This document shows, one piece after another, positions 1 through 64,000 of a stretch of DNA of 64,000 bases. The DNA is from Sandaracinus amylolyticus (lineage in GTDB: Bacteria; Myxococcota_A; Polyangia; Polyangiales; Sandaracinaceae), in assembly GCF_021631985.1 (NCBI RefSeq), contig NZ_CP070225.1, positions 7,626,001 through 7,690,000 on the forward strand. The letters are read 5' to 3'. The position numbers were made by a program, and so were the translations under genes. The notes under the pieces were generated by a model. It had not been told where the DNA came from and did not search any database. It saw only the letters and a program-made list of their open reading frames with translations. Every line of letters begins with the position of its first letter. Within the stretch, counting starts at the first letter, position 1.

Positions 1-1389
1 GCGATGCGCTGCGACTACGACGCGTTCCTCCCGCAGGGCGACGACACGCCGGTCGGCGACCTCACGCTGCGCGAGGTCGCGCTCTACCAGGGCGTGAAGG
101 TGACGATCGCGCGCGACGGAGAGGCGGTCGCGCCGAACGCGCCGATCGTCGCGAACCGCGGCGCCCTGCTGCGTCTCTTCGTCGCGCCGCGCTCGGGCTA
201 CGTCCCGCGCGAGCTCGTGGCGCGCGTGCAGCTCGGGGATGCGGCGCCGATCGAGGCGCGCGCGACGCTCATCGACGTCTCGCGCGACGACGCGCTCGGG
301 TCGACGTTCAACCTCTCGATCCCGCCCGCGGCGCTCACGCCCGACGTGCCGATCTCGGTCGGCATCTACGATCCCGCGGCGCGCTGCGGCGGTGGCTCTC
401 CCGACGTCGCGCCCGCGCGCTTCCCCGCGGCCGGTACCGCGCTCCTGCCCGCGCGCTCGATGGGCGGCACGTTCCGCATCGTGCTCGTGCCGGTGCGCTA
501 CACCGCGGACGGCTCGGGCCGCCTGCCCGACACCAGCGGCGCGAACGTGCAGCGCTTCGCCGACGAGGCGATGCGGCTCTTCCCGGTGGAAGGCGTCGAC
601 GTGACGGTGCGCGCGCGACCGCTCGACTGGCCCAACACGATCGGCGCCGACGGCAGCGGATGGTCCGCGCTGCTCAACGAGTGCGGGAACCAGCGCGCGC
701 AGGACGGCGCGCCGCCCGACACCTACTACTACTGCCTCTTCTCGCCGTCCCAGTCGTTCGGCGACTTCTGCGGGCGCGGCTGCGTCGCGGGGCTCGGGTT
801 CGTACCGGGGGCGCAGGACGATCGCGCGCGCGTCAGCATCGGCCTCGGCTACTCGGGCACCCAGGGCACGTTCGTGCACGAGGTCGGGCACACGCTCGGT
901 CGACCGCACGCGCCGTGCGGCGGCGTCGCGGGCCCCGATCCCTCGTTCCCCTACGCCGGCGGCAGCATCGGCAGCTGGGGCTACGACATCCTCACCGGGG
1001 AGCTGAAGGATCCCGCGCAGCACGCCGACATCCTCGGCTACTGCGATCCCACGTGGATCAGCGACTACAACTACGGGCTCATCTTCGATCGGATCCGCGC
1101 GGTGCGCGGCACCCGCGCGCTGATCGCGGCGCAGCCCCAGACCTACGCGACGATCGTCGTCGACGTCGACGGCAGCCTCTCGTGGGGCAGCGAGGTCGAG
1201 CTCCAGCTGCCGCCCCAGGGCGAGCCGGTGCGCGCGACCTGGAGCGATGCGAGCGGCGCGAGCGAGAGCGTCGACGCGGTGTTCGCGCAGGTCGATCACA
1301 TCGACGGAGGCATCGTCTACGTGCCCATGCCGAGCGGCGCCGCGACGCGCGTCGCGCTGCCCGGGTACGGAGCCCTCGACGTGCGCTGA
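1..1389 (+). CDS. Secreted zinc metalloprotease, M66-like (5' end outside window)
   Basis: The reading frame is open from the first base, and no signal peptide is visible, so the N-terminus probably lies upstream; the first in-window Met is at position 4. Counting from that Met, HEVGHTLGRPH at residues 292-302 gives the HExxHxxGxxH zinc signature (ligands H292, H296, H302; catalytic E293). Several cysteines surround the site (Cys-rich stretch before it and HAPC directly after), which suits an exported, disulfide-bonded enzyme. The N-terminal 250 residues look beta-rich, as in M66/StcE-like or gametolysin-like proteases. The protein probably degrades extracellular protein, but its substrate cannot be read from the sequence. 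Family assignment rests on the motif and general layout only. Confidence 0.75.
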   Translation, partial: AMRCDYDAFLPQGDDTPVGDLTLREVALYQGVKVTIARDGEAVAPNAPIVANRGALLRLFVAPRSGYVPRELVARVQLGDAAPIEARATLIDVSRDDALGSTFNLSIPPAALTPDVPISVGIYDPAARCGGGSPDVAPARFPAAGTALLPARSMGGTFRIVLVPVRYTADGSGRLPDTSGANVQRFADEAMRLFPVEGVDVTVRARPLDWPNTIGADGSGWSALLNECGNQRAQDGAPPDTYYYCLFSPSQSFGDFCGRGCVAGLGFVPGAQDDRARVSIGLGYSGTQGTFVHEVGHTLGRPHAPCGGVAGPDPSFPYAGGSIGSWGYDILTGELKDPAQHADILGYCDPTWISDYNYGLIFDRIRAVRGTRALIAAQPQTYATIVVDVDGSLSWGSEVELQLPPQGEPVRATWSDASGASESVDAVFAQVDHIDGGIVYVPMPSGAATRVALPGYGALDVR

Positions 1390-1599
1390 TCCGAACGGCG
1401 AGCCCCGCGCGGCGATCCGCGCGCGCGGGGTCGACGCGCGAGGACCCACCATCACGCGGAGTCCGCGACGATCGGTCGACGGACGCTCGATGCGATGCGC
1501 GTCGGATCGCCCCCGACGCGGACGCACGCATCGACTCCACGAGGCCGCGTTGCCGCGCCCGACCCGGCGGCTATGCGGCCGAGATACGGGGGGAGACGC

Positions 1600-2529
1600 G
1601 TGCGCATCGACCGCATCACGCTGGGCGAGTGGCTCGAGCGCGCCGACGTCCTGCTCTCGATCGTGACCGAGCGCGAGGCCTTCCATGCTCGCGCGCTCGC
1701 CGCGCGCGTGACGCCATCGTGGGTCGACTCGACGCCGGTCGATCGGAGCGGACACGACGCCGCGCGCATCGAGATCGTGCTGCGCGTCCGGCTCGAGGCG
1801 CTGCGCGAGGTGCTCGACGAGCTGCCGACGATCGCGAGCGTGCTGCGCTCGGAGCGCATGCGCGCCGCAGCGACGCGCGATCGACTGCACGAGCTCCTGA
1901 GCGAGGGCGCACCCTCGGCCGGCGCGGTGCAGAGCACGTTGCTCGTCCTCGCGACGCAGCTCGCATCGATGCTCGAGCTGCGCATCCTCGCCGAGCGTGC
2001 CGTGCGCTCCGACGACGCGGAGCGCCTCGACGCGGAGCGCGCACGCTGGGTGGACGCCGCGCGCGGCGTGCTGCGCGCAGTGCTCGACGAGCACGAGAAC
2101 GAGGTGCGCGGAAGGCCGCTCGAGGGACGCGTCGTGCTCGTCGGCGCGAGCTCGCTCGCGACCCTCGCGCGGCTGACCCAGATGCTCGAGCGCGCGGGCG
2201 CGACGACGGTGCTCGCGAGCTCGCGCGCCAGCGCGGAGTCGCTCCTGCGCTGGTTCCACGTCGACGCGGTGCTCTGCTTCCTCGCGAGCGCCGACGATCC
2301 GATCGCATGCATCGCGCTCGACGCGCGCGAGGCCGCGGGTGGTCGGCCGTGCCCGCTCTTCGTCGCGCTCCTCGCGCCCCACGCGGACGTGGCGGCCGAG
2401 CGCAGCACCGAGCTCGGGTTCGACGCGGCGATCCCGATCGCGTTCGCGCCGCGCGATGCGCTCACGATCGCGATGGCCCTCGCGCTGCGTGCGCGTCGCG
2501 ATGGTGTGGCGAGCGACCACGCCTCCTGA
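1600..2529 (+). CDS. Protein with degenerate response-regulator receiver domain
   Basis: This 309-aa protein starts best at GTG 1600, which has a G-rich Shine-Dalgarno (GGGGGGAGA, 1587-1594) at good spacing; the frame is open further upstream. Residues 1-170 are mostly helical with many Arg/Glu/Leu and may form a coiled bundle. From about residue 185 the pattern VVLVGASSLATLARL resembles beta1-alpha1 of a receiver domain. However, the acidic pair after beta1, the phosphoacceptor Asp after beta3 (here VLCFL) and the beta5 Lys (here IAFAP) are all absent. It is therefore a pseudo-receiver that cannot be phosphorylated in the usual way. It lies 83 bp before a hybrid histidine kinase and may act with it; this is an inference. 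Confidence 0.6.
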   Translation: MRIDRITLGEWLERADVLLSIVTEREAFHARALAARVTPSWVDSTPVDRSGHDAARIEIVLRVRLEALREVLDELPTIASVLRSERMRAAATRDRLHELLSEGAPSAGAVQSTLLVLATQLASMLELRILAERAVRSDDAERLDAERARWVDAARGVLRAVLDEHENEVRGRPLEGRVVLVGASSLATLARLTQMLERAGATTVLASSRASAESLLRWFHVDAVLCFLASADDPIACIALDAREAAGGRPCPLFVALLAPHADVAAERSTELGFDAAIPIAFAPRDALTIAMALALRARRDGVASDHAS

Positions 2530-2612
2530 GCCCCGCCATCGCGCCAGGGTGCCACCTCGAACCATCCGCCCTATATCGGAGCTGCGCGCCGCCGCGGTGG
2601 GGCGAGCCCCAC

Positions 2613-5087
2613 ATGCATCATCACGCGATCTTCGACGCCTCTCCCAACGCGTACATGGTGCTCGATCGCGAGCTCCGATACGTCGCCGCGAACGAGGCGT
2701 ACCTGCGGATCACCGCGAGCCGGCTCGAGGATCTGATCGGGCGCGGGATCTTCGAGGTCTTCCCCCACGATCCCGAGCAGCCCGACAACGACAGCGCGCG
2801 CCTCCTGCGCGCGTCCCTCGACCGCACGCTGCGCACCAAACGACGCGATCACCTCGCGCTGATCCGCTATCGCGTGCCGCGCGAGACACCGGAAGGCGTC
2901 GTCCTCGAGGAGCGCTGCTGGAGCGCGACCCACACGCCGATCCTCGATGCGCAGGGCGAGGTCGCGTACGTGCTGCAGCACACCAGCGACGTGACCGAGC
3001 TCGAGCGCCTGCGCGCCGCCGCGGGCCAGGCGATCAGCGGCACGCGGGAGCAGCTCGAGGCAGACGTGCTCGCGCGCGCCAGCGCGGTGCAGGACACCAA
3101 CGTGGTGCTGGAAGCGGAGCGACGCCGACTGCGTCAGCTCTTCCGCCAGGCGCCGGGTTTCATGTGCGTGCTCGGCGGCCCCGAGCACGTGTTCGAGCTC
3201 GCGAACGCGGCGTACCTCGAGCTCGTCGGGGCGCGCGACGTCGTCGGCAAGACGGTGCGCGATGCGCTCCCCGAGGTCGCGGAGCAGGGCTTCATCGAGC
3301 TCCTCGATCGCGTGCGCAGCAGCGGCGAGCCGTTCGTCGGGGACAGCGTGCCGGTCGCGCTCGCGCGCGGAGGCCAGGTCGAGACGCGCTACCTCGACTT
3401 CGTGTACCAGCCGGTGATCGAAGCCGACGGAACGGTCTCCGGCATCTTCGTGCAGGGCCACGACGTGACCGAGGAGCGGCGCGCCCAGGACGAGGTCGCG
3501 CGCTATCGCGATCACCTCGAGGAGCTCGTCGCCGAGCGCACGCGCGCGCTCGAGCAGAGCGAGGCCGCGCTCCGCCAGGCGCAGAAGATGGAAGCGGTGG
3601 GGAGCCTCACCGGCGGCGTCGCGCACGACTTCAACAACCTGCTGCAGGTGATCGCGGGCAACCTCGCGCTGCTCGCGCCGGACGTCGCGGGCGATCCGCG
3701 CGCGACCCGCCGCCTGCGCGAGGCGATGAGCGCGGTGGAGCGCGGCGCGAGGCTCTCGTCGCAGCTCCTCGCGTTCGCGCGGCGTCAGGAGCTCGAGCCC
3801 GAGGTGGTCGATCTCGATCGGCTCATGCACGACGTCGAGCCGCTGCTGCGGCGCGCGGTCGGCGAGCGCATCGAGATCGTCCGCGACGTGCAGCCCGATC
3901 TCTGGCGGACGTTCGTCGATCGCAACCAGCTCGACAACGTGATCCTCAACCTCGCGATCAACGCGCGCGACGCGATGGACGGCACCGGGCGGCTCGAGAT
4001 CTCGGCGCGCAACGTGACGCTCGACGCCTCGACGCACCCCGAGGCGAGCGCCGGCGATCACGTGCTGCTCGCGATCACCGACACCGGGTGCGGCATGACG
4101 CGCGAGGTGATCGAGCGCGCGTTCGAGCCGTTCTTCACGACGAAGGCCGAGGGGCGCGGCACCGGGCTCGGCCTGAGCATGGTCTACGGGTTCGTGCGCC
4201 AGACCGGCGGCCACGTCGCGATCGAGAGCGAGCCCAGCCGCGGCACCACGATCGAGGTGTACCTGCCGCGCACCGATCGCATCGCCGAGAGCGTGCGCGC
4301 GGCGGAGACGGCGAGCAGCGTCGTGCGCGGGGGCACCGAGACGATCCTCGTGCTCGAGGACGATCCCGCGGTGCGCGCGACGGTGAGCGATCTGCTGCGC
4401 GATCTCGGCTACCGCGTGATCGAGGCGGAGAGCGGTCCGCGCGCGCTGGAGATCCTGCAGGGCCGCACCCCGATCGATCTGCTCTTCGTCGACGTCGTCG
4501 TGCCGGGCGCGCTGCGCAGCCACGAGATCGCCGAGCGCGCGGAGGCGATGCGCCCGGGGCTCGCGGTGCTCTTCACGTCGGGCTATCGCGACGACACCGG
4601 GGCGAACGAAGCGCTGCTCCGGCGCCGCGCGCACCTGGTGCGGAAGCCCTACCCGCGCGCCGAGCTCGCGCGTCGGGTGCGCGAGACGCTCGAGGCACGC
4701 TCGCGATCGGGCGGCGCGATGCGCGTGCTGGTCGTGGAGGACGACGACGACTCGCGCGAGCTCGCGGGCGAGATGCTCGCGGCGCTCGGCCACGAGGTGC
4801 AGAGCGCGGCGACCGGCGAGCAGGCGCGCGAAGCGCTGCGGAGCGCACGCTTCGACGTGCTCTTCACCGACGTCGGGCTCCCCGACGTCTCGGGGGTCGA
4901 GCTCGCGCGCGGCGCGATGCGCGATCAGGCCGAGCTCGGTGTGGTGCTCGCGTCGGGCTACGGCGAGCAGGCGCGCGAGGACGACGACGCCGAGCTCGCG
5001 CGCGCGGTCGTGCTGACGAAGCCGTACCTCCCGACCCAGATCGAGTCGGCGCTGCGCGCCGCGACGCGCGTTCGAGCCGGCGCCTGA
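2613..5087 (+). CDS. Hybrid sensor histidine kinase (PAS-PAS-HisKA-HATPase-REC-REC)
   Basis: This is an 824-aa cytoplasmic hybrid kinase without membrane segments, starting at ATG 2613. Two PAS domains (about residues 5-130 and 170-290) are joined by coiled-coil linkers. A HisKA domain with VAHDFNNLL places the phosphorylated His at 338. The HATPase domain has an N-box (NLAINARDAMD), G1 (DTGCGM) and G2 (GRGTGLGLSM). Two receivers follow: REC1 with phospho-Asp 627 (FVDVVVPG) and KPY, and REC2 with phospho-Asp 753 (FTDVGLPD) and KPY. The second receiver is the C-terminal domain, so a downstream phosphotransfer protein or partner is probably encoded elsewhere. Signal and output are unknown. The upstream pseudo-receiver gene may be a partner. 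Confidence 0.93.
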   Translation: MHHHAIFDASPNAYMVLDRELRYVAANEAYLRITASRLEDLIGRGIFEVFPHDPEQPDNDSARLLRASLDRTLRTKRRDHLALIRYRVPRETPEGVVLEERCWSATHTPILDAQGEVAYVLQHTSDVTELERLRAAAGQAISGTREQLEADVLARASAVQDTNVVLEAERRRLRQLFRQAPGFMCVLGGPEHVFELANAAYLELVGARDVVGKTVRDALPEVAEQGFIELLDRVRSSGEPFVGDSVPVALARGGQVETRYLDFVYQPVIEADGTVSGIFVQGHDVTEERRAQDEVARYRDHLEELVAERTRALEQSEAALRQAQKMEAVGSLTGGVAHDFNNLLQVIAGNLALLAPDVAGDPRATRRLREAMSAVERGARLSSQLLAFARRQELEPEVVDLDRLMHDVEPLLRRAVGERIEIVRDVQPDLWRTFVDRNQLDNVILNLAINARDAMDGTGRLEISARNVTLDASTHPEASAGDHVLLAITDTGCGMTREVIERAFEPFFTTKAEGRGTGLGLSMVYGFVRQTGGHVAIESEPSRGTTIEVYLPRTDRIAESVRAAETASSVVRGGTETILVLEDDPAVRATVSDLLRDLGYRVIEAESGPRALEILQGRTPIDLLFVDVVVPGALRSHEIAERAEAMRPGLAVLFTSGYRDDTGANEALLRRRAHLVRKPYPRAELARRVRETLEARSRSGGAMRVLVVEDDDDSRELAGEMLAALGHEVQSAATGEQAREALRSARFDVLFTDVGLPDVSGVELARGAMRDQAELGVVLASGYGEQAREDDDAELARAVVLTKPYLPTQIESALRAATRVRAGA

Positions 5088-5091
5088 TCGA

Positions 5092-5865
5092 TCACAGCGT
5101 CTTGGTCGCGCCGCCGTCGACGTCGACGATCGCGCCCTGCAGGTAGCTCGCGATCGGCGAGGCGAGGAACGCGACCACGCGCGCGATGTCCTCGGGCTCG
5201 CCGAAGCGCGGGATCCCCATCGCCGCGACCATGCGCCGCGCGGCCTCGTCCTCCGAGACTCCCTCGTGCGCCGCGGCGTTGCGGATGCGGGTGCGGAGCC
5301 GCTCGGTCGCGATCGCGCCGGGGTTGATCGCGTTGACGCGCACGCCGCGCGTCGCGCCGCGATCGGCGAGCACCTTGGTCAGGTTCGACAGGGCCGCGTT
5401 CACCGCGCCGCCGATCGCGAACTCCGCGGTGCCGGTGCGCCCGCCGATGCCGATCACGTTCACGATCGCGCCGCGGCTCGCCTCGAGGTGCGCCCACGCC
5501 GCGCGGCACAGGCGCATCGCGCCGAAGAGCTTGAGCGCGAAGCCGTCGGCCCACTCGTCGTCGGTGAGCGCGAGGAAGTCGCCGCGCTTGGTCGCGCCCG
5601 CGTTGTTCACCACCACGTCGATGGCGCCGAAGCGCGCGATCGTGGCGTCGACCACGCGCTGCGGCGCATCGGGCAGGCGCAGATCGATCGCCATCACGAG
5701 GCTCTCGGTGCCGAGCTCGCGCGACAGCGCATCGAGGAGCTCCTGCGAGCGCGCGACGAGCACGAGCTTCACGCCCTCTCGCGAGAGGGTCTGCGCGATC
5801 GCGCGGCCGATGCCGCGGCTCGCGCCGGTGACGATCGCGACCTTGCCGGTGAGCTGCAGATCCAT
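5092..5865 (-). CDS. Short-chain dehydrogenase/reductase-fold protein with altered active site
   Basis: This 257-aa Rossmann-fold protein starts at ATG 5865 (MDLQLTGKVAIVTG). The cofactor loop TGASRGIG (13-20) and the NNAG motif (87-90) are intact, so it should bind NAD(P). The catalytic YxxxK motif is not present: Phe149 sits where Tyr is expected and Gly153 where Lys is expected, and no Ser is seen at the usual place after IVN (IVNVIGIGG). The C-terminal NPGAIATE and the DVDGG end are typical of 3-oxoacyl-reductase-like SDRs. It may be a non-reductive relative or act on an unusual substrate. It converges on the hybrid kinase gene with only 4 bp between stops. Confidence 0.85.
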   Translation of the reverse strand: MDLQLTGKVAIVTGASRGIGRAIAQTLSREGVKLVLVARSQELLDALSRELGTESLVMAIDLRLPDAPQRVVDATIARFGAIDVVVNNAGATKRGDFLALTDDEWADGFALKLFGAMRLCRAAWAHLEASRGAIVNVIGIGGRTGTAEFAIGGAVNAALSNLTKVLADRGATRGVRVNAINPGAIATERLRTRIRNAAAHEGVSEDEAARRMVAAMGIPRFGEPEDIARVVAFLASPIASYLQGAIVDVDGGATKTL

Positions 5866-5993
5866 CGCGCGAGGCGTAGCGCGGATCGCTGCCGTGGTCT
5901 GGCGTCTCCAGCGGTCGCGCGGCGCGGCGCTTGCTGTTCGATGCGCGGTTTCGACATCGGCGCGCGTCGCGCGCGCCGCGGGAGGATCGCGCG

Positions 5994-6635
5994 ATGGTGT
6001 CGGGCAGGACGAGGAGCGATCTCGCGATCGCATGCGCGCTCGGGCTCGCGCTCACGGGATGTGTCGGCGTGATCAGCGGGCCGCTGGGCGAGAACCAGCC
6101 ACCGCCGACGGGGAACGGCGATGCCGGTCGCGCGCCGTGGGACGCCGGCGCGCAGCCGCCGCCCGACGACGACGCGGGCGCACCGCCGATCGACGAGGTC
6201 GATGCGGGCGCCGACGATCCCGAGCCCGACTCCGGCGTGACGATCCCGCTCGATCCCGACGCGGGCACGCCCGATCCCGGCGGCGACGCAGGCCCCGAGC
6301 CCGACCCCGGCGCGGTCGCGTTCTCCGAGATCGTCTCGATCCTCAACGGCGGCCGCTGCGGGCCCTGCCACACGTCGAACGAGGCGGGTGGCCTGCGAAT
6401 CTCGACCAACGCCGCGCAGATGCATCGCGAGCTCACCGGCGACGCGCGCGCCAGCAGCGAGTGCTCGCCGGCCGACTATCGCGTCGTGCCCGGCCAGCCC
6501 GGGCAGTCCGCGCTCTACCAGCGTCTCGTGGGCAGCGGCTGCGGCGTGATGCCGCCCTCGGGTGGTCCCGTCTCCGCGGCCGCGCTCGAGACCGTGCGCG
6601 CGTGGATCGAGGAGGGCGCGATCGGGCCCGAGTGA
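5994..6635 (+). CDS. Lipoprotein with C-type haem motif
   Basis: This 213-aa predicted lipoprotein starts at ATG 5994 with a GGAGGA Shine-Dalgarno at 5981. The signal ends in a lipobox (LALTGC, Cys23). Residues 30-108 are a low-complexity linker rich in Pro, Asp, Ala and Gly. The C-terminal domain has one CxxCH haem-attachment motif (C122, C125, H126) and a later MPPSGG that could supply a Met ligand. This suggests a small cytochrome-c-like electron carrier tethered to the envelope. The end of the protein (RVVPG...LETVRAWIEEGA) is clearly related to the lipoprotein at 33757-34326. Redox function is inferred from the motif alone. Confidence 0.8.
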   Translation: MVSGRTRSDLAIACALGLALTGCVGVISGPLGENQPPPTGNGDAGRAPWDAGAQPPPDDDAGAPPIDEVDAGADDPEPDSGVTIPLDPDAGTPDPGGDAGPEPDPGAVAFSEIVSILNGGRCGPCHTSNEAGGLRISTNAAQMHRELTGDARASSECSPADYRVVPGQPGQSALYQRLVGSGCGVMPPSGGPVSAAALETVRAWIEEGAIGPE

Positions 6636-6743
6636 AAGAACGTCGAGCGCGCCGTGCGCCTCGTGCCAGCGAGGTGCGCGGCGCGCCCGTCGGAGCGGCG
6701 CGTGCTCCGCTCCGTGGTGATGGGACTCGCGAGGAGGCCGGAC

Positions 6744-7346
6744 GTGGTTCGACGGCGCTGGATCGCGGAGCTCGTGTCGATGGTCGCGCTCGCGTGCGGC
6801 ACCTCGGTGATCGCGGTGCCGCTGCACGCCGCGCCTCCACCACGCACCTTCCTGCTGCGGGTGCACGTCCCGCCCTCCACCGTCGACGACGGGTTCGTCG
6901 ATGCGCGCGTGGAATTCGCGAACGCGCTCTTCGCGCCCGCGAGCGTGCGCTTCGTGGTCGACGAGCGCGTCGCGCTGCACCCCGCGCGTGCGAGCGTCCG
7001 CAGCGCGCTCGACGTCGTGCAGCTCGCGGAGATCGTCGACGGCTCGCGCATCGACGTGCTCGTGGTGCGCGACCTCCACGTCGGCGACGACGCGGTCGGC
7101 TTCTGCGTGCCGCGGGTCGGTCCGCTCGATCCCTTCGTGCTGATCACCGAGCACGCCGGCGAAGAGACCCTCGCGCACGAGCTCGGGCACTACTTCGGCA
7201 ACGCGCACTCGTCGACGCCGGGCAACGTGATGTGGCCCTACGTCGGCCGCGGCTTCGGCGCGCACTTCTTCGATGGCTCGCAGCTCGCGATCATCGACGC
7301 TCGCGCACGACGCTTCGCGGCCGACGGGCGGCCCGCCACGCGATGA
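6744..7346 (+). CDS. Secreted metzincin-type zinc metalloprotease
   Basis: GTG 6744 is preferred because GAGGAGG lies 6 bp upstream and the protein then begins with an Arg-rich n-region and a hydrophobic stretch ending LHAAPPP, a plausible signal peptide; the frame is open further back to 6654. The 200-aa product has HELGHYFGNAH at residues 145-155 (HExxHxxxxxH) and a following GNVMWPY that looks like a metzincin Met-turn. This supports an extracellular zinc peptidase with a compact catalytic domain and no extra domains. It abuts the convergent fghA gene with no gap. Substrate unknown. Confidence 0.78.
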   Translation: MVRRRWIAELVSMVALACGTSVIAVPLHAAPPPRTFLLRVHVPPSTVDDGFVDARVEFANALFAPASVRFVVDERVALHPARASVRSALDVVQLAEIVDGSRIDVLVVRDLHVGDDAVGFCVPRVGPLDPFVLITEHAGEETLAHELGHYFGNAHSSTPGNVMWPYVGRGFGAHFFDGSQLAIIDARARRFAADGRPATR

Positions 7347-8201
7347 TCAGCCCGCCAGCAGCGCGGCGTGATGGCGGAGGTGATCCGCCATGAACGTCGC
7401 GATGAAGTAGTAGCTGTGGTCGTAGCCCTCGTGACGCCGCAGCCGGAGCTTCTGCCCCGACGCCGCGCACGCCGCCTCGAAGCGCTCGGGCTGGAGCTCG
7501 CGCTCGAGGAATTTGTCGGCCATCCCCTGGTCCACCAGGATCTCGCTCGCGAGCTGCGTCCTCTTCACCAGCTCGGTCGCGTCGTGCTCGCGCCACGCCG
7601 CGCGATCGGGGCCGAGATAGCCGGTGAACGCCTTCACGCCCCACGGCACCTCGCCCGGCGCGACGATCGGCGCGAGCGCCGACACGCTGCGATACCGATC
7701 GGGATGGCGCAGCGCGAGCGTGAGCGCGCCGTGCCCGCCCATCGAGTGTCCGAAGATCCCGCGCGCATCGCTGCGCACCGGGAAGTGACGCTCGACCCAC
7801 GCCGGCAGCTCCGACAGGACGTGGGTCTCCATGCGATAGCTCGCGGACCACGGCGACTGCGTCGCATCGAGGTAGAAGCCCGCCGCGACGCCGAAGTCCC
7901 AGCTCGCGTCGTCGCCGGGGTAGCGCGTCGCGCGCGGGCTCGTGTCGCACGCGACCAGCGCGAGGCCGAGCTCCGCCGCGACCGCGTGGGCCTGCCCCTT
8001 GGTGGGCAGGTGCTCTTCGCTGCAGGTGAGCCCCGCGAGGTAGTAGACGGCGGGCACGCGCTCGCCGCGCAGCGCCGCGGGCGGCAGGTACACCGAGAAC
8101 CGCATCGGCGACGCGCACGCGGCGCTCGGGTGCTCGTAGAAGCCCTGCCGCCCGCCGAAGCACGCATGCTCGGAGCGGATGACGAGATCGTTGGAGCTCA
8201 T
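7347..8201 (-). CDS. fghA: S-formylglutathione hydrolase
   Basis: This 284-aa esterase of the alpha/beta hydrolase fold hydrolyses S-formylglutathione to formate and glutathione, the second step of glutathione-dependent formaldehyde oxidation. The nucleophile is Ser153 in GHSMGG (151-156); Asp224 in VDQGMADKF and His262 in GYDHSYYF complete the triad. The length and the N-terminal YLAGLTCSEE segment match the esterase D family. The ATG at 8201 lies four bases after the stop of the dehydrogenase gene, so the two are surely cotranscribed. The role is cytoplasmic formaldehyde detoxification. Confidence 0.95.
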   Translation of the reverse strand: MSSNDLVIRSEHACFGGRQGFYEHPSAACASPMRFSVYLPPAALRGERVPAVYYLAGLTCSEEHLPTKGQAHAVAAELGLALVACDTSPRATRYPGDDASWDFGVAAGFYLDATQSPWSASYRMETHVLSELPAWVERHFPVRSDARGIFGHSMGGHGALTLALRHPDRYRSVSALAPIVAPGEVPWGVKAFTGYLGPDRAAWREHDATELVKRTQLASEILVDQGMADKFLERELQPERFEAACAASGQKLRLRRHEGYDHSYYFIATFMADHLRHHAALLAG

Positions 8202-8205
8202 ACGA

Positions 8206-9318
8206 TCACGAGTACTCGATGACGGTGCGGATCGAGGTGCCGGCGTGCATCAGGTCGAACGCCTCGTTGATGCGCTCGAGCGGGAGGCGATGCGTGATCA
8301 GCGGGTCGATCACGATCTTCTTGTCCATGTACCAGTCGACGATCTTCGGGACGTCGGTGCGTCCGCGCGCGCCGCCGAACGCGCTGCCCTTCCACACGCG
8401 CCCGGTGACGAGCTGGAACGGGCGCGTCGAGATCTCCTGCCCCGCGCCCGCGACGCCGATGATCACGCTCGTGCCCCAGCCGCGATGGCAGCACTCGAGC
8501 GCCTGACGCATCAGCTGCACGTTGCCGACGCACTCGAAGCTGTAGTCCGCGCCGCCGCCCGTGAGCTCGACGAGGTGCGCGACGAGATCGCCCTTCACGT
8601 CCTTGGGATTGACGAAGTGGGTCATTCCGAGCGAGCGCCCGAGCGCCTCGCGCGCCGGGTTGATGTCGACGCCGACGATCTTGTCCGCGCCGACCATCTT
8701 CGCGCCCTGGATCACGTTGAGCCCGATGCCGCCGAGGCCGAACACCACGACGTTCGCGCCGGGCTCGACCTTCGCCGTGAAGAGCACGGCGCCGATGCCG
8801 GTCGTGACGCCGCAGCCGACGTAGCAGATGGTGTCGAACGGCGCGTCGTTGCGGACCTTCGCGACGGCGATGTCGGGCAGCACCGTGTACTGCGAGAACG
8901 TCGAGCAGCCCATGTAGTGGTGGATGAGCTTCCCGTTCTTCGAGAAGCGGCTGGTGCCGTCGGGCATCAGACCCTTGCCCTGCGTGGCGCGGATCGCGGT
9001 GCAGAGGTTGGTCTTGCGGCTGAGGCACGACTTGCACTGCCGGCACTCGGGTGTGTAGAGCAGCACGACGTGATCGCCGGGCGACACGCTGGTCACGCCC
9101 GCGCCGACCTCGCGCACGATGCCCGCGCCTTCGTGCCCGAAGATGACGGGGAAGAGGCCCTCGGGATCCGCGCCCGAGCGAGTGAACTCGTCGGTGTGGC
9201 AGACGCCGGTGGCCTTGAGCTCGACGAGCACCTCGCCCGCCTTCGGCCCTTCGAGATCGACTTCTTCGACGACGAGAGGCTTGCCCGCCTCGTACGCGAC
9301 CGCAGCACGTGTCTTCAT
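8206..9318 (-). CDS. frmA: S-(hydroxymethyl)glutathione dehydrogenase (class III alcohol dehydrogenase)
   Basis: This 370-aa zinc- and NAD-dependent enzyme oxidises the glutathione adduct of formaldehyde to S-formylglutathione. Catalytic zinc ligands are Cys40, His62 and Cys169; structural zinc is bound by Cys92, Cys95, Cys98 and Cys106. The nucleotide-binding GLGGIG is at 194-199. Length and motifs match the class III family throughout. It is the first gene of a two-gene operon with fghA. A short repeat cluster lies immediately upstream. No dedicated FrmR-type regulator gene is seen next to it. Confidence 0.95.
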
Positions 9319-9382
9319 GCCGCGCAGCCTACCGAAGCATCACCGAGATGGACACCGCTCCGAACGAGGAAGGGACCCGCCG

Positions 9383-9549
9383 AGGAGAGCAGGAGCGCTT
9401 TCGCGGAGGAGAGCAGGAATTTCTTGTGCCGCTAAGGAGAGCAGGAGTTGCAGGAGGGAAATCCACTCCTCACGTCGATGGATCCCAGAGCGCGAGTGTG
9501 GCCCCGAATTCGCCCATCTCCGTGGTCTTCCCAACCCTCCTGCTCTCCT
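9383..9549. repeat. 12-bp repeats AGGAGAGCAGGA, three direct and one inverted copy
   Basis: AGGAGAGCAGGA occurs at 9383-9394, 9407-9418 and 9435-9446, and in inverted orientation at 9538-9549. The copies lie in the 252-bp gap between frmA and the VWA lipoprotein gene, upstream of frmA. The sequence resembles a Shine-Dalgarno but no ORF uses it here. Function unknown; it may be a protein-binding site cluster or a degraded dispersed repeat. Confidence 0.7.
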
Positions 9550-9570
9550 TGGAAATTCCCCAATTCCTCG

Positions 9571-10542
9571 TCAGAAGAGCGGCGGCTGACAATACGACTC
9601 GATCACGACGTCGTTGATCGTCGTGGCGAGGCTCAGCGAGCCCGACTGCACCATCGCGAGATCGAAATTGCGCCCGTCGGTCGAGTCGGGGATCGGCGCT
9701 GCACCGTTGTACGGTGCGCTCCAGCCGTTGGTGATCTGCGACCACTCGAGCCGGCGATCGGTGCCGCAGCGGCTCAAGAACCCGGGCGGCGACAGGCGGG
9801 TGAACGAGAACACACGCGCTCGCGCGCTCCGGACCGCGGCGATCGTCTGCGCCATCGAGTGCAGCGCGGGGTAATTGCCCTCACGCGGATAATCGGTGCT
9901 GGTCCAGTCGCCGTCGTGATCGCGATCGCCGTAGTTGTCGGTCGGCTCGATGAACGTGTCGTCGGTCGCGATGATGATCACGCGCGTCGCGTTGGGCCGC
10001 CACGGGAACTCGGTCGCCGCGGCGTGGAGCGCGTCGAGCGCGTTCTCCTCGCAGATCGGGTTCTGCGTCGTCGGGCCGCCCGGGCCGTCACCGGGATTGC
10101 GGTTCGGGTTCGTGTACGTCGTGAGGAACTGGCGGAACGCGCTCTGCAGCGTCGACGCCTGGGTGTGCACGCGCCCGCCCTCGAGCGCGCCGTTCGTCGC
10201 GAACGCGTGGTTGTCGACGTAGCCGATGAAGCCGAAGTGGGGATCGGGCGCGAGCTCGGTCGCGGCATCGACCACCATGCCGACGTCGTCCTCGAGCTCC
10301 TCGAGCACGAAGTTCATCGAGCTCGACACGTCGATCACGAACACGACGTCGACGCTGTCGGTGCACACGCCCGCGTCGATGCGCTGCACGTCGGGGAACC
10401 CGCCCCCGTCGTGGGGTGGATTCGTGGTGCCGGCGTCGAACGAGCCCGCGTCGCCGAGCGGTGGGCGGAACGAGTCGTCGCCGCGCTCGGTGCAGGCCGC
10501 AGTCAGTGAGAGGACGAGAAGGAAGAAGTGCCCCGGCTTCAT
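9571..10542 (-). CDS. VWA-domain lipoprotein
   Basis: This 323-aa lipoprotein is started at ATG 10542 because that gives a proper signal peptide (MKPGHFFLLVLSLTAAC; lipidated Cys17). The frame is open upstream to 10590. A short Asp/Gly/Pro linker precedes a von Willebrand factor A domain whose MIDAS begins DVSSS (D71, S73, S75). Several Asp-rich segments (TDDTFIEP, GDRDHDGDW) may bind metal ions. It ends with a Cys-containing tail. The gene is third in a leftward operon after the DUF1592 and DUF1552 genes, 57 bp after the latter. A surface adhesion or complex-assembly role is typical of VWA domains, but nothing here identifies the ligand. Confidence 0.85.
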   Translation of the reverse strand: MKPGHFFLLVLSLTAACTERGDDSFRPPLGDAGSFDAGTTNPPHDGGGFPDVQRIDAGVCTDSVDVVFVIDVSSSMNFVLEELEDDVGMVVDAATELAPDPHFGFIGYVDNHAFATNGALEGGRVHTQASTLQSAFRQFLTTYTNPNRNPGDGPGGPTTQNPICEENALDALHAAATEFPWRPNATRVIIIATDDTFIEPTDNYGDRDHDGDWTSTDYPREGNYPALHSMAQTIAAVRSARARVFSFTRLSPPGFLSRCGTDRRLEWSQITNGWSAPYNGAAPIPDSTDGRNFDLAMVQSGSLSLATTINDVVIESYCQPPLF

Positions 10543-10599
10543 GCCAGCGAGCGTAGACGACGAATCCAGGCTTTCCGTGCGGATCGACACACGCGCGCG

Positions 10600-12030
10600 T
10601 CACGCCTCGAACATCGCGTCGAGCCTCGAGCTCACCTCGCCGAGCCCGCCCTCGACGCCGACCGCGTTCATCGCCGACACCGCGACCCGCGCCGGGTGCG
10701 CGCCCGCCGCCGCGATGTGACGCCCCGGACGCAGCCCACCGACGCGGCCCGCGAACAGCGCCGCCATGTTCTCCGACGAGTGCGACTTGCCCGCCTCGCC
10801 GCTCTCGGGATCGTGCCCGTGCCCGCCCTCGAAGAGCAGCACGAGCGCGGTGCGATCGAGCAGCGACGCGTCGTCGTCGGGCGTCTCGCGCAGCGTCTTC
10901 ACCAGGTACGAGAACGAGTCGACGTGCCACGCGATCGCGCGCGACATCTCCTCGATCGATCCCGCGCCGTGACCGAGCTCGTGCACGTCGATGTTGCGGC
11001 CCTCGAGCCCCGGCAGCGCGACCACGTTCATGAACGACTGCGCGCAGGTGATCATCAGGCTCACCGAGCGCGTGAGATCGCACGCGAGCGACATCCGCAC
11101 GAGATCGCACATCACACGCGCGCGCTCCTTCTCGTGCGCGTAGCCGATCTCGCGCGAGCCGCCCTCCTCGGTGGTCACGTCGATCGGCGCGTCGCGGCCG
11201 GGATCGGGCGGGACCTCGCACACGCCGGTCGTGGGGATCTCGTCGATCGCGCGCTCGATCGCGCGCAGCTCGTCGAAGTGACGCTCGAGACGACGGCGAT
11301 CGGCGGTGCCCACCCGGCCCATCAGCCGCGAGATGCGATCGCCCACCGAGTCGAGCACGCTGCGTCGCTGCTGGAGGCGCAGCGCGCGCGCTGCGGCGTC
11401 CTCGTCGTCGGTGGGCGCGCCGCCGCTGAACAGCGTGTCGAACGCCAACCGCGGCGAGATCACCGGCGGCACCGCGACGATGCGGCCCGAGCCGTCGCGG
11501 CGATACGACATGCGCGCCTTGTTGGAGTCGCCGCCACGATAGGTGCTCGCCTGCACGCGCAGCTCGAGCGAGCGGAAGCGCGTCTCGGCGCCGATCGCCT
11601 GCGCGACGATCTGCTCCGACGTCGGACCGCGCGCGCCCGCGTCGCGTCCGGTCGCGCGCACGCCCGAGAGCAGCGGGCCCACCGTGCTCGAGTGGAACTC
11701 GACGGGACGACCTCCGGGCGGCACCTCGCTGCCGGTCTGCCACGGGATGCGAAGCCCCGTGACCACACCGACGTCGTCGTTCACGCCGTGGGCGCCGATC
11801 GGCGCGAGCGCCATCGTGAGCGGATATCCGGCGCCGGTCGCGCCGGGCACGAAGAGGTTGCGGCTGGTCCCGATCGAGCTGCCCGCGAAGCACACGACGT
11901 AGCGCGATGGCGAGGTCGTCTGGGCGCGCGCGCGAGCCGGCGCCATCGCCTCGAGGAAGGGCAGCGCGATCGTGGTGCCGAAGGTCCCGATCAGCGCGGT
12001 TCGGCGCGAGAGCAACAGCTTCTTCGTCAT
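10600..12030 (-). CDS. DUF1552 family exported protein
   Basis: This 476-aa protein starts with a twin-arginine-like signal (SRRTALIG followed by a hydrophobic stretch ending ARARA), so it is probably exported folded through Tat. The body matches the DUF1552 family known from Planctomycetes and Myxococcota. Segments such as YVVCFAGSSIGT, RSLELRVQ and VLLFEGGHGHD are family-like. Members are almost always encoded beside DUF1592 proteins, as here, where the partner ends 3 bp upstream. The biochemical function of the pair is unknown; the haem motif in the partner hints at redox chemistry in the envelope. Confidence 0.85.
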   Translation of the reverse strand: MTKKLLLSRRTALIGTFGTTIALPFLEAMAPARARAQTTSPSRYVVCFAGSSIGTSRNLFVPGATGAGYPLTMALAPIGAHGVNDDVGVVTGLRIPWQTGSEVPPGGRPVEFHSSTVGPLLSGVRATGRDAGARGPTSEQIVAQAIGAETRFRSLELRVQASTYRGGDSNKARMSYRRDGSGRIVAVPPVISPRLAFDTLFSGGAPTDDEDAAARALRLQQRRSVLDSVGDRISRLMGRVGTADRRRLERHFDELRAIERAIDEIPTTGVCEVPPDPGRDAPIDVTTEEGGSREIGYAHEKERARVMCDLVRMSLACDLTRSVSLMITCAQSFMNVVALPGLEGRNIDVHELGHGAGSIEEMSRAIAWHVDSFSYLVKTLRETPDDDASLLDRTALVLLFEGGHGHDPESGEAGKSHSSENMAALFAGRVGGLRPGRHIAAAGAHPARVAVSAMNAVGVEGGLGEVSSRLDAMFEA

Positions 12031-12033
12031 GAC

Positions 12034-13674
12034 TCAGCCCTCCTCGTCGGCGGGAACCATCCGGTGGCGGAACGCGTGGCTCGCCACGAGCTCGATCAGC
12101 AGCGTGTGCAGGTGACCGCCCTCGCGATCGAAGCGCGAGACCAGGCCGTCGAGCGTGCGCGCGCCGAGCTCGGGATCGGCCTCGCCGAGCGCGAAGCGCA
12201 GCACCTGCTGCACCGCGCAGCGCTCCGCGCGATCGCTCGACGCGACCAGCGCACCGAGCTCTCCGGGGCCCGAGAATTCGCCCACTCCGGCGAGCTCGCC
12301 GCGGCCGTCGAGGGTGCACTCGGTGAGGCCCTCGTCGTGCTCGCGGAAGCGACCCGCGACGTCGTAGCGCTCGAGCCCGAAGCCGATCGGATCGACCTGG
12401 AGGTGGCAGTGCGCGCAGGCGCCGCTGGCGTGCGCCGCGTAGCGCGCGCTCTTGCAGGGGCTGCCGCGATCGGGCGGCGGCTCGTCGACGCTCGCGCCCG
12501 CCATGCGCAGGAGCTCGGGCGAAGGCGGCGGGATGTGCGTGCAGAAGAGGCGCTCCTGCACGAGCACGCCGCGCTGGGTCGGGCTGGTGTCGCCCCACTT
12601 CGACGCCGCGGAGAGGAACGTGCCGTGCGAGAGGATGCCCGCGCGCTCCGAGCCCTCGGGATAACGCACCCACGCGGGCCCGTCGCCGTCGGGCGGATCG
12701 ATCTCGTAGTGCTCGGCGAGCGCACGATCGACGTAGGTCTCGTCCGACGTGAACACGTCGAGCCAGGGGCGCCGCTCGTCGAGCACCACGCGCGTGAGCA
12801 GCGCCTCGGTCTCGCGCGAGAGCGACGACGCGAGCGCGGCGGGGTGCGGCAGGCGTCGATACCCGAGCCACATCGCGTGGAAGCGCGCGACCTGCTGGGC
12901 GGCGCGGGGGTCGCGCAGCATGTCCTCGGCGACGGCGCGCACACCCTCGGGACGATCGAGCTCGCCGCGATCGACGCGGTCGAGCAGGTCGTCGTCGGGG
13001 GTCGTGCCCCAGAGCAGGAACGAGAGGCGCGCCGCCAATTCGTTGGAGCTCAAACGAACCACGCCGGGCGAGACCTCCTCGCCGATCTCGACGCGATAGA
13101 CGAGCTCGGGGTCCTGCAGCAGTGCGCGCAGCACGATCGAGAGCGCCTGATCGACGTTCTGCGCGCCCGCGGTGCGCGGCAGCGCGGCGAACGTCTCGAC
13201 CTCGTCGGGCGCGAGCGGACGGCGCAGCGCGCGGCGACCGAAGCGGGCGACGAAGGTGCGCATGCACGCATCGTCGATCGCGCTCGGCTCGCACCCGACG
13301 ACTCGCGCGCGCAGCGCGGGATCGTCGAGCACCCGCGCCGCGACGGTCTCCGCGATGCGCTCGATGCCGAGCACCAGCGGGCCCGACGCGATCTGCAGCG
13401 ACGCGTCGTTGTCGAACGGCGTCTCGGGATCTTCGGGGAGCAGCTCGAGCTCGACGCGCACGTCGACGCCGGTGAGGTCGCGGACGACGTGCCCGAGCTC
13501 GTCGCGGGTGAGACGGCGGAGCGCGATCGGGCCGAGCTCGCTCGGTGTCGTGAGCGGCTCGGTCGGTGTGGTGGGCGTGCGTGGACCTCCGAGCGGCCCG
13601 CTCGGACCGTTCTCCACGTACCCGGTGCACCCGATCGCCAGCACGGCGACGAGCGCGGAGAGCGCGGCTCGCAT
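12034..13674 (-). CDS. DUF1592-family lipoprotein with CxxCH motif
   Basis: This 546-aa lipoprotein has the lipobox LAIGC (Cys16). Its order matches the planctomycete-type multi-domain architecture: DUF1587 (about 48-110, RRLTRDELGHVVRDL), DUF1595 (about 125-180), DUF1592 (about 185-310, ending HAMWLGY), DUF1588 (about 365-460) and DUF1585 at the C-terminus. The DUF1588 region holds CAHCH followed by VDPIGFGLE, a CxxCH that could attach haem c. First gene of the operon with DUF1552 and the VWA lipoprotein. Domain names come from recalled family patterns, not from a search. Confidence 0.85.
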   Translation of the reverse strand: MRAALSALVAVLAIGCTGYVENGPSGPLGGPRTPTTPTEPLTTPSELGPIALRRLTRDELGHVVRDLTGVDVRVELELLPEDPETPFDNDASLQIASGPLVLGIERIAETVAARVLDDPALRARVVGCEPSAIDDACMRTFVARFGRRALRRPLAPDEVETFAALPRTAGAQNVDQALSIVLRALLQDPELVYRVEIGEEVSPGVVRLSSNELAARLSFLLWGTTPDDDLLDRVDRGELDRPEGVRAVAEDMLRDPRAAQQVARFHAMWLGYRRLPHPAALASSLSRETEALLTRVVLDERRPWLDVFTSDETYVDRALAEHYEIDPPDGDGPAWVRYPEGSERAGILSHGTFLSAASKWGDTSPTQRGVLVQERLFCTHIPPPSPELLRMAGASVDEPPPDRGSPCKSARYAAHASGACAHCHLQVDPIGFGLERYDVAGRFREHDEGLTECTLDGRGELAGVGEFSGPGELGALVASSDRAERCAVQQVLRFALGEADPELGARTLDGLVSRFDREGGHLHTLLIELVASHAFRHRMVPADEEG

Positions 13675-13790
13675 GGGAACCTCCTCGTGCTCCCGAGGAA
13701 CGTGCTCGGCGCGCCGGAGCGGGGCAGTTACGCACGCTGCGTCGAAGCGTTGGCGCGATTCGCGCTACGTCGCGGCGCGAGGAGGACATC

Positions 13791-13994
13791 ATGCGTCGCG
13801 TGGTGATCGCGCTCGGGATCGTGCTCGCGGGTTGCGCGGGCGCCATGGAGCCCCGCCGGTATCTCGCGTCCGATCCGCACGACACCTGCGACGAGTGGGA
13901 CCTCGAGTGCTCGCGCGCCGCGTACGGCACGTACGGATGCGGCCCGAGCGGGTGCGGGACGCCGGTCCCGCAGCCCACGCGCACTGCGAAATGA
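13791..13994 (+). CDS. Small Cys-rich lipoprotein, unrecognised
   Basis: This is a 67-aa protein with a good start (ATG 13791, GGAGGA at 13781). The N-terminus MRRVVIALGIVLAGCAG is a clear lipoprotein signal (Cys15). The short mature part has four further Cys (two near DTCDEWDLEC, two in GCGPSGCG), suggesting two disulfides. I do not recognise a family. It is divergent from the DUF1592 gene with about 116 bp between the starts, so the two may share a promoter region. Confidence 0.6.
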   Translation: MRRVVIALGIVLAGCAGAMEPRRYLASDPHDTCDEWDLECSRAAYGTYGCGPSGCGTPVPQPTRTAK

Positions 13995-14045
13995 CGTGGA
14001 GAAATGCAGGGCGCGGCACGAACGCGCGCCGCGGCACGACGCACC

Positions 14046-14609
14046 ATGCGTGGGTCGACGCTACGCTCGTGCGTCGTGGATCACCCGCTGCTCGTCGTGC
14101 CACCCGGAGCGCGCCTGCGTGTCGCGCTCGCGCTCGTGCTCTTCGCGATCGCGCTCTCGGTGTGGCTCGGCTCGATGGACGAGGTGCTGCGCGGGCCGGG
14201 CACCGAGGGCGGCATCGTCGGCTACGAATTCTGCGGAGAGGTCGCGCGCTGCCAGGCCCAGCTCGACGCGATGGAGGCGCGCGGCGCGAGCACCACGCTC
14301 GCGATGAGCCTCGGCGTCGACTACGCGTTCCTGCTCGCGTACTCGACCGCGATCGCCGCGGTGATCGTGTTCCTCGCGGCCCGCCTGCCCCGCGCGCCCC
14401 GAGCGCTCGCGGCGATCGCCTCGGCGCAGTGGATCGCGGCGGGGCTCGACGCGATCGAGAACTACGCGCTGTGGCGCATGCTCGCCGGCGGCGCGCGCGA
14501 TCCGTGGCCCGCGATCGCGGCGTGGTGCGCGGCCCCGAAGTTCGCGATCGTCGCGGTCGGACTGCTCACCGTGCTGGTGCTGCTTGGAATGTCGGTCCGC
14601 TCGCGCTGA
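14046..14609 (+). CDS. Membrane protein with about four helices, unrecognised
   Basis: The frame is open from 14004; ATG 14046 and GTG 14076 are both possible starts and none has a strong Shine-Dalgarno. The product (about 187 aa) has hydrophobic helices around VALALVLFAIALSVWLG, AFLLAYSTAIAAVIVFLA, the segment LAAIASAQWIAAGLDAI and AIVAVGLLTVLVLLG. The NYALWRML and LDAIENYAL parts resemble small integral membrane proteins found in many bacteria, but I cannot name the family. It lies directly before an AraC-type regulator gene in the same direction. Confidence 0.6.
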   Translation: MRGSTLRSCVVDHPLLVVPPGARLRVALALVLFAIALSVWLGSMDEVLRGPGTEGGIVGYEFCGEVARCQAQLDAMEARGASTTLAMSLGVDYAFLLAYSTAIAAVIVFLAARLPRAPRALAAIASAQWIAAGLDAIENYALWRMLAGGARDPWPAIAAWCAAPKFAIVAVGLLTVLVLLGMSVRSR

Positions 14610-14611
14610 CA

Positions 14612-15472
14612 ATGGGCGCGATGCGTCGCGCAGCGCACATCATGCGGGGGGAGCTCGGCGGCAGCCGCTGGGAGCTCGCGGTGCGCGCGCCCTCGCCGCG
14701 GCTCCTGCCCTACACCGGCTCGCTGATGGGCTACGACGAGCGCACCGCCGCGCCGCTGCGGCGGCGCGAGCTGCCGGGCCCGCGTGTCGTGTTGATCTTC
14801 GAGATCGGCCCGCCGATCCGGGTGATCTCGAGCACCGGCGACGAGCGCTTCGCCGGCGGCTTCGCCGCGGGCCTCCACGACGCGCACACGGTCTGCGATC
14901 ACGACGGACACCAGCGCGGGATCCAGGTCGACCTCACGCCGCTCGGCGCGCGACGGCTCTTCGGGCGCCCGATGTCCGAGCTCACCTCGCGCGTCGTCTC
15001 GCTGCGCGATCTGCTGCCGCGCGAGCACGCGAGCCTCTGCGAGCGGCTCGCGACGCTGAGGACCTGGGACGCGCGGCTCGATCTCGTCGAGGGCCTGCTG
15101 GCGACGCGGATCGAATCGTCGTCGATCGATCTGCGCGTCACCACGTGGGCGCTGCGCCGCATCGAGGAGCGCGGCGGTGCGATCGACATCCGCGCGCTGG
15201 CGCGCGAGCTCGGCTACAGCCACGAGCACGTGATCCGCACGTTCCGCGATCACGTCGGGATCCCGCCCAAGCTCTTCGCGCGGATCGTGCGCTTCGATCG
15301 ACTGGTCAAGCGCATCAAGGCGGGCGGCGACGTGCGCTGGCCCGCGCTCGCGCAGGATCTCGGCTACTACGATCAGTCGCACCTGGTGCGCGACGTGAAG
15401 CAGTTCACCGGCCTCACGCCCACCGAGGCGCGCGGGGAGATCGTGGACCTCGCGGCGCTCGTCTCGACGTGA
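14612..15472 (+). CDS. AraC family transcriptional regulator
   Basis: This protein of about 286 aa ends in a two-helix-turn-helix AraC domain (about 190-275). The first helix-turn-helix lies around IRALARELGYSHEHVIRTF and the second contains LAQDLGYYDQSHLVRD. The N-terminal 150 residues form a beta-rich ligand-sensing domain with family-like PRVVLIFEIGPPIRV. ATG 14612, ATG 14621 and ATG 14642 are all candidates and the start is uncertain. The gene starts 2 bp after the membrane protein stop, so the two are likely cotranscribed. Target genes are unknown. Confidence 0.85.
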   Translation: MGAMRRAAHIMRGELGGSRWELAVRAPSPRLLPYTGSLMGYDERTAAPLRRRELPGPRVVLIFEIGPPIRVISSTGDERFAGGFAAGLHDAHTVCDHDGHQRGIQVDLTPLGARRLFGRPMSELTSRVVSLRDLLPREHASLCERLATLRTWDARLDLVEGLLATRIESSSIDLRVTTWALRRIEERGGAIDIRALARELGYSHEHVIRTFRDHVGIPPKLFARIVRFDRLVKRIKAGGDVRWPALAQDLGYYDQSHLVRDVKQFTGLTPTEARGEIVDLAALVST

Positions 15473-15499
15473 CACGGTCCGGGCCCGAGAGAAAGCCCG

Positions 15500-15964
15500 T
15501 TGACGCTCAAGGTCCTCTTCACGATCGCGGTGATCGCGTTCCTGCTCGGCCCGCAGATCGTCGCGCTGGTGCGCAACGTGCGCGACGCGCTGCGCGCGCG
15601 GGTGCGCGTCGGTCAGCAGTCGATCGTGTATCGCGAGGATCGGGTGCCGCTCCGGACCACGTCGCTCGCGTGGTGGCGCGTCGCGCTGGGCTGGCAGCAC
15701 GTCGACGTGGTGGTCGGCAAGCGCGATGCGTTCCTCTTTGCGCGGCCGCTCCTCGGCATCGTGCCGCGACCGGTGTATCGCCTGGTGCGCGACGAGGACG
15801 ATCACGCGAAGGACGCGCCGGGGATCGCGCTCGAGGTGACGAGCATCGCGGTCGAGAAGGGACGCGTCACGGTGCGGGCCCGCGGATGGCGCGGCATCGG
15901 CGAGATCATGGTGAAGCTGGTCTCGCGCTCTCCGGATGCGCTGGCGCGGGCGCTGCGTCGATGA
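15500..15964 (+). CDS. Small membrane-anchored protein, unrecognised
   Basis: This 154-aa product from TTG 15500 has one N-terminal hydrophobic helix (VLFTIAVIAFLLGPQIVALV) and a soluble remainder rich in beta-like segments. I do not recognise a family. Its stop overlaps the ATG of hrpB in an ATGA arrangement (15961-15964), so the two genes are translationally coupled. A TTG start is less common, but no better start gives the N-terminal helix. Confidence 0.6.
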   Translation: MTLKVLFTIAVIAFLLGPQIVALVRNVRDALRARVRVGQQSIVYREDRVPLRTTSLAWWRVALGWQHVDVVVGKRDAFLFARPLLGIVPRPVYRLVRDEDDHAKDAPGIALEVTSIAVEKGRVTVRARGWRGIGEIMVKLVSRSPDALARALRR

Positions 15965-18327
15965 GCGATGCGCTGCCGATCCACGCGGCGCGCGCCGCGT
16001 TCGACCGCGCGATCGCGCAGGGCCCGGTCGTGCTCTCGGCGCCGACCGGATCGGGCAAGTCGACCGAGGTGCCGCGATGGTGCGCGGGCCCGGTGCTCGT
16101 GATCGAGCCGCGGCGCGTCGCGTGCCGCAGCCTCGCCGCGCGCGTGGCGCAGCTCGAGGGGACGCGGCTCGGCGACGCGGTCGGATACGTGGTCCGCGAC
16201 GATCGCGCCGCGCGCGAGGACACGCGCGTGGTGTTCGCGACGCCGGGGATCGCGCTGCGCGATCGCGCGATGGTCGAGCGCGCCCGCACGATCGTGATCG
16301 ACGAGATGCACGAGCGGAGCCTCGAGGTCGATCTGCTCCTCGCGCTCGTGCTCCGCGAGGCGCGCCCCGATCGATCGCTCGTCGTGATGTCGGCGACGCT
16401 CGACGCGGAGCGCGTGGCCGCGCACGTGGGCGGCGCGCACGTCGCCGCGGAAGGGCGCGCGTTCCCGGTCGACGTCCGCTACCTCCCGGGCCCTTCGGTG
16501 CTCCCCGACGCGGCCGACCTCGCGGCGCGCGTCCGCCATGCGATCGAGGTCGCGGCGAGCGATCCCGGAGACCTCCTGGTGTTCCTCCCCGGCAAGGCGG
16601 AGATCGACGCGTGCGCGCGTGCGCTCTCTGCGAATCGAGGGCTCTCGATCGTCCCGCTGCACGGCGGGCTCTCGCTCGACGAGCAACGTCTCGCCTTCGA
16701 GCGCACGCCGCAGCGCAAGGTGATCCTCGCGACGAACGTCGCCGAGACGTCGCTGACGATCCCCGGCGTCGGCGTGGTGATCGACAGCGGGCTGGTGCGG
16801 CAGACCCGTTATCACGAGGGGCGTGGGTTCCTCGCGCTCGTGCCGATCGCGGAGGACAGCGCGGCGCAGCGCGCGGGACGCGCCGGTCGCACCGCGGCGG
16901 GCGTCTGTCATCGGCTGTGGAGCCCTGCCGCGAAGCTCGCGGCGACGACGCTGCCCGAGATCCATCGCGAGTCGCTGGTGCCGCTGGTGATGGGCGCCGC
17001 GGCGTGGGGCACGCGCCCCGAAGATCTGCCGCTGCTCGACGCACCGAAGCCGCACGCGCTCGATGCGGCGCGCCGCGATCTCGAGGCGTGGGGCGCGCTC
17101 GACGGAGACTCGTCGCTGAGCGAGGCGGGGCGCGGGCTGCACGGGCTGCCCGTCGATCCTCCGCACGCGCGCCTGCTCGTCGCGGCGCGTGATCACGCGT
17201 GCCTCGAGGATGCGATCGATCTCGTCGCGGTGCTCTCGGTCGGCCGCCCGCTCTTCACGAGCGCGGCGGGCGAGCGCGCCGACGTGGACGATCCCCGCAC
17301 CGACGGATGCGACGCGATCGCGTTCGTGCGTGCGCTGCGCGCCGAGCGCGCCGACGACGTCGGTGCGTCGCCGTTCGTCGTGCACGAAGCGCGGCAGGCG
17401 CGCGCCCGGCTCCGCCGCGCGTTCGGCTTCTCCGGGGGCGCACCGAGCTCCGATCGCGCGATCGATCGCGACGCGTTGGTGCGCGCGGCGCTCGCCGCCG
17501 ACGCGCGGTCTGCCCACGTCGCGCGCACCCGCGGCCGTGATGTCTTCTTCGGCAACGGGGGCACCGAGCTCGAGCTCTCGCGCGAGAGCGCGGTGCGGCA
17601 CTCGAAGAGCGTCGAGGCGCTCGTGGTGCTGGGCACGCGCGCGCTCGGCACCGGACGCGACGCGCGGGTGCTGATCACCTGCGGCATGGCGATCCCGCTC
17701 GCCGCGATCGCGCGCGCCGGCCTCGGCGTCGAGCGCGCCGGCGAGGTGCGCGTCGAGGCGGGCCGCGTGATCGCGGTGATCGAGCGCGTCCACGCCGGCA
17801 AGGTGATCGCCACGCGCGAGGACGTGCCGCAGGGCGCGCTCGCGCGCGATGCGATCGCGACGTTGCTCGGGCGCGGCAGCTTGTTCCGCGATGCCGTCGC
17901 GACCTCGCGCGAGCGGCTCACCCGGCTCGCGCTCGCAGCGCAGCTCGCCGCGCGCGGTCATCCCGCGGGCGTGCCCAGCACGACGCCGGTGAGCTCGATC
18001 GACGTGTGGCTGCGGGCACGCCTCGACGCGCTCGGCGTCGAGAGCGGCGACGATCTCGCGCTGCTCTCGGCCGAGGACTTCCTCGCGCCGGAGCTCGACT
18101 ACGAGGCGCGGGTCGCGCTCGATCGCGAGCTGCCCGCGACGGTCAGCGTCGGCGACGCCGTGTACCGCGCCGAGTACGATCTCGAGCGCGGGCAGGTGCT
18201 GCTGCAGATGGTGAAGGGCAGCCGCCGCGAGCCGCCGCCGCTCGCGTATCTGCCGCGCTTCGAGGGCCTCCGGGTGTGCGTCGCAGGCCCGCGCGGCGTG
18301 TCGGTGCTCCGCGAGAAGGGCCGCTGA
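15961..18327 (+). CDS. hrpB: ATP-dependent RNA helicase HrpB
   Basis: This 788-aa protein is a DEAH-type helicase. Motif I is APTGSGKST (27-35), motif II is DEMH (114-117, in place of DEAH), motif III is SAT (144-146), and motif VI is QRAGRAGR from about residue 303. After the two RecA-like domains come a ratchet-like helical region and the HrpB-specific C-terminal part, including PELDYEARVALDRELP and the final LPRFEGLRVCVAG. The length agrees with the HrpB family. In E. coli its role is obscure; in other bacteria it has been linked to mRNA processing. It overlaps the upstream small gene by 4 bp. Confidence 0.92.
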   Translation: MSDALPIHAARAAFDRAIAQGPVVLSAPTGSGKSTEVPRWCAGPVLVIEPRRVACRSLAARVAQLEGTRLGDAVGYVVRDDRAAREDTRVVFATPGIALRDRAMVERARTIVIDEMHERSLEVDLLLALVLREARPDRSLVVMSATLDAERVAAHVGGAHVAAEGRAFPVDVRYLPGPSVLPDAADLAARVRHAIEVAASDPGDLLVFLPGKAEIDACARALSANRGLSIVPLHGGLSLDEQRLAFERTPQRKVILATNVAETSLTIPGVGVVIDSGLVRQTRYHEGRGFLALVPIAEDSAAQRAGRAGRTAAGVCHRLWSPAAKLAATTLPEIHRESLVPLVMGAAAWGTRPEDLPLLDAPKPHALDAARRDLEAWGALDGDSSLSEAGRGLHGLPVDPPHARLLVAARDHACLEDAIDLVAVLSVGRPLFTSAAGERADVDDPRTDGCDAIAFVRALRAERADDVGASPFVVHEARQARARLRRAFGFSGGAPSSDRAIDRDALVRAALAADARSAHVARTRGRDVFFGNGGTELELSRESAVRHSKSVEALVVLGTRALGTGRDARVLITCGMAIPLAAIARAGLGVERAGEVRVEAGRVIAVIERVHAGKVIATREDVPQGALARDAIATLLGRGSLFRDAVATSRERLTRLALAAQLAARGHPAGVPSTTPVSSIDVWLRARLDALGVESGDDLALLSAEDFLAPELDYEARVALDRELPATVSVGDAVYRAEYDLERGQVLLQMVKGSRREPPPLAYLPRFEGLRVCVAGPRGVSVLREKGR

Positions 18328-18330
18328 TCC

Positions 18331-18735
18331 TCAGCGCCGTGCGCGCCCGGCGATCGTCACGCCTTCGATGTCGATCCCGAGCGACGCGAAGATGCGTCGT
18401 GCCTCGTCGGGCACCGGCATCGGCGCGATGATCGACACCCGCGCGCGCCCGGTGTTGCCGGCGGGGAATCGCCCGAGCGCCGAGCCCAGGCCCGCGCCCG
18501 CGACGCGCACGATCTGTCCGACGACCTCGCGCAGATCTCCGAGCCGCGCGCCGAGCACCAACATCCGGACGTGCACCTTGGTGTGCAGCCGCGCCGAGGG
18601 CTGCGAGAGGACGTGGGCCAGCTCGAGCGCGGACCACGCAGCGGGCCAGTCGCGCTCCGCGACGTGCGCGCGGCTGCGCGCGAGGAGCGCGTCGACGTGA
18701 GGAGAGAGCTCGCGGGTGCTCGGCATCGCGAGCAT
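18331..18735 (-). CDS. DUF3703 family protein
   Basis: This 134-aa soluble protein matches the small DUF3703 family: an N-terminal helical repeat with LELAHVLSQPSARLHTKVH, where conserved His residues are spaced along helices, followed by MLVLGARLGD. The C-terminal 60 residues (GNTGRARVSIIAPMPVP) are typical of the family. Function unknown. It ends 3 bp from the stop of hrpB on the other strand and lies just after an AraC regulator, with which it may be transcribed. Confidence 0.75.
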   Translation of the reverse strand: MLAMPSTRELSPHVDALLARSRAHVAERDWPAAWSALELAHVLSQPSARLHTKVHVRMLVLGARLGDLREVVGQIVRVAGAGLGSALGRFPAGNTGRARVSIIAPMPVPDEARRIFASLGIDIEGVTIAGRARR

Positions 18736-18744
18736 CGTGGGAGC

Positions 18745-19506
18745 TCAGCGCGGCGCTCGCTTGAACGTTGCGGCGACGTCCGAGATCTCCGCGGCCTGCA
18801 GGAGGAACGAGGGCGGCAGGCCGAACATCCGACGGAACGTGCGCGACAGGTGGGCCGAGTCGCTGAAGCCCGCGGCGATCGCCGCTTCGGTGAGGCTCGC
18901 GCCGCGACGCACCTCGTCGACCGCGCGCTTGGCCCGCGCCCAGAGCACGAAGCGGCGGAACGGAATGCCCATCTCCGCGCTGAAGGTGTGCGTGAGGTGC
19001 GAGGGCGACACGCCGGCCGCGCGCGCGGCGCCGGCGAGGCGAGGACGACCACCGAGCTCGCGCGCGACGTAGTCGAGCGACGCACGCACCGCGTCGGAGA
19101 GCTCGTCCTCCGCGGGCGCGCGCTCGAGCAGCGGCGCGATCAGCGCGCGCGTCCAGTCCACGAGCTCGCTCGGCGTCGCGTCGCTGCGCGGCTCGGTGAT
19201 GACGAGCTCCGCCGCGATGTCGCGGCCCAGCCATTCCCGCGCGAGGCGATCGAGCTGCGCGCCGGGCTGCGCCTCGCGATCGACGAGCAAGAGCGCGATC
19301 CGTCGTCCGCTCGCCGAGAAACGATGGGGCACCTCGGAGGGAACGAGGGTCGCGCGCGCGGCGTGCTCGCGCCCCGCGATCTCGACCACGACCTCGCCGT
19401 CGAACGACAGGACCAGCTGCACCGCGTGGTGCGCGTGGGTCTGCGCCTCGAAGCCCGGCCCGAGGATGAGCACCGAGCCGAGGTCGAGGATCAGCCGAGG
19501 TCGCAT
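18745..19506 (-). CDS. AraC family transcriptional regulator
   Basis: This 253-aa protein has an N-terminal cupin-like sensor (AQTHAHHAVQLVLSFDGEV) and a C-terminal AraC domain (about 150-240) with LAGAARAAGVSPSHLTHTF and AAIAAGFSDSAHLSRTFRR. It is divergent from the desaturase/methyltransferase pair with 70 bp between starts, so it is a candidate regulator of that pair as well as of its own operon with the DUF3703 gene. No effector is evident. Confidence 0.88.
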   Translation of the reverse strand: MRPRLILDLGSVLILGPGFEAQTHAHHAVQLVLSFDGEVVVEIAGREHAARATLVPSEVPHRFSASGRRIALLLVDREAQPGAQLDRLAREWLGRDIAAELVITEPRSDATPSELVDWTRALIAPLLERAPAEDELSDAVRASLDYVARELGGRPRLAGAARAAGVSPSHLTHTFSAEMGIPFRRFVLWARAKRAVDEVRRGASLTEAAIAAGFSDSAHLSRTFRRMFGLPPSFLLQAAEISDVAATFKRAPR

Positions 19507-19576
19507 CGTCGTCGCGATCGTACTCGAACGCCGATTCGTTCAAGCCGCGCTCGTTCGCGATCGCCATCGTCGTGCC

Positions 19577-20482
19577 ATGCGCACGTGGCTCGCCTACTCG
19601 GTCTATCCGGTGCTCTGGGGTGGAAGCGTCATCACGCTCGTCGTCGCGATGAGCGCCGGGATCCCGTACCCGTGGATCGGCCCGCCGCTGCTGCTCGCGG
19701 TCGGGCTCGCGGTCGCGATGCTCGAGCGCATCCAGCCGCACGCGCGCGAGTGGCTGCACGATCGCAGCGATCTGCGCACCGACGTCGCGCACTTCGTCGC
19801 GAACGTCGCGGTGAGCCAGGGCTCGCTCGCGCTCTTCGCCGCGTTGGCCCCCGTGCGGGCGAGCCTGCCGAGCGCGTGGCCCAGCGCGCTGCCCCTCGCG
19901 GTGCAGGTGCTGATCGCCACGCTGGTGATCGATCTCGGGCTCTACGCGATCCATCGCGCGAGCCACGTCGTGCCCGCGCTGTGGCGACTGCACTCGATCC
20001 ACCACAGCGCCGAGCGGATCTACTGGATCAACGGCCAGCGCCGTCACCTGGTGCACGAGCTGCTCGAGGGCGCGCCCGGGCTCCTCGCCCTCTTCGCGCT
20101 CGGCGCGCCGGTGTCGATCATCGCGGCGGCGATCGCGATCGTCACGCTGCACCTCTTCTTCCAGCACGCGAACGTCGAGTACCGACTCGGTCCGCTGCGC
20201 CACGTCTTCGCGGTCGGCGAGGTGCATCGGTGGCACCACCAGCGCCGCTACGAGGACGTGCAGGGCAACTACGCCGCGGTCCTCGCGCTCTGGGATCACC
20301 TCTTCGGCACCGCGCTCCCGAAGCAGGGCGACGCGCCGCTCGACGTCGGCCTCGACCAGGACCTGCCGCGCGACTTCTGGGGACAGCTGCGCTGGCCGTT
20401 CCGTGTCGATTCTTTCCAAGACCCCTCGGCCACCGCTCGGCATGAACACGTCGAACTTCCGAACAGGAGCGAGACGAGATGA
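19577..20482 (+). CDS. Fatty acid hydroxylase / sterol desaturase family protein
   Basis: This 301-aa integral membrane di-iron enzyme has about four hydrophobic segments and the family histidine clusters: H126/H130 (HRASH), H139/H142/H143 (HSIHH) and H217/H220/H221 (HRWHH). These bind the two irons used for hydroxylation or desaturation of a lipid. The start ATG 19577 gives a good first helix. The stop overlaps the ATG of a methyltransferase gene (ATGA, 20479-20482), so the products are translationally coupled and may act on one lipid or secondary metabolite. The lipid substrate is unknown. Confidence 0.88.
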   Translation: MRTWLAYSVYPVLWGGSVITLVVAMSAGIPYPWIGPPLLLAVGLAVAMLERIQPHAREWLHDRSDLRTDVAHFVANVAVSQGSLALFAALAPVRASLPSAWPSALPLAVQVLIATLVIDLGLYAIHRASHVVPALWRLHSIHHSAERIYWINGQRRHLVHELLEGAPGLLALFALGAPVSIIAAAIAIVTLHLFFQHANVEYRLGPLRHVFAVGEVHRWHHQRRYEDVQGNYAAVLALWDHLFGTALPKQGDAPLDVGLDQDLPRDFWGQLRWPFRVDSFQDPSATARHEHVELPNRSETR

Positions 20483-21513
20483 CCGACACCACGCCGGCGC
20501 ACATGCGCCTCTCGCAGATGATCCTCGGGCTCTGGGCGCCGCAGGCGATCCACGCCGCGGCCGAGCTCGGCATCGCCGACGCGCTCTCCGCCGCGCCGCA
20601 GCGCGCGTCCGAGCTCGCGTCGCGGATCGGCGCCGATCACGACGCGACCGAGCGCCTGCTGCGCGCGCTCGCGGTGCTCGGCGTGCTCGAGCTGCAGGGC
20701 GAGCGCTACGCGCTCACCGAGATCGGGCGCTGTCTCGAGACCGACTCGCCGACGTCGCGCCGCGCGTGGTCGCGCCTGATGGGCGGTCGCGAGGTGTGGC
20801 AGCGCTGGGGCCGGCTCACCGACTGCGTGCGCACCGGGCGCATGGCGGCGCGCGTCGACGACGAGGGCATCTCGCCCACCGAGCACTTCGAGGCGATGGC
20901 GATGGATCCCGCGTCGGCCGCGATCTTCCATCGCGCGATGGTCGAGATGACGCGCACCTCGGCGCCCGAGATCGTGCGCGCGATCGATCTCGCGGGCGCG
21001 CGCACGATCGTCGACGTCGGCGGAGGATCGGGCATGTTGCTCGCCGCGCTGCTCGAGGCGCATCCCGCGCTGCGCGGCAGCGTGGTCGACCTCGCGCACG
21101 CCCGCGAGAGCGCGCTCTCGCTCTTCGCCGGACGCGGGGTCGCCGATCGCGCGTCGTTCGTCACCGGCGACTTCTTCACCGACCCGCCGCCGCCCGCCGA
21201 CGTGCTGGTGATGAAGAGCGTCATCCACGACTGGGACGACGAGCGCTCGCTGCGCATCCTCGCGCGCTGTCGCGAGGCGATGGACGCCCGGACGCGCCTC
21301 GTGCTGATCGAGCCGCCCTCCCCCGATGCGCCGAGCACCAGCTCGCCGCTCGCGTGGATCCTCGCGTTCAGCGACCTGAACATGCTGGTGAACACCGGCG
21401 GCCGCGAGCGCACCCACCGCGAGTACGTCGCGCTGCTCGAGCGCGCCGAGCTGCGCGTCGCGCGGGTGGGCGAGGCTGGATTCTGGAAGACCTACGAAGC
21501 AGTCCGCGCGTGA
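20479..21513 (+). CDS. SAM-dependent O-methyltransferase (hydroxyindole-O-methyltransferase-like)
   Basis: This 344-aa protein has the dimerisation domain typical of plant-type and polyketide O-methyltransferases at its N-terminus (winged helix, about 10-95) followed by the class I SAM domain with VDVGGGSG (178-185). KSVIHDWDD (246-254) contains the catalytic His250 of this family. Such enzymes methylate hydroxyl groups on small molecules, including natural products. Coupling to the di-iron membrane enzyme suggests a hydroxylation-then-methylation sequence. Only two genes are present, so this is not a full biosynthetic cluster. Confidence 0.9.
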   Translation: MTDTTPAHMRLSQMILGLWAPQAIHAAAELGIADALSAAPQRASELASRIGADHDATERLLRALAVLGVLELQGERYALTEIGRCLETDSPTSRRAWSRLMGGREVWQRWGRLTDCVRTGRMAARVDDEGISPTEHFEAMAMDPASAAIFHRAMVEMTRTSAPEIVRAIDLAGARTIVDVGGGSGMLLAALLEAHPALRGSVVDLAHARESALSLFAGRGVADRASFVTGDFFTDPPPPADVLVMKSVIHDWDDERSLRILARCREAMDARTRLVLIEPPSPDAPSTSSPLAWILAFSDLNMLVNTGGRERTHREYVALLERAELRVARVGEAGFWKTYEAVRA

Positions 21514-21520
21514 CGAGACG

Positions 21521-21973
21521 CTACCGCGCGGCGCGCTGATCGCCATCGAGGAACAAGCGCGCGATCACGACCGACCCACCGCCCTCGCGCGCGGTGACGA
21601 CGAGCTCGTGCATGAGCCGTCGCACCGCGCCGAGGCCGAGCCCGAGCCCGCGCCGCGACACCGGCAGCACCTCCGCGGTGGCGCGATCGACGCCCTCCGA
21701 CACTCCGTCGCGCAGCGCTTCGTCGAGATCCACGAAGCCCGGCCCGCGATCGATCGCCTCGACCTCGAGCACCCGCGGCGGCCCTCGCCGCACGCGCAGC
21801 GTGAGCGCGCCCGGAGGCCCGAATTTCAAGGCGTTCGTCGCGAGCTCGCTCGCCGCGATCGCCACCGCCCACTGCCCCCGCACGTCGAGCCCGGCGTCGC
21901 GCGCGAACGCCTTCGCGCGCGGCGTCACGTACGCCGCGTCCACCTCGCGCACGAGCTCGATCGTCTCGCTCAC
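21521..21973 (-). CDS. Second anti-sigma-type ATPase of stressosome operon
   Basis: This 150-aa GHKL ATPase starts at GTG 21973, which overlaps the stop of rsbT in a GTGA arrangement. It has an N-box (ASELATNALKFG), G1 (DRGPGF) and a Gly-rich G2 (GLGLGLGAV). Such domains serve as serine kinases or anti-sigma factors in partner-switching systems (RsbW, RsbT, SpoIIAB). As the fourth gene after rsbR, rsbS and rsbT it may be a second kinase or the downstream anti-sigma factor. No PP2C phosphatase gene is seen in the window, so how the signal is relayed further is not visible. Confidence 0.85.
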   Translation of the reverse strand: MSETIELVREVDAAYVTPRAKAFARDAGLDVRGQWAVAIAASELATNALKFGPPGALTLRVRRGPPRVLEVEAIDRGPGFVDLDEALRDGVSEGVDRATAEVLPVSRRGLGLGLGAVRRLMHELVVTAREGGGSVVIARLFLDGDQRAAR

Positions 21974-22632
21974 GGGACGCGCTTCGCGAGCACGATCGTG
22001 GTGCCGCGGCCCGGCGTGCTGGTGATCGAGAACTCGTCCATCAGACGCTTGCACGCGAGGATCCCGAGCCCCATCCCGGTGCGCGAGCGGTAGTCGCCGG
22101 CGAGGATCTCGGCGAGGTTCGCGATGCCGGGACCCTGATCCTCCGCGACGATCTTCATCCCGACGCGCGGCGACTCGAGCGCGGTGAGCGTGACCTTGCC
22201 GGCGCGCGCGTACGACCAGATGTTGCGCGCGAGCTCGGACACGCTGGTCGCGATCTTCGCCTGATCGGCGCGATCGAACCCGAGCTCGCGCGCGAACGCG
22301 CGCGCCCTCGTGCGCGCGTCCACGACGCCCGACTCCTCGACGATCGGGATCTCGATCGGCGCGAAGCCACGGGCACGAGGGCGGCGCTGCGCGAGCGCGG
22401 TGAGCCTCGCCATCGACTCGCGCCGCTCGGCGTCGGTCGTGAGGAAGAACGCGAGCCCCCGGCCGAGCTCGGTGATCACCACGTCGTCGAGCCCGACGCG
22501 ATCGAGATCGGAAGGTGTGCGCCCCGCGCGGCGGAGCGCGGTCTTGAGCACGCTCTCGGCGGTGATCGAGCTGACGTACGCGGACAGCACGCCGCGCACC
22601 TGCTCGCTCGTCCCGCGTGTGTCCGCGCTCAT
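21970..22632 (-). CDS. rsbT: RsbT-like switch protein/serine kinase
   Basis: This 220-aa protein has an RsbT-type ATPase in its last 125 residues: SELARNIWSYA (N-box), AEDQGPGI (G1), MGLGILACKRLMDEF (G2), all close to RsbT of Bacillus. RsbT kinases phosphorylate RsbR and RsbS and, when released, activate a phosphatase. The family is about 133 aa; here about 90 extra N-terminal residues, mostly helical, precede the kinase domain. The start at 22632 directly adjoins the stop of rsbS. The extra domain could dock on the stressosome or on another protein. Confidence 0.88.
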   Translation of the reverse strand: MSADTRGTSEQVRGVLSAYVSSITAESVLKTALRRAGRTPSDLDRVGLDDVVITELGRGLAFFLTTDAERRESMARLTALAQRRPRARGFAPIEIPIVEESGVVDARTRARAFARELGFDRADQAKIATSVSELARNIWSYARAGKVTLTALESPRVGMKIVAEDQGPGIANLAEILAGDYRSRTGMGLGILACKRLMDEFSITSTPGRGTTIVLAKRVP

Positions 22633-23076
22633 TCAGCCGTCCAGCTCGTGGGCGTCGAAGAGCACCTCGTCGTCGGGCGAGGGCGCGAGATCCCGATCGT
22701 CGATCCACGCGTCGTCGCCGCGGCGGCGCGGCGAGAGCATCGCGAGCGCGTCCTCCAGCGAGAGCGTGGTGGGCACTCCCTCGAGGAGCATCCCCATCTC
22801 GACGAGCGTCACCGCGATCCCGGGATCGAGCCCGGTGATGACGGTCCTGGCGCCCATCAGGCTCGCCATCTGCGCCATGTCGCGGATGCTCCGGGCGATG
22901 TAGGTGTCGAAGGTGTCGACGCCGGAGAGCTCGAGGATCACGCCGCGCACGTCGCCGCGCTGGATCTCGCGCCCGAGATCGCTCCGCAGCTCCCGGACCA
23001 GGCGGTCCCCGAGCTCGACCTGGATCGCGACCAGGAGCACGCCCTGGAGGCGGATGATCGGAATCGTCCCCGCCAT
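22633..23076 (-). CDS. rsbS: RsbS-like STAS protein
   Basis: This 147-aa single STAS domain matches RsbS (PIIRLQGVLLVAIQVELGD). In Bacillus RsbS the phosphorylated Ser59 lies in IDSFIAKV; here the matching segment is FDTYIARS, with Thr58 at that place. The second site, the Thr of VLTG, is kept as Thr81 (VITG). After the domain there is a roughly 30-residue extension rich in Asp, with two tracts (RRRGDDAWIDDRD and SPDDE). Its start at 23076 is 3 bp after rsbR. It would be the scaffold protein of a stressosome with RsbR. Confidence 0.88.
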   Translation of the reverse strand: MAGTIPIIRLQGVLLVAIQVELGDRLVRELRSDLGREIQRGDVRGVILELSGVDTFDTYIARSIRDMAQMASLMGARTVITGLDPGIAVTLVEMGMLLEGVPTTLSLEDALAMLSPRRRGDDAWIDDRDLAPSPDDEVLFDAHELDG

Positions 23077-23079
23077 CGA

Positions 23080-24129
23080 TCACTCCGCCGCGGCGGGCGA
23101 GCGCGCCTGGCGCAGGTGGCGCAGGCAGTCCTTGAGGCCCGCCTTGAGGTTGCGGAGCGTGCGCACCTCGCTGAGGTCCGCGCCGATCTCGACGAGCGTC
23201 TGCGCGATCGCCGGGCTCAGCCCGGTCAGCACGCAGCGCGTGCCGAGCAGGTTCGCGGCGCGCACCACCTTGAGCAGGTAGTCGGCGGTCTGGGTGTCGA
23301 CGACCTCGACCCCGGTGATGTCGATGATCACGCAGCGCGACTGCGTCTCCACGATGCGCTCGAGGAGGTTGTTCATGATCTCCATGCTGCGCTTGGTGTC
23401 GACGACACCGACGATCGGCAGCACGAGCACGTCGTCCCAGATCTCCATGACCGGCGTGGAGAGCTCGCGGATCGCCGCGGCCTGGCGCTCGATCGTGAGC
23501 AGCTTCGCCTCGAGCTCGCGCGTCAGCGAGTAGCTCGTCTCGGAGAGCGTCTGTCTCCAGGGATCCGCCTCGGCGCCCCACACGTCGATCGGCTTGATCT
23601 CGAATCGACACACGTCGTCGCCGCGCCCGCGGCACGTCGGCTCGATCGCGAGCAGCGGGCGACCGAAGAACGACGAGCACCAACCGCTCGCATAGCCGGT
23701 GAGCGTGTGACAGACGGGCTCGTCGCTGCGGCCCAGCTCGGCGCCGTGGATCGCGGCCTCGTAGGAGTTCGTCCACGTGCCCTGCATGTGGAAGTGGCCG
23801 GTCGCGCGATCGAATTCGATCTTCGTCGGCTCGGCGCGGACGATGCCCTCCCACGTGTGGATCACCGGGCCCGACGCGAGCTCGTCGACCTCGGTATCCC
23901 ACCGGTAGAGCTTCGAGAGCGTCCTGTGGTCCTCGGTGCCGCAGCGATATCCGAACTGCGAGAGAATTCCGCGAGAGAGCCTGTCTCCGAGCTGCTCCCC
24001 GAGCAGCTTTCGCAACGTCGCGAGCGCCTCGACACGGAAGAGCAGCATTCGATTCTCGCCGAAGAGAACACTGCCGCTCTCTGGATGGAACTTCAGCGCA
24101 GAGCGAAGATCGAAATCGGACGCCTTCAT
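23080..24129 (-). CDS. rsbR: RsbR paralogue with XylR-N/V4R sensor and STAS domain
   Basis: This 349-aa protein starts at ATG 24129 with CAGGAGCG upstream. Residues 15-120 match the XylR N-terminal region (MLLFRVEALATLRK, SQFGYRCG), then a V4R-type domain (about 125-185) with GYASGW, FFGRPLL and CRGRGDDVC (Cys166, Cys174). A linker helix (195-225) leads to a C-terminal STAS domain (about 225-335) with the two RsbR phosphothreonine positions, Thr279 (VVDTQT) and Thr302 (VLTG). Family knowledge: such V4R domains bind aromatic or other small hydrophobic ligands. So a chemical signal may feed this stressosome. Confidence 0.88.
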   Translation of the reverse strand: MKASDFDLRSALKFHPESGSVLFGENRMLLFRVEALATLRKLLGEQLGDRLSRGILSQFGYRCGTEDHRTLSKLYRWDTEVDELASGPVIHTWEGIVRAEPTKIEFDRATGHFHMQGTWTNSYEAAIHGAELGRSDEPVCHTLTGYASGWCSSFFGRPLLAIEPTCRGRGDDVCRFEIKPIDVWGAEADPWRQTLSETSYSLTRELEAKLLTIERQAAAIRELSTPVMEIWDDVLVLPIVGVVDTKRSMEIMNNLLERIVETQSRCVIIDITGVEVVDTQTADYLLKVVRAANLLGTRCVLTGLSPAIAQTLVEIGADLSEVRTLRNLKAGLKDCLRHLRQARSPAAAE

Positions 24130-24287
24130 CTCGTGGTCGCTCCTGGTCGTCGACGCGCGCGCTCCCTTGCGCACGCGATTCCCGTTCAACACACGACCGA
24201 TCGCCCGCGTCGTGCCGCGGGCGCGACATCGCGAGATCGGTCCGGGTCGGCGTGCAGAAAACCGCGCACGAGCCCCCGTCGACTCCG

Positions 24288-24317
24288 ACGCTAGCGACGA
24301 CCGAGCGGTGATGTCAA
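24288..24317 (-). promoter_or_regulatory. Candidate housekeeping promoter for stressosome operon
   Basis: On the minus strand TTGACA (24317-24312) is followed after 18 bp by TAGCGT (24293-24288). This is the best -35 box I see in this GC-rich gap; the -10 is weak (3 of 6). Transcription would begin about 150 bp before the rsbR start codon. Confidence 0.35.
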
Positions 24318-24375
24318 CGCAAAAACCCGCTGAGAACGCGAATCGCGACTGGCACTCTGATTCGCAATCTCGCGC

Positions 24376-24401
24376 CGAATCGTTACGTAACGTCGGATTC
24401 G
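24376..24401. promoter_or_regulatory. Palindrome in divergent promoter region
   Basis: CGTTACGTAACG (24381-24392) is a perfect 12-bp palindrome, flanked by CGAAT (24376-24380) and ATTCG (24397-24401), also inverted. It lies in the AT-richer gap between rsbR and the gene at 24601. It may be an operator. The rest of the 471-bp gap (24130-24600) holds no ORF I can support. Confidence 0.4.
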
Positions 24402-24600
24402 ATTCCGGACCTCGCATTTCGTGTCTTCCCCGCGATGGCACGACCCGCAGCGACGAAACGGAAGGTTTTCGGGGCGACGCGCCTCGCGGTCATCGCGGTG
24501 CGCGGCCGGGCGTCGCCGCGTCGTGCTCGCGACGTGCGTCGTCGTGGAGGCTTCGGCGTCACGAACGCGTCTTGCAGACCGCCGCGCGGAGGAGAGCGAG

Positions 24601-25383
24601 ATGCAGCCCACGATGGTCGGAGAGTCGCGCAAGCCCGAGATGCCCGCGCACGGGATCGGCGAGGAGCTCGGGGCGCTGCGCCCCCACATCGGGCCGAGCC
24701 CGCTCGCGGGCTACGAGCACATGAAGGGGTTCGGCGTCTTCGCGCTCCCGTTCGACTCGGGGCACGTGCTCGCGATGCGCGTGTTCCCCGACAACGACTT
24801 CGCGCCCTACGTGACCGTCTGGCACCGCACGCCCGAGGGCCACTGGCGCATCTACTACGACGCCGCGCGCGCCGACATCGCGTGCCCGCGCTACTACGGC
24901 GCGGCCGCCGAGCGGGTCGCGCCGGCGAACATCGTGCTGCGCTGGACCGGCCCGATGGAGCTCCACGTCACGATGGACGCACCGCGGCTCGACTGGACGA
25001 TCGACGTCGGCGCGCCGCTGCGCTCGCGCGTGCTCGGCGCGATGGGCACGAAGCTGCCGCGGATGATGTGGCGCTCGCGCCTGGTGCAGCGGCTCATCAC
25101 GCGAGTAGGCGACGCGGCGTTCGGCGTCGGTGACGTGACGCTCTCGGGCCGCGCGCCGAACGGTCAGCGCGCGTTCCTGATGCCGGAGCGCATGTTCCCG
25201 ATCGTCGAGTCCACCGCGCTGCTCGAGGGGCGCAGCCTCGGCCGTCCCACCCACGCCGACGAGAGCCCGCGCATCGGCGACATGAAGCTCCCCGCGAGCC
25301 CGGTGCTGGCGATCGGCGAGGCGTACTTCTCGATCGACGATCCCGAGGAGCACCGCCGCACGGTGGAGGCCTTGCAGAGCTAG
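24601..25383 (+). CDS. Conserved soluble protein, unrecognised
   Basis: This 260-aa product starts at ATG 24601 with GGAGGA in good position; the frame is open upstream to 24421. There is no signal peptide or membrane segment. The middle part (about 40-170) is rich in beta-type segments with Trp residues (YVTVWHRTPEGHWRIYYD, IVLRWTGPMELHV), as in a beta-barrel or lipocalin-like fold. I do not recognise a family. Its TAG stop shares the palindrome CTAG (25380-25383) with the stop of the opposing iolE gene. Confidence 0.7.
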   Translation: MQPTMVGESRKPEMPAHGIGEELGALRPHIGPSPLAGYEHMKGFGVFALPFDSGHVLAMRVFPDNDFAPYVTVWHRTPEGHWRIYYDAARADIACPRYYGAAAERVAPANIVLRWTGPMELHVTMDAPRLDWTIDVGAPLRSRVLGAMGTKLPRMMWRSRLVQRLITRVGDAAFGVGDVTLSGRAPNGQRAFLMPERMFPIVESTALLEGRSLGRPTHADESPRIGDMKLPASPVLAIGEAYFSIDDPEEHRRTVEALQS

Positions 25384-26384
25384 ACGCGGGAGCGGCGCGC
25401 TCGCGCGTGACCGGTGCGCGCCGCGAGCCCCGATCGATCGCGACGCGTGGTGGCGCGCACGATCGGCGCGCGCAGCCGCCGCGCGCGGCGCGCCCACGAC
25501 GCGACCCAGCGCGCCGCGTTCGCGAAGCCGAGCTTGGCATAGGTGAGCGGGTGCGCGATCGCGGGATCCTGCTCGGCCTCGACCACCCACCACCCGCGAT
25601 AACGCCGCCGCGCGAGCTCCGCGATCGCCGGCTCGAGCGCGAGCGCGCCGTCGCCCGGCACCGTGAACACGCCCTCGCACACTGCGTCGAGGAAGGGCAC
25701 GTCGCGCTCGATCGCGCGCGCGAGCACCTCGGCGCGCACGTCCTTGAGGTGCACGTGCACCACGCGCTCGCCGTGGCGCGCGATGCAGGCGCGGATCGCG
25801 GCGTCGCCGTCGCGCGGGCTCGCCGCTGCGTACGCGAAGTGCCCGGTGTCGAGCAGCAGGCCCACGTCGTCCGAGGTGTCCTGCATCAGGCGCTCGACCT
25901 CGTCGGCGGTCTGCACGACGGTGCCCACGTGCGGGTGGTACGCGACGCGGATCCCCTGCGCGCGCGCCCGCACGGCGAGTCGCTCGAGCTCGCGCACGAA
26001 GCCCTGCCAGGTGGCGCGATCGAGCACCGGACGGCGCGACAGCGGGCGCATCTCGCGATGCACCGCGCCGGTGGTCTCCGCGAGCACCAGCGTGTCGCAG
26101 CGCATCGCGCGCAGGAGCTCGAGGTGCGGCCCGAGGCGCTCGAGCTCGCGCTCCGCGCCCCGCTCGACGAGCTGCGCGGAGTACCACCCCGAGATCAGCG
26201 AGAGCCGATGTCGCGCCAGGAGTGGGCGCAGCTCGAGCGCCGTGCGCGGGAATCGATGTCCGAGCTCGATGCCCGCATAGCCCGCGGCGCGCGCCTCGGA
26301 GAGACAGCGCTCGAGCGGCACGTCCGCGCCGAGCTCGGGCTTGTCGTCGTTGATCCAGATGAGGGGATTGACGCCGATCCGCAC
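25380..26384 (-). CDS. iolE: Myo-inosose-2 dehydratase IolE
   Basis: This 334-aa TIM-barrel protein starts at GTG 26384 (VRIGVNPLIW), with GAGGGAGG upstream; the frame is open further back. It matches IolE closely: INDDKPELG near the N-terminus, AGYAGIELGHRFPR, and metal/substrate-binding segments YHPHVGTVV and LLDTGHFAYA, HVHLKDVR. It removes water from scyllo-inosose to form the 1,2-dione, the second step of inositol breakdown. Last gene of the iol operon. The C-terminus is Arg-rich and longer than usual. Confidence 0.9.
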   Translation of the reverse strand: MRIGVNPLIWINDDKPELGADVPLERCLSEARAAGYAGIELGHRFPRTALELRPLLARHRLSLISGWYSAQLVERGAERELERLGPHLELLRAMRCDTLVLAETTGAVHREMRPLSRRPVLDRATWQGFVRELERLAVRARAQGIRVAYHPHVGTVVQTADEVERLMQDTSDDVGLLLDTGHFAYAAASPRDGDAAIRACIARHGERVVHVHLKDVRAEVLARAIERDVPFLDAVCEGVFTVPGDGALALEPAIAELARRRYRGWWVVEAEQDPAIAHPLTYAKLGFANAARWVASWARRARRLRAPIVRATTRRDRSGLAARTGHARARRSRV

Positions 26385-26418
26385 AGCCTGGGCCTCCCTC
26401 TCCCTCGATCGTGAGCGA

Positions 26419-28239
26419 TCACGCGCGGCGACGCAGTGCGTCCTCGTACGCGCGCCGCGCCGCGCGCACGGTGTCGCGCTCCGAGACCTCGGGGATCGCG
26501 ACGTCCCACCACGCACCGCCGATGCCCGCGCTCGCGTCGGGATCGGTGTCGATGACGACCACGTAGGTCCGCGATGCGACGCGCGCACGCGCGAGCGCAC
26601 CGCGCAGCCCCTCGAGATCGGCGACCTTCTCGGCGCGCGCTCCGAGCGACGCCGCGTGCGCCGCGAAGTCGACGATGCGCGCGTTCTCTCCCACCAGGTT
26701 CGCGAAGGGCGCGCCGCCGCACGCTCGCTGCAGCCGGTGGATGCAGCCGAACCCGCCGTTGTCGAGCACGACGATCACGAGCTTCCGATCGAGCGCGATC
26801 GACTCGGCGATCGCGGTGTTGAGCATGAGATAGCTGCCGTCGCCGACCATCACGACGACCTGCGCGTCGGGGCGCGCCATCTTCACGCCGAGCCCACCCG
26901 CGATCTCGTAGCCCATGCACGAGAACCCGTACTCGACGTGGTAGTCGCCGGGCGCGCGCGAGCGCCACAGGCGATGGAGCTCGCCGGGGAGCCCGCCCGC
27001 CGCGCACACCACGACGTCGCTCGCGCGCGCCTGCTCGTTGACCACGCCGATCACCTGCGCGTCGAGCGGGAGCGCGCCCGCGCGATGTGCTTGCGCGCGC
27101 TCGGCGTCGGCGTGCCAGCGATCCATCAGCGCGCGCGCCCGCTCGGTCCATGCGCTCGCGGCGCGCCACGATCCGAGCGCGCCGTCGAGCTCAGCGAGGC
27201 CGAGCTTCGCGTCGCACACCAGCGGGACCCCGCCGTGCTTGCGCGCATCGAAGCCGCTCGCGTTGAGGTGCACCAGGCGCGCGCGCGGGAACAGCGTGCG
27301 CGACGCGGTCGTGAAGTCCGAGAGGCGCGTGCCGATCGCGAAGACCACGTCCGCCTCGGCCGCGAGCGCGTTCGCCGCCGAGGTGCCGGTCACGCCGATC
27401 GCGCCGACGCTCGAGGGATCGTCGCATGCGAGCGCGCCCTTGCCCGCCTGGGTCTCCGCGACCGGGACGGCGTGGCGCGACGCGAACGCCGCGAGCTCGG
27501 CCGTGGTCTCGGCGTAGTGCACGCCGCCGCCCGCGACGATCAGCGGACGCTCGCTCGACGCGAGGATCTCGAGGGCACGCGCGAGCTCGCTCGGATCGGG
27601 CGCGAGACGTCGCGGGACGTGCAACCGCCGCTCGAAGAAGTCGCACGGATAGTCGTGCGCGATCGTCTGCACGTCCTGGGGCAGACAGAGCGTCGCGGGC
27701 CCGCAGCGCGCGGGATCGGTGAGCACCTCGAGCGCCGCGGGCAGCGCGATGACGAGCTGCTCGGGGCGCGTGATGCGATCGAAGTAACGCGACACCGGGC
27801 GCAGGCAGTCGTTCACCGTGGCGCTGGGATCGCGCTCGTCCTCGAGCTGCTGCAGCACGGGATCGGGCGCGCGGCTCGCGAACACGTCGCCCGGCAGGAG
27901 CAGCACCGGCAGTCGATCGACGTGCGCGGTCGCGGCCGCGGTCACGAGGTTCGTCGCGCCCGGCCCGATCGACGTGGTGCACGCCATCATGCGCCGCCGT
28001 CGCGACGCCTTCGCGAACGCGATCGCGGTGTGCGCCATCGACTGCTCGTTGTGCGAGCGGTACGTCGGCAGCACGTCCTTGCTCGCCTCGAGCGCCTCGC
28101 CGAGGCCCGCGACGTTGCCGTGCCCGAAGATCGCGAACACGCCCGCGAACATCGGCATCTCCGCGCCCGCGATCACGACGCGCTGCGCCGCGAGCCAGCG
28201 CACGAGCGCCTGCGCCATCGTCAGCCGCACGGTCGACAT
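26419..28239 (-). CDS. iolD: 3D-trihydroxycyclohexane-1,2-dione acylhydrolase IolD
   Basis: This 606-aa thiamine-diphosphate enzyme opens the cyclic dione to 5-deoxyglucuronate. The cofactor-activating Glu65 is in RSHNEQSMAH and the ThDP motif starts GDGSYLMLN and ends NGGFGC, about 30 residues on. Length and motif order match IolD. It lies 34 bp before iolE and 76 bp after the aldolase-family gene. A hairpin lies in that 76-bp gap, which could uncouple expression of the two halves of the operon. Confidence 0.92.
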   Translation of the reverse strand: MSTVRLTMAQALVRWLAAQRVVIAGAEMPMFAGVFAIFGHGNVAGLGEALEASKDVLPTYRSHNEQSMAHTAIAFAKASRRRRMMACTTSIGPGATNLVTAAATAHVDRLPVLLLPGDVFASRAPDPVLQQLEDERDPSATVNDCLRPVSRYFDRITRPEQLVIALPAALEVLTDPARCGPATLCLPQDVQTIAHDYPCDFFERRLHVPRRLAPDPSELARALEILASSERPLIVAGGGVHYAETTAELAAFASRHAVPVAETQAGKGALACDDPSSVGAIGVTGTSAANALAAEADVVFAIGTRLSDFTTASRTLFPRARLVHLNASGFDARKHGGVPLVCDAKLGLAELDGALGSWRAASAWTERARALMDRWHADAERAQAHRAGALPLDAQVIGVVNEQARASDVVVCAAGGLPGELHRLWRSRAPGDYHVEYGFSCMGYEIAGGLGVKMARPDAQVVVMVGDGSYLMLNTAIAESIALDRKLVIVVLDNGGFGCIHRLQRACGGAPFANLVGENARIVDFAAHAASLGARAEKVADLEGLRGALARARVASRTYVVVIDTDPDASAGIGGAWWDVAIPEVSERDTVRAARRAYEDALRRRA

Positions 28240-28277
28240 TTGCCTCCTCCTCGCTCAGCTGGAGTGCTCGCTCGCGC

Positions 28278-28312
28278 AGGGCCCGCAGGAGAGCGTGCGA
28301 TTTCTGGGCCCT
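28278..28312 (-). promoter_or_regulatory. Inverted repeat between aldolase gene and iolD
   Basis: AGGGCCC (28278-28284) and GGGCCCT (28306-28312) form a 7-bp stem with a 21-nt loop in the iol transcript, just after the aldolase stop. It could be an mRNA processing or partial termination site. Adjacent GGAGTGCTCG (28261-28270) is a word shared with two other intergenic repeats. Confidence 0.35.
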
Positions 28313-28315
28313 CTC

Positions 28316-29413
28316 TCACGGCGGTGGGAGCATCACCTCGCGCACGTAGTGCACGAGGCGATCGAGCGCGCCCAGGAACTGGCGCAGCGTCTTGACGCTC
28401 GCGCCGAACGACTCGAACTCCGCGGGCTCCATCCCGTCGGGCTCGTACGCGCGCACGAAGTCGGGCAGCTGCCGCGCGAGCTCCTCGACGATCGCGGGAT
28501 CGACCGGCTCGTCGATCCGCGATCGCACCTCGACGCCGGAGTCGTCGAACGCGTCCTGCCACTCGGGCGGGATCGTGATCACCAGCTCGCCACCGATGAA
28601 CTCCGACCAGTGGTGGTGGCTGCGCATCGCGGCCACGAGCAGCTTCGCGCGGTGTCCGCGCTCGCAGAACAGTCGGTACGCGCGGCGCACGATCGCCGTC
28701 GACGCGTGCCGCACCATCTCGACGTCGAGCTCGATCTCGGGGGTCTTGCCCGCGCTGCCCTTCGCCACGAGGTCGCGCAGGTGATCGTCGATCCGGCCCG
28801 CCATGATCGTGATCCACGGGGTGACCAGCTCGCGATCGACGCGCGGATCGAGCCGCGCGAGCCCGCGGTCCACCGCCTCCGCGGCGGCGAGCGCCTGCGC
28901 GACCGAGAACGACACCGTCGCGTTGATCACGACGCCGTGCGCGGTCAGCTCCTCGATCGCGACGAGGCCGGCCGCGGTGGTCGGCAGCTTCACCGCGATG
29001 TTGGGCGCGATCCCCGCGAGCTCGATCGCCTGACCGATCATGCGCGCCGCGTCGCGGTAGACGCGCGGGCTCGCTTGCACGCAGAGCCGCCCTCGGGTGC
29101 CGCCGTAGCGCTCGAACGTGGGCCAGAGCAACATCGCGCCTTCGCTCGCGGCGAGCGCGACGAGGCGCCACGCGATCGACTCCTCGTCGTCGTTCGGATG
29201 GTCGCGCACCAGCGCGCGCGTGATCTCGTCCCAGCGCGGGCGATCGGCCTCGATCGCCTGCATCACGATCACCGGGTTCGTCGTCGCGCCGGTCGCGCCG
29301 CGCGCGAGCGCACGCTCGAGCGCGCGTGGCTCGCACGAGTCCACCCAGAGCTCGGTGACGGTCTCGCGCGTCATCCGTCGCAAGAGCGACCCATGCATCG
29401 AGATCGCGTTCAT
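28316..29413 (-). CDS. Transaldolase-family protein in the iol operon
   Basis: This 365-aa protein has the transaldolase signature: WVDS (Asp25), TTNP (Asn46) and the Schiff-base Lys142 in NIAVKLPTT. It is longer than TalB (about 317 aa). Its ATG overlaps the iolB stop (29410-29413) and it precedes iolD, so it is part of the inositol operon. In the classical pathway the last sugar-acid phosphate is cleaved by IolJ, an aldolase of another family. A transaldolase here could replace that step, or rework other inositol products. The exact reaction is inferred only from context. Confidence 0.85.
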   Translation of the reverse strand: MNAISMHGSLLRRMTRETVTELWVDSCEPRALERALARGATGATTNPVIVMQAIEADRPRWDEITRALVRDHPNDDEESIAWRLVALAASEGAMLLWPTFERYGGTRGRLCVQASPRVYRDAARMIGQAIELAGIAPNIAVKLPTTAAGLVAIEELTAHGVVINATVSFSVAQALAAAEAVDRGLARLDPRVDRELVTPWITIMAGRIDDHLRDLVAKGSAGKTPEIELDVEMVRHASTAIVRRAYRLFCERGHRAKLLVAAMRSHHHWSEFIGGELVITIPPEWQDAFDDSGVEVRSRIDEPVDPAIVEELARQLPDFVRAYEPDGMEPAEFESFGASVKTLRQFLGALDRLVHYVREVMLPPP

Positions 29414-30216
29414 TCGACGCCCTCCGGCCACCACGTGCGCGCGCCGGGCTCCATCACCCACGCGTGCTCGACGTCGAACGTCGGGCGGATGTACGGCGCG
29501 TCCGGCAAGTGCCGGATCACCCACGCGTAGTACATGCCGTAGCCCGGCGCGGCGACCTGCGCGTGCACGTGCCCCGCGGGGATCTTCACGGTGTCGAAGC
29601 CGCGCACCTTCACCACCGCGTCGCCGAGCTCCGCGTGCCCGTAGCCCTGCGGATGCGTGAACCGGTAGTGGTAGATCTCGGGCTGCGCGTGGTGGTGCGG
29701 CGGATAGCTCGACCAGCGCCCGGGCAGCGTGATCACCTCGCCGAGCACGAGCTCCGCGGCCGCGTCGGCGTTCTCGCGATCGAAGATCGTGCGCACCACC
29801 CGATGACACGCGCCGCGCACCTGGCCCCAGCCGCGATGTTCTTCGCGCACGTCGTCGGGCCCGTAGAGCGTCGCCGCGAACCGTCGCGTGCTCGCGGTCT
29901 CGTAGCGCGTGAGCTCGACCGCGCGACGCGCCTCGAACGTCAGCTCCGCGCCCGCCGCGACGTGCACGCAGCTCGGTGCATCGTCCCACAGCGATCGACG
30001 CGACCAGCGCGCGCGGCGTGGACCGACGTGCACGTCGACGTCGCCTTCCATCAGCAGCCACGCCGTCTCGCGCGTGGTGGTGGTGGAGAGTCGCTCGCCC
30101 GCCGTGAGCCTCACGACGGCGAAGCCGATGCCGGTGCCGTCCTCGTCGTCGACCTTCACGATCTCGGTCGTTCCGAGGGAGAGCCCCGCGCGGTGCTCGG
30201 TGAGGTGAAGGGCCAC
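29410..30216 (-). CDS. iolB: 5-deoxy-glucuronate isomerase IolB
   Basis: This 268-aa cupin enzyme isomerises 5-deoxyglucuronate to 2-deoxy-5-keto-gluconate. A metal site is visible in PPHHHAQPEIYHYRF and the following PAGHVHAQ. The length fits IolB. It is the first gene of iolB - aldolase - iolD - iolE. It is divergent from a lipoprotein gene, with 89 bp between. IolA, IolC, IolG and an inositol transporter are not in the window, so these steps must be encoded elsewhere or outside. Confidence 0.92.
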   Translation of the reverse strand: MALHLTEHRAGLSLGTTEIVKVDDEDGTGIGFAVVRLTAGERLSTTTTRETAWLLMEGDVDVHVGPRRARWSRRSLWDDAPSCVHVAAGAELTFEARRAVELTRYETASTRRFAATLYGPDDVREEHRGWGQVRGACHRVVRTIFDRENADAAAELVLGEVITLPGRWSSYPPHHHAQPEIYHYRFTHPQGYGHAELGDAVVKVRGFDTVKIPAGHVHAQVAAPGYGMYYAWVIRHLPDAPYIRPTFDVEHAWVMEPGARTWWPEGVE

Positions 30217-30305
30217 GCACCGACATCTCGCCCCGACACGCCTGGCCTCAAGAGCTGCGCGCTGCGTTGCGCACCGAGGATCGCCGTGCGAGCGTCGCGC
30301 GCGCC

Positions 30306-31208
30306 ATGCGACGTCTGCTCACACTCGTCTTCGCTTGTCTCCTCGCTGCGTGCGGGAGCACCGCGGCGTCCACGCGCGCCGACTCCGCGGAGTCGGATGC
30401 GACCCATCCGATCCGATTCGCGCGGCCGGTGGCGACCGGCGCGTCGTGGACCGAGCACGTGCAGATGCGCAGCTCGCAGCGCGAGTCGACGCGCATCGGC
30501 GCGCAGAACGTCGCGGACGAGCTCACGACGCTCGCGATCGACTTCGAGGCGCGCTTCACCGCGCGCGAGGTCGACGCGCGCGGCCGTGCGATCCGCCTGG
30601 CGATCGCGGTGCAGCGCTTCGTGGTCGACGCCGGACAGGGCCCGGTCACGCCCGCGATCCCCGGTGAGCTGATCGTCACGCGCGTCGGAGAGGGCTCGAT
30701 CGAGTCGGTGGCCGGCGCGCTCGATCCCCAGACCATCGAGTGGCTCGGCGAGGTGGTGCACATCGAGGCGCCGCGCGACACCGGTGACGACGAGATCTTC
30801 GGCTCGCGCGAGCCCCAGGCGATCGGCGCGTCGTGGGGGATCGACACCGCGCTCGCGGCGCGCAGCCTCGGCGCGATGGGGATCGAGGTGCGCCACGATC
30901 ACATCGGCGGACAGACGCGCCTGGTCGAGCGCACGCGCGTCGGCGACGTCGACTGCCTGGTGGTGCGCGCCGAGCTCTCGGCGCGACAGCTCGCGGTGCC
31001 GAGCCTGCCGCCGAACGCGCAGATCACCCGAGCCGAGGTGCGCGCGACGATGGAGGCCGCGCTCCCGATCGACCTCGCGCGTGCGGTCCGGCGCGAGCGC
31101 ACCGACCTCCGGATGCACATCGAGCTCTCGATCCCGACCGAGGCCGGCACCGCGACGGTGCGGCTCGAGGGCGAGCAGCAGGAGATGCGCGAGCGCACCG
31201 ACGGATGA
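30306..31208 (+). CDS. Lipoprotein, unrecognised
   Basis: This 300-aa predicted lipoprotein starts at ATG 30306 (MRRLLTLVFACLLAACG; lipidated Cys16). After a short Ser/Thr-rich linker the body has regular beta-type segments, such as EHVQMRSSQRES, LTTLAIDFEARF and IELSIPTEAG, and no transmembrane helix. I cannot name the family. The frame is open further upstream to 30267. Its stop overlaps the ATG of the following methyltransferase (ATGA, 31205-31208). Confidence 0.7.
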   Translation: MRRLLTLVFACLLAACGSTAASTRADSAESDATHPIRFARPVATGASWTEHVQMRSSQRESTRIGAQNVADELTTLAIDFEARFTAREVDARGRAIRLAIAVQRFVVDAGQGPVTPAIPGELIVTRVGEGSIESVAGALDPQTIEWLGEVVHIEAPRDTGDDEIFGSREPQAIGASWGIDTALAARSLGAMGIEVRHDHIGGQTRLVERTRVGDVDCLVVRAELSARQLAVPSLPPNAQITRAEVRATMEAALPIDLARAVRRERTDLRMHIELSIPTEAGTATVRLEGEQQEMRERTDG

Positions 31209-31981
31209 GCCGCGCGCGGCGCGATCGACACGCGCTCTACGAGCGCGCGGTGCAGAGCCCGGAGCGCGACGTCGACCTGCTCTCCGCGCTGTTCCGCGCG
31301 CGGGCGGGGCGCGACGCGATCACGCTGCGCGAGGACTTCGCGGGCACGGCGCGGCTCGCGATCGCGTGGGTGGGCTCGGACGACGAGCGCGAGGCGGTCG
31401 CGATCGATCTCGATCGCGGCGCGCTGGCGCGGGCGGCGCGCATCGCGCGCGAGGTGCTCGACGAGGACGAGCGCGAGCGCCTGGCCCTGATGCACGGCGA
31501 CGTGCGCGCGCCGAGCGATCGCACGTTCGATCTGGTGATCGCGCCGAACTTCTCGTGGGCGATCTTCCACGCGCAGGACGATCTCGCGCGCTACCTGGAG
31601 GGCGCGCGGGCCGCGCTCGAGGACGACGGGATGCTCGCGCTCGAGCTCTTCGGCGGCGCCGATCTGCGGCGCACGCTGACGCACCGTCATCGCCACGAGG
31701 GCTTCACCTACGTCTGGGAGCACCGCGGGTACGACGCGGCGCGCGAGGTCCTCGACGCGCGCATCCACTTCGAGCTCGACGACGGAACGGTGATGGAAAG
31801 TGCCTTCCGTTATTCGTTTCGTCTATGGCCCCTCGCGACGCTCCGAGCGCTGCTCGCGGCGGCGGGCTTCGATCGCGTCGCGCTGGTGATCGAGGACGCG
31901 AAGGGCGCGCTGCGCACGAGCGCGCGCGAGCCCGCGCGCGCGTCGTGGCACGGATATCTGATCGCGCGCTCGCAGCGATAG
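31205..31981 (+). CDS. Class I SAM-dependent methyltransferase
   Basis: This 258-aa enzyme has a glycine-poor SAM motif LREDFAGTARLAI near residue 42-54, a form seen in a common family of methyltransferases, and an acidic ribose-binding loop AIDLDRG. IAPNFSWAIFH is a typical post-motif. No membrane segment. It follows a lipoprotein gene with translational coupling and precedes a beta-propeller lipoprotein by 17 bp. Substrate unknown. Confidence 0.85.
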   Translation: MSRARRDRHALYERAVQSPERDVDLLSALFRARAGRDAITLREDFAGTARLAIAWVGSDDEREAVAIDLDRGALARAARIAREVLDEDERERLALMHGDVRAPSDRTFDLVIAPNFSWAIFHAQDDLARYLEGARAALEDDGMLALELFGGADLRRTLTHRHRHEGFTYVWEHRGYDAAREVLDARIHFELDDGTVMESAFRYSFRLWPLATLRALLAAAGFDRVALVIEDAKGALRTSAREPARASWHGYLIARSQR

Positions 31982-31998
31982 CGCACAATCGCGCGCGC

Positions 31999-33705
31999 AT
32001 GCGCCGTCTGCTGCTCCCGCTCTCTCTCTTCCTCTCGCTCGGCTGCGAGCCCGAGCCAGCACCGCCGGTGCCCGGCGACGTCACGCTCGCGCGCGCCTGG
32101 CAGAGCGAGACTTTCGCGGGGTGCGTGCTCGCCTCGCCGCTCGCGCACGGCGATCACGTGATCGTGAGCACGGGCGATGGTCGCGTGGTCGCGCTCGATC
32201 CCGACGACGGAACGATCGTGTGGGACCTCGCGCTGCCCGAGCCCGAAGGACAGCTCGCGCACGTGATCGCGACGCCGGTGATCGTCGGCGATCGCCTGGT
32301 GCTCACCTGGCAGGTGGTCGACGCCGCGGCGCGCGATCCCGCGGCGGGGCCGCGCAGCGCGCACCACGTCGCGGTGATCGATCTGGTGCGCGGCGAGCTC
32401 GATCCCGCGTTCCCGATCGTGACGCTCGCCGGCTCGCAGCCCGCCGCGGACGGCTCGGGCGACGTGCTCTTCCGTGCGAGCAACGCGCTCTCGCGCTCGC
32501 GCCTCGTGCACGCGACGACGCCCGATCGCGAGCTCGGGCTCGTCTACGTCTCGTTCGGCAACGCGCGCGACATCCAGCCCTGGCACGGATGGATCTTCGA
32601 GCTCGATCTCGACGCGTGGCGCGCCGAGGGCGCGGAGCGCGCGATCGCGTCGGTGCTGCTCACGAGCCCGAGCAACGAGTGCGGTGTCGAGGGCGAGAGC
32701 GGCTCCGACGACATGATCTGCGGCGGCGGTGTGTGGTCGCCCGCGGGCCCGCTCCTGGTGCCCGACGACGAGCGCGGGTTCGCGCTGATCGTGCCGACCG
32801 GAAACGGTGCGCTCGACCTCGCGACGCGCTCCTACGCGCACACGTTGATGCGGGTGCGCGGACCGGGCCTCGCGTTCGATCCGCAGTGCGACGCGAGCGT
32901 GTGCGAGGCCTTCGACGTGCTCGATCCCGCGCCCGCGTGCATCGCGTCGTGCGAGGACCTCTTCGTGCCGCGCCTCTTGCCCGACGATCCACCGTTCGAT
33001 GCGCCGGGCTGCGAGGGGCTCACGTTCTTCGAGTGCTACGCCGCGCTCGACTGGGACCTCGGCGCGAACACGCCGGCGCCCGTCGAGCTCGCGTCGGGGC
33101 GCGTGGTGCACGTGCTGCCCGCGAAGGACGGCGGCGTGTACCTGCTCGACGACGAGCACCTCGGCACGCTCCACGATCGCGTGCAGATCGTCGAGGCATG
33201 CGGCGCCGGCGGCGTGCCCTGCGACGCGAACTGGGCAGGCATGATGGTGACCCAGCCGCTGATCGCCGAGGTCGACGGAACGCCGCTCGCCGTCATCGCG
33301 ACCTTCATGCCCGATGCGGTGCATCCCGCCGGGCTCGTCGCGCTGCGGGTGATCGAGGACGAAGCCGGCGCGCACCTCGAGCCCGCATGGTCGTGGCCGA
33401 GCCTCGAGACCCAGGAGGCGCGCGAGCGCTTCCGCCGTCATCCCTCGGGGCTGCGCCTCGTGACGATCGAGGGCGAAGATCACGTCGCGATCGTCGAGCA
33501 AGGACGGCTCGGCAGCGAGCCCGGCGTGCTCCACCTCGTGCGGGCGCGCGACGGCGCGCTCGCCGAGAGCGTCGCGCTCGACGGGCCCGGACAGCGCTAC
33601 GCAGTGCCGCTCGCGATCGGCACGCGCCTCGTCGTGCCGAGCTGCGATCAGGGCAACGCCGGTCCCGGCCACGTCGAGGCGTGGGACGCGATCGTGGTGC
33701 GGTGA
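31999..33705 (+). CDS. PQQ-like beta-propeller lipoprotein
   Basis: This 568-aa predicted lipoprotein starts at ATG 31999 (lipobox LSLGC, Cys16). The body resembles a PQQ-dehydrogenase-like beta propeller: blade-type repeats such as GDGRVVALDPDDGTIVWDL and KDGGVYLLDDEHLG. It also has an unusual number of cysteines (for example in residues 290-345), suggesting several disulfides. Lack of the PQQ-binding residues I would expect of an active quinoprotein makes a scaffold role likely. The gene ends before a perfect inverted repeat. Confidence 0.78.
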   Translation: MRRLLLPLSLFLSLGCEPEPAPPVPGDVTLARAWQSETFAGCVLASPLAHGDHVIVSTGDGRVVALDPDDGTIVWDLALPEPEGQLAHVIATPVIVGDRLVLTWQVVDAAARDPAAGPRSAHHVAVIDLVRGELDPAFPIVTLAGSQPAADGSGDVLFRASNALSRSRLVHATTPDRELGLVYVSFGNARDIQPWHGWIFELDLDAWRAEGAERAIASVLLTSPSNECGVEGESGSDDMICGGGVWSPAGPLLVPDDERGFALIVPTGNGALDLATRSYAHTLMRVRGPGLAFDPQCDASVCEAFDVLDPAPACIASCEDLFVPRLLPDDPPFDAPGCEGLTFFECYAALDWDLGANTPAPVELASGRVVHVLPAKDGGVYLLDDEHLGTLHDRVQIVEACGAGGVPCDANWAGMMVTQPLIAEVDGTPLAVIATFMPDAVHPAGLVALRVIEDEAGAHLEPAWSWPSLETQEARERFRRHPSGLRLVTIEGEDHVAIVEQGRLGSEPGVLHLVRARDGALAESVALDGPGQRYAVPLAIGTRLVVPSCDQGNAGPGHVEAWDAIVVR

Positions 33706-33714
33706 GACGAACGA

Positions 33715-33746
33715 ACGGCGGCCTCGCGCGCGCGAGAGGCCGCCGT
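33715..33746. terminator. Bidirectional terminator-like hairpin
   Basis: ACGGCGGCCTC (33715-33725) pairs with GAGGCCGCCGT (33736-33746), a perfect 11-bp stem with a 10-nt loop, between two convergent genes. No U-tract follows, as is common in GC-rich bacteria. Confidence 0.6.
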
Positions 33747-33756
33747 CCGGCGCGCG

Positions 33757-34326
33757 TCAGTTGTCCATCGCGCCCGCTTCGATCCACGCCTCGACCGCCT
33801 CGATCACCTCGGCGTCGAGCGGGGTTCCTCCGAGCGGCATGCGCGAGCCGCAGTCCGGGGTCGCCTCGGAGATCTTGATGTAGAGCAGGCTCTCCTCGGC
33901 GTTGCCGGGCACCACGCGCACCAGGTCGGTCGCGCCGCACGCCGGTCCGGCCGCGTCGACGTCGACGAGGTTCGCGTACGCGGTGTCGCGCGTGCTCATG
34001 TCGAGCCCCGACGCGGCCGCAGCGCCCTGGTGGCACGCCGCGGTGGTCGCGCAGGTGTCGTCGATCACGGTGTCGAAGATCATCGTGAACGTCGGGGCTT
34101 CCTCGCCCGCGTCCCCTTCGCCCGCGTCACCTCCCGCATCGGCACCGCCGCCACCGTCGGTCCCGCCGCCGGCGTCGGTGCCGCCGCCCGCGTCCATCAT
34201 CCCGGCACCCGAGTCCGTACGAACGCCCGAATCGCGATCGCCGTCGTCGCCGTCGTCGTCACCGCAGCCCACCAGGAGCGCGCCGCACAGCGCCAGCGCG
34301 AGCGTGATCGTCCTCGTCATCTCCAT
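33757..34326 (-). CDS. Lipoprotein with haem-like motif
   Basis: This 189-aa lipoprotein starts at ATG 34326 (34320 is also possible) with a G-rich Shine-Dalgarno. The lipobox is LVGC (Cys21). Residues 23-75 are a low-complexity linker of Gly, Asp, Ala. The C-terminal domain has CATTAACH (C92, C98, H99), a CX5CH rather than CxxCH, so covalent haem is uncertain, and a later RMPLGG. Its last 50 residues align with those of the lipoprotein at 5994-6635. Probably a small envelope redox protein or its degenerate relative. Confidence 0.72.
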   Translation of the reverse strand: MEMTRTITLALALCGALLVGCGDDDGDDGDRDSGVRTDSGAGMMDAGGGTDAGGGTDGGGGADAGGDAGEGDAGEEAPTFTMIFDTVIDDTCATTAACHQGAAAASGLDMSTRDTAYANLVDVDAAGPACGATDLVRVVPGNAEESLLYIKISEATPDCGSRMPLGGTPLDAEVIEAVEAWIEAGAMDN

Positions 34327-34339
34327 CGAAGTCCCCCCC

Positions 34340-34358
34340 CGTCTCGCTCACCGAGACG
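34340..34358 (-). promoter_or_regulatory. Hairpin upstream of the haem-motif lipoprotein
   Basis: CGTCTCG and CGAGACG form a 7-bp stem with a 5-nt loop in the short gap between two same-strand genes, ahead of a run of eight C on the plus strand. It may be a terminator for the upstream gene or shape the 5' leader of the next gene. Confidence 0.35.
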
Positions 34359-34370
34359 ACCGAGCGACTC

Positions 34371-35417
34371 CTAGACACGCCGAGCATCGTGCGAAGCGCC
34401 GGGCGGTGAGCCGCGATCGTGGCCCTCCTCCTGCGCGAGCGTCCGAAAACGGCTCTCGATCACCGCGTCCGCGCGCTCGACCTGCGCGCGCGCCGCGAGC
34501 CTGCGGTATCCGATCGCGCCCGCGATCGCGCCGACCGCGAGCACGAGCCACCCGATCCAGAGCAGCGATCCGCGTCGCGCCTCGGCGCGCACGAGCTCAC
34601 CGCGCACGTCGTCCCACGAGAGCGCGCGCAGGTACGTCGGCACGTCGCGATCGCGCGGGCCGCACCACGCATCGAGGTGCGCGCGAGTCGGGTCGTCGAT
34701 GCCGCTCGAGCGGTGATGCCCGACGTGCCGCTCGATCGGTCCCTCGAGCGTGGGCGCGAACGAGATGCGTCCTCCTTCGTGCGACGCGAGGACGATGCGC
34801 TGCGCCGACGTCACGAGCGGAGGTCGCAGCACCACCGTCGGGTCGTGGGTGTCGATCGACTGGCGCGTGACCAACACGACCTCGGGCGCGCCCGCGGTCG
34901 CGTCGATGCGATCACGTCCCCGCGAGAGCGCGCCGCCCTCGATCGACACCACGCTCAGATCGGGCGGCAGCGGGCCCACCAGCGGCGCGCTGCCGACCAT
35001 CGTGGTGCGCCAGGTGATCGCGTCGGCGTCGACGTCGCCGCGATGACAGACCTGCGCGCTCGCCGGGCTCGCACGGAACATGGCACCGAGTGCCAGAATT
35101 CCGGTCACGACCAGGAGTGCTCGCGAAGCAGACGGCGGACGGGAGTGCCCGCCTCGGGCACGGACGGGAGCAGGCTGCGCAGCGAGCCGTTGAGCTCCGG
35201 TCACGACCAGGAGTGCTCGCGAAGCAGACGGCGGACGGGAGTGCCCGCCTCGGGCACGGACGGGAGCGGGCTGCGCAGCGAGCCGTGGAGCTCCGGTCAC
35301 GACCAGGAGTGCTCGCGAAGCAGACGGCGGACGGGAGTGCCCGCCTCGGGCACGGACGGGAGCTGGCTGCGCAGCGAGCCGTGGAGCTCCGGAGAGCTCA
35401 GGGAAGCACGAGCGCAT
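34371..35417 (-). CDS. Exported/membrane protein with translated N-terminal repeats, unrecognised
   Basis: ATG 35417 is chosen because GGAGGC (35430-35425) stands at the right spacing of 7 bp and overlaps the end of the upstream gene by 20 bp. The 348-aa product then begins with three nearly identical 32-residue units that include RLAAQPAPVRARGGHSRPP and end with ALLVVT. The third unit runs into a hydrophobic stretch (GILALGAMF) and ASPASAQ, a likely signal cleavage site. The body (HRGDVDADAITW...) is predicted periplasmic, with a C-terminal helix (WIGWLVLAVGAIAGAIGY). Alternative GTG starts at the end of each unit (35300, 35204, 35108) would drop one or more repeats. Family unknown. Confidence 0.6.
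   Translation of the reverse strand: MRSCFPELSGAPRLAAQPAPVRARGGHSRPPSASRALLVVTGAPRLAAQPAPVRARGGHSRPPSASRALLVVTGAQRLAAQPAPVRARGGHSRPPSASRALLVVTGILALGAMFRASPASAQVCHRGDVDADAITWRTTMVGSAPLVGPLPPDLSVVSIEGGALSRGRDRIDATAGAPEVVLVTRQSIDTHDPTVVLRPPLVTSAQRIVLASHEGGRISFAPTLEGPIERHVGHHRSSGIDDPTRAHLDAWCGPRDRDVPTYLRALSWDDVRGELVRAEARRGSLLWIGWLVLAVGAIAGAIGYRRLAARAQVERADAVIESRFRTLAQEEGHDRGSPPGASHDARRV
35101..35388. repeat. Three tandem 96-bp repeats
   Basis: Units at 35101-35196, 35197-35292 and 35293-35388, differing at only a few bases (CAGGCTG, CGGGCTG, CTGGCTG). Each holds a hairpin GTGCCCG-CCT-CGGGCAC. The unit length is a multiple of 3, so the reading frame on the minus strand stays open. Confidence 0.95.
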
Positions 35418-36033
35418 CGTCGATGCCTCCGCGGAAGGGCGTGCTCTCGGGGAAGATCGGCGCGAAGAGCGCGACGACCTGCCAGAGCGTGGCGACGAAC
35501 GCGAGCATCAACACCACGCCCGGCACGACGGGACGCCAGTCCGAGGGCTCGTCGTCGCGCGCGTCCTCGCGCAGCCGCGAGCGCACCACGCGCACGAACG
35601 TCGCGCATCCCACGAGCAGCCCGAGCAGCACCGTGCCCATCGCGAAGAGCGGGCCCGCCGCGGTGCTCGACAGGTAATAGAGCGCGACGAGCGGTGCGAG
35701 CACGAGCAGGACCGCGCACCCGAGGAACACGCTGAGCGCGTAGCCGTGGAGGAGCTCGCGCGCCTTCTGGCGCACCCCCACGATCTTCCACGCGAGCATG
35801 CCGACCGGCACCGCGCCGATCGCGGCGAGCACCAGCATCAGCGGCAGCTTGTAGGCGTTGTGCGCGGCGAGCGACGGTACGCTGCTGCCCGCCGCGATGC
35901 CCCAGATCGCCGCCATCGCGAGCGACGTCGCGATCGCGAGGATCGCGAGCTGCGCGCGCCGTGCGGGAGTCTGGTCCTCCTCCGCGAGCACGCCGCCGGT
36001 CGAGAGGTGGAAGAGATGGATCAGCGGCTTCAT
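35398..36033 (-). CDS. Membrane protein with about five helices, unrecognised
   Basis: This 211-aa product starts at ATG 36033 behind AAGGAGC. Hydrophobic segments include AILAIATSLAMAAIWGIAAG, LPLMLVLAAIGAVPVGMLAW, YALSVFLGCAVLLVLAPLVA, AMGTVLLGLLVGCATFV and VVLMLAFVATLWQVVALF. No motifs identify a function. The start codon overlaps the stop of the upstream pseudogene (ATGA, 36030-36033), so it once sat, and may still sit, in an operon with it. The downstream gene begins inside its last codons. Confidence 0.72.
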   Translation of the reverse strand: MKPLIHLFHLSTGGVLAEEDQTPARRAQLAILAIATSLAMAAIWGIAAGSSVPSLAAHNAYKLPLMLVLAAIGAVPVGMLAWKIVGVRQKARELLHGYALSVFLGCAVLLVLAPLVALYYLSSTAAGPLFAMGTVLLGLLVGCATFVRVVRSRLREDARDDEPSDWRPVVPGVVLMLAFVATLWQVVALFAPIFPESTPFRGGIDDALVLP

Positions 36034-36400
36034 CGATCGAGGCTCCTTCCTTCGGTGGTGCGCACGCGGACGTCGGCGACGATCGCGCGGTGATCGGAGA
36101 GACCCGGCGGCATCACGCGGTGCAGCGCGATCTCGAGCTCGGGCGAGGCGAGCAGTCGCAAGCGGGGCTGGGGCCCCGCGCGCAGCGCTTGGGGAGGGGG
36201 GTCCCGATCCGGCTTTGCCGGGCGGGGGCGGGGTCTTCCAAGACCCCGCCGAAGAGACAGTCGAGGCGGAGTCGCAGGCCGAGGTCGGTGTAGGTCGGCG
36301 TGTCGTGATCGAGCGTGTGGAGGCCGTGCACGATGTCGAGCGTCATCGCGCGCAGCACGTCGGGCGCGGGCGGGGCGAGCTCGGTCGTCGTCATCGCCAC
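36030..36400 (-). pseudogene. Remnant of endonuclease/exonuclease/phosphatase family gene
   Basis: Two frames on the minus strand carry pieces of one family. The first (from ATG 36400) has DHDTPTYTDLGLRLRLDCLF, like the C-terminal strand region of the family (usually RLDYIF). After an insertion and frame change the second piece reads ASPELEIALHRVMPPGLSDH followed by RAIVADV, the conserved SDH end. The N-terminal catalytic half, including the usual GDFN motif, is absent. The insertion at about 36158-36250 is a hairpin-rich element. The piece is very probably non-functional. Confidence 0.75.
36162..36250. repeat. REP-like element with three inverted repeats
   Basis: Within the pseudogene are GCGGGGC-TGGG-GCCCCGC (36162-36179), CCGGC-TTT-GCCGG (36209-36221) and GGCGGGGTCTT-CC-AAGACCCCGCC (36227-36250; stem 11). 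It interrupts the coding frame. The structure resembles a small non-autonomous dispersed repeat, but I cannot test whether other copies exist in the genome. Confidence 0.65.
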
Positions 36401-36457
36401 CCAACCTGGCGGAGCGATGCGGACGCGCGGCGGAGCGCGATGTGAAACGCGTGTGAA

Positions 36458-37891
36458 TCAGCGCGCCGCGAAGCGGATCGTGAAGGTCGTGCCTTCCTCG
36501 GCGCGCGAGCGCACCTCCACGGTGCCCCCGTGGGCCTCGACGATCGCGCGCACGATCGCGAGCCCGAGCCCGGTGCCGCGACCGTCCTGGCGCGCGGTGT
36601 AGAAGCGATCGAAGACGCGCGGGAGATCGTCCTCGGCGATGCCGGCGCCGTCGTCGTGCACCTCCACCACGAGCGGCGCGACCCGCACGCGCACCTCGTG
36701 GCGCGCGAACGCGATCGCGTTGTCGACGAGGTTCCGCAGCGCGGACTCGAGGCGCGCCGGGACTCCGTCGACCTCGAGCACGCCCTCGGCGTCGACCACG
36801 AGGCGGCGATCGTCGGGCACGCTCGTGGTGCTCGCGACGCCGTGCGCGAGCGCGACGAGATCGACGCGCTCCCGCTCGTCGCGCGGAAGGCCCGCCTCGG
36901 CGCGCGCGAGCTCGAGGAACTGTCCGATCAATCGATCGAGGCGACCCGCGCTGCTGGTGATCGATCGCGCGAGGCGCGCGCGCCGCTCGGGATCGGCGCT
37001 CGACGGGCTCTCGAGCGACTCCGCCGCCGCGGCGATCGCGGCGACCGGGTTCTTCATCTCGTGGGCGAGATCGGCGAGGAATGCTTCGTTCTGCGCATCG
37101 GCGCGCGCGAGCGTGTCGCGGAGGTGATTGAACGCGGCGGCGACCTCGGCGAGCTCGCGGGGGCGCTCTTCGTCGAGCCGTCCGTCGCGCAATCCCGCGA
37201 GCGACTCCACGTCGCGCGCCAGGTCGCGCACGGTGCCGGTCACCCGGCGCAGCAGCCACGCGACCAGCGCGACCGCGAGCACCGCGCCGAACGCGAGCAT
37301 GCCCGCGAGCTCGCGCCGCTGCGCGTACCGCGAGACGCGCGCGCTGCGCGAGCTGCCCATCACGTGCACCACCGCGCTCGCGCCGTCGGAGGTGCGCGTC
37401 GCACGGAGCGCCCCGCTGCAGACGCGCAGGTTCGCGTCGGCTCGCAGCGTGCACACCATGCCGTCGCCCACCTCCAGCGCGCCGCGGGTCTCGGCGCGCT
37501 CGGGGAGCGGGGCCCACGTGCGCTCCAGCGTGCGCAGCGCGTCGCTGCGCTCCGGCCCGTAGAAGACGTCACCGACGAGATCGTCGAAGCTCGTCGACAC
37601 GAGATGATCCGCGACCTCGTGCACCGAGTGCCCTTCGACGACGCGCACCCGGAGGTGATGACGCCGGCACGACGACTCCGCGGCACTCCCGAGCGGCGTG
37701 CCCTCGCGCCACGCCTGCGCGACCACCCGCGCGCACGCCTCCACGCGCTGCTCGGTGCTGCGCGCGAGCGCGTCCTCGACCGACGCGCTCGCCACGACGA
37801 ATGCGAGCGGCGCGAGGAAGAGCAGCACGCCCGCGGTGAGCACGCGCTCGCTCAGCGAGCGGCGCCCGCGCGCGCCGGTCAGACGCGCCAT
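36458..37891 (-). CDS. Sensor histidine kinase (membrane-bound, HAMP)
   Basis: This 477-aa kinase has two membrane helices (about 19-37 and 197-215) around a periplasmic sensor of about 160 residues with several cysteines (Cys75, Cys147, Cys158). A HAMP linker leads to HisKA with His277 (DLAHEMKNPVA), then HATPase motifs (NLVDNAIAFA; DDGAGI; GRGTGLGLAI). Its start (ATG 37891) overlaps the end of the regulator gene by 13 bp, as in most two-component pairs. Signal unknown. Confidence 0.92.
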   Translation of the reverse strand: MARLTGARGRRSLSERVLTAGVLLFLAPLAFVVASASVEDALARSTEQRVEACARVVAQAWREGTPLGSAAESSCRRHHLRVRVVEGHSVHEVADHLVSTSFDDLVGDVFYGPERSDALRTLERTWAPLPERAETRGALEVGDGMVCTLRADANLRVCSGALRATRTSDGASAVVHVMGSSRSARVSRYAQRRELAGMLAFGAVLAVALVAWLLRRVTGTVRDLARDVESLAGLRDGRLDEERPRELAEVAAAFNHLRDTLARADAQNEAFLADLAHEMKNPVAAIAAAAESLESPSSADPERRARLARSITSSAGRLDRLIGQFLELARAEAGLPRDERERVDLVALAHGVASTTSVPDDRRLVVDAEGVLEVDGVPARLESALRNLVDNAIAFARHEVRVRVAPLVVEVHDDGAGIAEDDLPRVFDRFYTARQDGRGTGLGLAIVRAIVEAHGGTVEVRSRAEEGTTFTIRFAAR

Positions 37892-38571
37892 CGGTAGCCG
37901 GCGCCGGTCACGGTCTCGATGCGATCGAACGCGGGCTCGATCGCCTCGAGCTTGCGGCGCATCCGGCGCACGTAGGTATCGATCAGCCGATCGTCGACCA
38001 CCGAGTCGTCGCCCCGCACGTGCTCGAGCAGGCGCGCGCGGGAGAGCACGATGCCGGGCCGCTCGACCATCGCCTCGATCAAACGCAGCTCGCTCAGCGT
38101 CGTGGTGACGAGCGTGCCGCGATAGCGCAGCTCGAGGCGCTCGCGATCGAGCGAGACGTGCCCGTGCGCCAGCACCGGGGTCGCGCCGGGCTCGCTCTCG
38201 GCGCGGCGCTGCTCGCGCCGCAGCAGCGCGGCGATGCGCGCGAGCAGGACGCGCACGCGCATCGGCTTGGTCATGTAGTCGTCGGCGCCGAGCTCGAGCC
38301 CGAGCGCCTCGTCGATCTCGGAGTCGCGCGACGTGAGCAGCAGGATCGGCGTGGTGACCCCGCGATCGCGCCACCGCTTCACCAGCGTGAACCCGTCGAT
38401 GCCCGGCAGGTTCACGTCGCACACGACGAGCTCCGCGCTCCCCTCGGCGAGCCGGCGATCGGCCTCGCGCCCTTCGCGCGCGGTGTCGATCGTGTGGCCC
38501 GCGTCGGAGAGCGCCAGCGCGAGCACGTCGAGCAGCTCGCGGTCGTCGTCGACGAGGAGGATGCGCGCCAT
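37879..38571 (-). CDS. OmpR family response regulator
   Basis: This 230-aa protein has a receiver with phospho-Asp52 (CDVNLPGIDG), acidic pair Asp8/Asp9, Thr80 and Lys102, followed by a winged-helix DNA-binding domain (about 130-230) with LSELRLIEAMVERPGIVLSR and VVDDRLIDTYVRRMRRKL. It is transcribed with and slightly overlaps its kinase gene. Genes controlled are not evident. Confidence 0.95.
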   Translation of the reverse strand: MARILLVDDDRELLDVLALALSDAGHTIDTAREGREADRRLAEGSAELVVCDVNLPGIDGFTLVKRWRDRGVTTPILLLTSRDSEIDEALGLELGADDYMTKPMRVRVLLARIAALLRREQRRAESEPGATPVLAHGHVSLDRERLELRYRGTLVTTTLSELRLIEAMVERPGIVLSRARLLEHVRGDDSVVDDRLIDTYVRRMRRKLEAIEPAFDRIETVTGAGYRWRV

Positions 38572-38583
38572 GAGCGCGAGACG

Positions 38584-39381
38584 TTATCGCGCGCCGCGAC
38601 GAAGCTCCATCCGCCGCATCTCGCACTCGACGATCAGGCCGCGATCGTCCTCGGCGATCGCGCGCAGGCGCGCGCCGATCTCCGCGACCTCGCGCGCGTC
38701 ACACGCGCCCCGCGCGATCTCGGCCTCGCCCCAGGTCGCGAGGTTGAGGTGGTGCAGCATCGCCATGCGCGACGCGGGCAGCGCGATCGTCGCGGTCTCG
38801 GAGCGCGCGATCGTCCACCGCGTCGCGCCCGCGGCTGCGTCGAGCAGCCGTCCGACCTGCAGCGCCTGGTGATGGTGCGCCTGCATCGCCGCGACGATCT
38901 CGTAGTAGCGGCGCAGCGTCGGGTCGGTCGCGCGCAGCTCCTCGACCTCTTCGACCAGCAGCACGCCGCCCTCGCGCGCCGCGTCGTACCACACGTCGAG
39001 CGCGCCCCGCGGATCGCCGAGATGGGTGAGCAAGAAGCGGCAGTAGAGCAGGTCCGCGTCGCGCTCGGGCAGCGTCGTGGTCACGTCGTGCACCTCGAAG
39101 CGCGCGCCCTCGAGCATCGCGTCGCGCGCGGTGCGCACGTAGCGCGCCGACGCGTCGAGCCCGAGCAACGATGCGGGCGCGAGCACGTCTCGGAGCATCC
39201 GCGTCGTGTGCCCGGGGCCACATCCGAGATCGATCACCCGTGCGTCGCGCAGGTGCCCTGCGCGCGCCGTGATCCACGCGCGCGAGCTCGGCTCGTACAC
39301 GGCGGCGAGCAGTCGCAGTCGGTGCGCGGCGACGTCGGTGTCGCCGAAGGTGTAGCGGTCTCTCGATTCGTGCTGTCTCAT
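38584..39381 (-). CDS. SAM-dependent methyltransferase
   Basis: This 265-aa enzyme has the SAM motif VIDLGCGPGHT (49-59) and an acidic second motif (LLGLDASARYV). ATG 39381 is used; the frame is open to 39600 without good Shine-Dalgarno. CRFLLTHLGDPRGALD is typical of small-molecule methyltransferases related to UbiE. A hairpin with AAGGAGG lies upstream. Substrate unknown. It ends 12 bp after the response regulator start. Confidence 0.85.
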   Translation of the reverse strand: MRQHESRDRYTFGDTDVAAHRLRLLAAVYEPSSRAWITARAGHLRDARVIDLGCGPGHTTRMLRDVLAPASLLGLDASARYVRTARDAMLEGARFEVHDVTTTLPERDADLLYCRFLLTHLGDPRGALDVWYDAAREGGVLLVEEVEELRATDPTLRRYYEIVAAMQAHHHQALQVGRLLDAAAGATRWTIARSETATIALPASRMAMLHHLNLATWGEAEIARGACDAREVAEIGARLRAIAEDDRGLIVECEMRRMELRRGAR

Positions 39382-39426
39382 GTCGTCGGCCCTCGAGCCC
39401 GGGCCCGACACGTGTCCATCACGCGA

Positions 39427-39449
39427 GGAGGCCCACCGAGGGCGCCTCC
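39427..39449 (-). promoter_or_regulatory. Inverted repeat with sequestered Shine-Dalgarno-like core
   Basis: GGAGGC (39427-39432) pairs with GCCTCC (39444-39449), upstream of the methyltransferase gene. In the minus-strand transcript one arm reads AAGGAGGC. It may be a leader hairpin, but no start codon sits at a suitable spacing from that arm, so it probably does not control translation directly. Confidence 0.3.
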
Positions 39450-39606
39450 TTGTCACGTGAAGTCTCTGCGTGATCGGGCGCCGCTCAGGTCGAGCGCCAC
39501 CACGCGCGCATCGCGCGCGCCGCGGGATCGGCCAGCGAGCAGTCGCCCTGCATGAAGTCGCGAGCCTGCGCGCGAGGCGCGGCTCGGTCAAATCGATCAC
39601 GGAGCC

Positions 39607-40158
39607 TCATCCCGAGCGCGCCCACTGGGCAGCGTCGTGATCTTCGAGCCTCCGCTCGGCGTCGCGATAGAGCCGCACGTACGCCGCGGGATCGTCGGTC
39701 GCGCCGATCGATCGCGCGTGCGGGAGCAGCCACGTGATCGCGTCGCTCAGTCGGACGAACTGCCCCATCGCGGCCCGCGGGCGCACGAGCGTCCACACCG
39801 TGCGGACGAGGGCGCGCGTCGCGGTCGCGAGCATCCCGTCGAACTCGATCAGCACCGCGTTCGCGACCAGCAACCGCTCGACCGCGCGCAGCGTCTCCGC
39901 GAGCTCGCGCGCATTCGCGTCGAAGCCGGGCTCGATCGGATGACCGCGCGAGAGCCGGAACGCGGTCAGCAGCACGAGACCTCGGGGGCTCGCGCTCGCA
40001 GCACGCTCGATCGCGCGCCCCGCCTCGACGAGCCGCGCGCCACGCAGTGGCGAGCGCCGGATCGACACCAGCGCGCCGCCGAGCTGGACGAGGCTCGCCT
40101 CGGGACGATCGACGAGGACGATCGGTGGGGGCGTGAGGTCGGGCAGGTCGGAGCGCAC
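39607..40158 (-). CDS. Possible STAS/SpoIIAA-like protein
   Basis: Using GTG 40158 the product is 183 aa, but the frame is open to 40401 and the start is uncertain. The pattern of strands and helices (PPIVLVDRPEASLVQLGGAL, PRGLVLLTAFRLSRG, VERLLVANAVLIEFDG, then TVWTLVRPRA and LSDAITWLLP) resembles small STAS/SpoIIAA-like proteins common in myxobacteria. No catalytic motif. It is divergent from the first of the two large lipoprotein genes. The fold is suggested with low confidence. Confidence 0.5.
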   Translation of the reverse strand: MRSDLPDLTPPPIVLVDRPEASLVQLGGALVSIRRSPLRGARLVEAGRAIERAASASPRGLVLLTAFRLSRGHPIEPGFDANARELAETLRAVERLLVANAVLIEFDGMLATATRALVRTVWTLVRPRAAMGQFVRLSDAITWLLPHARSIGATDDPAAYVRLYRDAERRLEDHDAAQWARSG

Positions 40159-40265
40159 GAGCGCGATGTTCGGTGTCCCAGCGCGTCGCGTCCACCCCCA
40201 CGAGCCGTGGCGTCGGACAATTCCATTCCGTTCTTCGATACACTCGCTGCAGCACAGAGGAGTCG

Positions 40266-42923
40266 ATGCGAGCACGGAGGCCGTTCGTTCCGTCGTCGTG
40301 GTCAGCGGTGTGCACGGGGACGCTCTTCGTCGTCCTCGCGATCGCCGCGCCCGGCTGTGGTGAGGGTCCACGCGGAGGGAGCGACGATGCGTCGGTCCCA
40401 CTCGTCGCAGCGGGCGTGGAGACGGTCGCGCCCGCGCAGGTGATCGCAGGGCAGATGCTCGCGATCACCTGCGTGCTCGTCGACGCGGCGGGCGAGACGT
40501 TCTCGCTCCCGGCGGACACGACGCCGGCGCTGCGCTTCGTGCCCGAGAGCTCGGTCGCGCGGCAGGACGACGGCTCGTGGATCGCGACCCGCGCGGGCTC
40601 GCTCGAGGTCGCGTGCAGCGTGCCCTCGCTCGGCGTGATCGACGACGTGCCCGCGATCGTCGAGGTCGTGCCCGGCGCGCCCGCGAGCGTCGTGGCGCGC
40701 GTGACGCCCGACTCGATCACCGCGGGCGAGTCGTTCGAGACGACCTGCGAGGTGTTCGACGCGTACGGCAACGTCGTGCTCGACGCGACGCCGGCGCTGC
40801 GCGCCGATCCCGCGAGCGAGACCAACACGTTCGAGGGCACGACCGGCACGTTCCAGCGCGCCGGTCGCTTCGACGTGCACTGCGAACTCGACGGCGCGAC
40901 GAGCCGCGGCGCGGAGCTCGAGGTCGTGCCCGCGCTGCCCGCGTCGCTGCTGGTCTCGCGGGTGCCCGAGCAGGCCGTGTACGCGATCGGCCAGGTGATC
41001 GCGATCGAGCGCCTCGTCGCCGATCGTTTCGGCAACACGATCACCGACGCGCGCGTGCCGACGGTGAGCGCGCCCGAGGGACAGACGCTCGGCGACGCGC
41101 GCTTCCGCTACCTCGCCGATGGCCGCTACACCGTCACCGCGACCGTCGATCCGCCGACCCAGGACGACGTCGTGCTCACCGCGCAGACCGAGATCGTCGT
41201 CGACGGCAACGGCCCCGCGATCGGCTGCGATGCGCCGCTCGACGGCGCGATCCTCGACATCGCCCCGGGCTCGCCGATCACGTTCCGCGGCTCGGTCAGC
41301 GATCTCACCGGCGTGAACGAGCTGCGCGTGGGCGGCACCGTGGTCCCGGTCGAGGCCGACGGCACGTTCACCACGCAGCTCACGTCGCGCTACGGCATCA
41401 ACTTCGTCGACCTCTCCGCGGTCGACGGCAGCGGTCGCGAGGCGAGCCGCACCTGCGCGTTCCTCGTCGCGAACGTGTGGGCGCCCGACACCGACACGCT
41501 CTCCGACACGCTCGCGCTGCGCCTCGCGCAGGAGGCGTTCGACGATGGGTCGCGCAGCGACGGGCTCGACTCGCTCGCCGACATCCTGCACACGGTGCTC
41601 AACAGCCGCGGCCTGCGCGACACGCTGCACAGCTCGTTGCTCGCGGCGAACCCGCTCAAGCCGCGGTCGTGCGATCAGCGCGTGGCGGGCTTCTGCGTGC
41701 TGACCACCGAGGTCAACTATCTCGACAGCGAGATCAACGGGCCGAACAGCGCGTCGCTCACGGTGGTCGACGGTGGCCTGCGCGCGAACGTGCGCATCGA
41801 GAACCTGCGCGCGCGCGTGCGCATCTCGGGCACCCTCGACACGACCGGCTGGGTCACCTTCCGATCCGCCGACATCTCGGTGATCTTCGACACCACGCTC
41901 TCGGGCGGGCGCCCTCGCGTCACGGTGCGGCCGGGATCGGTGAACGTCACGATGGGCTCGATCTCGACCGACTTCAGCGGTCTCTCGGGCGCGATCGTCG
42001 ACATCGTCGCGAGCCTCTTCAACGGCACGGTGCGCAACCTGATCGCGGGCGTGCTGCGCGACTGGGTGACCAACAACTTCGACGGGATCCTCGACGGAGT
42101 GATCGGCGGGCTCGACATCTCGTCGCTCGGCTCGTCGTTCTCGGTGCCGCGCCTCGATGGCAGCGGTGCGATCCCGCTCTCGTTCGGCGTCGGGTTCTCG
42201 AGCCTCGGGAGCAACTCGTCGCGCATGCTCTTCGGGATCGGCACTCGCTTCACCGCGCCGGCCGCGCACGCGCGCCCGACGCTCGGTGCGCCGGTGCAGC
42301 AGGGCGCGCGCCTGCTCGACGCATCGGGCTCGAGCGCAGCCACGGTCGCGGTGCACGAGGCGGTGCTCACCCAGGCGCTCCACGCGCTGTGGCGCGGCGG
42401 GTTCTTCGACGCGACGCTCGGCGCCGGCACGCTGGGAGGCCTGCCCGAGGGCGTGAGCGCGACGATGTCGACCGCGCTGCCGCCGGTGCTCGTGCTGCGC
42501 GGCGACGGACGCGCGGAGCTGCAGCTCGGCGCGATCACGATGGAGCTGACCTATCCCGAGCTCTTCTCCGAGCCGGTGATGGTCACGCTCGGCGCGCGCG
42601 CGTCCATGGCGGTCGCGCTCGCGGGCCAGGACCTCTCGTTCTCCGACTTCCGCATCGACGAGCTCTTCTTCAGCACCGAGCTGACGAGCCTCGATGCGCG
42701 CACCCGCGACACGATCGAGCGCTTCCTCGGTCGCCTGCTCCAGCGCGTCGTGAGCTCGGCGCTCACCGATGCGCTGCCCGCGATCCCGATCCCGAGCTTC
42801 ACGCTGCCGGCGTCGCTCGCGACCTACGGGCTCCCCGCGGGCGCGCAGCTCGGCATCACCTCGCCCACCCTCGCAACCCAGCCCCCGCACTTCGTGCTGC
42901 GCGGCGGCTTCGCGGTCCGGTGA
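40266..42923 (+). CDS. Large lipoprotein with Ig-like and possible TULIP/BPI-like domains (first of pair)
   Basis: This 885-aa lipoprotein has a lipobox IAAPGC. Three beta-rich Ig-like domains (about 45-310) are followed by a further Ig-like or glucodextranase-B-like domain (about 315-400, GAILDIAPGSPITFRGSV). The rest alternates amphipathic strands and helices, with helices such as LTQALHALWRGGFFD, a pattern like the C-terminal barrel of BPI/LBP-type lipid-binding (TULIP) proteins. The next gene, 5 bp on, encodes a clear paralogue (shared TLSDxLxLRL and ALW/GLW motifs). Possibly envelope lipid binding or transport. Fold inferred by eye only. Confidence 0.7.
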   Translation: MRARRPFVPSSWSAVCTGTLFVVLAIAAPGCGEGPRGGSDDASVPLVAAGVETVAPAQVIAGQMLAITCVLVDAAGETFSLPADTTPALRFVPESSVARQDDGSWIATRAGSLEVACSVPSLGVIDDVPAIVEVVPGAPASVVARVTPDSITAGESFETTCEVFDAYGNVVLDATPALRADPASETNTFEGTTGTFQRAGRFDVHCELDGATSRGAELEVVPALPASLLVSRVPEQAVYAIGQVIAIERLVADRFGNTITDARVPTVSAPEGQTLGDARFRYLADGRYTVTATVDPPTQDDVVLTAQTEIVVDGNGPAIGCDAPLDGAILDIAPGSPITFRGSVSDLTGVNELRVGGTVVPVEADGTFTTQLTSRYGINFVDLSAVDGSGREASRTCAFLVANVWAPDTDTLSDTLALRLAQEAFDDGSRSDGLDSLADILHTVLNSRGLRDTLHSSLLAANPLKPRSCDQRVAGFCVLTTEVNYLDSEINGPNSASLTVVDGGLRANVRIENLRARVRISGTLDTTGWVTFRSADISVIFDTTLSGGRPRVTVRPGSVNVTMGSISTDFSGLSGAIVDIVASLFNGTVRNLIAGVLRDWVTNNFDGILDGVIGGLDISSLGSSFSVPRLDGSGAIPLSFGVGFSSLGSNSSRMLFGIGTRFTAPAAHARPTLGAPVQQGARLLDASGSSAATVAVHEAVLTQALHALWRGGFFDATLGAGTLGGLPEGVSATMSTALPPVLVLRGDGRAELQLGAITMELTYPELFSEPVMVTLGARASMAVALAGQDLSFSDFRIDELFFSTELTSLDARTRDTIERFLGRLLQRVVSSALTDALPAIPIPSFTLPASLATYGLPAGAQLGITSPTLATQPPHFVLRGGFAVR

Positions 42924-42928
42924 TATCG

Positions 42929-45052
42929 ATGACGTCGATTGATACGAGATCGAAATCGATCGCGATCGCGCTCCTCGCGCTGGCGCTCGGCGCGTGCGAC
43001 GACGGGCCGCCGCCGCGGGTGCCCGCGACGATCACGGTGCGCGCCGAGCCGGCGCGCCTCTGGTTCCACAGCGATCAGGAGGTCGTGCTGGCCGCGACCG
43101 TGAGCGACGCGACGGGCACGGAGATCGAGGACCCCACGCTGGTGTGGACCGCGTCGCCCGCGAGCTCGGTGAGCGCGGGCGCGCCCGAGACCGATCCCCG
43201 TCGTGCGCGCTTCACGCTGACCACGGCGGGCGCGACGACGTTCACCGGGTGCGTCGCGCCGGCGCGCGAGGGTGACGAGCCGACGCTCTGCGGGTCGATC
43301 GTGCTGCGCGTCGACGACGGCATGCCCGCGCTCGAGCTCGAGACCCCGACGCCGGGCGCCGAGCTCGACGATCCGAGCGGCATCGTGGTGCGCGGCTCGG
43401 TCGCCGATCGCAGCGTGGTGCGCGTCTACGTGAACGGCGTCGGCGTGACGCCCGACGACGTGGGCGCGTTCGAGACGACGGTGCCCGCGACGTTCGGCGT
43501 GACCCACCTCGCGGTCGACGCATCGGACGGGCTCACCGAGGTCTCGCACGTCGAGATGGACGTGCTCTGGGCGCCCGGGTTCCTGCCCGCGACGGGCGAG
43601 GACGGCCTCCCCGCGCTCACGCTGAGCGACGGCCTCGTGCTGCGCCTCGGGAGCGCGTTCTTCGACGACGGGCTCGCGCTCGACGCGACCACCTCGCCGA
43701 TCCTCACCCGCGATCTCGCGGACCTGCTCGAGCTCGTGGTCACGCGGCTCGACGTGTCCTCGCTGGTGCCCGATCCCGTGATCGACTCGCCGCCGACCTT
43801 CACGCTGCGGGTCACCGACGTCACGCTCGGCGATCCCCGCGCCGAGCTCGCGCTCACCGACGAGGGCGTCGATCTCTTCCTGCGCATCGGCGCGATCGAG
43901 GCCGCGACCAGCGGCGCGCTCACCGTCGAAGGCGAGTCGCTCTCGCTCGAGGGCGTGCTGCGCGCGAGCGCGGTCGCGCACGCGCGGCTCACGGTGCGCA
44001 AGGACGGCGAGGACGCGGAGATCGTCGTCGAGATGGGCGAGCTGGAGGTCGCGATCGAGAGCGCGACCGGCGACTTCACGAGCGACGAGACCGACGCGGT
44101 GTTCCTGCTCGCCGAGGGCGTCCTGCGGCGCACCCTCGAGGACACGCTGGGCGACGCGGTGCAGGAGACCGTCGCGTCGAGCGTGCCCGCGGTGCTGCGC
44201 GACGCGCTCTCCGCGATCGACGGCGCGCTCGCGGGACAGAGCTTCTCGCTCGACAGCGCGCCCTTCCCGCCGATCACGATCTCGATCGACGGCGGCATGC
44301 GCGCGCTCGACACCACCTACGAGCGCGAGATGCTCGCGATGCTGCGCACGTCGATCGGCACCGACGTCGCGAGCATCCACCCCGAGACCCGCGGCGTCGC
44401 GCAGCTCGACGCGAGCGCGATGACACCCGCGTTCTTCCGCGACGGATCGATCGCGCTCGGCGTGCGGCTCGAGCTGCTCAACGGCCTGCTCCACGGGCTC
44501 TGGAGCTCGGGCCTGCTCGACCTCGACGTGACGCCGCTGCTGCCCGAGGCGGTCACGACGCTGGTGAGCGAGGCTCGGCTCGAGGGGCGACTGCCGCCGG
44601 TGCTGCGCCCGCCCGCCGCCGACGAGGGCGACGATCTCGTGCTCGGCGTCGGTCAGCTCGAGCTCGCGCTGATCTTCCAGGGCCAGCCCGCGCGCTTCGC
44701 GGTGCGCATCGACGCCGGGGTGCGCGTCGACGTGGTCGACAATCGGATCTCGATCGACGTCGCGGAGACGCCGGAGATCACGGTGTGGACGCTGGTGCCG
44801 CCCTCGAACCCGCGCCTGCTCACGCCGGAGACGGTGCGCACGCTGCTGCTCGATCTCTGGCCCGATCTGCGCGCATCGCTGACGTCGGGCCTCGCGCTCG
44901 AGCTGCCGCTGCCCGCGGTGGGCGATCTCGGTGGGCTCGCGCCCGATCTCGCCGCGCTCACGCTCGAGCTCGAGATGGACGGGCGGCTCCGGCCGCGCGG
45001 CGGCGTGCTGGTGCTCGACGCGCAGCTCGTCGGGACGCTGCCGGTCGAGTGA
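42929..45052 (+). CDS. Large lipoprotein paralogue (second of pair)
   Basis: This 707-aa lipoprotein (lipobox LALGAC) resembles the previous gene: one Ig-like domain, a glucodextranase-B-like domain (about 120-205, GAELDDPSGIVVRGSV), then the long alternating strand/helix region with TLSDGLVLRL and LLNGLLHGLWSSGLLD. It is shorter by about two Ig-like domains. The start at ATG 42929 is 5 bp after the first paralogue, so they are cotranscribed. A duplication followed by divergence is likely. Function as for the first; the fold is inferred from pattern. Confidence 0.7.
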   Translation: MTSIDTRSKSIAIALLALALGACDDGPPPRVPATITVRAEPARLWFHSDQEVVLAATVSDATGTEIEDPTLVWTASPASSVSAGAPETDPRRARFTLTTAGATTFTGCVAPAREGDEPTLCGSIVLRVDDGMPALELETPTPGAELDDPSGIVVRGSVADRSVVRVYVNGVGVTPDDVGAFETTVPATFGVTHLAVDASDGLTEVSHVEMDVLWAPGFLPATGEDGLPALTLSDGLVLRLGSAFFDDGLALDATTSPILTRDLADLLELVVTRLDVSSLVPDPVIDSPPTFTLRVTDVTLGDPRAELALTDEGVDLFLRIGAIEAATSGALTVEGESLSLEGVLRASAVAHARLTVRKDGEDAEIVVEMGELEVAIESATGDFTSDETDAVFLLAEGVLRRTLEDTLGDAVQETVASSVPAVLRDALSAIDGALAGQSFSLDSAPFPPITISIDGGMRALDTTYEREMLAMLRTSIGTDVASIHPETRGVAQLDASAMTPAFFRDGSIALGVRLELLNGLLHGLWSSGLLDLDVTPLLPEAVTTLVSEARLEGRLPPVLRPPAADEGDDLVLGVGQLELALIFQGQPARFAVRIDAGVRVDVVDNRISIDVAETPEITVWTLVPPSNPRLLTPETVRTLLLDLWPDLRASLTSGLALELPLPAVGDLGGLAPDLAALTLELEMDGRLRPRGGVLVLDAQLVGTLPVE

Positions 45053-45124
45053 GCGAGCGGGCGCGCGACCCGCGCAACGAGTGTCGTTGACAAGGGCGCG
45101 AGGCTGTCGTTGTGATGGGCCACC

Positions 45125-46312
45125 GTGCGCCGTGTGCTCGTGCTCTCGCTGCTCTGCATCCTCGTCAGCGCCTGCGCCGGCGGCTCGTACACGATCGAGC
45201 TCGACATCGTGGAGGACTCGACGCGCGAGGCGACGCACGCGATCGAGCTCGCGCTGATCGAGGGCGGGTGCGACGACGTGCTGCGCGGTGCGCCCGCCGA
45301 GGGCCAGGCCCAGACGCGCGTGCTGCGTCGCGACGGCGATCGCTCGTCGTTCGCCCCGACCCGCGGCGGGCGCTACGGCGTGTACGCGGTCGCGCGCGAC
45401 CCGCAGTGCGTGCCCCTCGCCGCAGGGTGCACCGAGGCCGAGCTCGAAGCGGGCGGGCGCGGCACGATCGTGGTGCGCCTCGAGGACGTGTCGGCGATGG
45501 CGTGCACCGCGTGCGACGACGGCGCGTGCCTCGGCGACGTCGACGCGGGCATGCCCGACGCGGGCACGATCGACGCGGGCACCGACGACGCGGGCACGAT
45601 CGACGCGGGCACCGACGACGCCGGCCCGATCGACGGCGGACCGGTCGACGCGGGGAGCGACGCCGGCCCGCCCGACACGGTCTGCAACGAGCTCGACGGC
45701 GTGATCTTCTGCCATGGCTTCGAGACGTCCGATCGCATGGCGTGGACGGGCACGCGCGTGGACGGCACCGGCAGCGCGATGACGATCGTCGGCGACCTCG
45801 CGCACCTCGGCGCACGCTCGGCGCGCGGCGTGACCACCGAGGCGAGCGCGCAGGCCGCCTACACGTACCGGCTCTCGCCGGTGATCGACGACGGCGAGCT
45901 CTGGTTCCGCGGCCACTTCATCGTCGAAGGCGGAGACCTCTCGGCGATCGCGCTGCTCTATCTCGACGGCGTCTCGGACGAGGGCACCGCGCTGCAGGTG
46001 CAGGCCGGAGGCCGCGTGGTCGTCGCGTTCCAGACCGGGTCCGATCGGTACGAGCCGATCGAAGGCGCGACGATCCCGCTCGACGACTGGGTGTGCATCG
46101 AGGCGCGCATCGTCGTCCACGACGCCTCGGGCAGCGTCGAGGTCTGGGCCGACGGCAGGCCCATCGGTGCACACACCGGCTACGACACCCATCCCGCCGG
46201 AGGCCTCGACGAGATGCAGGTGGGCAATGCGCGCTCCGGCAGCTCGCAGGGCGCGATCACGGTCCGCCTCGACGACGTCGCGCTCTCGCGCACGCGCCTC
46301 GGTTGTCCCTGA
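45125..46312 (+). CDS. Lipoprotein with DAG linker and lectin/glucanase-like domain
   Basis: This 395-aa product from GTG 45125 has the signal LCILVSAC. The first part (about 20-135) has five cysteines, then a low-complexity linker with repeated DAGTIDAGTDDAG (about 140-185). The C-terminal 200 residues resemble a concanavalin-A-like lectin/glucanase fold (FCHGFETSD, WFRGHFIVEGG, WVCIEARIVVHDASGSVEVW). Such domains bind or cleave polysaccharide; no catalytic residues are evident. Function unknown. Confidence 0.72.
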   Translation: MRRVLVLSLLCILVSACAGGSYTIELDIVEDSTREATHAIELALIEGGCDDVLRGAPAEGQAQTRVLRRDGDRSSFAPTRGGRYGVYAVARDPQCVPLAAGCTEAELEAGGRGTIVVRLEDVSAMACTACDDGACLGDVDAGMPDAGTIDAGTDDAGTIDAGTDDAGPIDGGPVDAGSDAGPPDTVCNELDGVIFCHGFETSDRMAWTGTRVDGTGSAMTIVGDLAHLGARSARGVTTEASAQAAYTYRLSPVIDDGELWFRGHFIVEGGDLSAIALLYLDGVSDEGTALQVQAGGRVVVAFQTGSDRYEPIEGATIPLDDWVCIEARIVVHDASGSVEVWADGRPIGAHTGYDTHPAGGLDEMQVGNARSGSSQGAITVRLDDVALSRTRLGCP

Positions 46313-46362
46313 TTCGCGCGCAGCGTGCGCGTCTCGTGCAGGCCCTGGTATCCTGGCGCGTC

Positions 46363-47202
46363 GTGTCGCGCCGCCGCGCAGATCGGGGAACGCATCGACG
46401 CCCCGTGCTCGCCGGAGCGATCGCGGCGCTGCTGGTGCTGCTCTTCGCGTCGACCGCCGCGGCACAGCGCGCGAGCGCGGGGCGCGACGCCTATCTCGCC
46501 GCCGACTTCCCCGGCGCCGCGCAGGCCTTCGAAGGAGTGCTCGCGACCGCGGGCACCACGCGGCAGGACGCGCTCGAGGCCCACCGCCACCTCGCCACGC
46601 TGCGCTTCGTGCTGGGCGACGCGGCCGCGGCCGAGGGGCACGCCCGCGCCGCGATCGCGCTCGCGCCCGACGCGCTGCCGGTCGAGGGGAGCCCGATCGA
46701 GATCTCGACGCTCTTCGACGCCGCGCGCGCCGAGCTCGGAGGGCGCGACGCGCTTCGCCTCGAGCAGTCGGAGCACGAGGACGGCACGCGCACCGTCGAC
46801 GCGACGCTCGCGCCCTGGCCCTCGGCGCTCTCGGCGACGCTCTCGCTCGCGTGCTCGGCCACGACCCGCGAAGGCACGTGGCGCACCCGCGCGCGACCGC
46901 CGCGCGTCGATCTCGAGCTGCCCGCGCTGCGCGACGACGTGCAGTGCCGCGCCGAGCTCGCGCCCGCGGCGGGCGGCGACGCGTGGATCGCGAGCGAGCT
47001 GCTGGTGCCCGGCATCGCGTCCGCCGAGCACGAGCCCGAGCCCGACGAACGAGAAGGGAACGACGACGCGCTGATCGCCGGTCTCGTCGGCGGCGGCGCG
47101 GCGCTCGCGGTCGCGGCGGTGATCGTCGCGATCGTGCTCGCGACCGATGCGGGCTCGCAGGACGCGCGCTTCGGCGGCACGGTCTCGGTGCCCGGGTGGT
47201 AG
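46363..47202 (+). CDS. Exported protein with C-terminal membrane helix, upstream of kinase
   Basis: The start GTG 46363 is uncertain (GTG 46336 is another choice). A hydrophobic signal (LAGAIAALLVLLFASTAAAQ) is followed by a repeat-like helical region (RDAYLAADFPGAAQAFEGVL, and further Ala-rich helices), similar to a TPR pair, and a beta-type domain; a membrane helix is at the end (LIAGLVGGGAALAVAAVIV). Its stop overlaps the start of the kinase gene by 7 bp, so the pair is coupled. The exported part could feed envelope information to the kinase, or simply be its partner; this is inferred. Confidence 0.6.
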   Translation: MSRRRADRGTHRRPVLAGAIAALLVLLFASTAAAQRASAGRDAYLAADFPGAAQAFEGVLATAGTTRQDALEAHRHLATLRFVLGDAAAAEGHARAAIALAPDALPVEGSPIEISTLFDAARAELGGRDALRLEQSEHEDGTRTVDATLAPWPSALSATLSLACSATTREGTWRTRARPPRVDLELPALRDDVQCRAELAPAAGGDAWIASELLVPGIASAEHEPEPDEREGNDDALIAGLVGGGAALAVAAVIVAIVLATDAGSQDARFGGTVSVPGW

Positions 47203-48815
47203 CGCCGCAGCCACAGGCCGCGCTCGACCCGCTCGAGGGTCGGACGCTCGGTCGTTATCGCCTCGTGCAGCGCCTCGCACAGGGCGGCATGGCGACCGTC
47301 TATCTCGCGCGCCAGGAAGGCCCCGGCGGATTCGAGCGCCCGGTCGCGATCAAGGTCGTGCACGCGCACCTCGCGCGCGAGCCGCGCTTCGCGACGATGT
47401 TCCTCGACGAGGCGCGCCTCACCGGTCGCCTGCACCATCCGAACGTCTGCGCGGTCGTCGACTTCGGCGAGGACGGCACGCAGCTCTACCTCGCGATGGA
47501 GTACCTCCACGGCGAGACCTTCGCGTCGGTGATCCGCCGCGGCGCACGTGCTGGAGGAATGCTCCCGCCCGCGATCGTCGCGCGCATCCTCGCCGACGCC
47601 GCGCGCGGCCTGCACGCGGCGCACGAGCTGCGCGACGCCGAGGGACATCCGCTCGAGATCGTGCATCGCGACGTCTCGCCCCAGAACCTGATCGTGCTCT
47701 ACGACGGGCACACCAAGCTCACCGACTTCGGCATCGCGCGGGCGCGCGGCCGCCTCACCGACACCACGACCGGCGAGCTCAAGGGGAAGATCTCGTTCAT
47801 GTCCCCGGAGCAGCTGCAGAGCGCGCCGATCGATCGGCGCACCGACGTCTGGGCGCTCGGCGTGGTCGCGTGGGAAGCGCTCTGCGGGCGGCGGCTCTTC
47901 CGCGCCGACAGCGAGGGCGCGACCGCGCTCAACGTGATCGCGTCGGAGATCGCGAGGCCGAGCAGCATCGCGCCCGACGTGCCCGAGGCGCTCGACGCGA
48001 TCGTCCTGCGCGCGCTCGAGCGCGACGTGTCGCGACGCACCGCGACCGCGGCCCAGCTCGCCGACGAGCTCGAGGAGTACCTCTACGCGCGCGGCAGGCC
48101 GCTCGGTGCGCCCGAGATCGCGTCGTGGATGGAGGCCCACTTCGAGGATCGCATCCGCAAGCGCGCCGGCGCGCTGCAGGGACGGCGATCGACGATGCCG
48201 CTCGATCGCCTCTCCTCGGAGTCGCTCGAGGAGGCGAAGACCACGCCCCACGATGCGCCCCCGGTGATCGAAGCGACCCTCGCGCAAGATGCGAGCGAGG
48301 TGCGGCCCACCGGGTTCGTGACGACGTGGTGGCGTCGATCGCGATGGCGCGTCGCGCTCGCGCTGATCGCGATCGGCGCGCTCATGGGCGTGTCGATCGC
48401 GCTGATCCTCCCGCCGCGCGAGAGCCCGGCGCCGGCGCGCGCGCTCGCCGCGGAGCCGCGTCCCACGAGCGTCCCGCCGCCGATGCCCAGCGCCCCGCCG
48501 CCGGCATCCGGAGAAGCGCTCCCGAGCGCGCCGATCGACGAGGCGCCGAGCGAGACGCCGGCGCGACGCGCCCCGCGAGAGCGCGCGCGGGACACCGCGC
48601 CGCGCGCGTCGGGACGCATCAACCTGCTCGCGATCCCGCAGGCCGAGGTGTTCCTGCGCGGCCGCTCGCTGGGCCGCACCCCGCTCGTCGAGCGCGAGCT
48701 CCCCGCAGGCGCGCACTCGCTCGAGCTGCGCGAGGTCGGCGGCACGCGGCGAGAGCGGGTGCGCGTCGAGATCCGACCGGGTGAGCGCACCGATCGCTCC
48801 GTGCGCTTCGAGTGA
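47196..48815 (+). CDS. Ser/Thr protein kinase with PEGA domain
   Basis: This 539-aa Hanks-type kinase starts at GTG 47196. Kinase motifs: LAQGGMATVYLA (28-39), Lys53 (VAIKVV), HRD (157-159), Asn164 (SPQN), DFG (177-179). A membrane helix lies at about 385-407 (WRVALALIAIGALMGVSIALI). The exposed C-terminus (about 470-530) resembles PEGA repeats (VFLRGRSLGRTPLVERELPAGAH). The Asp/Pro-rich stretch before it is a linker. A protein phosphorylation role in signalling is expected; substrates unknown. Confidence 0.92.
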   Translation: MVAPQPQAALDPLEGRTLGRYRLVQRLAQGGMATVYLARQEGPGGFERPVAIKVVHAHLAREPRFATMFLDEARLTGRLHHPNVCAVVDFGEDGTQLYLAMEYLHGETFASVIRRGARAGGMLPPAIVARILADAARGLHAAHELRDAEGHPLEIVHRDVSPQNLIVLYDGHTKLTDFGIARARGRLTDTTTGELKGKISFMSPEQLQSAPIDRRTDVWALGVVAWEALCGRRLFRADSEGATALNVIASEIARPSSIAPDVPEALDAIVLRALERDVSRRTATAAQLADELEEYLYARGRPLGAPEIASWMEAHFEDRIRKRAGALQGRRSTMPLDRLSSESLEEAKTTPHDAPPVIEATLAQDASEVRPTGFVTTWWRRSRWRVALALIAIGALMGVSIALILPPRESPAPARALAAEPRPTSVPPPMPSAPPPASGEALPSAPIDEAPSETPARRAPRERARDTAPRASGRINLLAIPQAEVFLRGRSLGRTPLVERELPAGAHSLELREVGGTRRERVRVEIRPGERTDRSVRFE

Positions 48816-48859
48816 TCGTGGCACGTCGACTGCTGTCCTCCGCGCGGACGGAGGAAGCG

Positions 48860-49585
48860 ATGTCGACGAGGAGCAGCGTGCTGGGCGTCGTGTGTCTGCT
48901 CGCCACGGCGTGCGGAGGTCACGGCGGAGAAGAAGGCGCGACGTCACAGACGACGACCGGGAGCGAGCGCGCGGTGCTGATCGACGCCCGGACCGGCGAG
49001 CCGATCGCGCGCATCGAGGCGACCGAAGAGGAAGCGCAGATCCCGTATCGCGAGGCCGCGGACGACGAGACGCTCGGTGGTCTCTCGCGCACCGGCACCG
49101 CGATCGTCCAGGACGAAGACGACGCGACGTGGGAGACGCCGCTGCCCGCGACCGCCGATCCCCTCGACGAGCCCGAGCGCTCGATCCGCGTCTCGACGCG
49201 CGAGATCTGCCCCGCCGACCTCGAGGGTCTCGTCGCGAGCTTCGAGGCGCTGCCCCGCGGCGGCGCGATGGTGCTCACCGCCGACGCCGGCGAGGTCGAC
49301 GATCTGCGCGCGCGCGTCTCGCGCTTCGCCCACGCGCAGCAGCAGGCGCGGGCCGCCGAGGTGCGCGACGACGACGAGCGCCCGGGCACCGTGCGGTTCC
49401 GCGACGAGGACTCGGAGCTGCTCGAGGCGACGTCGGTGCGGGTGGTGGACATCGAGGGCGGCGCGCGGCTCGAGGTGGAGACGAACTACGCGGGCGACAT
49501 CCCCGCGCTGCGCAGCGCGGTGCGCGACAGCGCCGACGCGCTGGGCCAGGGGCGGTGTCCGCTCGCGCTGCAGATCCGCGCCTGA
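48860..49585 (+). CDS. Lipoprotein, unrecognised
   Basis: This 241-aa predicted lipoprotein starts at ATG 48860 with GAGGAAG upstream (lipobox LLATAC); the frame is open to 48812. The mature protein is acidic, with segments such as IRVSTREICPADLEGL and ATSVRVVDIEGGARLEVE, and no known motif. It follows the kinase gene by 44 bp and could be exported with it. No family recognised. Confidence 0.68.
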   Translation: MSTRSSVLGVVCLLATACGGHGGEEGATSQTTTGSERAVLIDARTGEPIARIEATEEEAQIPYREAADDETLGGLSRTGTAIVQDEDDATWETPLPATADPLDEPERSIRVSTREICPADLEGLVASFEALPRGGAMVLTADAGEVDDLRARVSRFAHAQQQARAAEVRDDDERPGTVRFRDEDSELLEATSVRVVDIEGGARLEVETNYAGDIPALRSAVRDSADALGQGRCPLALQIRA

Positions 49586-49688
49586 TGTCGGCGCGCGGCG
49601 CGATCTGCGCGACGAACGTTGCGAGGTCGCGCGCGCGCCCGTGGCAAGATGCGAGCTCGGTGAGCACGAAGGCGCGCGAGGGAGCTCG

Positions 49689-51035
49689 GTGAGCGCGATC
49701 GAGGTGATGCGCCTCGCGCTCGCGCGCTGGGACGACGTCGCGCTCGCGCGTGCAGCGCGTCTCGCGGAGGGCTCGCGCGGTGCGATCGAGACGCGCCTCG
49801 CGGCGCTCTGGGTCGCGTGGCTGCGCGGTGAGCCGTGCCGCGAAGAAGACGCCGCCGCGATCGAGGCCGACGCGGGGCGGATGCGCGCCGCGGACCTGGT
49901 GATCGACGGAGCGAGCACGCGCGCGCTCGCGCTGCTCGATCACGATCGGGTCGAGGAGGCGATCGGGGTCGCGCGTCGTGCATCGCGCATGGCGAGCACC
50001 GAGGGGCTGCGCGGGCCGCGCGCCCTCGCGGGCGTGATCCTGGCGCGGGTGCGCGCGGTGGCCGGGCAGTCGGTGCACGCGACGCGCATCCTCGAGTCGC
50101 TCGGTGGATGGCTGCCGCCCGCGTGGTCGGGATGGCTGGCGTCCGAGCGCCTGCTCGCGTCGGGGATCGAGACGGCGATCGCCGAGGACGACGCGAGCCC
50201 CGCGGCGCGCGCTGCGAGCGCGATCGCGGCGACGCTCGAGGCCGCGCTGCGTGGGGATCGCGCGACGTTCGACGCGAGCGCGGCGCATCTCCGCGCGACG
50301 AGCGCGACCCTCGGCCCGATCGCGCGGCGGGCGCGCGCCGCGATCGGTCTGCTCGATGCCGCGATCGACGCCGACACGCTCGACGAGGACGTCGCCGAGT
50401 TCGTGCGCGGCGAGGGGGCGCGGCTCCCGCTCGGCCTCGGCGGGCTCGGCGCGAGCGGCGTGCACGACGACGCGACCGCGTGGATCCTGCGCACGCCGGG
50501 CCGCGCCGGACGGCGCATCGCGCGCGCCGGGCTCGCGCTCGCGGGCGCATCGGCGATCTCGGCGACGCAGCGACGCACCGGACGCGAGGACGTCGCGCTC
50601 GCGATGATCGCGCTCGCGGGCGACGAAGGGGTCGAGCTCGAGCGCCTGCACCGCCGGGTGTACCGCACGCCCTACGAGCCGGAGAGCCACGACGCGACGC
50701 TGCGGGTGCTCGCGCATCGGATCGGTGCGCGGCTGGGCAGCGCGGGGCGCGTGCACGCGAGCGCGGGGCGTGTCGCGCTGGTGGTGAGCGACGCGGTCGT
50801 GGTGCCCGATCCGCGCTGTGCGCTGTCGATCGAGGATCGCGTGCTGCACGCGCTGGCACGACGAGGGCGCTCGACGGCGCGCGACGTGGCGGCCGAGCTC
50901 GAGGTCCCGCTGCGCAGTGTGCAGCAGGCGATCCGCGAGCTGGTCGAGGACGGAGCGTGTCGCGAGGAGCCGCAGGGGAGAACGGTGGAGTACGTCGTGG
51001 AGGACACGACGTACACCGAGCCCACCGACGTCTGA
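49689..51035 (+). CDS. Winged-helix-containing protein, unrecognised
   Basis: This 448-aa product begins at GTG 49689 behind GAGGGAG. Residues 1-300 are Ala/Arg-rich helices without known motif, perhaps helical repeats. The C-terminal part has a helix-turn-helix-like region (LHALARRGRSTARDVAAELE, LRSVQQAIRELVEDGACRE), a winged-helix DNA-binding fold, near the end. A DNA-binding or regulatory role is possible. Precise family unknown. Confidence 0.68.
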   Translation: MSAIEVMRLALARWDDVALARAARLAEGSRGAIETRLAALWVAWLRGEPCREEDAAAIEADAGRMRAADLVIDGASTRALALLDHDRVEEAIGVARRASRMASTEGLRGPRALAGVILARVRAVAGQSVHATRILESLGGWLPPAWSGWLASERLLASGIETAIAEDDASPAARAASAIAATLEAALRGDRATFDASAAHLRATSATLGPIARRARAAIGLLDAAIDADTLDEDVAEFVRGEGARLPLGLGGLGASGVHDDATAWILRTPGRAGRRIARAGLALAGASAISATQRRTGREDVALAMIALAGDEGVELERLHRRVYRTPYEPESHDATLRVLAHRIGARLGSAGRVHASAGRVALVVSDAVVVPDPRCALSIEDRVLHALARRGRSTARDVAAELEVPLRSVQQAIRELVEDGACREEPQGRTVEYVVEDTTYTEPTDV

Positions 51036-51100
51036 GGTTCTCCTCACCGTGCACGTGCACGGATCTCACGCAGCGCTCGGTGTGGTGATCAGCTGAGCTC

Positions 51101-51210
51101 CGAGCCTCCACGACCCTTCGGTCGAGCCTCGACGACCCTCCGATCGAGCCTCCACGACCCTCGGCTCGAGCCTCCGCGACCCTCGGTGCGAGCCTCGACG
51201 AGGCTCGATC
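51101..51210. repeat. Five tandem 22-bp repeats
   Basis: Units at 51101, 51123, 51145, 51167 and 51189, each starting CGAGCCTC and mostly continuing CACGACCCT or GACGACCCT. There is no spacer, so this is not a CRISPR array. It lies in a 446-bp gap (51036-51481) where no gene is evident. Confidence 0.9.
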
Positions 51211-51380
51211 CTGTACCCCAATCGCGGACATTCGCGAAGTGCGCGATTTCGTTGCGCAATCGGTGAGCGAGAAGGCGAGAAACGGCCCTCCGGCGCGAAA
51301 AAACGATCACGATCTGCGCGCGCGCGACGAAATTTCGATGCGCCGCGCGCGCACCAGGCATCGAGATCGTCGCTTCCAGC

Positions 51381-51397
51381 TCGACCACGGTGGTCGA
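51381..51397. promoter_or_regulatory. Inverted repeat upstream of membrane protein gene
   Basis: TCGACCAC-G-GTGGTCGA is a perfect 8-bp inverted repeat with a single central base, about 85 bp before the start at 51482. A possible operator. The rest of the 51036-51481 gap contains only the tandem repeat array and an AT-richer stretch. Confidence 0.4.
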
Positions 51398-51481
51398 TCG
51401 CTCGCGTGACGACCCGTGGTTCCGTTCCGTGGGCCGACACGAACGAGGAATCATCGACCGGCGCCGAGCGTCCCGGCGCGC

Positions 51482-52288
51482 ATGCGCGACAGCCCTGCTG
51501 CGCCGTCGTCCGTCGGCGGACTCCACGTGCTCGCGATCATCACGATCGTGCTCGGCGTGCTCCTGTCGATTCCGACCGCGTTCGTCACCTGGTTCCGGAT
51601 GACGGTGGAGCCAACCCCGACTCTGGCCGCGCTCGCCGGTTGGTACGTGTGGGTGGTCCCGATCGCCGCGCTGGTGCTCGACGCGATCACCCGCGGTCGC
51701 GCGCTCTGGCGCGTGCTCGCGATCGGATGGGGCTCGGCGTTCGCGTGGTGCCTGGTCGCCCTCGTGCTCTTCGGTCGTTATCCGAGCCGCGGGCCGCACG
51801 AAGCGATCGCGTTCTCGTTCTTCGCGCTCACGGTCGGCACCTCGGTCGCGCTCGGTGCGTGCGCGCTCCGCGATCGCGTCTCGATGCGCGCGGGCGTGGC
51901 CGCCGCGATCTTCGTGATCGCGCTCTCGATCTTCGGCGGCCATCAGGCGATGCGCATCTTCACCAACGAGCTCGCCTGGGCGCTCCCGATGACCTCGTAT
52001 CCGGTGCGCCAGTACCACTACTCCCACTTCATGGGCTGCGATGTCCGGTACGCATCCGCGCCGATCGATCGCGCCACATTCGACGCGCTGGTGCGCGAGC
52101 GCGGTCTCGTGCCCGGCGTGCCCGAGCGCGCGTCCGACGACTCGTTCGCGCCCTCGTGGTTCCACATCGACGAAGACGACGAGATCTACTTCGAACCGAT
52201 CGAGCCACGCTCCGAGCACGCATGGTGCTGGTCGATCGCCGCCTGGAACGGCACCGACACGATGCTCACCCGCGGCTGCGTGTGGTGA
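51482..52288 (+). CDS. Membrane protein with about four helices, unrecognised
   Basis: This 268-aa product starts at ATG 51482 (the frame is open to 51416). Hydrophobic helices include VLAIITIVLGVLLSIPTAFV, WVVPIAALVLDAI, AFAWCLVALVLFG and AFSFFALTVGTSVALGA, then a further one (AAAIFVIALSIFGG). The C-terminal 80 residues are soluble with two Cys and acidic runs (HIDEDDEIYFEPIEP). No family recognised. It converges on the next gene with 3 bp between stops. Confidence 0.68.
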   Translation: MRDSPAAPSSVGGLHVLAIITIVLGVLLSIPTAFVTWFRMTVEPTPTLAALAGWYVWVVPIAALVLDAITRGRALWRVLAIGWGSAFAWCLVALVLFGRYPSRGPHEAIAFSFFALTVGTSVALGACALRDRVSMRAGVAAAIFVIALSIFGGHQAMRIFTNELAWALPMTSYPVRQYHYSHFMGCDVRYASAPIDRATFDALVRERGLVPGVPERASDDSFAPSWFHIDEDDEIYFEPIEPRSEHAWCWSIAAWNGTDTMLTRGCVW

Positions 52289-52291
52289 CGC

Positions 52292-55200
52292 TCAGCGCAG
52301 CGGGGCGATCTCGCGCACCGTGAACGCGCGCAGCTCGAAGCGCTGCAGGTCGGCGCGCAGCACCGCGATCGGGCCCGCCCAGTCGACGATCTGATCGCGC
52401 TCGTACGAGAGCGGCGCCGCGTCGCAGCCGTCGTCCTGGGGGTCGCCGTTCCAGCCGCCGCGATCGTCGTGCTGGGTCACACGATCCCAGTGTCCGTCGG
52501 CCTCGCGGTCGACCCAGATCTCCATGTGCACGCCGTCGCCGTCGTTCTGCAGCACGAACTTGAAGCCGACCCACTCGCCGCGGGGCAGCCCCTCGGCGAA
52601 CACCGTCTCTTCGGCCGCCGCGTTCGTGTAGCCCGCGGTGTGGCTGATCTCCTTCTTGAAGAACGCACTGCCGTCGACCGCGAGGCTGCCCTTGTACGCG
52701 CTGCCGAGGCAGGGCTGGGGCACCGGTCGCGAGAACGGATAGCCGGGCCAGGTCACGGTGCCGGGCGGTGCCACGACTCCGTCGTTGATCTCCGACGTCG
52801 AGACCATGCCGTCGCTGTGGCGCTCGCCGCGCGCGTAGAACGTGAACTCCTCGCCCTCGTCGCCCTCGAGCCAGCGCAGGTAGACCGTCATCTCGACGTT
52901 GCGCCACCACGCGTCGCCCTCGAGCGACGTCACGCTGTGGCGCGGCGATCCGTCGCTCAGCAGCGTGCCCGGCTCGCTGCCCGCGCCCACCGCGTCGTCG
53001 TGGGGATCCCAGGCGCCGCTCCCGCGCGTCGGATCGGCGGGCAGACACCACTCGCGGCCGCCGGCGATCGTCGGATGGATGTTGCGGGTGCCGAAGCAGT
53101 CGACGTCGTCGCCGGGCGGCGTCGCGGCGTCGGTCCGATCGACCGCGGCGTCCTCGCCGGTCGTCGCGTCGGGGCCGACGACCGCGGCGTCGAGGTCGTC
53201 GTCGACCTGCGCGTCGATGCCGCTCGCATCGCGCGGCGTCGCGCCGGCGTCGACGCCGCCGGGCTCGTCGCCCTCGCCGCCCGCACAGCCGAGCGCGAGC
53301 GCGGTGACCGCCGCGAGGGCCCACCGGCGCCGCGCCGCGATCAGCATGCCCAGCATCCCGAGCGCCGCGAGCGCCGCGCTGCCGCGCGATGCCGGCGCGC
53401 CCACGACCCCGCACGAGCACGTGCCTTCGACCGTGCTGCGGCCCGGCGTCGTCGACGGGGTGCTCGCATCCACGACACCGCCGTCCTCCCGCACGTTCGA
53501 GACCCCGCCGTCGACCTGCATGCCACCGTCCTCCTCGGGCTCGGCGCCAGCGCCGACCACCACGTGATCTCCGTCGCGCTGGTACGCGACCTCGACGCCT
53601 CCGCGCGTGACCCGCGTCACCTCGGGCGCGTGGACCCGCACGCTCACGCGATCGCCGCTGAGCTCGATCGCGCCCTCGCTCGTCTCGACCTCGACGCTCG
53701 CGGGCGCGCCCTCGAGCACCTCGATCCGCGACGTGCCATCGACGACGAGCGAGCTGCCCGCGAGGATCGCCGCGCGCGCGGCGCCCACGATCGCCGCGGC
53801 TCCGTCGTGCTCGATCCCGTCGGCGCCCTCGAAGACGACGCGGGTCTCGCCGAAGCGCGCGCCACGATCGCCGTCGATCGGATCGATCGCGCGGCGCGAC
53901 GCCCACGACGCGGTGCGCACCGGCACCAGCGCGTGCAGGAACGTGTGCGCGCTCGCGTCGCTCGACGGTCGCACCATCGCCGCGGTGAGCTGCCCGTCCG
54001 CGTCGAAGCGCTGCACGTGGCGCGCGGTCTGCGGCTCGGTCGTGATCTCGAACGACGCCGGGGCGAGCACGCGCACGCCGAGCGCGCGCCCGTTCTTCGC
54101 CTCGAGGCGCAGCCACGATCCGTCGCGCACCGCGGCGTCGACCGCGTGCCACACGACCTCGTAGCGATGCGACGCGCTCGATCGCACACGATCGCGCACC
54201 AGCACGACCTCGCGATCCGCGTGCACCATCACGCGCTCGACGAGCTCCATGCCGCGCGATGCCGGATAGAGCGCGGTGCCGTCGGCGCGCGCGAACGCGT
54301 GGTGCGCGGTGCTGCCGTAGGACGGGATCGTGCCGATGCGATCCCAGAACCACGCGCGCGCATCGTCGGCGGCGGAGCTCCCCCGGCGCACGCCCTCGCC
54401 GAGCTGACCGAGCCCATCGATCAGGATCGAGTTCGCGAAGCGCGTGCGGTTCGCCTCGGGGTCGCCGTTGGCGCGACCGATCCAGTAGCCGGGCACCGGC
54501 ACCGTGAGCCACTCGCCGTCGGCGAACATCTGCACGCCGAGATCGTCGGCGTGGTCGTGCCCGTAGTTGATCGTGCCCTCGGCCTCACCGCCGTCGCGCA
54601 CCCGCGCGAAGTTGCCGTGACCGCCGAAGGGCCCGTTCTTGAGCACCACGACCGCGTCGTCCTCGTCCCATCCGCTGCGCGTCGTGAAGAGCGAGAGGTC
54701 GGCCGCGAAGTGATCGAGCGTGCGCGGCGCCTCGGGCGTGATCGACGAGTCCCAGAGGATCGCCGCCATGATCGGCCCGCGCTGCGAGGGCGGCCACGTC
54801 GTGATCCCGGTGCGCCCGCCGCCGCCGCCCTCGAGGAACTGCCGCGCGTACCACGCCGCGAGGCGAGCGCCGCCGAAGCGCATGCGATGCGCGGCGAGCG
54901 CGATCGTCGAGTCGTTGGTGAAGCTCGAGAAGTCGCCCCACACCGGGTACTCGCGGCGATGCGCGAGCGCGGGCGGCATCGTCATCGCGCGCATCGACGG
55001 CAGATCGCGCAGCAGCGCGGCGTCGGCGAAGTCGATCCCTTCGGCGCGGCGCGATGCGAGGCCGTGGATCAGCAGCGCCTCGAGCCCGTAGTTCGCGTAG
55101 CCACATCCTTCGTGCCACGCGCCGCCCTCGACGAGGTTCATCGCGCCGCGCGCATCGGTGAGCGCCGACTCGGCCGCGCGACGCCACGCCGCGGTGTCCG

Positions 55201-55843
55201 CCTCGATCTCGCCGTGCACCGCGATCGCCGCGATGCCGAGCCCCGCGTGGTTGATCCAGTGGTGGTTCTGGATGCGGTCCTCGACCCACCACGCGCCGCC
55301 GATCGCGGCGTCGTACATCTTGCGACCCTCGCGCGCGATCGTGGTGCGGCACGTCGCGCGCTCGCCCTCCGACAAGCGCGCGTGGAGCCAGTCGTACGCG
55401 ACCGCGACGTCCATCAGGAAGTGCGCGGAGTAGAGGTCCGGCGCGGGCCCGTCCTGGCGCGACGCGAACACCCAGTCGCCGTAGCCGCAGATGCCGACGA
55501 GGTACGCGCGCGCGAGCTCCACCGCGCGGCGTGCCCGCTCGTCGCCGGCGTCGCCCCACACCAGCGCGGCGAACGCGAACGCGAAGAGCGAGTCGCCGAT
55601 CGCGCGCGGATCGTCGAAGTACTCCCAGCTCGGATCGGGCGTGCGCGGGAACGAGCCCTCGTACGCGGCATCGATGCCGCGGGTGAGCGCGGTCGCGACC
55701 GGCGCGAGATCTCGGTCGAGCGCCTCGCGTACCCGCGGCAGCTCGTCGCGCGAGAGCAGCACGCGCGGCCGGTCCTGGGCCTGCACGCTCGTCGCGGCGA
55801 GGAGCAACACGACGATGCAGGCACAGGTGCGGACGAGGCCCAT
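52292..55843 (-). CDS. Heparinase II/III-like exoprotein fused to lectin-fold lipoprotein
   Basis: One open frame of 1183 codons from ATG 55843. The first 800 residues have a signal peptide and a heparinase II/III-type architecture: an alpha/alpha-toroid region (NHHWINHAGLGIAAIAVHGE) and a beta-sandwich with GHDHADDLGVQMFADGEW. Then comes a MYXO-CTERM-like tail (CSCGVVGAP from residue 809, helix, RRR). This runs straight into what looks like the signal peptide of a second lipoprotein: internal Met833, RRRWALAAVTALALGC (lipidated Cys853), a DAG-type linker and a lectin/glucanase-like domain (about 940-1183). Either a true fusion, a lost stop, or a second start at 53347. Confidence 0.78.
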   Translation of the reverse strand: MGLVRTCACIVVLLLAATSVQAQDRPRVLLSRDELPRVREALDRDLAPVATALTRGIDAAYEGSFPRTPDPSWEYFDDPRAIGDSLFAFAFAALVWGDAGDERARRAVELARAYLVGICGYGDWVFASRQDGPAPDLYSAHFLMDVAVAYDWLHARLSEGERATCRTTIAREGRKMYDAAIGGAWWVEDRIQNHHWINHAGLGIAAIAVHGEIEADTAAWRRAAESALTDARGAMNLVEGGAWHEGCGYANYGLEALLIHGLASRRAEGIDFADAALLRDLPSMRAMTMPPALAHRREYPVWGDFSSFTNDSTIALAAHRMRFGGARLAAWYARQFLEGGGGGRTGITTWPPSQRGPIMAAILWDSSITPEAPRTLDHFAADLSLFTTRSGWDEDDAVVVLKNGPFGGHGNFARVRDGGEAEGTINYGHDHADDLGVQMFADGEWLTVPVPGYWIGRANGDPEANRTRFANSILIDGLGQLGEGVRRGSSAADDARAWFWDRIGTIPSYGSTAHHAFARADGTALYPASRGMELVERVMVHADREVVLVRDRVRSSASHRYEVVWHAVDAAVRDGSWLRLEAKNGRALGVRVLAPASFEITTEPQTARHVQRFDADGQLTAAMVRPSSDASAHTFLHALVPVRTASWASRRAIDPIDGDRGARFGETRVVFEGADGIEHDGAAAIVGAARAAILAGSSLVVDGTSRIEVLEGAPASVEVETSEGAIELSGDRVSVRVHAPEVTRVTRGGVEVAYQRDGDHVVVGAGAEPEEDGGMQVDGGVSNVREDGGVVDASTPSTTPGRSTVEGTCSCGVVGAPASRGSAALAALGMLGMLIAARRRWALAAVTALALGCAGGEGDEPGGVDAGATPRDASGIDAQVDDDLDAAVVGPDATTGEDAAVDRTDAATPPGDDVDCFGTRNIHPTIAGGREWCLPADPTRGSGAWDPHDDAVGAGSEPGTLLSDGSPRHSVTSLEGDAWWRNVEMTVYLRWLEGDEGEEFTFYARGERHSDGMVSTSEINDGVVAPPGTVTWPGYPFSRPVPQPCLGSAYKGSLAVDGSAFFKKEISHTAGYTNAAAEETVFAEGLPRGEWVGFKFVLQNDGDGVHMEIWVDREADGHWDRVTQHDDRGGWNGDPQDDGCDAAPLSYERDQIVDWAGPIAVLRADLQRFELRAFTVREIAPLR

Positions 55844-55920
55844 GAGGCCGATGTACCGAGCGCGCGAGAGCGCGTCGCTTACGCTCGTTGCGCGCGTCTC
55901 CGCGGCGTAGACTCGCGCTC

Positions 55921-56313
55921 GTGATCGCACGCGTGATCGTCGGGCTCGTCCTCCTCGTCGGCTCGGTGCCGCTGACGATCCTCGGGCTCGACGCCGGTGA
56001 GCCGGGCTTCGGCGTGCCCCCGATGTACGCGCCGTTCGCGTACCTCGGGCCGCTCGGCATCGGGCTCGGCATCGCGATCGTCTCGGCGTCGAAGGCGCCG
56101 CCCGGGCGCTTCCTCCCGCGCGTCGGCGCGCACCTGCTGCTCGTCGCGGGCGTCGTCACCGGCGCGGTCGCGATCCTCGCGACCCGCGCGTACTACGGCG
56201 GACCCTGCGTCGCGATCATGCTCGCGCCGCTCGCGATCGGGCTGCTCTGGGCGGGCATGGTCGCGACCCGCGCGACGTGGCGCGGCATCGAGCGTCGTCC
56301 CGGCGCTCGCTGA
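55921..56313 (+). CDS. Small membrane protein, unrecognised
   Basis: This product of about 130 aa begins at GTG 55921 (the frame is open from 55888). It has about four hydrophobic helices (IVGLVLLVGSVPLTILGL, FAYLGPLGIGLGIAIV, LLLVAGVVTGAVAIL and AIMLAPLAIGLLWAGMVA). No family recognised. It is divergent from the heparinase-like gene, with 77 bp between starts, and precedes the MscS-like gene. Confidence 0.6.
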   Translation: MIARVIVGLVLLVGSVPLTILGLDAGEPGFGVPPMYAPFAYLGPLGIGLGIAIVSASKAPPGRFLPRVGAHLLLVAGVVTGAVAILATRAYYGGPCVAIMLAPLAIGLLWAGMVATRATWRGIERRPGAR

Positions 56314-56384
56314 CCACACCGACGCATGCGGGCCCACGTTCCGGCGGCGGACGTCTCACGCGCGCTATGCTCGCGCCCGTCCGC

Positions 56385-58904
56385 ATGGGAGCACATTCGG
56401 AAATCCGTGGCGTCGCGCTGATCGCGCTCGCCCTCTCGCTGCTCGCGATGCGCGCCTCCGCGCAGGACGCCGGCACCCTCGCGCCCGACGCCGGCACGGT
56501 CGAAGAGGCGCCGCCGAGCGAGCCCGCGGCGCCCGAGCCCGCCGCCGAGGAGCCCGAGGCCGATCGCCCCGACCCCGCCGAAGAAGCGCGCGAGGCCCTG
56601 CGCGGCGCGCACCTCGGCGAGCTCGCGACGCGCACCCGCACCGCGCTCCAGGCGGCGCGCCCGCTGCTGCGCGCGAGCGACTCGATCACCGACATCCAGC
56701 GTCGACTGCCGCGCACCGAGGCCGATCTCGAGCGGCTCGGACATCCCTCGCGGCTCGCGCGCATCTCGCAGCTCTCGCAGCGCGAGCTCGCCGATCTGCG
56801 CCAGGAGTGGCGGCGCTACGGCACGATGCTCGAGGAGTGGCAGACGACGCTCGTCGAGCGCGCGGGCGAGCTCGAGCAGGCGCGCAGCGAGCTGGTGGAG
56901 CTGCGCCGACAGTGGGCCGCGCTGCGGCGCGCGTCGGAGACCGCGGGGCGTCCCGAAGGTCGCCACGAGCGCATCGTCACGTCGCTCGAGCAGTCGCGCA
57001 ACGCGGCGACCGAGCTCGATCAGCAGCGCGAGCTCGTGCTCGGCCTGCAGGATCGCGTCTCGGAGCTCGCGCTCGTCGTCGAGGACGTGACCGAGCAGCT
57101 GCGCGCGGCGAGCGCCGCGTACCGCGATCGCCTCTTCGTGCGCGACGCGCCGCCGTTCTGGCAGGGCCTGCGCGGCGCGACCTCGTCGACCGACGAGCGC
57201 TCGCTCGCGACCCAGGCGCGCGAGAGCTTCACGTCGAGCTCCGAGACCCCCGCGGAGCTCGCGGCCTCGCTCGCGCCGGGCGTGATGCGCCAGCTCTTCG
57301 TCTTCGCGCTGCTCGCGGGGATCGTGCTGATCATCCAGCGACGCAGCCGCAGCTGGCCCGAGGGCGACGAGACGCTCGCGATCGCGCGCGCGATCGTGGC
57401 GCGGCCGTTCTCCACCGCGCTCCTCGTCACGCTGCTCGCGACGCCCGCGCTGGTGCGCAACGCGCCGATCGCGCTCTACGACGTCGTGTTCTTCCTGCTG
57501 CTCGTGCCGCTCGCGCGCGTGCTCCCGCCGCTCGCGCCGCCCCACGTGCGGCCGATCCTCTACTTCCTCGTCGGCTTCCTCTTCGTGAACCGCATCGAGT
57601 CGACGATGCCCGAGGGCACCGAGCTGCGGCGCCTGCTGCTGCTCCTCGAGTGCCTGATCGCGATCGCCGCGCTGGGCTGGTGGGCGCAGCGCACGAGCCA
57701 GAGCGATCGCCTCACCGCGGTGCTGCGCGGCGTCGCGGTGACCGCCGCGATCATGCTCGTGCTCGGCCTCGTCGCGAACGGCCTCGGGTACTTCTTCCTC
57801 GCCGAGATGATCGGCGTCGGCACCGGGTTCAGCGTCTACACCGGGCTCACGCTGGTCGCCGCGGTGGTGGTCGCGCAGGCGCTGCTCGACCTCGCGATCC
57901 GCAGCGAAGCGGGACGTCTCTCCCACGCGTTCCGCGAGCACGGCGGGCTCATCCACCGGCGCATGCTCGGCGCGCTCTCGCTCGCCGCGTTCGTGCTCTG
58001 GGCGTTCGCGACGCTCGACGGGTACGGCGTCGGCGCATCGCTGTGGAAGTGGGCGGCCGAGACGCTCGAGACCCAGTGGGACGTCGGCAACCTGCACCTC
58101 TCGCTCGGCGCGATCGTCGCGGCGATCACGATCGTCGTGGTCACCCACTACAGCGCACGCTGCATCCGCTTCCTGCTCGAGATCGACGTGCTCCCGCGCA
58201 TGAAGCTCGAGCCCGGCGTCGACGGAGCGATCTCCGGCATCTCGCGCTACGTGATCTACGGCGGCGGCCTGCTCCTCGCGCTCGCCGCGCTCGGCATCGA
58301 CGCGAGCCAGATCGCGCTCGTCGCCGGTGCGCTCGGCGTCGGCATCGGCTTCGGTCTGCAGAACATCGTCGCGAACTTCTTCGCGGGCGTGATCCTCATG
58401 CTCGAGCGCCCGGTGCGCATCGGCGACTTCATCGAGATCAGCCCGCTCGTCGGCACGGTCTCGCGGATCGGGCTGCGCTCGAGCACGGTGCGCGCGCCCG
58501 ACGGCGCCGAGGTGATCGTGCCGAACGAGAAGCTGATCAGCCGCGAGGTCGTGAACTGGACGCTCTCGGATCGGAAGCGCCGCGTCGAGGTGAAGGTCGG
58601 CGTCGCGTACGGCACCGATCCCCATCGCGTGCTCGAGATCCTCCGGCGCGTCGCGCAGGAGCACGCCGAGGTCACGAAGGACGGGGTCCCGCCGAGCGCG
58701 TCGTTCGCTGCGTTCGGCGAGAGCTCGCTCGACTTCGCGCTGCAGTTCTGGACGAGCGATTTCGGCGAGGCGGGCCGCATCCGCAGCGAGGTCGGGCTGC
58801 GGGTGCACGACGCGCTCACCGAGGCCGGGATCGAGATCCCGTTCCCCCAGCGCGACCTGCACGTGAAGAGCCTGCCCGAGGGATTCATCGCGAAGAAGGC
58901 GTGA
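56385..58904 (+). CDS. MscS-family mechanosensitive ion channel with large N-terminal domain
   Basis: ATG 56385 gives 839 aa; ATG 56367 is another candidate. A signal peptide (ALSLLAMRASAQ) is followed by a Pro/Ala/Glu linker with DAGT repeats, a coiled coil (about 90-245, ERLGHPSRLARISQL to ELALVVEDVTEQL), and around 10 membrane helices. The MscS core is near the end: LVAGALGVGIGFGLQNIVANF (the pore helix region), then RPVRIGDF and a soluble beta domain. The layout is like MscK/MscM: periplasmic coiled coil before a channel. The channel opens on membrane tension and releases solutes during osmotic downshift. Confidence 0.9.
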   Translation: MGAHSEIRGVALIALALSLLAMRASAQDAGTLAPDAGTVEEAPPSEPAAPEPAAEEPEADRPDPAEEAREALRGAHLGELATRTRTALQAARPLLRASDSITDIQRRLPRTEADLERLGHPSRLARISQLSQRELADLRQEWRRYGTMLEEWQTTLVERAGELEQARSELVELRRQWAALRRASETAGRPEGRHERIVTSLEQSRNAATELDQQRELVLGLQDRVSELALVVEDVTEQLRAASAAYRDRLFVRDAPPFWQGLRGATSSTDERSLATQARESFTSSSETPAELAASLAPGVMRQLFVFALLAGIVLIIQRRSRSWPEGDETLAIARAIVARPFSTALLVTLLATPALVRNAPIALYDVVFFLLLVPLARVLPPLAPPHVRPILYFLVGFLFVNRIESTMPEGTELRRLLLLLECLIAIAALGWWAQRTSQSDRLTAVLRGVAVTAAIMLVLGLVANGLGYFFLAEMIGVGTGFSVYTGLTLVAAVVVAQALLDLAIRSEAGRLSHAFREHGGLIHRRMLGALSLAAFVLWAFATLDGYGVGASLWKWAAETLETQWDVGNLHLSLGAIVAAITIVVVTHYSARCIRFLLEIDVLPRMKLEPGVDGAISGISRYVIYGGGLLLALAALGIDASQIALVAGALGVGIGFGLQNIVANFFAGVILMLERPVRIGDFIEISPLVGTVSRIGLRSSTVRAPDGAEVIVPNEKLISREVVNWTLSDRKRRVEVKVGVAYGTDPHRVLEILRRVAQEHAEVTKDGVPPSASFAAFGESSLDFALQFWTSDFGEAGRIRSEVGLRVHDALTEAGIEIPFPQRDLHVKSLPEGFIAKKA

Positions 58905-58980
58905 TCCGTGGCATTCTCGTGATCGGGAGCCGACCGCTCGAAGTGCCCACCGGGCCTTCGCGCGACGTCCGATCGAACGC

Positions 58981-60534
58981 TTGACGGAGCAGCAAGAGCG
59001 AGCGTGGCGCGCGCAGGACGTGGTCGACGTCCTGCCGATGCCTGCGCTCGTCACGTGCGGCGCGGACTGCGCCGCGGTCAACGCGGCGTACCTGACGATG
59101 CTGGGCGTCGATGCCGGCGAGGTGGTCGGCCGCTCGATCGAGTCGTTGATCCTCGAGCGGGTCGCGCCGCCCGATCGCGACGTGGTCGAGCGCGCGCACG
59201 AGCAGTCGCGCACGCCGCAGCCCGCGGGTCACCTCTGGTGCCGGCTGCGCGACGCCGGAGGACGCGAGCACGCGGTGCGCGTGGTGTGGCGACGGCTCTG
59301 TGTGCCCGGCGCGCGGCTCGTCGTGTTCTTCGACGCGGAGCCCGAGGCGTTCGGCCGCGAGTCGACCGACGTGCTCGCGCGTGTCGCGGGATCGCTCGGC
59401 TCGTGCGCGACCGAGGACGACGTGCTCGAGCGCGCCGCGGAGGCGCTCTCGGAGCGCGGCCTCACCTCGACGGTGCTCTTGATCGACGAGGGCGATCCGC
59501 TGCTGCGCTACGGCCCGACGCGCTCGCCGGGCAGCGGTCCCGGACGGCGCGCGTTCGAGCGGGCGCGCCCGCCGCGCGCGATCCTCGAGACGTTCAATCC
59601 TGCGTTCTCCGATCGACGCGCCGCGTTCTTCCAGAACGGCGTGCGCCTCGTGCGCGACGCGTACCCCGAGCCGGTCGCGAGCGATCTCGCAGCGCGCCTT
59701 CCGTCGGAGCGCATGGTGCAGGCGCCGCTCTTCGTCGACGGCCGGCCCTACGGCGCGCTGGTCGTCACCGGCGATCTCCTCACGCCGCTCCTCGCGGTGT
59801 CGATCGAGCTCTTCGCGGAGCTCGTGGCGCGTGCGATCGAGAACGTCCGGCTGCGCCAGGAGCGCGTCGACCGCGAGCGGCTCGCGGCGCTCGGCGAGGC
59901 CGCCGCGGTGATGGCGCACGAGGTGAGGAACCCGGTCGCCGCGCTGCGCAACGCGGTGTCGCTGCTGCAGCGCGCGGATCTCGACGCGCCGTCGCGCCAG
60001 GCGATGATGCGCGTGGTGAGCGAAGAGGCGTCGCGCCTCGAGCGGATGGTCGAAGATCTGCTCACGCTCGGTCGCCCCCTCGTGCCGCGCCCGCGCGCGG
60101 TCGCGCTCGAGTCGCTCGTCGATGCGGCGGTCGGGCTGCTCTCGAGGCGCAGCGAGCTCGACGCGGTGACGATCGAGGTGAGCACGCCCGATCGCCCGAT
60201 GCTCGCGCTCGTCGACGAAGATCTGCTGCAGCTCGCGGTGAACAACGTGCTCCGCAACGCGGCGCAGTCGTCTCCGGCGCGCGGCCGGGTGCGCGTGTCG
60301 TTCGAGATCGGGACGCGCGAGCGCGCGGTGGTGGTGGAGGACGAGGGGCCGGGCTTCACCGACGAGGTGATGAAGCGGCTCTGCGAGCCCTTCCTGACGA
60401 CTCGCGCGACCGGCACCGGGATGGGCCTCGCGGTGGTGCGGCGCATCCTCGACGCGAGCGGCGGGCGCATCGAGGCGGGACGAGGCGCGGCCGGCGGCGC
60501 GCGCGTCGCGCTGTGGGTGCCGGCCGAAGATTGA
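58981..60534 (+). CDS. Soluble PAS-GAF sensor histidine kinase
   Basis: This 517-aa protein starts at TTG 58981. Domains in order: PAS (about 12-120), GAF-like (about 130-280), HisKA with His313 (AVMAHEVRNPVAALRNAVS), and HATPase (NNVLRNAAQSS; DEGPGF; TGTGMGLAVV). It has no membrane segment. No response regulator gene is adjacent, so it is an orphan kinase. Signal unknown. Confidence 0.9.
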   Translation: MTEQQERAWRAQDVVDVLPMPALVTCGADCAAVNAAYLTMLGVDAGEVVGRSIESLILERVAPPDRDVVERAHEQSRTPQPAGHLWCRLRDAGGREHAVRVVWRRLCVPGARLVVFFDAEPEAFGRESTDVLARVAGSLGSCATEDDVLERAAEALSERGLTSTVLLIDEGDPLLRYGPTRSPGSGPGRRAFERARPPRAILETFNPAFSDRRAAFFQNGVRLVRDAYPEPVASDLAARLPSERMVQAPLFVDGRPYGALVVTGDLLTPLLAVSIELFAELVARAIENVRLRQERVDRERLAALGEAAAVMAHEVRNPVAALRNAVSLLQRADLDAPSRQAMMRVVSEEASRLERMVEDLLTLGRPLVPRPRAVALESLVDAAVGLLSRRSELDAVTIEVSTPDRPMLALVDEDLLQLAVNNVLRNAAQSSPARGRVRVSFEIGTRERAVVVEDEGPGFTDEVMKRLCEPFLTTRATGTGMGLAVVRRILDASGGRIEAGRGAAGGARVALWVPAED

Positions 60535-60539
60535 GTCCT

Positions 60540-60603
60540 TGCGGGAGTGCTCGTCCCGCAGGTCCCGGACGGGAGCGCGCGCAGCGCGCGGACGGTAGGG
60601 ACC
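60540..60603. repeat. Nested inverted repeats in gap
   Basis: TGCGGGA (60540-60546) and TCCCGCA (60554-60560) pair, followed by GGTCCC (60561-60566) and GGGACC (60598-60603) around a GC-rich core. GGAGTGCTCG (60544-60553) is a word also found at 28261 and in each unit of the 96-bp repeat. Confidence 0.6.
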
Positions 60604-60621
60604 GGCGGGCGAGCCGAGTTT

Positions 60622-60650
60622 CGACAGTCTTCGAGTCTGAAGAGCTGTCG
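60622..60650 (+). terminator. Hairpin between kinase and beta-helix genes
   Basis: CGACAG and CTGTCG (60622-60627; 60645-60650) with inner TCTTC and GAAGA (60628-60632; 60639-60643) form a strong stem with a single bulged base. It may terminate the kinase transcript or fold the leader of the next gene. Confidence 0.45.
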
Positions 60651-60662
60651 TACTCTCGAGCG

Positions 60663-62144
60663 ATGACGTGTCGTGTCGCGCTCCTCGTCGTCCTGCTCTC
60701 GCTGCTCGCTCCATCCGCTCGCGCCCAGGACTGCGATTGTGATCACACGCTCGCGCTCGACGTGACCACCGCCGACGGCGAGGCGCTCGGGATCGAGGCC
60801 GGCGATCGCGTGTGCGTCGCGGCGGGCGAGCGCCCGTTCCTTCGTCTCTCGCGCTTCGTCGGCGCCGCCGACGCGCCGATCACCGTGATCAACTGCGGCG
60901 GTCGCGTCGTGATCCGCAACACCGATCGCGCGTATGCGCTGGTGGTCGAGGGCGCGTCGCGCTTCGTGCGCGTGACCGGCACCGGCGATCCCGAGATCGA
61001 GCACGGCTTCGACGTGAGCGCGCCCGATCGTGATCCCTACGCGGGCGTGGGCGTGTGGATCCAGGGCCGCGCCAGCGACGTCGAGATCGATCACATGGAG
61101 GTGCACGACACCGGCTTCGCCGGGGTGATGGCGAAGACCGATCCCGGCTGCGACGACCGGCCCTTCTGGGACGACTTCGTCATGCGCGACGTGCATCTGC
61201 ACCACCTCTGGGTGCACGACACCGGCGGCGAGGGATTCTACGTCGGCAGCACCCAGACCGCGGGCTACATGCGCGAGTGCGACGGCACCACGGTGACGAT
61301 CCCCGCGCACTTCCTCGAGGGCATCGAGATCGACCACGTGCTCGTCGAGGACACCGAGTGGGACGGCGCGCAGGTCGGCTTCGCGCGCAGCGGATGCAGC
61401 GTGCACGACAGCGTGATCCGCCGCGTCGGATCGGCGGGCGAGATGTACCAGCAGCAGGGCCTGCAGCTCGGCGCGTACTCGACGTGCGACGTGCGGCGCA
61501 ACGTGCTGAGCGACGGGCCCGCGCAGGGGATCATCGTGCTCGACACCGGCGACACGACGATCGCGGACAACGTGATCGCGCGCTTCGGCGAGAACGGCGT
61601 CTACGTGAACCTGCGCGGTCTCGTGGAGCGCGCGAGCCATCGCTTCGTGCACAACACGATCAGCGGCTTCGGCGAGGACGCGATCCAGGTGTTCGGCGCG
61701 GGCATCCAGGATTCCGTCGCGTGGAACAACTTCGTGATCGGCGGCGACGCGTCGGCGATCGCGGCGGGCGGAGACGTCGGCATCGAGATCGACCACAACG
61801 TGGTCGCGTCCTCGATCGCCGAGGCCGGCGTGATCGGCCAGGACGACTTCCATCTCGGCGCGGACTCGCCGGCGCGCGGTGCCGGGCGCGACCTGCGCGA
61901 GATGGGGTTCGCGATCGATCTCGACGGACGCGCCCGCGCGATGCCGCCCTCGGCCGGCGCCTACGAGCACAGCGAGGACGCGGCCGAGATCGACGCCGGC
62001 GTCGGCAGCGACGCGTCCACCACCGAGGCACCGTCGAGCAGCGGATGCGGCTGCCGCGTCACGCGACGCGCCGACGGCTCCGCGCCGCTCGCGCTCGCCT
62101 CGCTCGCGATCACGACGATCGCGCTGCGGCGTCGCCGGCGCTGA
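60663..62144 (+). CDS. Secreted beta-helix protein with MYXO-CTERM tail
   Basis: This 493-aa protein starts at ATG 60663 with a signal peptide (LLVVLLSLLAPSARAQ). The middle 300 residues show the short-strand periodicity of a right-handed parallel beta helix (repeated IEIDHV/IVLDTG/IADNVI type segments), as in polysaccharide lyases and carbohydrate-binding proteins. The end (SGCGCRVTRR, hydrophobic stretch, RRRRR) is a MYXO-CTERM sorting signal, so it is probably surface-attached. No catalytic residues are clear. Confidence 0.85.
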   Translation: MTCRVALLVVLLSLLAPSARAQDCDCDHTLALDVTTADGEALGIEAGDRVCVAAGERPFLRLSRFVGAADAPITVINCGGRVVIRNTDRAYALVVEGASRFVRVTGTGDPEIEHGFDVSAPDRDPYAGVGVWIQGRASDVEIDHMEVHDTGFAGVMAKTDPGCDDRPFWDDFVMRDVHLHHLWVHDTGGEGFYVGSTQTAGYMRECDGTTVTIPAHFLEGIEIDHVLVEDTEWDGAQVGFARSGCSVHDSVIRRVGSAGEMYQQQGLQLGAYSTCDVRRNVLSDGPAQGIIVLDTGDTTIADNVIARFGENGVYVNLRGLVERASHRFVHNTISGFGEDAIQVFGAGIQDSVAWNNFVIGGDASAIAAGGDVGIEIDHNVVASSIAEAGVIGQDDFHLGADSPARGAGRDLREMGFAIDLDGRARAMPPSAGAYEHSEDAAEIDAGVGSDASTTEAPSSSGCGCRVTRRADGSAPLALASLAITTIALRRRRR

Positions 62145-62505
62145 TCCACTCGCCCGGTCCGCTCCGCTCCGCGTGCTTCTGCCACGGCCATCGCCCTTCG
62201 GTCTCGAGCTCCAGCGCCCAGCTCAAGAACGTCCGGATCACGACGAGGATCGCGAGCACGCCGAGGCTCTGGAACGTCGGCTCCAGCGCGACCGTCGCGA
62301 CGATGTCGGCGGCGACCAGCAGCTCGAGGCCGAGCAGGAGCGAGCGGCCGAGCGCGCGCCGCAGCTGCCCGTACGAATCGCGGCGATGCGCCACGACGTG
62401 CTGCGCGAACTGCGCCCACGCGATCACGATCCCGACCACGATGATCGCGACGCCCGCGACCTCGATCGCGCGGCTCACGACCTCGAAGACAGGGCCCTCG
62501 TGCAT
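62110..62505 (-). CDS. DUF1622 membrane protein
   Basis: This 131-aa protein starts at ATG 62505 (MHEGPVFEVV); the frame is open to 62604. It matches the DUF1622 family: AIEVAGVAIIVVGIVIAW, LRRALGRSLLLGLELLVAADI and VIRTFLSWALELETEGRWPW. Three membrane helices are expected. Function unknown. The last 35 bp overlap the convergent beta-helix gene. Confidence 0.85.
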   Translation of the reverse strand: MHEGPVFEVVSRAIEVAGVAIIVVGIVIAWAQFAQHVVAHRRDSYGQLRRALGRSLLLGLELLVAADIVATVALEPTFQSLGVLAILVVIRTFLSWALELETEGRWPWQKHAERSGPGEWISAGDAAARSS

Positions 62506-62536
62506 GCGCGCGCTCGAGTGCACCCCGCGCGCCAGC

Positions 62537-62728
62537 TCAGCGGTCGCGCGGCTCGTCGCGGCGATCGGGCTGCGGGGCGCGCGCGATCGCGCTGGTGGGG
62601 ACACAGCCTTGCTCGCCGCTGCAGCACTCCGCCTGGTTCACGCCGCGCATCGGGCACTCGCCGCGCCCGCACGCCGCGTGGCCGTGCACGTAGATCATCT
62701 CGGTCCCGCAGAACGCGCAGCGCAACAT
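62537..62728 (-). CDS. Small zinc-ribbon protein
   Basis: This 63-aa product starts at ATG 62728 (MLRCAFCGTEM). Cys pairs (CAFC; then ACGRGEC; then ECCSG and GC) suggest a zinc-binding ribbon or two. Partner and role unknown. It is divergent from the BON gene, with 88 bp between starts. Confidence 0.62.
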   Translation of the reverse strand: MLRCAFCGTEMIYVHGHAACGRGECPMRGVNQAECCSGEQGCVPTSAIARAPQPDRRDEPRDR

Positions 62729-62816
62729 CGCGCGAGCGTAGCCGACCGTCGCGATGGACCACGCACCTCGCCGGCCTCGCGATTGCTCGCACCGATCGCG
62801 AGAGGAGGCCTTCGCC

Positions 62817-63230
62817 ATGAGGTTCGGGCTCGGACGACGACATCCCCCGGGACCGCGCGGGTTCCGCCGCTCCGACGAGCGCATCCACGAGGAGGTCTGC
62901 ACGCGCCTCACGCTGGACCCGTGGATCGACGCGTCGGAGCTCGAAGTGCGCGTGAACGGCGGCGAAGTGCTCCTCGAGGGCGAGGTCGACACGCGCGAGC
63001 AGCGCTGGCACGCCGAGGACCTCGCGTGGTCGGTGCTCGGCGTGGAGGACGTGCTCACGCGCGTGCGGGTGCGCGGGCTCGTGCCCGGTCGTCCTCCGGC
63101 ACCGCCGCGCGCCCACGACGAGCCGCTGCGCGAGCCGGTGATGACCGAGCCCGCGCACCCCTCGCGCCTCAGCTCGTTCCGCACCGGGCTCGAGTGGGGC
63201 GGCGTCGGACGGCGCCCCCGCGATTGGTGA
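62817..63230 (+). CDS. BON-domain protein
   Basis: This 137-aa protein starts at ATG 62817 with GAGGAGG upstream. Residues about 20-90 match a BON domain (DERIHEEVCTRLTLDPWIDA, LEVRVNGGEVLLEGEV). These domains bind phospholipid or pack against membranes. There is no signal peptide visible, so location is uncertain. The C-terminal 40 residues are Pro/Arg-rich. Confidence 0.82.
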   Translation: MRFGLGRRHPPGPRGFRRSDERIHEEVCTRLTLDPWIDASELEVRVNGGEVLLEGEVDTREQRWHAEDLAWSVLGVEDVLTRVRVRGLVPGRPPAPPRAHDEPLREPVMTEPAHPSRLSSFRTGLEWGGVGRRPRDW

Positions 63231-63293
63231 GAACGTCGGAGCGCACGAACGCGTGTATCGTCGCGCGGTCTTCCTTCACGCAGGAGATCGATC

Positions 63294-64000
63294 GTGCGTA
63301 CGACTTCGCTTCCGATGATCCTCGTGCTCGCCGGGCTCGCGCTGGGTGGGTGCGAGGCCGAGCAGCCACCGCTCTTCGTCGCGTACGTGCCCGACGAAGG
63401 CACGCCCGAGCGCATCGCGTACGACCGCGGGCTCACGCGCTACCTCGGCGCGGCGCGCCCGGTCGAGACGACGAGCGACGGAGACTCGACGACCTTCACC
63501 TTCGATCCCGAGAGCGGCCCGATGTGCATGCGCGGCCGCGAATTCCGCGCCTCGGTGCGCGAGACCGAGAGCGAGGATCTGCTGGTCTTCCTCCAGGGCG
63601 GCGGCGCGTGCTGGAGCGCGTTCTGCCTGGCGGTCACCACCGCGCCCGCGGGCATCCCGCCGACCGATCTGCTGCGCGACGAGGAGCGCAATCCGCTGGC
63701 CGGATGGGACGTGCTCTACGTGCCGTACTGCGATGGATCGCTGTTCGCCGGCGACAACGAGATCGACGAGGACGGAGACGGCGCGGCCGATCGCTTCCAC
63801 CACGGTCTCGCCAATCTCTCGGCGGCGCTGACGATGGGACACCAGCGCTTCCCCTCGCCGCGTCGCGTGGTGCTCGCGGGCAGCTCGGGGGGCGGATACG
63901 GGACGATCCTCGCCGCGTTCCTCGTGCGCTACGTGTATCCCGACGTGCCGATCTTCGTGATCGACGACGCGGGCCTCGGGGTCGCGCGGGCCGGAGACAC
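63294..64000 (+). CDS. Pectin acetylesterase-like lipoprotein (3' end outside window)
   Basis: This frame starts at GTG 63294 (or ATG 63315) and runs off the end of the window without a stop. The signal ends in a lipobox (LALGGC). Then come FLQGGGACWS, the YVPYCDGSLFAG motif and GSSGGGYG, the nucleophile-elbow signature of the pectin-acetylesterase/Notum family of serine hydrolases. The enzyme would deacetylate a polysaccharide or lipid at the cell surface. The catalytic Asp and His would lie beyond the cut or near DDAGLG. Substrate unknown. Confidence 0.8.
   Translation, partial: MRTTSLPMILVLAGLALGGCEAEQPPLFVAYVPDEGTPERIAYDRGLTRYLGAARPVETTSDGDSTTFTFDPESGPMCMRGREFRASVRETESEDLLVFLQGGGACWSAFCLAVTTAPAGIPPTDLLRDEERNPLAGWDVLYVPYCDGSLFAGDNEIDEDGDGAADRFHHGLANLSAALTMGHQRFPSPRRVVLAGSSGGGYGTILAAFLVRYVYPDVPIFVIDDAGLGVARAGD

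Follow-up and report, generated by a model that had tools for sequence, protein, structure and literature searches.

The window analysed here is a 64,000-nucleotide stretch of Sandaracinus amylolyticus DNA (contig NZ_CP070225.1, positions 7,626,001 to 7,690,000). It contains four consecutive minus-strand genes encoding an RsbR-type protein, an RsbS-type protein, an RsbT-type switch kinase and a second small GHKL ATPase (Table 1). The genes are closely spaced, with a 3-bp gap between rsbR and rsbS, a 0-bp gap between rsbS and rsbT and an overlap between rsbT and the ATPase gene, so the tight leftward packing given in a preliminary description of this DNA matches in coordinates, spacing and strand. 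The complete R-S-T core claimed there is also present, each gene with the expected domains. The four genes co-occur in the same order in six other Myxococcota genomes (L001–L005 and L096, with RsbR identities of 52–83%), where the full order is R-S-T-X-ATPase, and such same-order orthologues indicate that the arrangement is not due to chance.

Table 1. Features of the operon and its cassette in window coordinates, and the sister modules found elsewhere in the genome.
Feature	Coordinates	Strand	Description	Evidence
rsbR-type gene	24129..23080	(-)	349 aa; XylR_N 7-107, V4R 119-180, linker helix ~202-222, STAS 226-318	Pfam, PDB sequence matches, AlphaFold2 model
rsbS-type gene	23076..22633	(-)	147 aa; single STAS, Thr58 at usual phospho-Ser site, acidic C-terminal tail	Pfam, alignment
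rsbT-type switch kinase	22632..21970	(-)	220 aa; GHKL ATPase ~90-220 and helical N-terminal extension 1-85	Pfam, tree, model
Second small GHKL ATPase gene	21973..21521	(-)	150 aa, GTG start	Pfam, tree, orthologues after rsbX in six genomes
rsbT/ATPase junction	21970..21973	(-)	4-bp overlap; relatives have a ~190-aa rsbX gene at the same point	
Upstream region	24130..24477		Within variable cassette; lower G+C (62-65%) than flanks (70-75%)	
Cassette, whole operon and upstream region	21514..24477		2,964 bp; absent from same-genus genome	
Sister module L041			PAS sensor, no X; same-genus orthologue	
Sister module L042			X and S present	
Sister module L043			X on opposite strand, no S found	

Pfam matches to XylR_N (1.3e-25), V4R (8e-15) and STAS (1e-14) in the RsbR protein were all far over the cut-off. 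By sequence, the N-terminus matched CapR/DmpR (8e-36), PoxR and MopR, and the best STAS relatives of the C-terminus were the RsbR proteins of Vibrio and Listeria (E 5e-31 and 2e-27). An AlphaFold2 model (pLDDT 80), for which the window protein was combined with eleven relatives, compared well with the phenol sensors PoxR, DmpR and MopR (Z 25–27 over 187–213 residues) and with the STAS domains of RsbS and RsbR (Z 17–21), and contained a linker helix (202–222) between sensor and STAS. The XylR_N/V4R region that had been suggested for this N-terminus is thus upheld by strong profile matches to both families and by a matching fold. Two VVDT threonines in the STAS domain, T245 and T279, are kept in all operon relatives and are presumably the equivalents of T171 and T205 in Bacillus subtilis; in other stressosomes, both are phosphorylated by RsbT.

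RsbS is a stand-alone single STAS domain (Pfam, 3e-9). In our alignment its Thr58 occupies the position of B. subtilis S59, an exchange shared with the nearest relative, L001, only, with serine in the others; a threonine there could in principle be phosphorylated. HATPase_c_2 was over its cut-off of 27.4 bits in both RsbT (50.5 bits) and the second ATPase (44.3 bits). RsbT keeps the catalytic motifs SELARN and GPG...GLG, at 132, 165 and 186, groups with RsbT-position proteins of other phyla (86/81), and has a model (pLDDT 89.8) closest to SpoIIAB (Z 18). Its first 85 residues (window 22378–22632) form a confident helical domain in the model. This N-terminal extension, which like the Thr58 exchange is absent from the preliminary description, is common to all four RsbT proteins of the genome and to others in the order; when 116 genomes of the order were searched, all of the matches read were on RsbT-like proteins. 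The extension had no informative Pfam match and only scattered, unconvincing sequence matches in the PDB, and fold searches with RsbT were filled by the ATPase domain. An origin from RsbU_N, suggested by a likeness seen by eye, was rejected after 114 of 2000 shuffles of RsbU_N reached as good a score and hhalign gave an E of 0.22. By sequence, sensor, STAS scaffold, RsbS and the RsbT kinase are all intact, and T245, T279 and Thr58 are present.

We detected the XylR_N-V4R unit in several other settings. Orphan RsbR proteins of XylR_N-V4R-STAS architecture were found at eight loci and are common in Myxococcota; in orphans L047, L048, L049, L089, L090 and L093, one or both of the phospho-threonines are replaced. 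The unit also occurs in sigma-54 activators, including L010, which was rejected as an RsbR on that ground, and, at L091:6210-8492, in a fusion with a hybrid histidine kinase bearing receiver and Hpt domains. Matches in Zixibacteria, Haloarcula and others were likewise rejected as RsbR proteins because they stand alone. At L006, L007, L008, L098 and L099, from bacteria and Haloarcula, a stand-alone XylR_N-V4R protein lies beside a conserved protein of ~63–74 aa without known family, as at L007:8001-8806, where the neighbor has 63 aa. A Cytobacillus plasmid protein (L100) is a candidate member from Bacillota, with a clear STAS domain and an XylR_N match under the cut-off (E 0.022).

The genome encodes six RsbR-type STAS proteins in total. 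Three sister R/T/ATPase modules (L041, L042 and L043) all include the second ATPase, and two RsbR proteins (L044 and L045) have no adjoining S or T gene. In L043, rsbX is placed between rsbT and the second ATPase gene but runs in the opposite direction (L043:9823-11487), and GGDEF-EAL and NtrC-type genes are found within the cluster. RsbU_N (PF08673) had no match in the genome at E up to 1, and a search for a sigma factor elsewhere in the genome returned no SigB/F/G (TIGR02980) match over the cut-off, from which we conclude that the Bacillus output route is absent; the operon itself contains no sigma gene. Four of the six relatives (L002–L005) have a histidine kinase gene immediately before rsbR; the window operon has no such neighbor. 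The position of this kinase gene hints at a two-component output in those four operons, and the kinase may be either an output or an input partner.

With this many paralogues, it is plausible, though somewhat less likely than not, that the window RsbR is one input among six, joining mixed stressosomes with the five other RsbR proteins and sharing their RsbX and outputs. Such mixing would accord with the two RsbR genes that stand apart from any S or T gene, with the frequency of orphan XylR_N-V4R-STAS proteins in Myxococcota and with the several RsbR paralogues of the B. subtilis stressosome (PMC9237108). However, the operon supplies an RsbS and an RsbT itself, which points to a private complex, and by tree and alignment both proteins have diverged from the sister copies. 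The mixed arrangement is compatible with the explanation that we prefer, a stressosome operon whose RsbR has a phenol/aromatic-sensor fold.

What the sensor responds to can be approached through MopR, in which we take H106 and W134 to be phenol contacts and C155, E178, C181 and C189 to be zinc ligands. In alignment these correspond to H91, W119, C140, E163, C166 and C174 of the window RsbR, all identical. The retention of these positions supports the small-ligand input proposed in the preliminary description as the best inference, and the sensor may well bind an aromatic compound. Among the operon relatives, the RsbR of L004 lacks the histidine contact and that of L005 lacks both the histidine and the zinc ligands, so the family cannot be taken as phenol sensors throughout. 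Next to the operon lie a methyltransferase gene and an inositol-type catabolic cluster, and no aromatic-degradation genes adjoin it. The cluster (window 25380–30216) comprises sugar isomerase-like, TPP enzyme, transaldolase-like and KduI/IolB genes.

We regard it as possible that the sensor keeps the XylR_N-V4R fold and senses something non-aromatic, such as a lipid, a hydrophobic metabolite, or redox or metal state via the zinc cysteines. An identity to MopR and PoxR of only about 30–33%, the histidine losses in L004 and L005 and neighboring genes for something other than aromatic catabolism would all suit such a sensor, but in the window RsbR itself both presumed phenol contacts and the four zinc ligands are kept. 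A small aromatic or hydrophobic ligand is the input that we carry forward.

The fourth gene had been described as extra to the classical three, and here the wider comparison led us to a different view. In the six relatives, the gene between rsbT and the orthologue of the operon's fourth gene codes for a SpoIIE phosphatase (~190 aa) that resembles RsbX, and Paraburkholderia and Deinococcus have, next after rsbT, a single gene for a protein that combines an ATPase with a SpoIIE phosphatase. The ATPase-domain tree placed all RsbT proteins on one side (86/81) and the fourth gene, its orthologues and the ATPase halves of the fusions on the other, with moderate support for the split between the two kinds. 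Of 30 loci retrieved for the order's best ATPase matches, 11 had T, X and ATPase genes in a row. The gene order of the relatives, the fusions and the tree together indicate that the ATPase is the usual RsbX partner in this group, and hence that the departure of the window operon is the loss of X alone; the comparison identifies R-S-T-X-ATPase as the ancestral unit. Because the small ATPase and RsbX are fused in other phyla, their pairing suggests that they act as one unit.

A rather doubtful alternative is that the second ATPase is an anti-target kinase of the RsbW/SpoIIAB type, which sequesters an output protein under the control of a STAS antagonist and so belongs to the output arm instead of partnering RsbX. 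The protein does have an HATPase_c_2 domain that keeps the SELATN motif, and it is present in all three sister modules, including L041, which has no X. Against this, no sigma factor adjoins the gene, the genome-wide search gave none of the SigB/F/G type, and its nearest kin in other phyla are fused to a phosphatase. We thus retain the reading of the second ATPase as an RsbX partner.

Directly after rsbT in the window operon, rsbX is absent, cleanly removed. The earlier remark that no phosphatase is seen nearby was confirmed, as there is none within the operon and the genome's five SpoIIE matches all lie elsewhere. Our search of the rest of the genome found two RsbX homologues (C1:10060953 and C1:7853477), both in sister modules. 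We rejected the idea that the phosphatase had moved and was not lost, since these homologues are 34–37% identical to the RsbX of L001 and are members of other modules. They could act on the window module in trans, and with X deleted from the window copy, reset is probably carried out by one of the two. In Listeria, RsbX restrains signalling in the absence of stress (PMC8765406), which leads us to predict a higher basal activity here unless a trans phosphatase compensates.

The operon is patchily distributed. In a same-genus genome that is syntenic on either side (91% and 89% identity), the stretch corresponding to window 21514–24477 is 24 bp long, and the nearest relative of the operon is in another family at a different genomic place, with 76% DNA identity. 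As for mobile-element hallmarks, no target duplication or end repeat was found at the cassette ends; either the operon arrived whole or the sister genome lost it, and end repeats do not tell which. Relative to L001, dN/dS was below 1 in all four genes (0.19–0.50, by a crude method and with diverged synonymous sites) and highest in RsbT, at 0.50. Decay of the operon, in which the loss of rsbX uncoupled the module and the remainder persists only through recent acquisition, would fit an X that is missing here though six relatives keep it, the patchiness within the genus and the high RsbT ratio, but is improbable given four open frames with intact catalytic motifs, the tight overlap of the reading frames where X was deleted, ratios under 1 throughout and the likewise X-less L041, which has a same-genus orthologue.

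Taken together, we consider it reasonably probable that the four genes form a stressosome operon, mobile or kept patchily, with an RsbR of the phenol/aromatic-sensor fold, a reset in trans and an output other than RsbU or SigB. In the proposed mechanism, RsbR and RsbS would form a core that holds RsbT, and a small aromatic or hydrophobic ligand would occupy the XylR_N-V4R pocket and move the linker helix. RsbT would then phosphorylate RsbS and RsbR and be released onto a target other than RsbU or SigB. The second ATPase would be the partner, now separate, of the RsbX phosphatase, with one of the RsbX homologues elsewhere probably resetting a copy that has lost its own. More speculatively, and unlikely as a whole, the operon would be a chemically gated stressosome in which a phenol-like ligand on RsbR frees RsbT, RsbT signals via its own N-terminal domain to a non-RsbU/SigB target, and a private phosphatase has been dispensed with, the reset falling to the second ATPase and the phosphatases of the sister modules.

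To our knowledge, the activating signal is unknown for nearly all stressosomes, light and oxygen being the exceptions, which makes this system worth testing. Its sensor fold has solved ligand-bound structures, so a defined compound could switch a stressosome and the signal could be traced from the ligand through to the freeing of RsbT. From the related loci, in addition, a five-part Myxococcota module emerges, R-S-T-X-ATPase. A search of the open-access literature found no paper pairing RsbR with XylR and none relevant on V4R with STAS, and we accordingly know of no paper there that describes an XylR_N/V4R RsbR.

Among known systems, the rsbRSTX stressosome of Vibrio vulnificus has a globin-coupled RsbR in a Gram-negative host without SigB, and the outputs of R-S-T-X modules with a globin sensor include kinases and c-di-GMP enzymes (PMC9237108). 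The window operon shares with it the R-S-T core, an N-terminal sensor on RsbR and a Gram-negative host without SigB, and relatives of the operon also keep rsbX after rsbT, often with a histidine kinase next door. It differs in having XylR_N-V4R in place of the haem globin, a second ATPase, no rsbX and an RsbT extension. In Paraburkholderia and Deinococcus (L102 and L103), operons of the form R-S-T-[ATPase-SpoIIE fusion]-kinase have the same core order and a related ATPase domain; there, ATPase and phosphatase form one polypeptide, whereas Myxococcota have two genes and the window operon has lost the phosphatase. With the sigma-54 activators XylR, DmpR, MopR and PoxR, the window RsbR has in common the sensor fold and the presumed phenol-contact and zinc residues, but it has neither the AAA+ sigma-54 domain nor a DNA-binding domain, and its effector is the STAS domain of RsbR, a protein that in stressosomes assembles a ~1.8-MDa complex with RsbS. 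YtvA/RsbL, in which a light-sensing LOV domain is joined to an RsbR-type STAS, likewise places a defined input domain on this scaffold, and the window protein has XylR_N-V4R where YtvA/RsbL has LOV.
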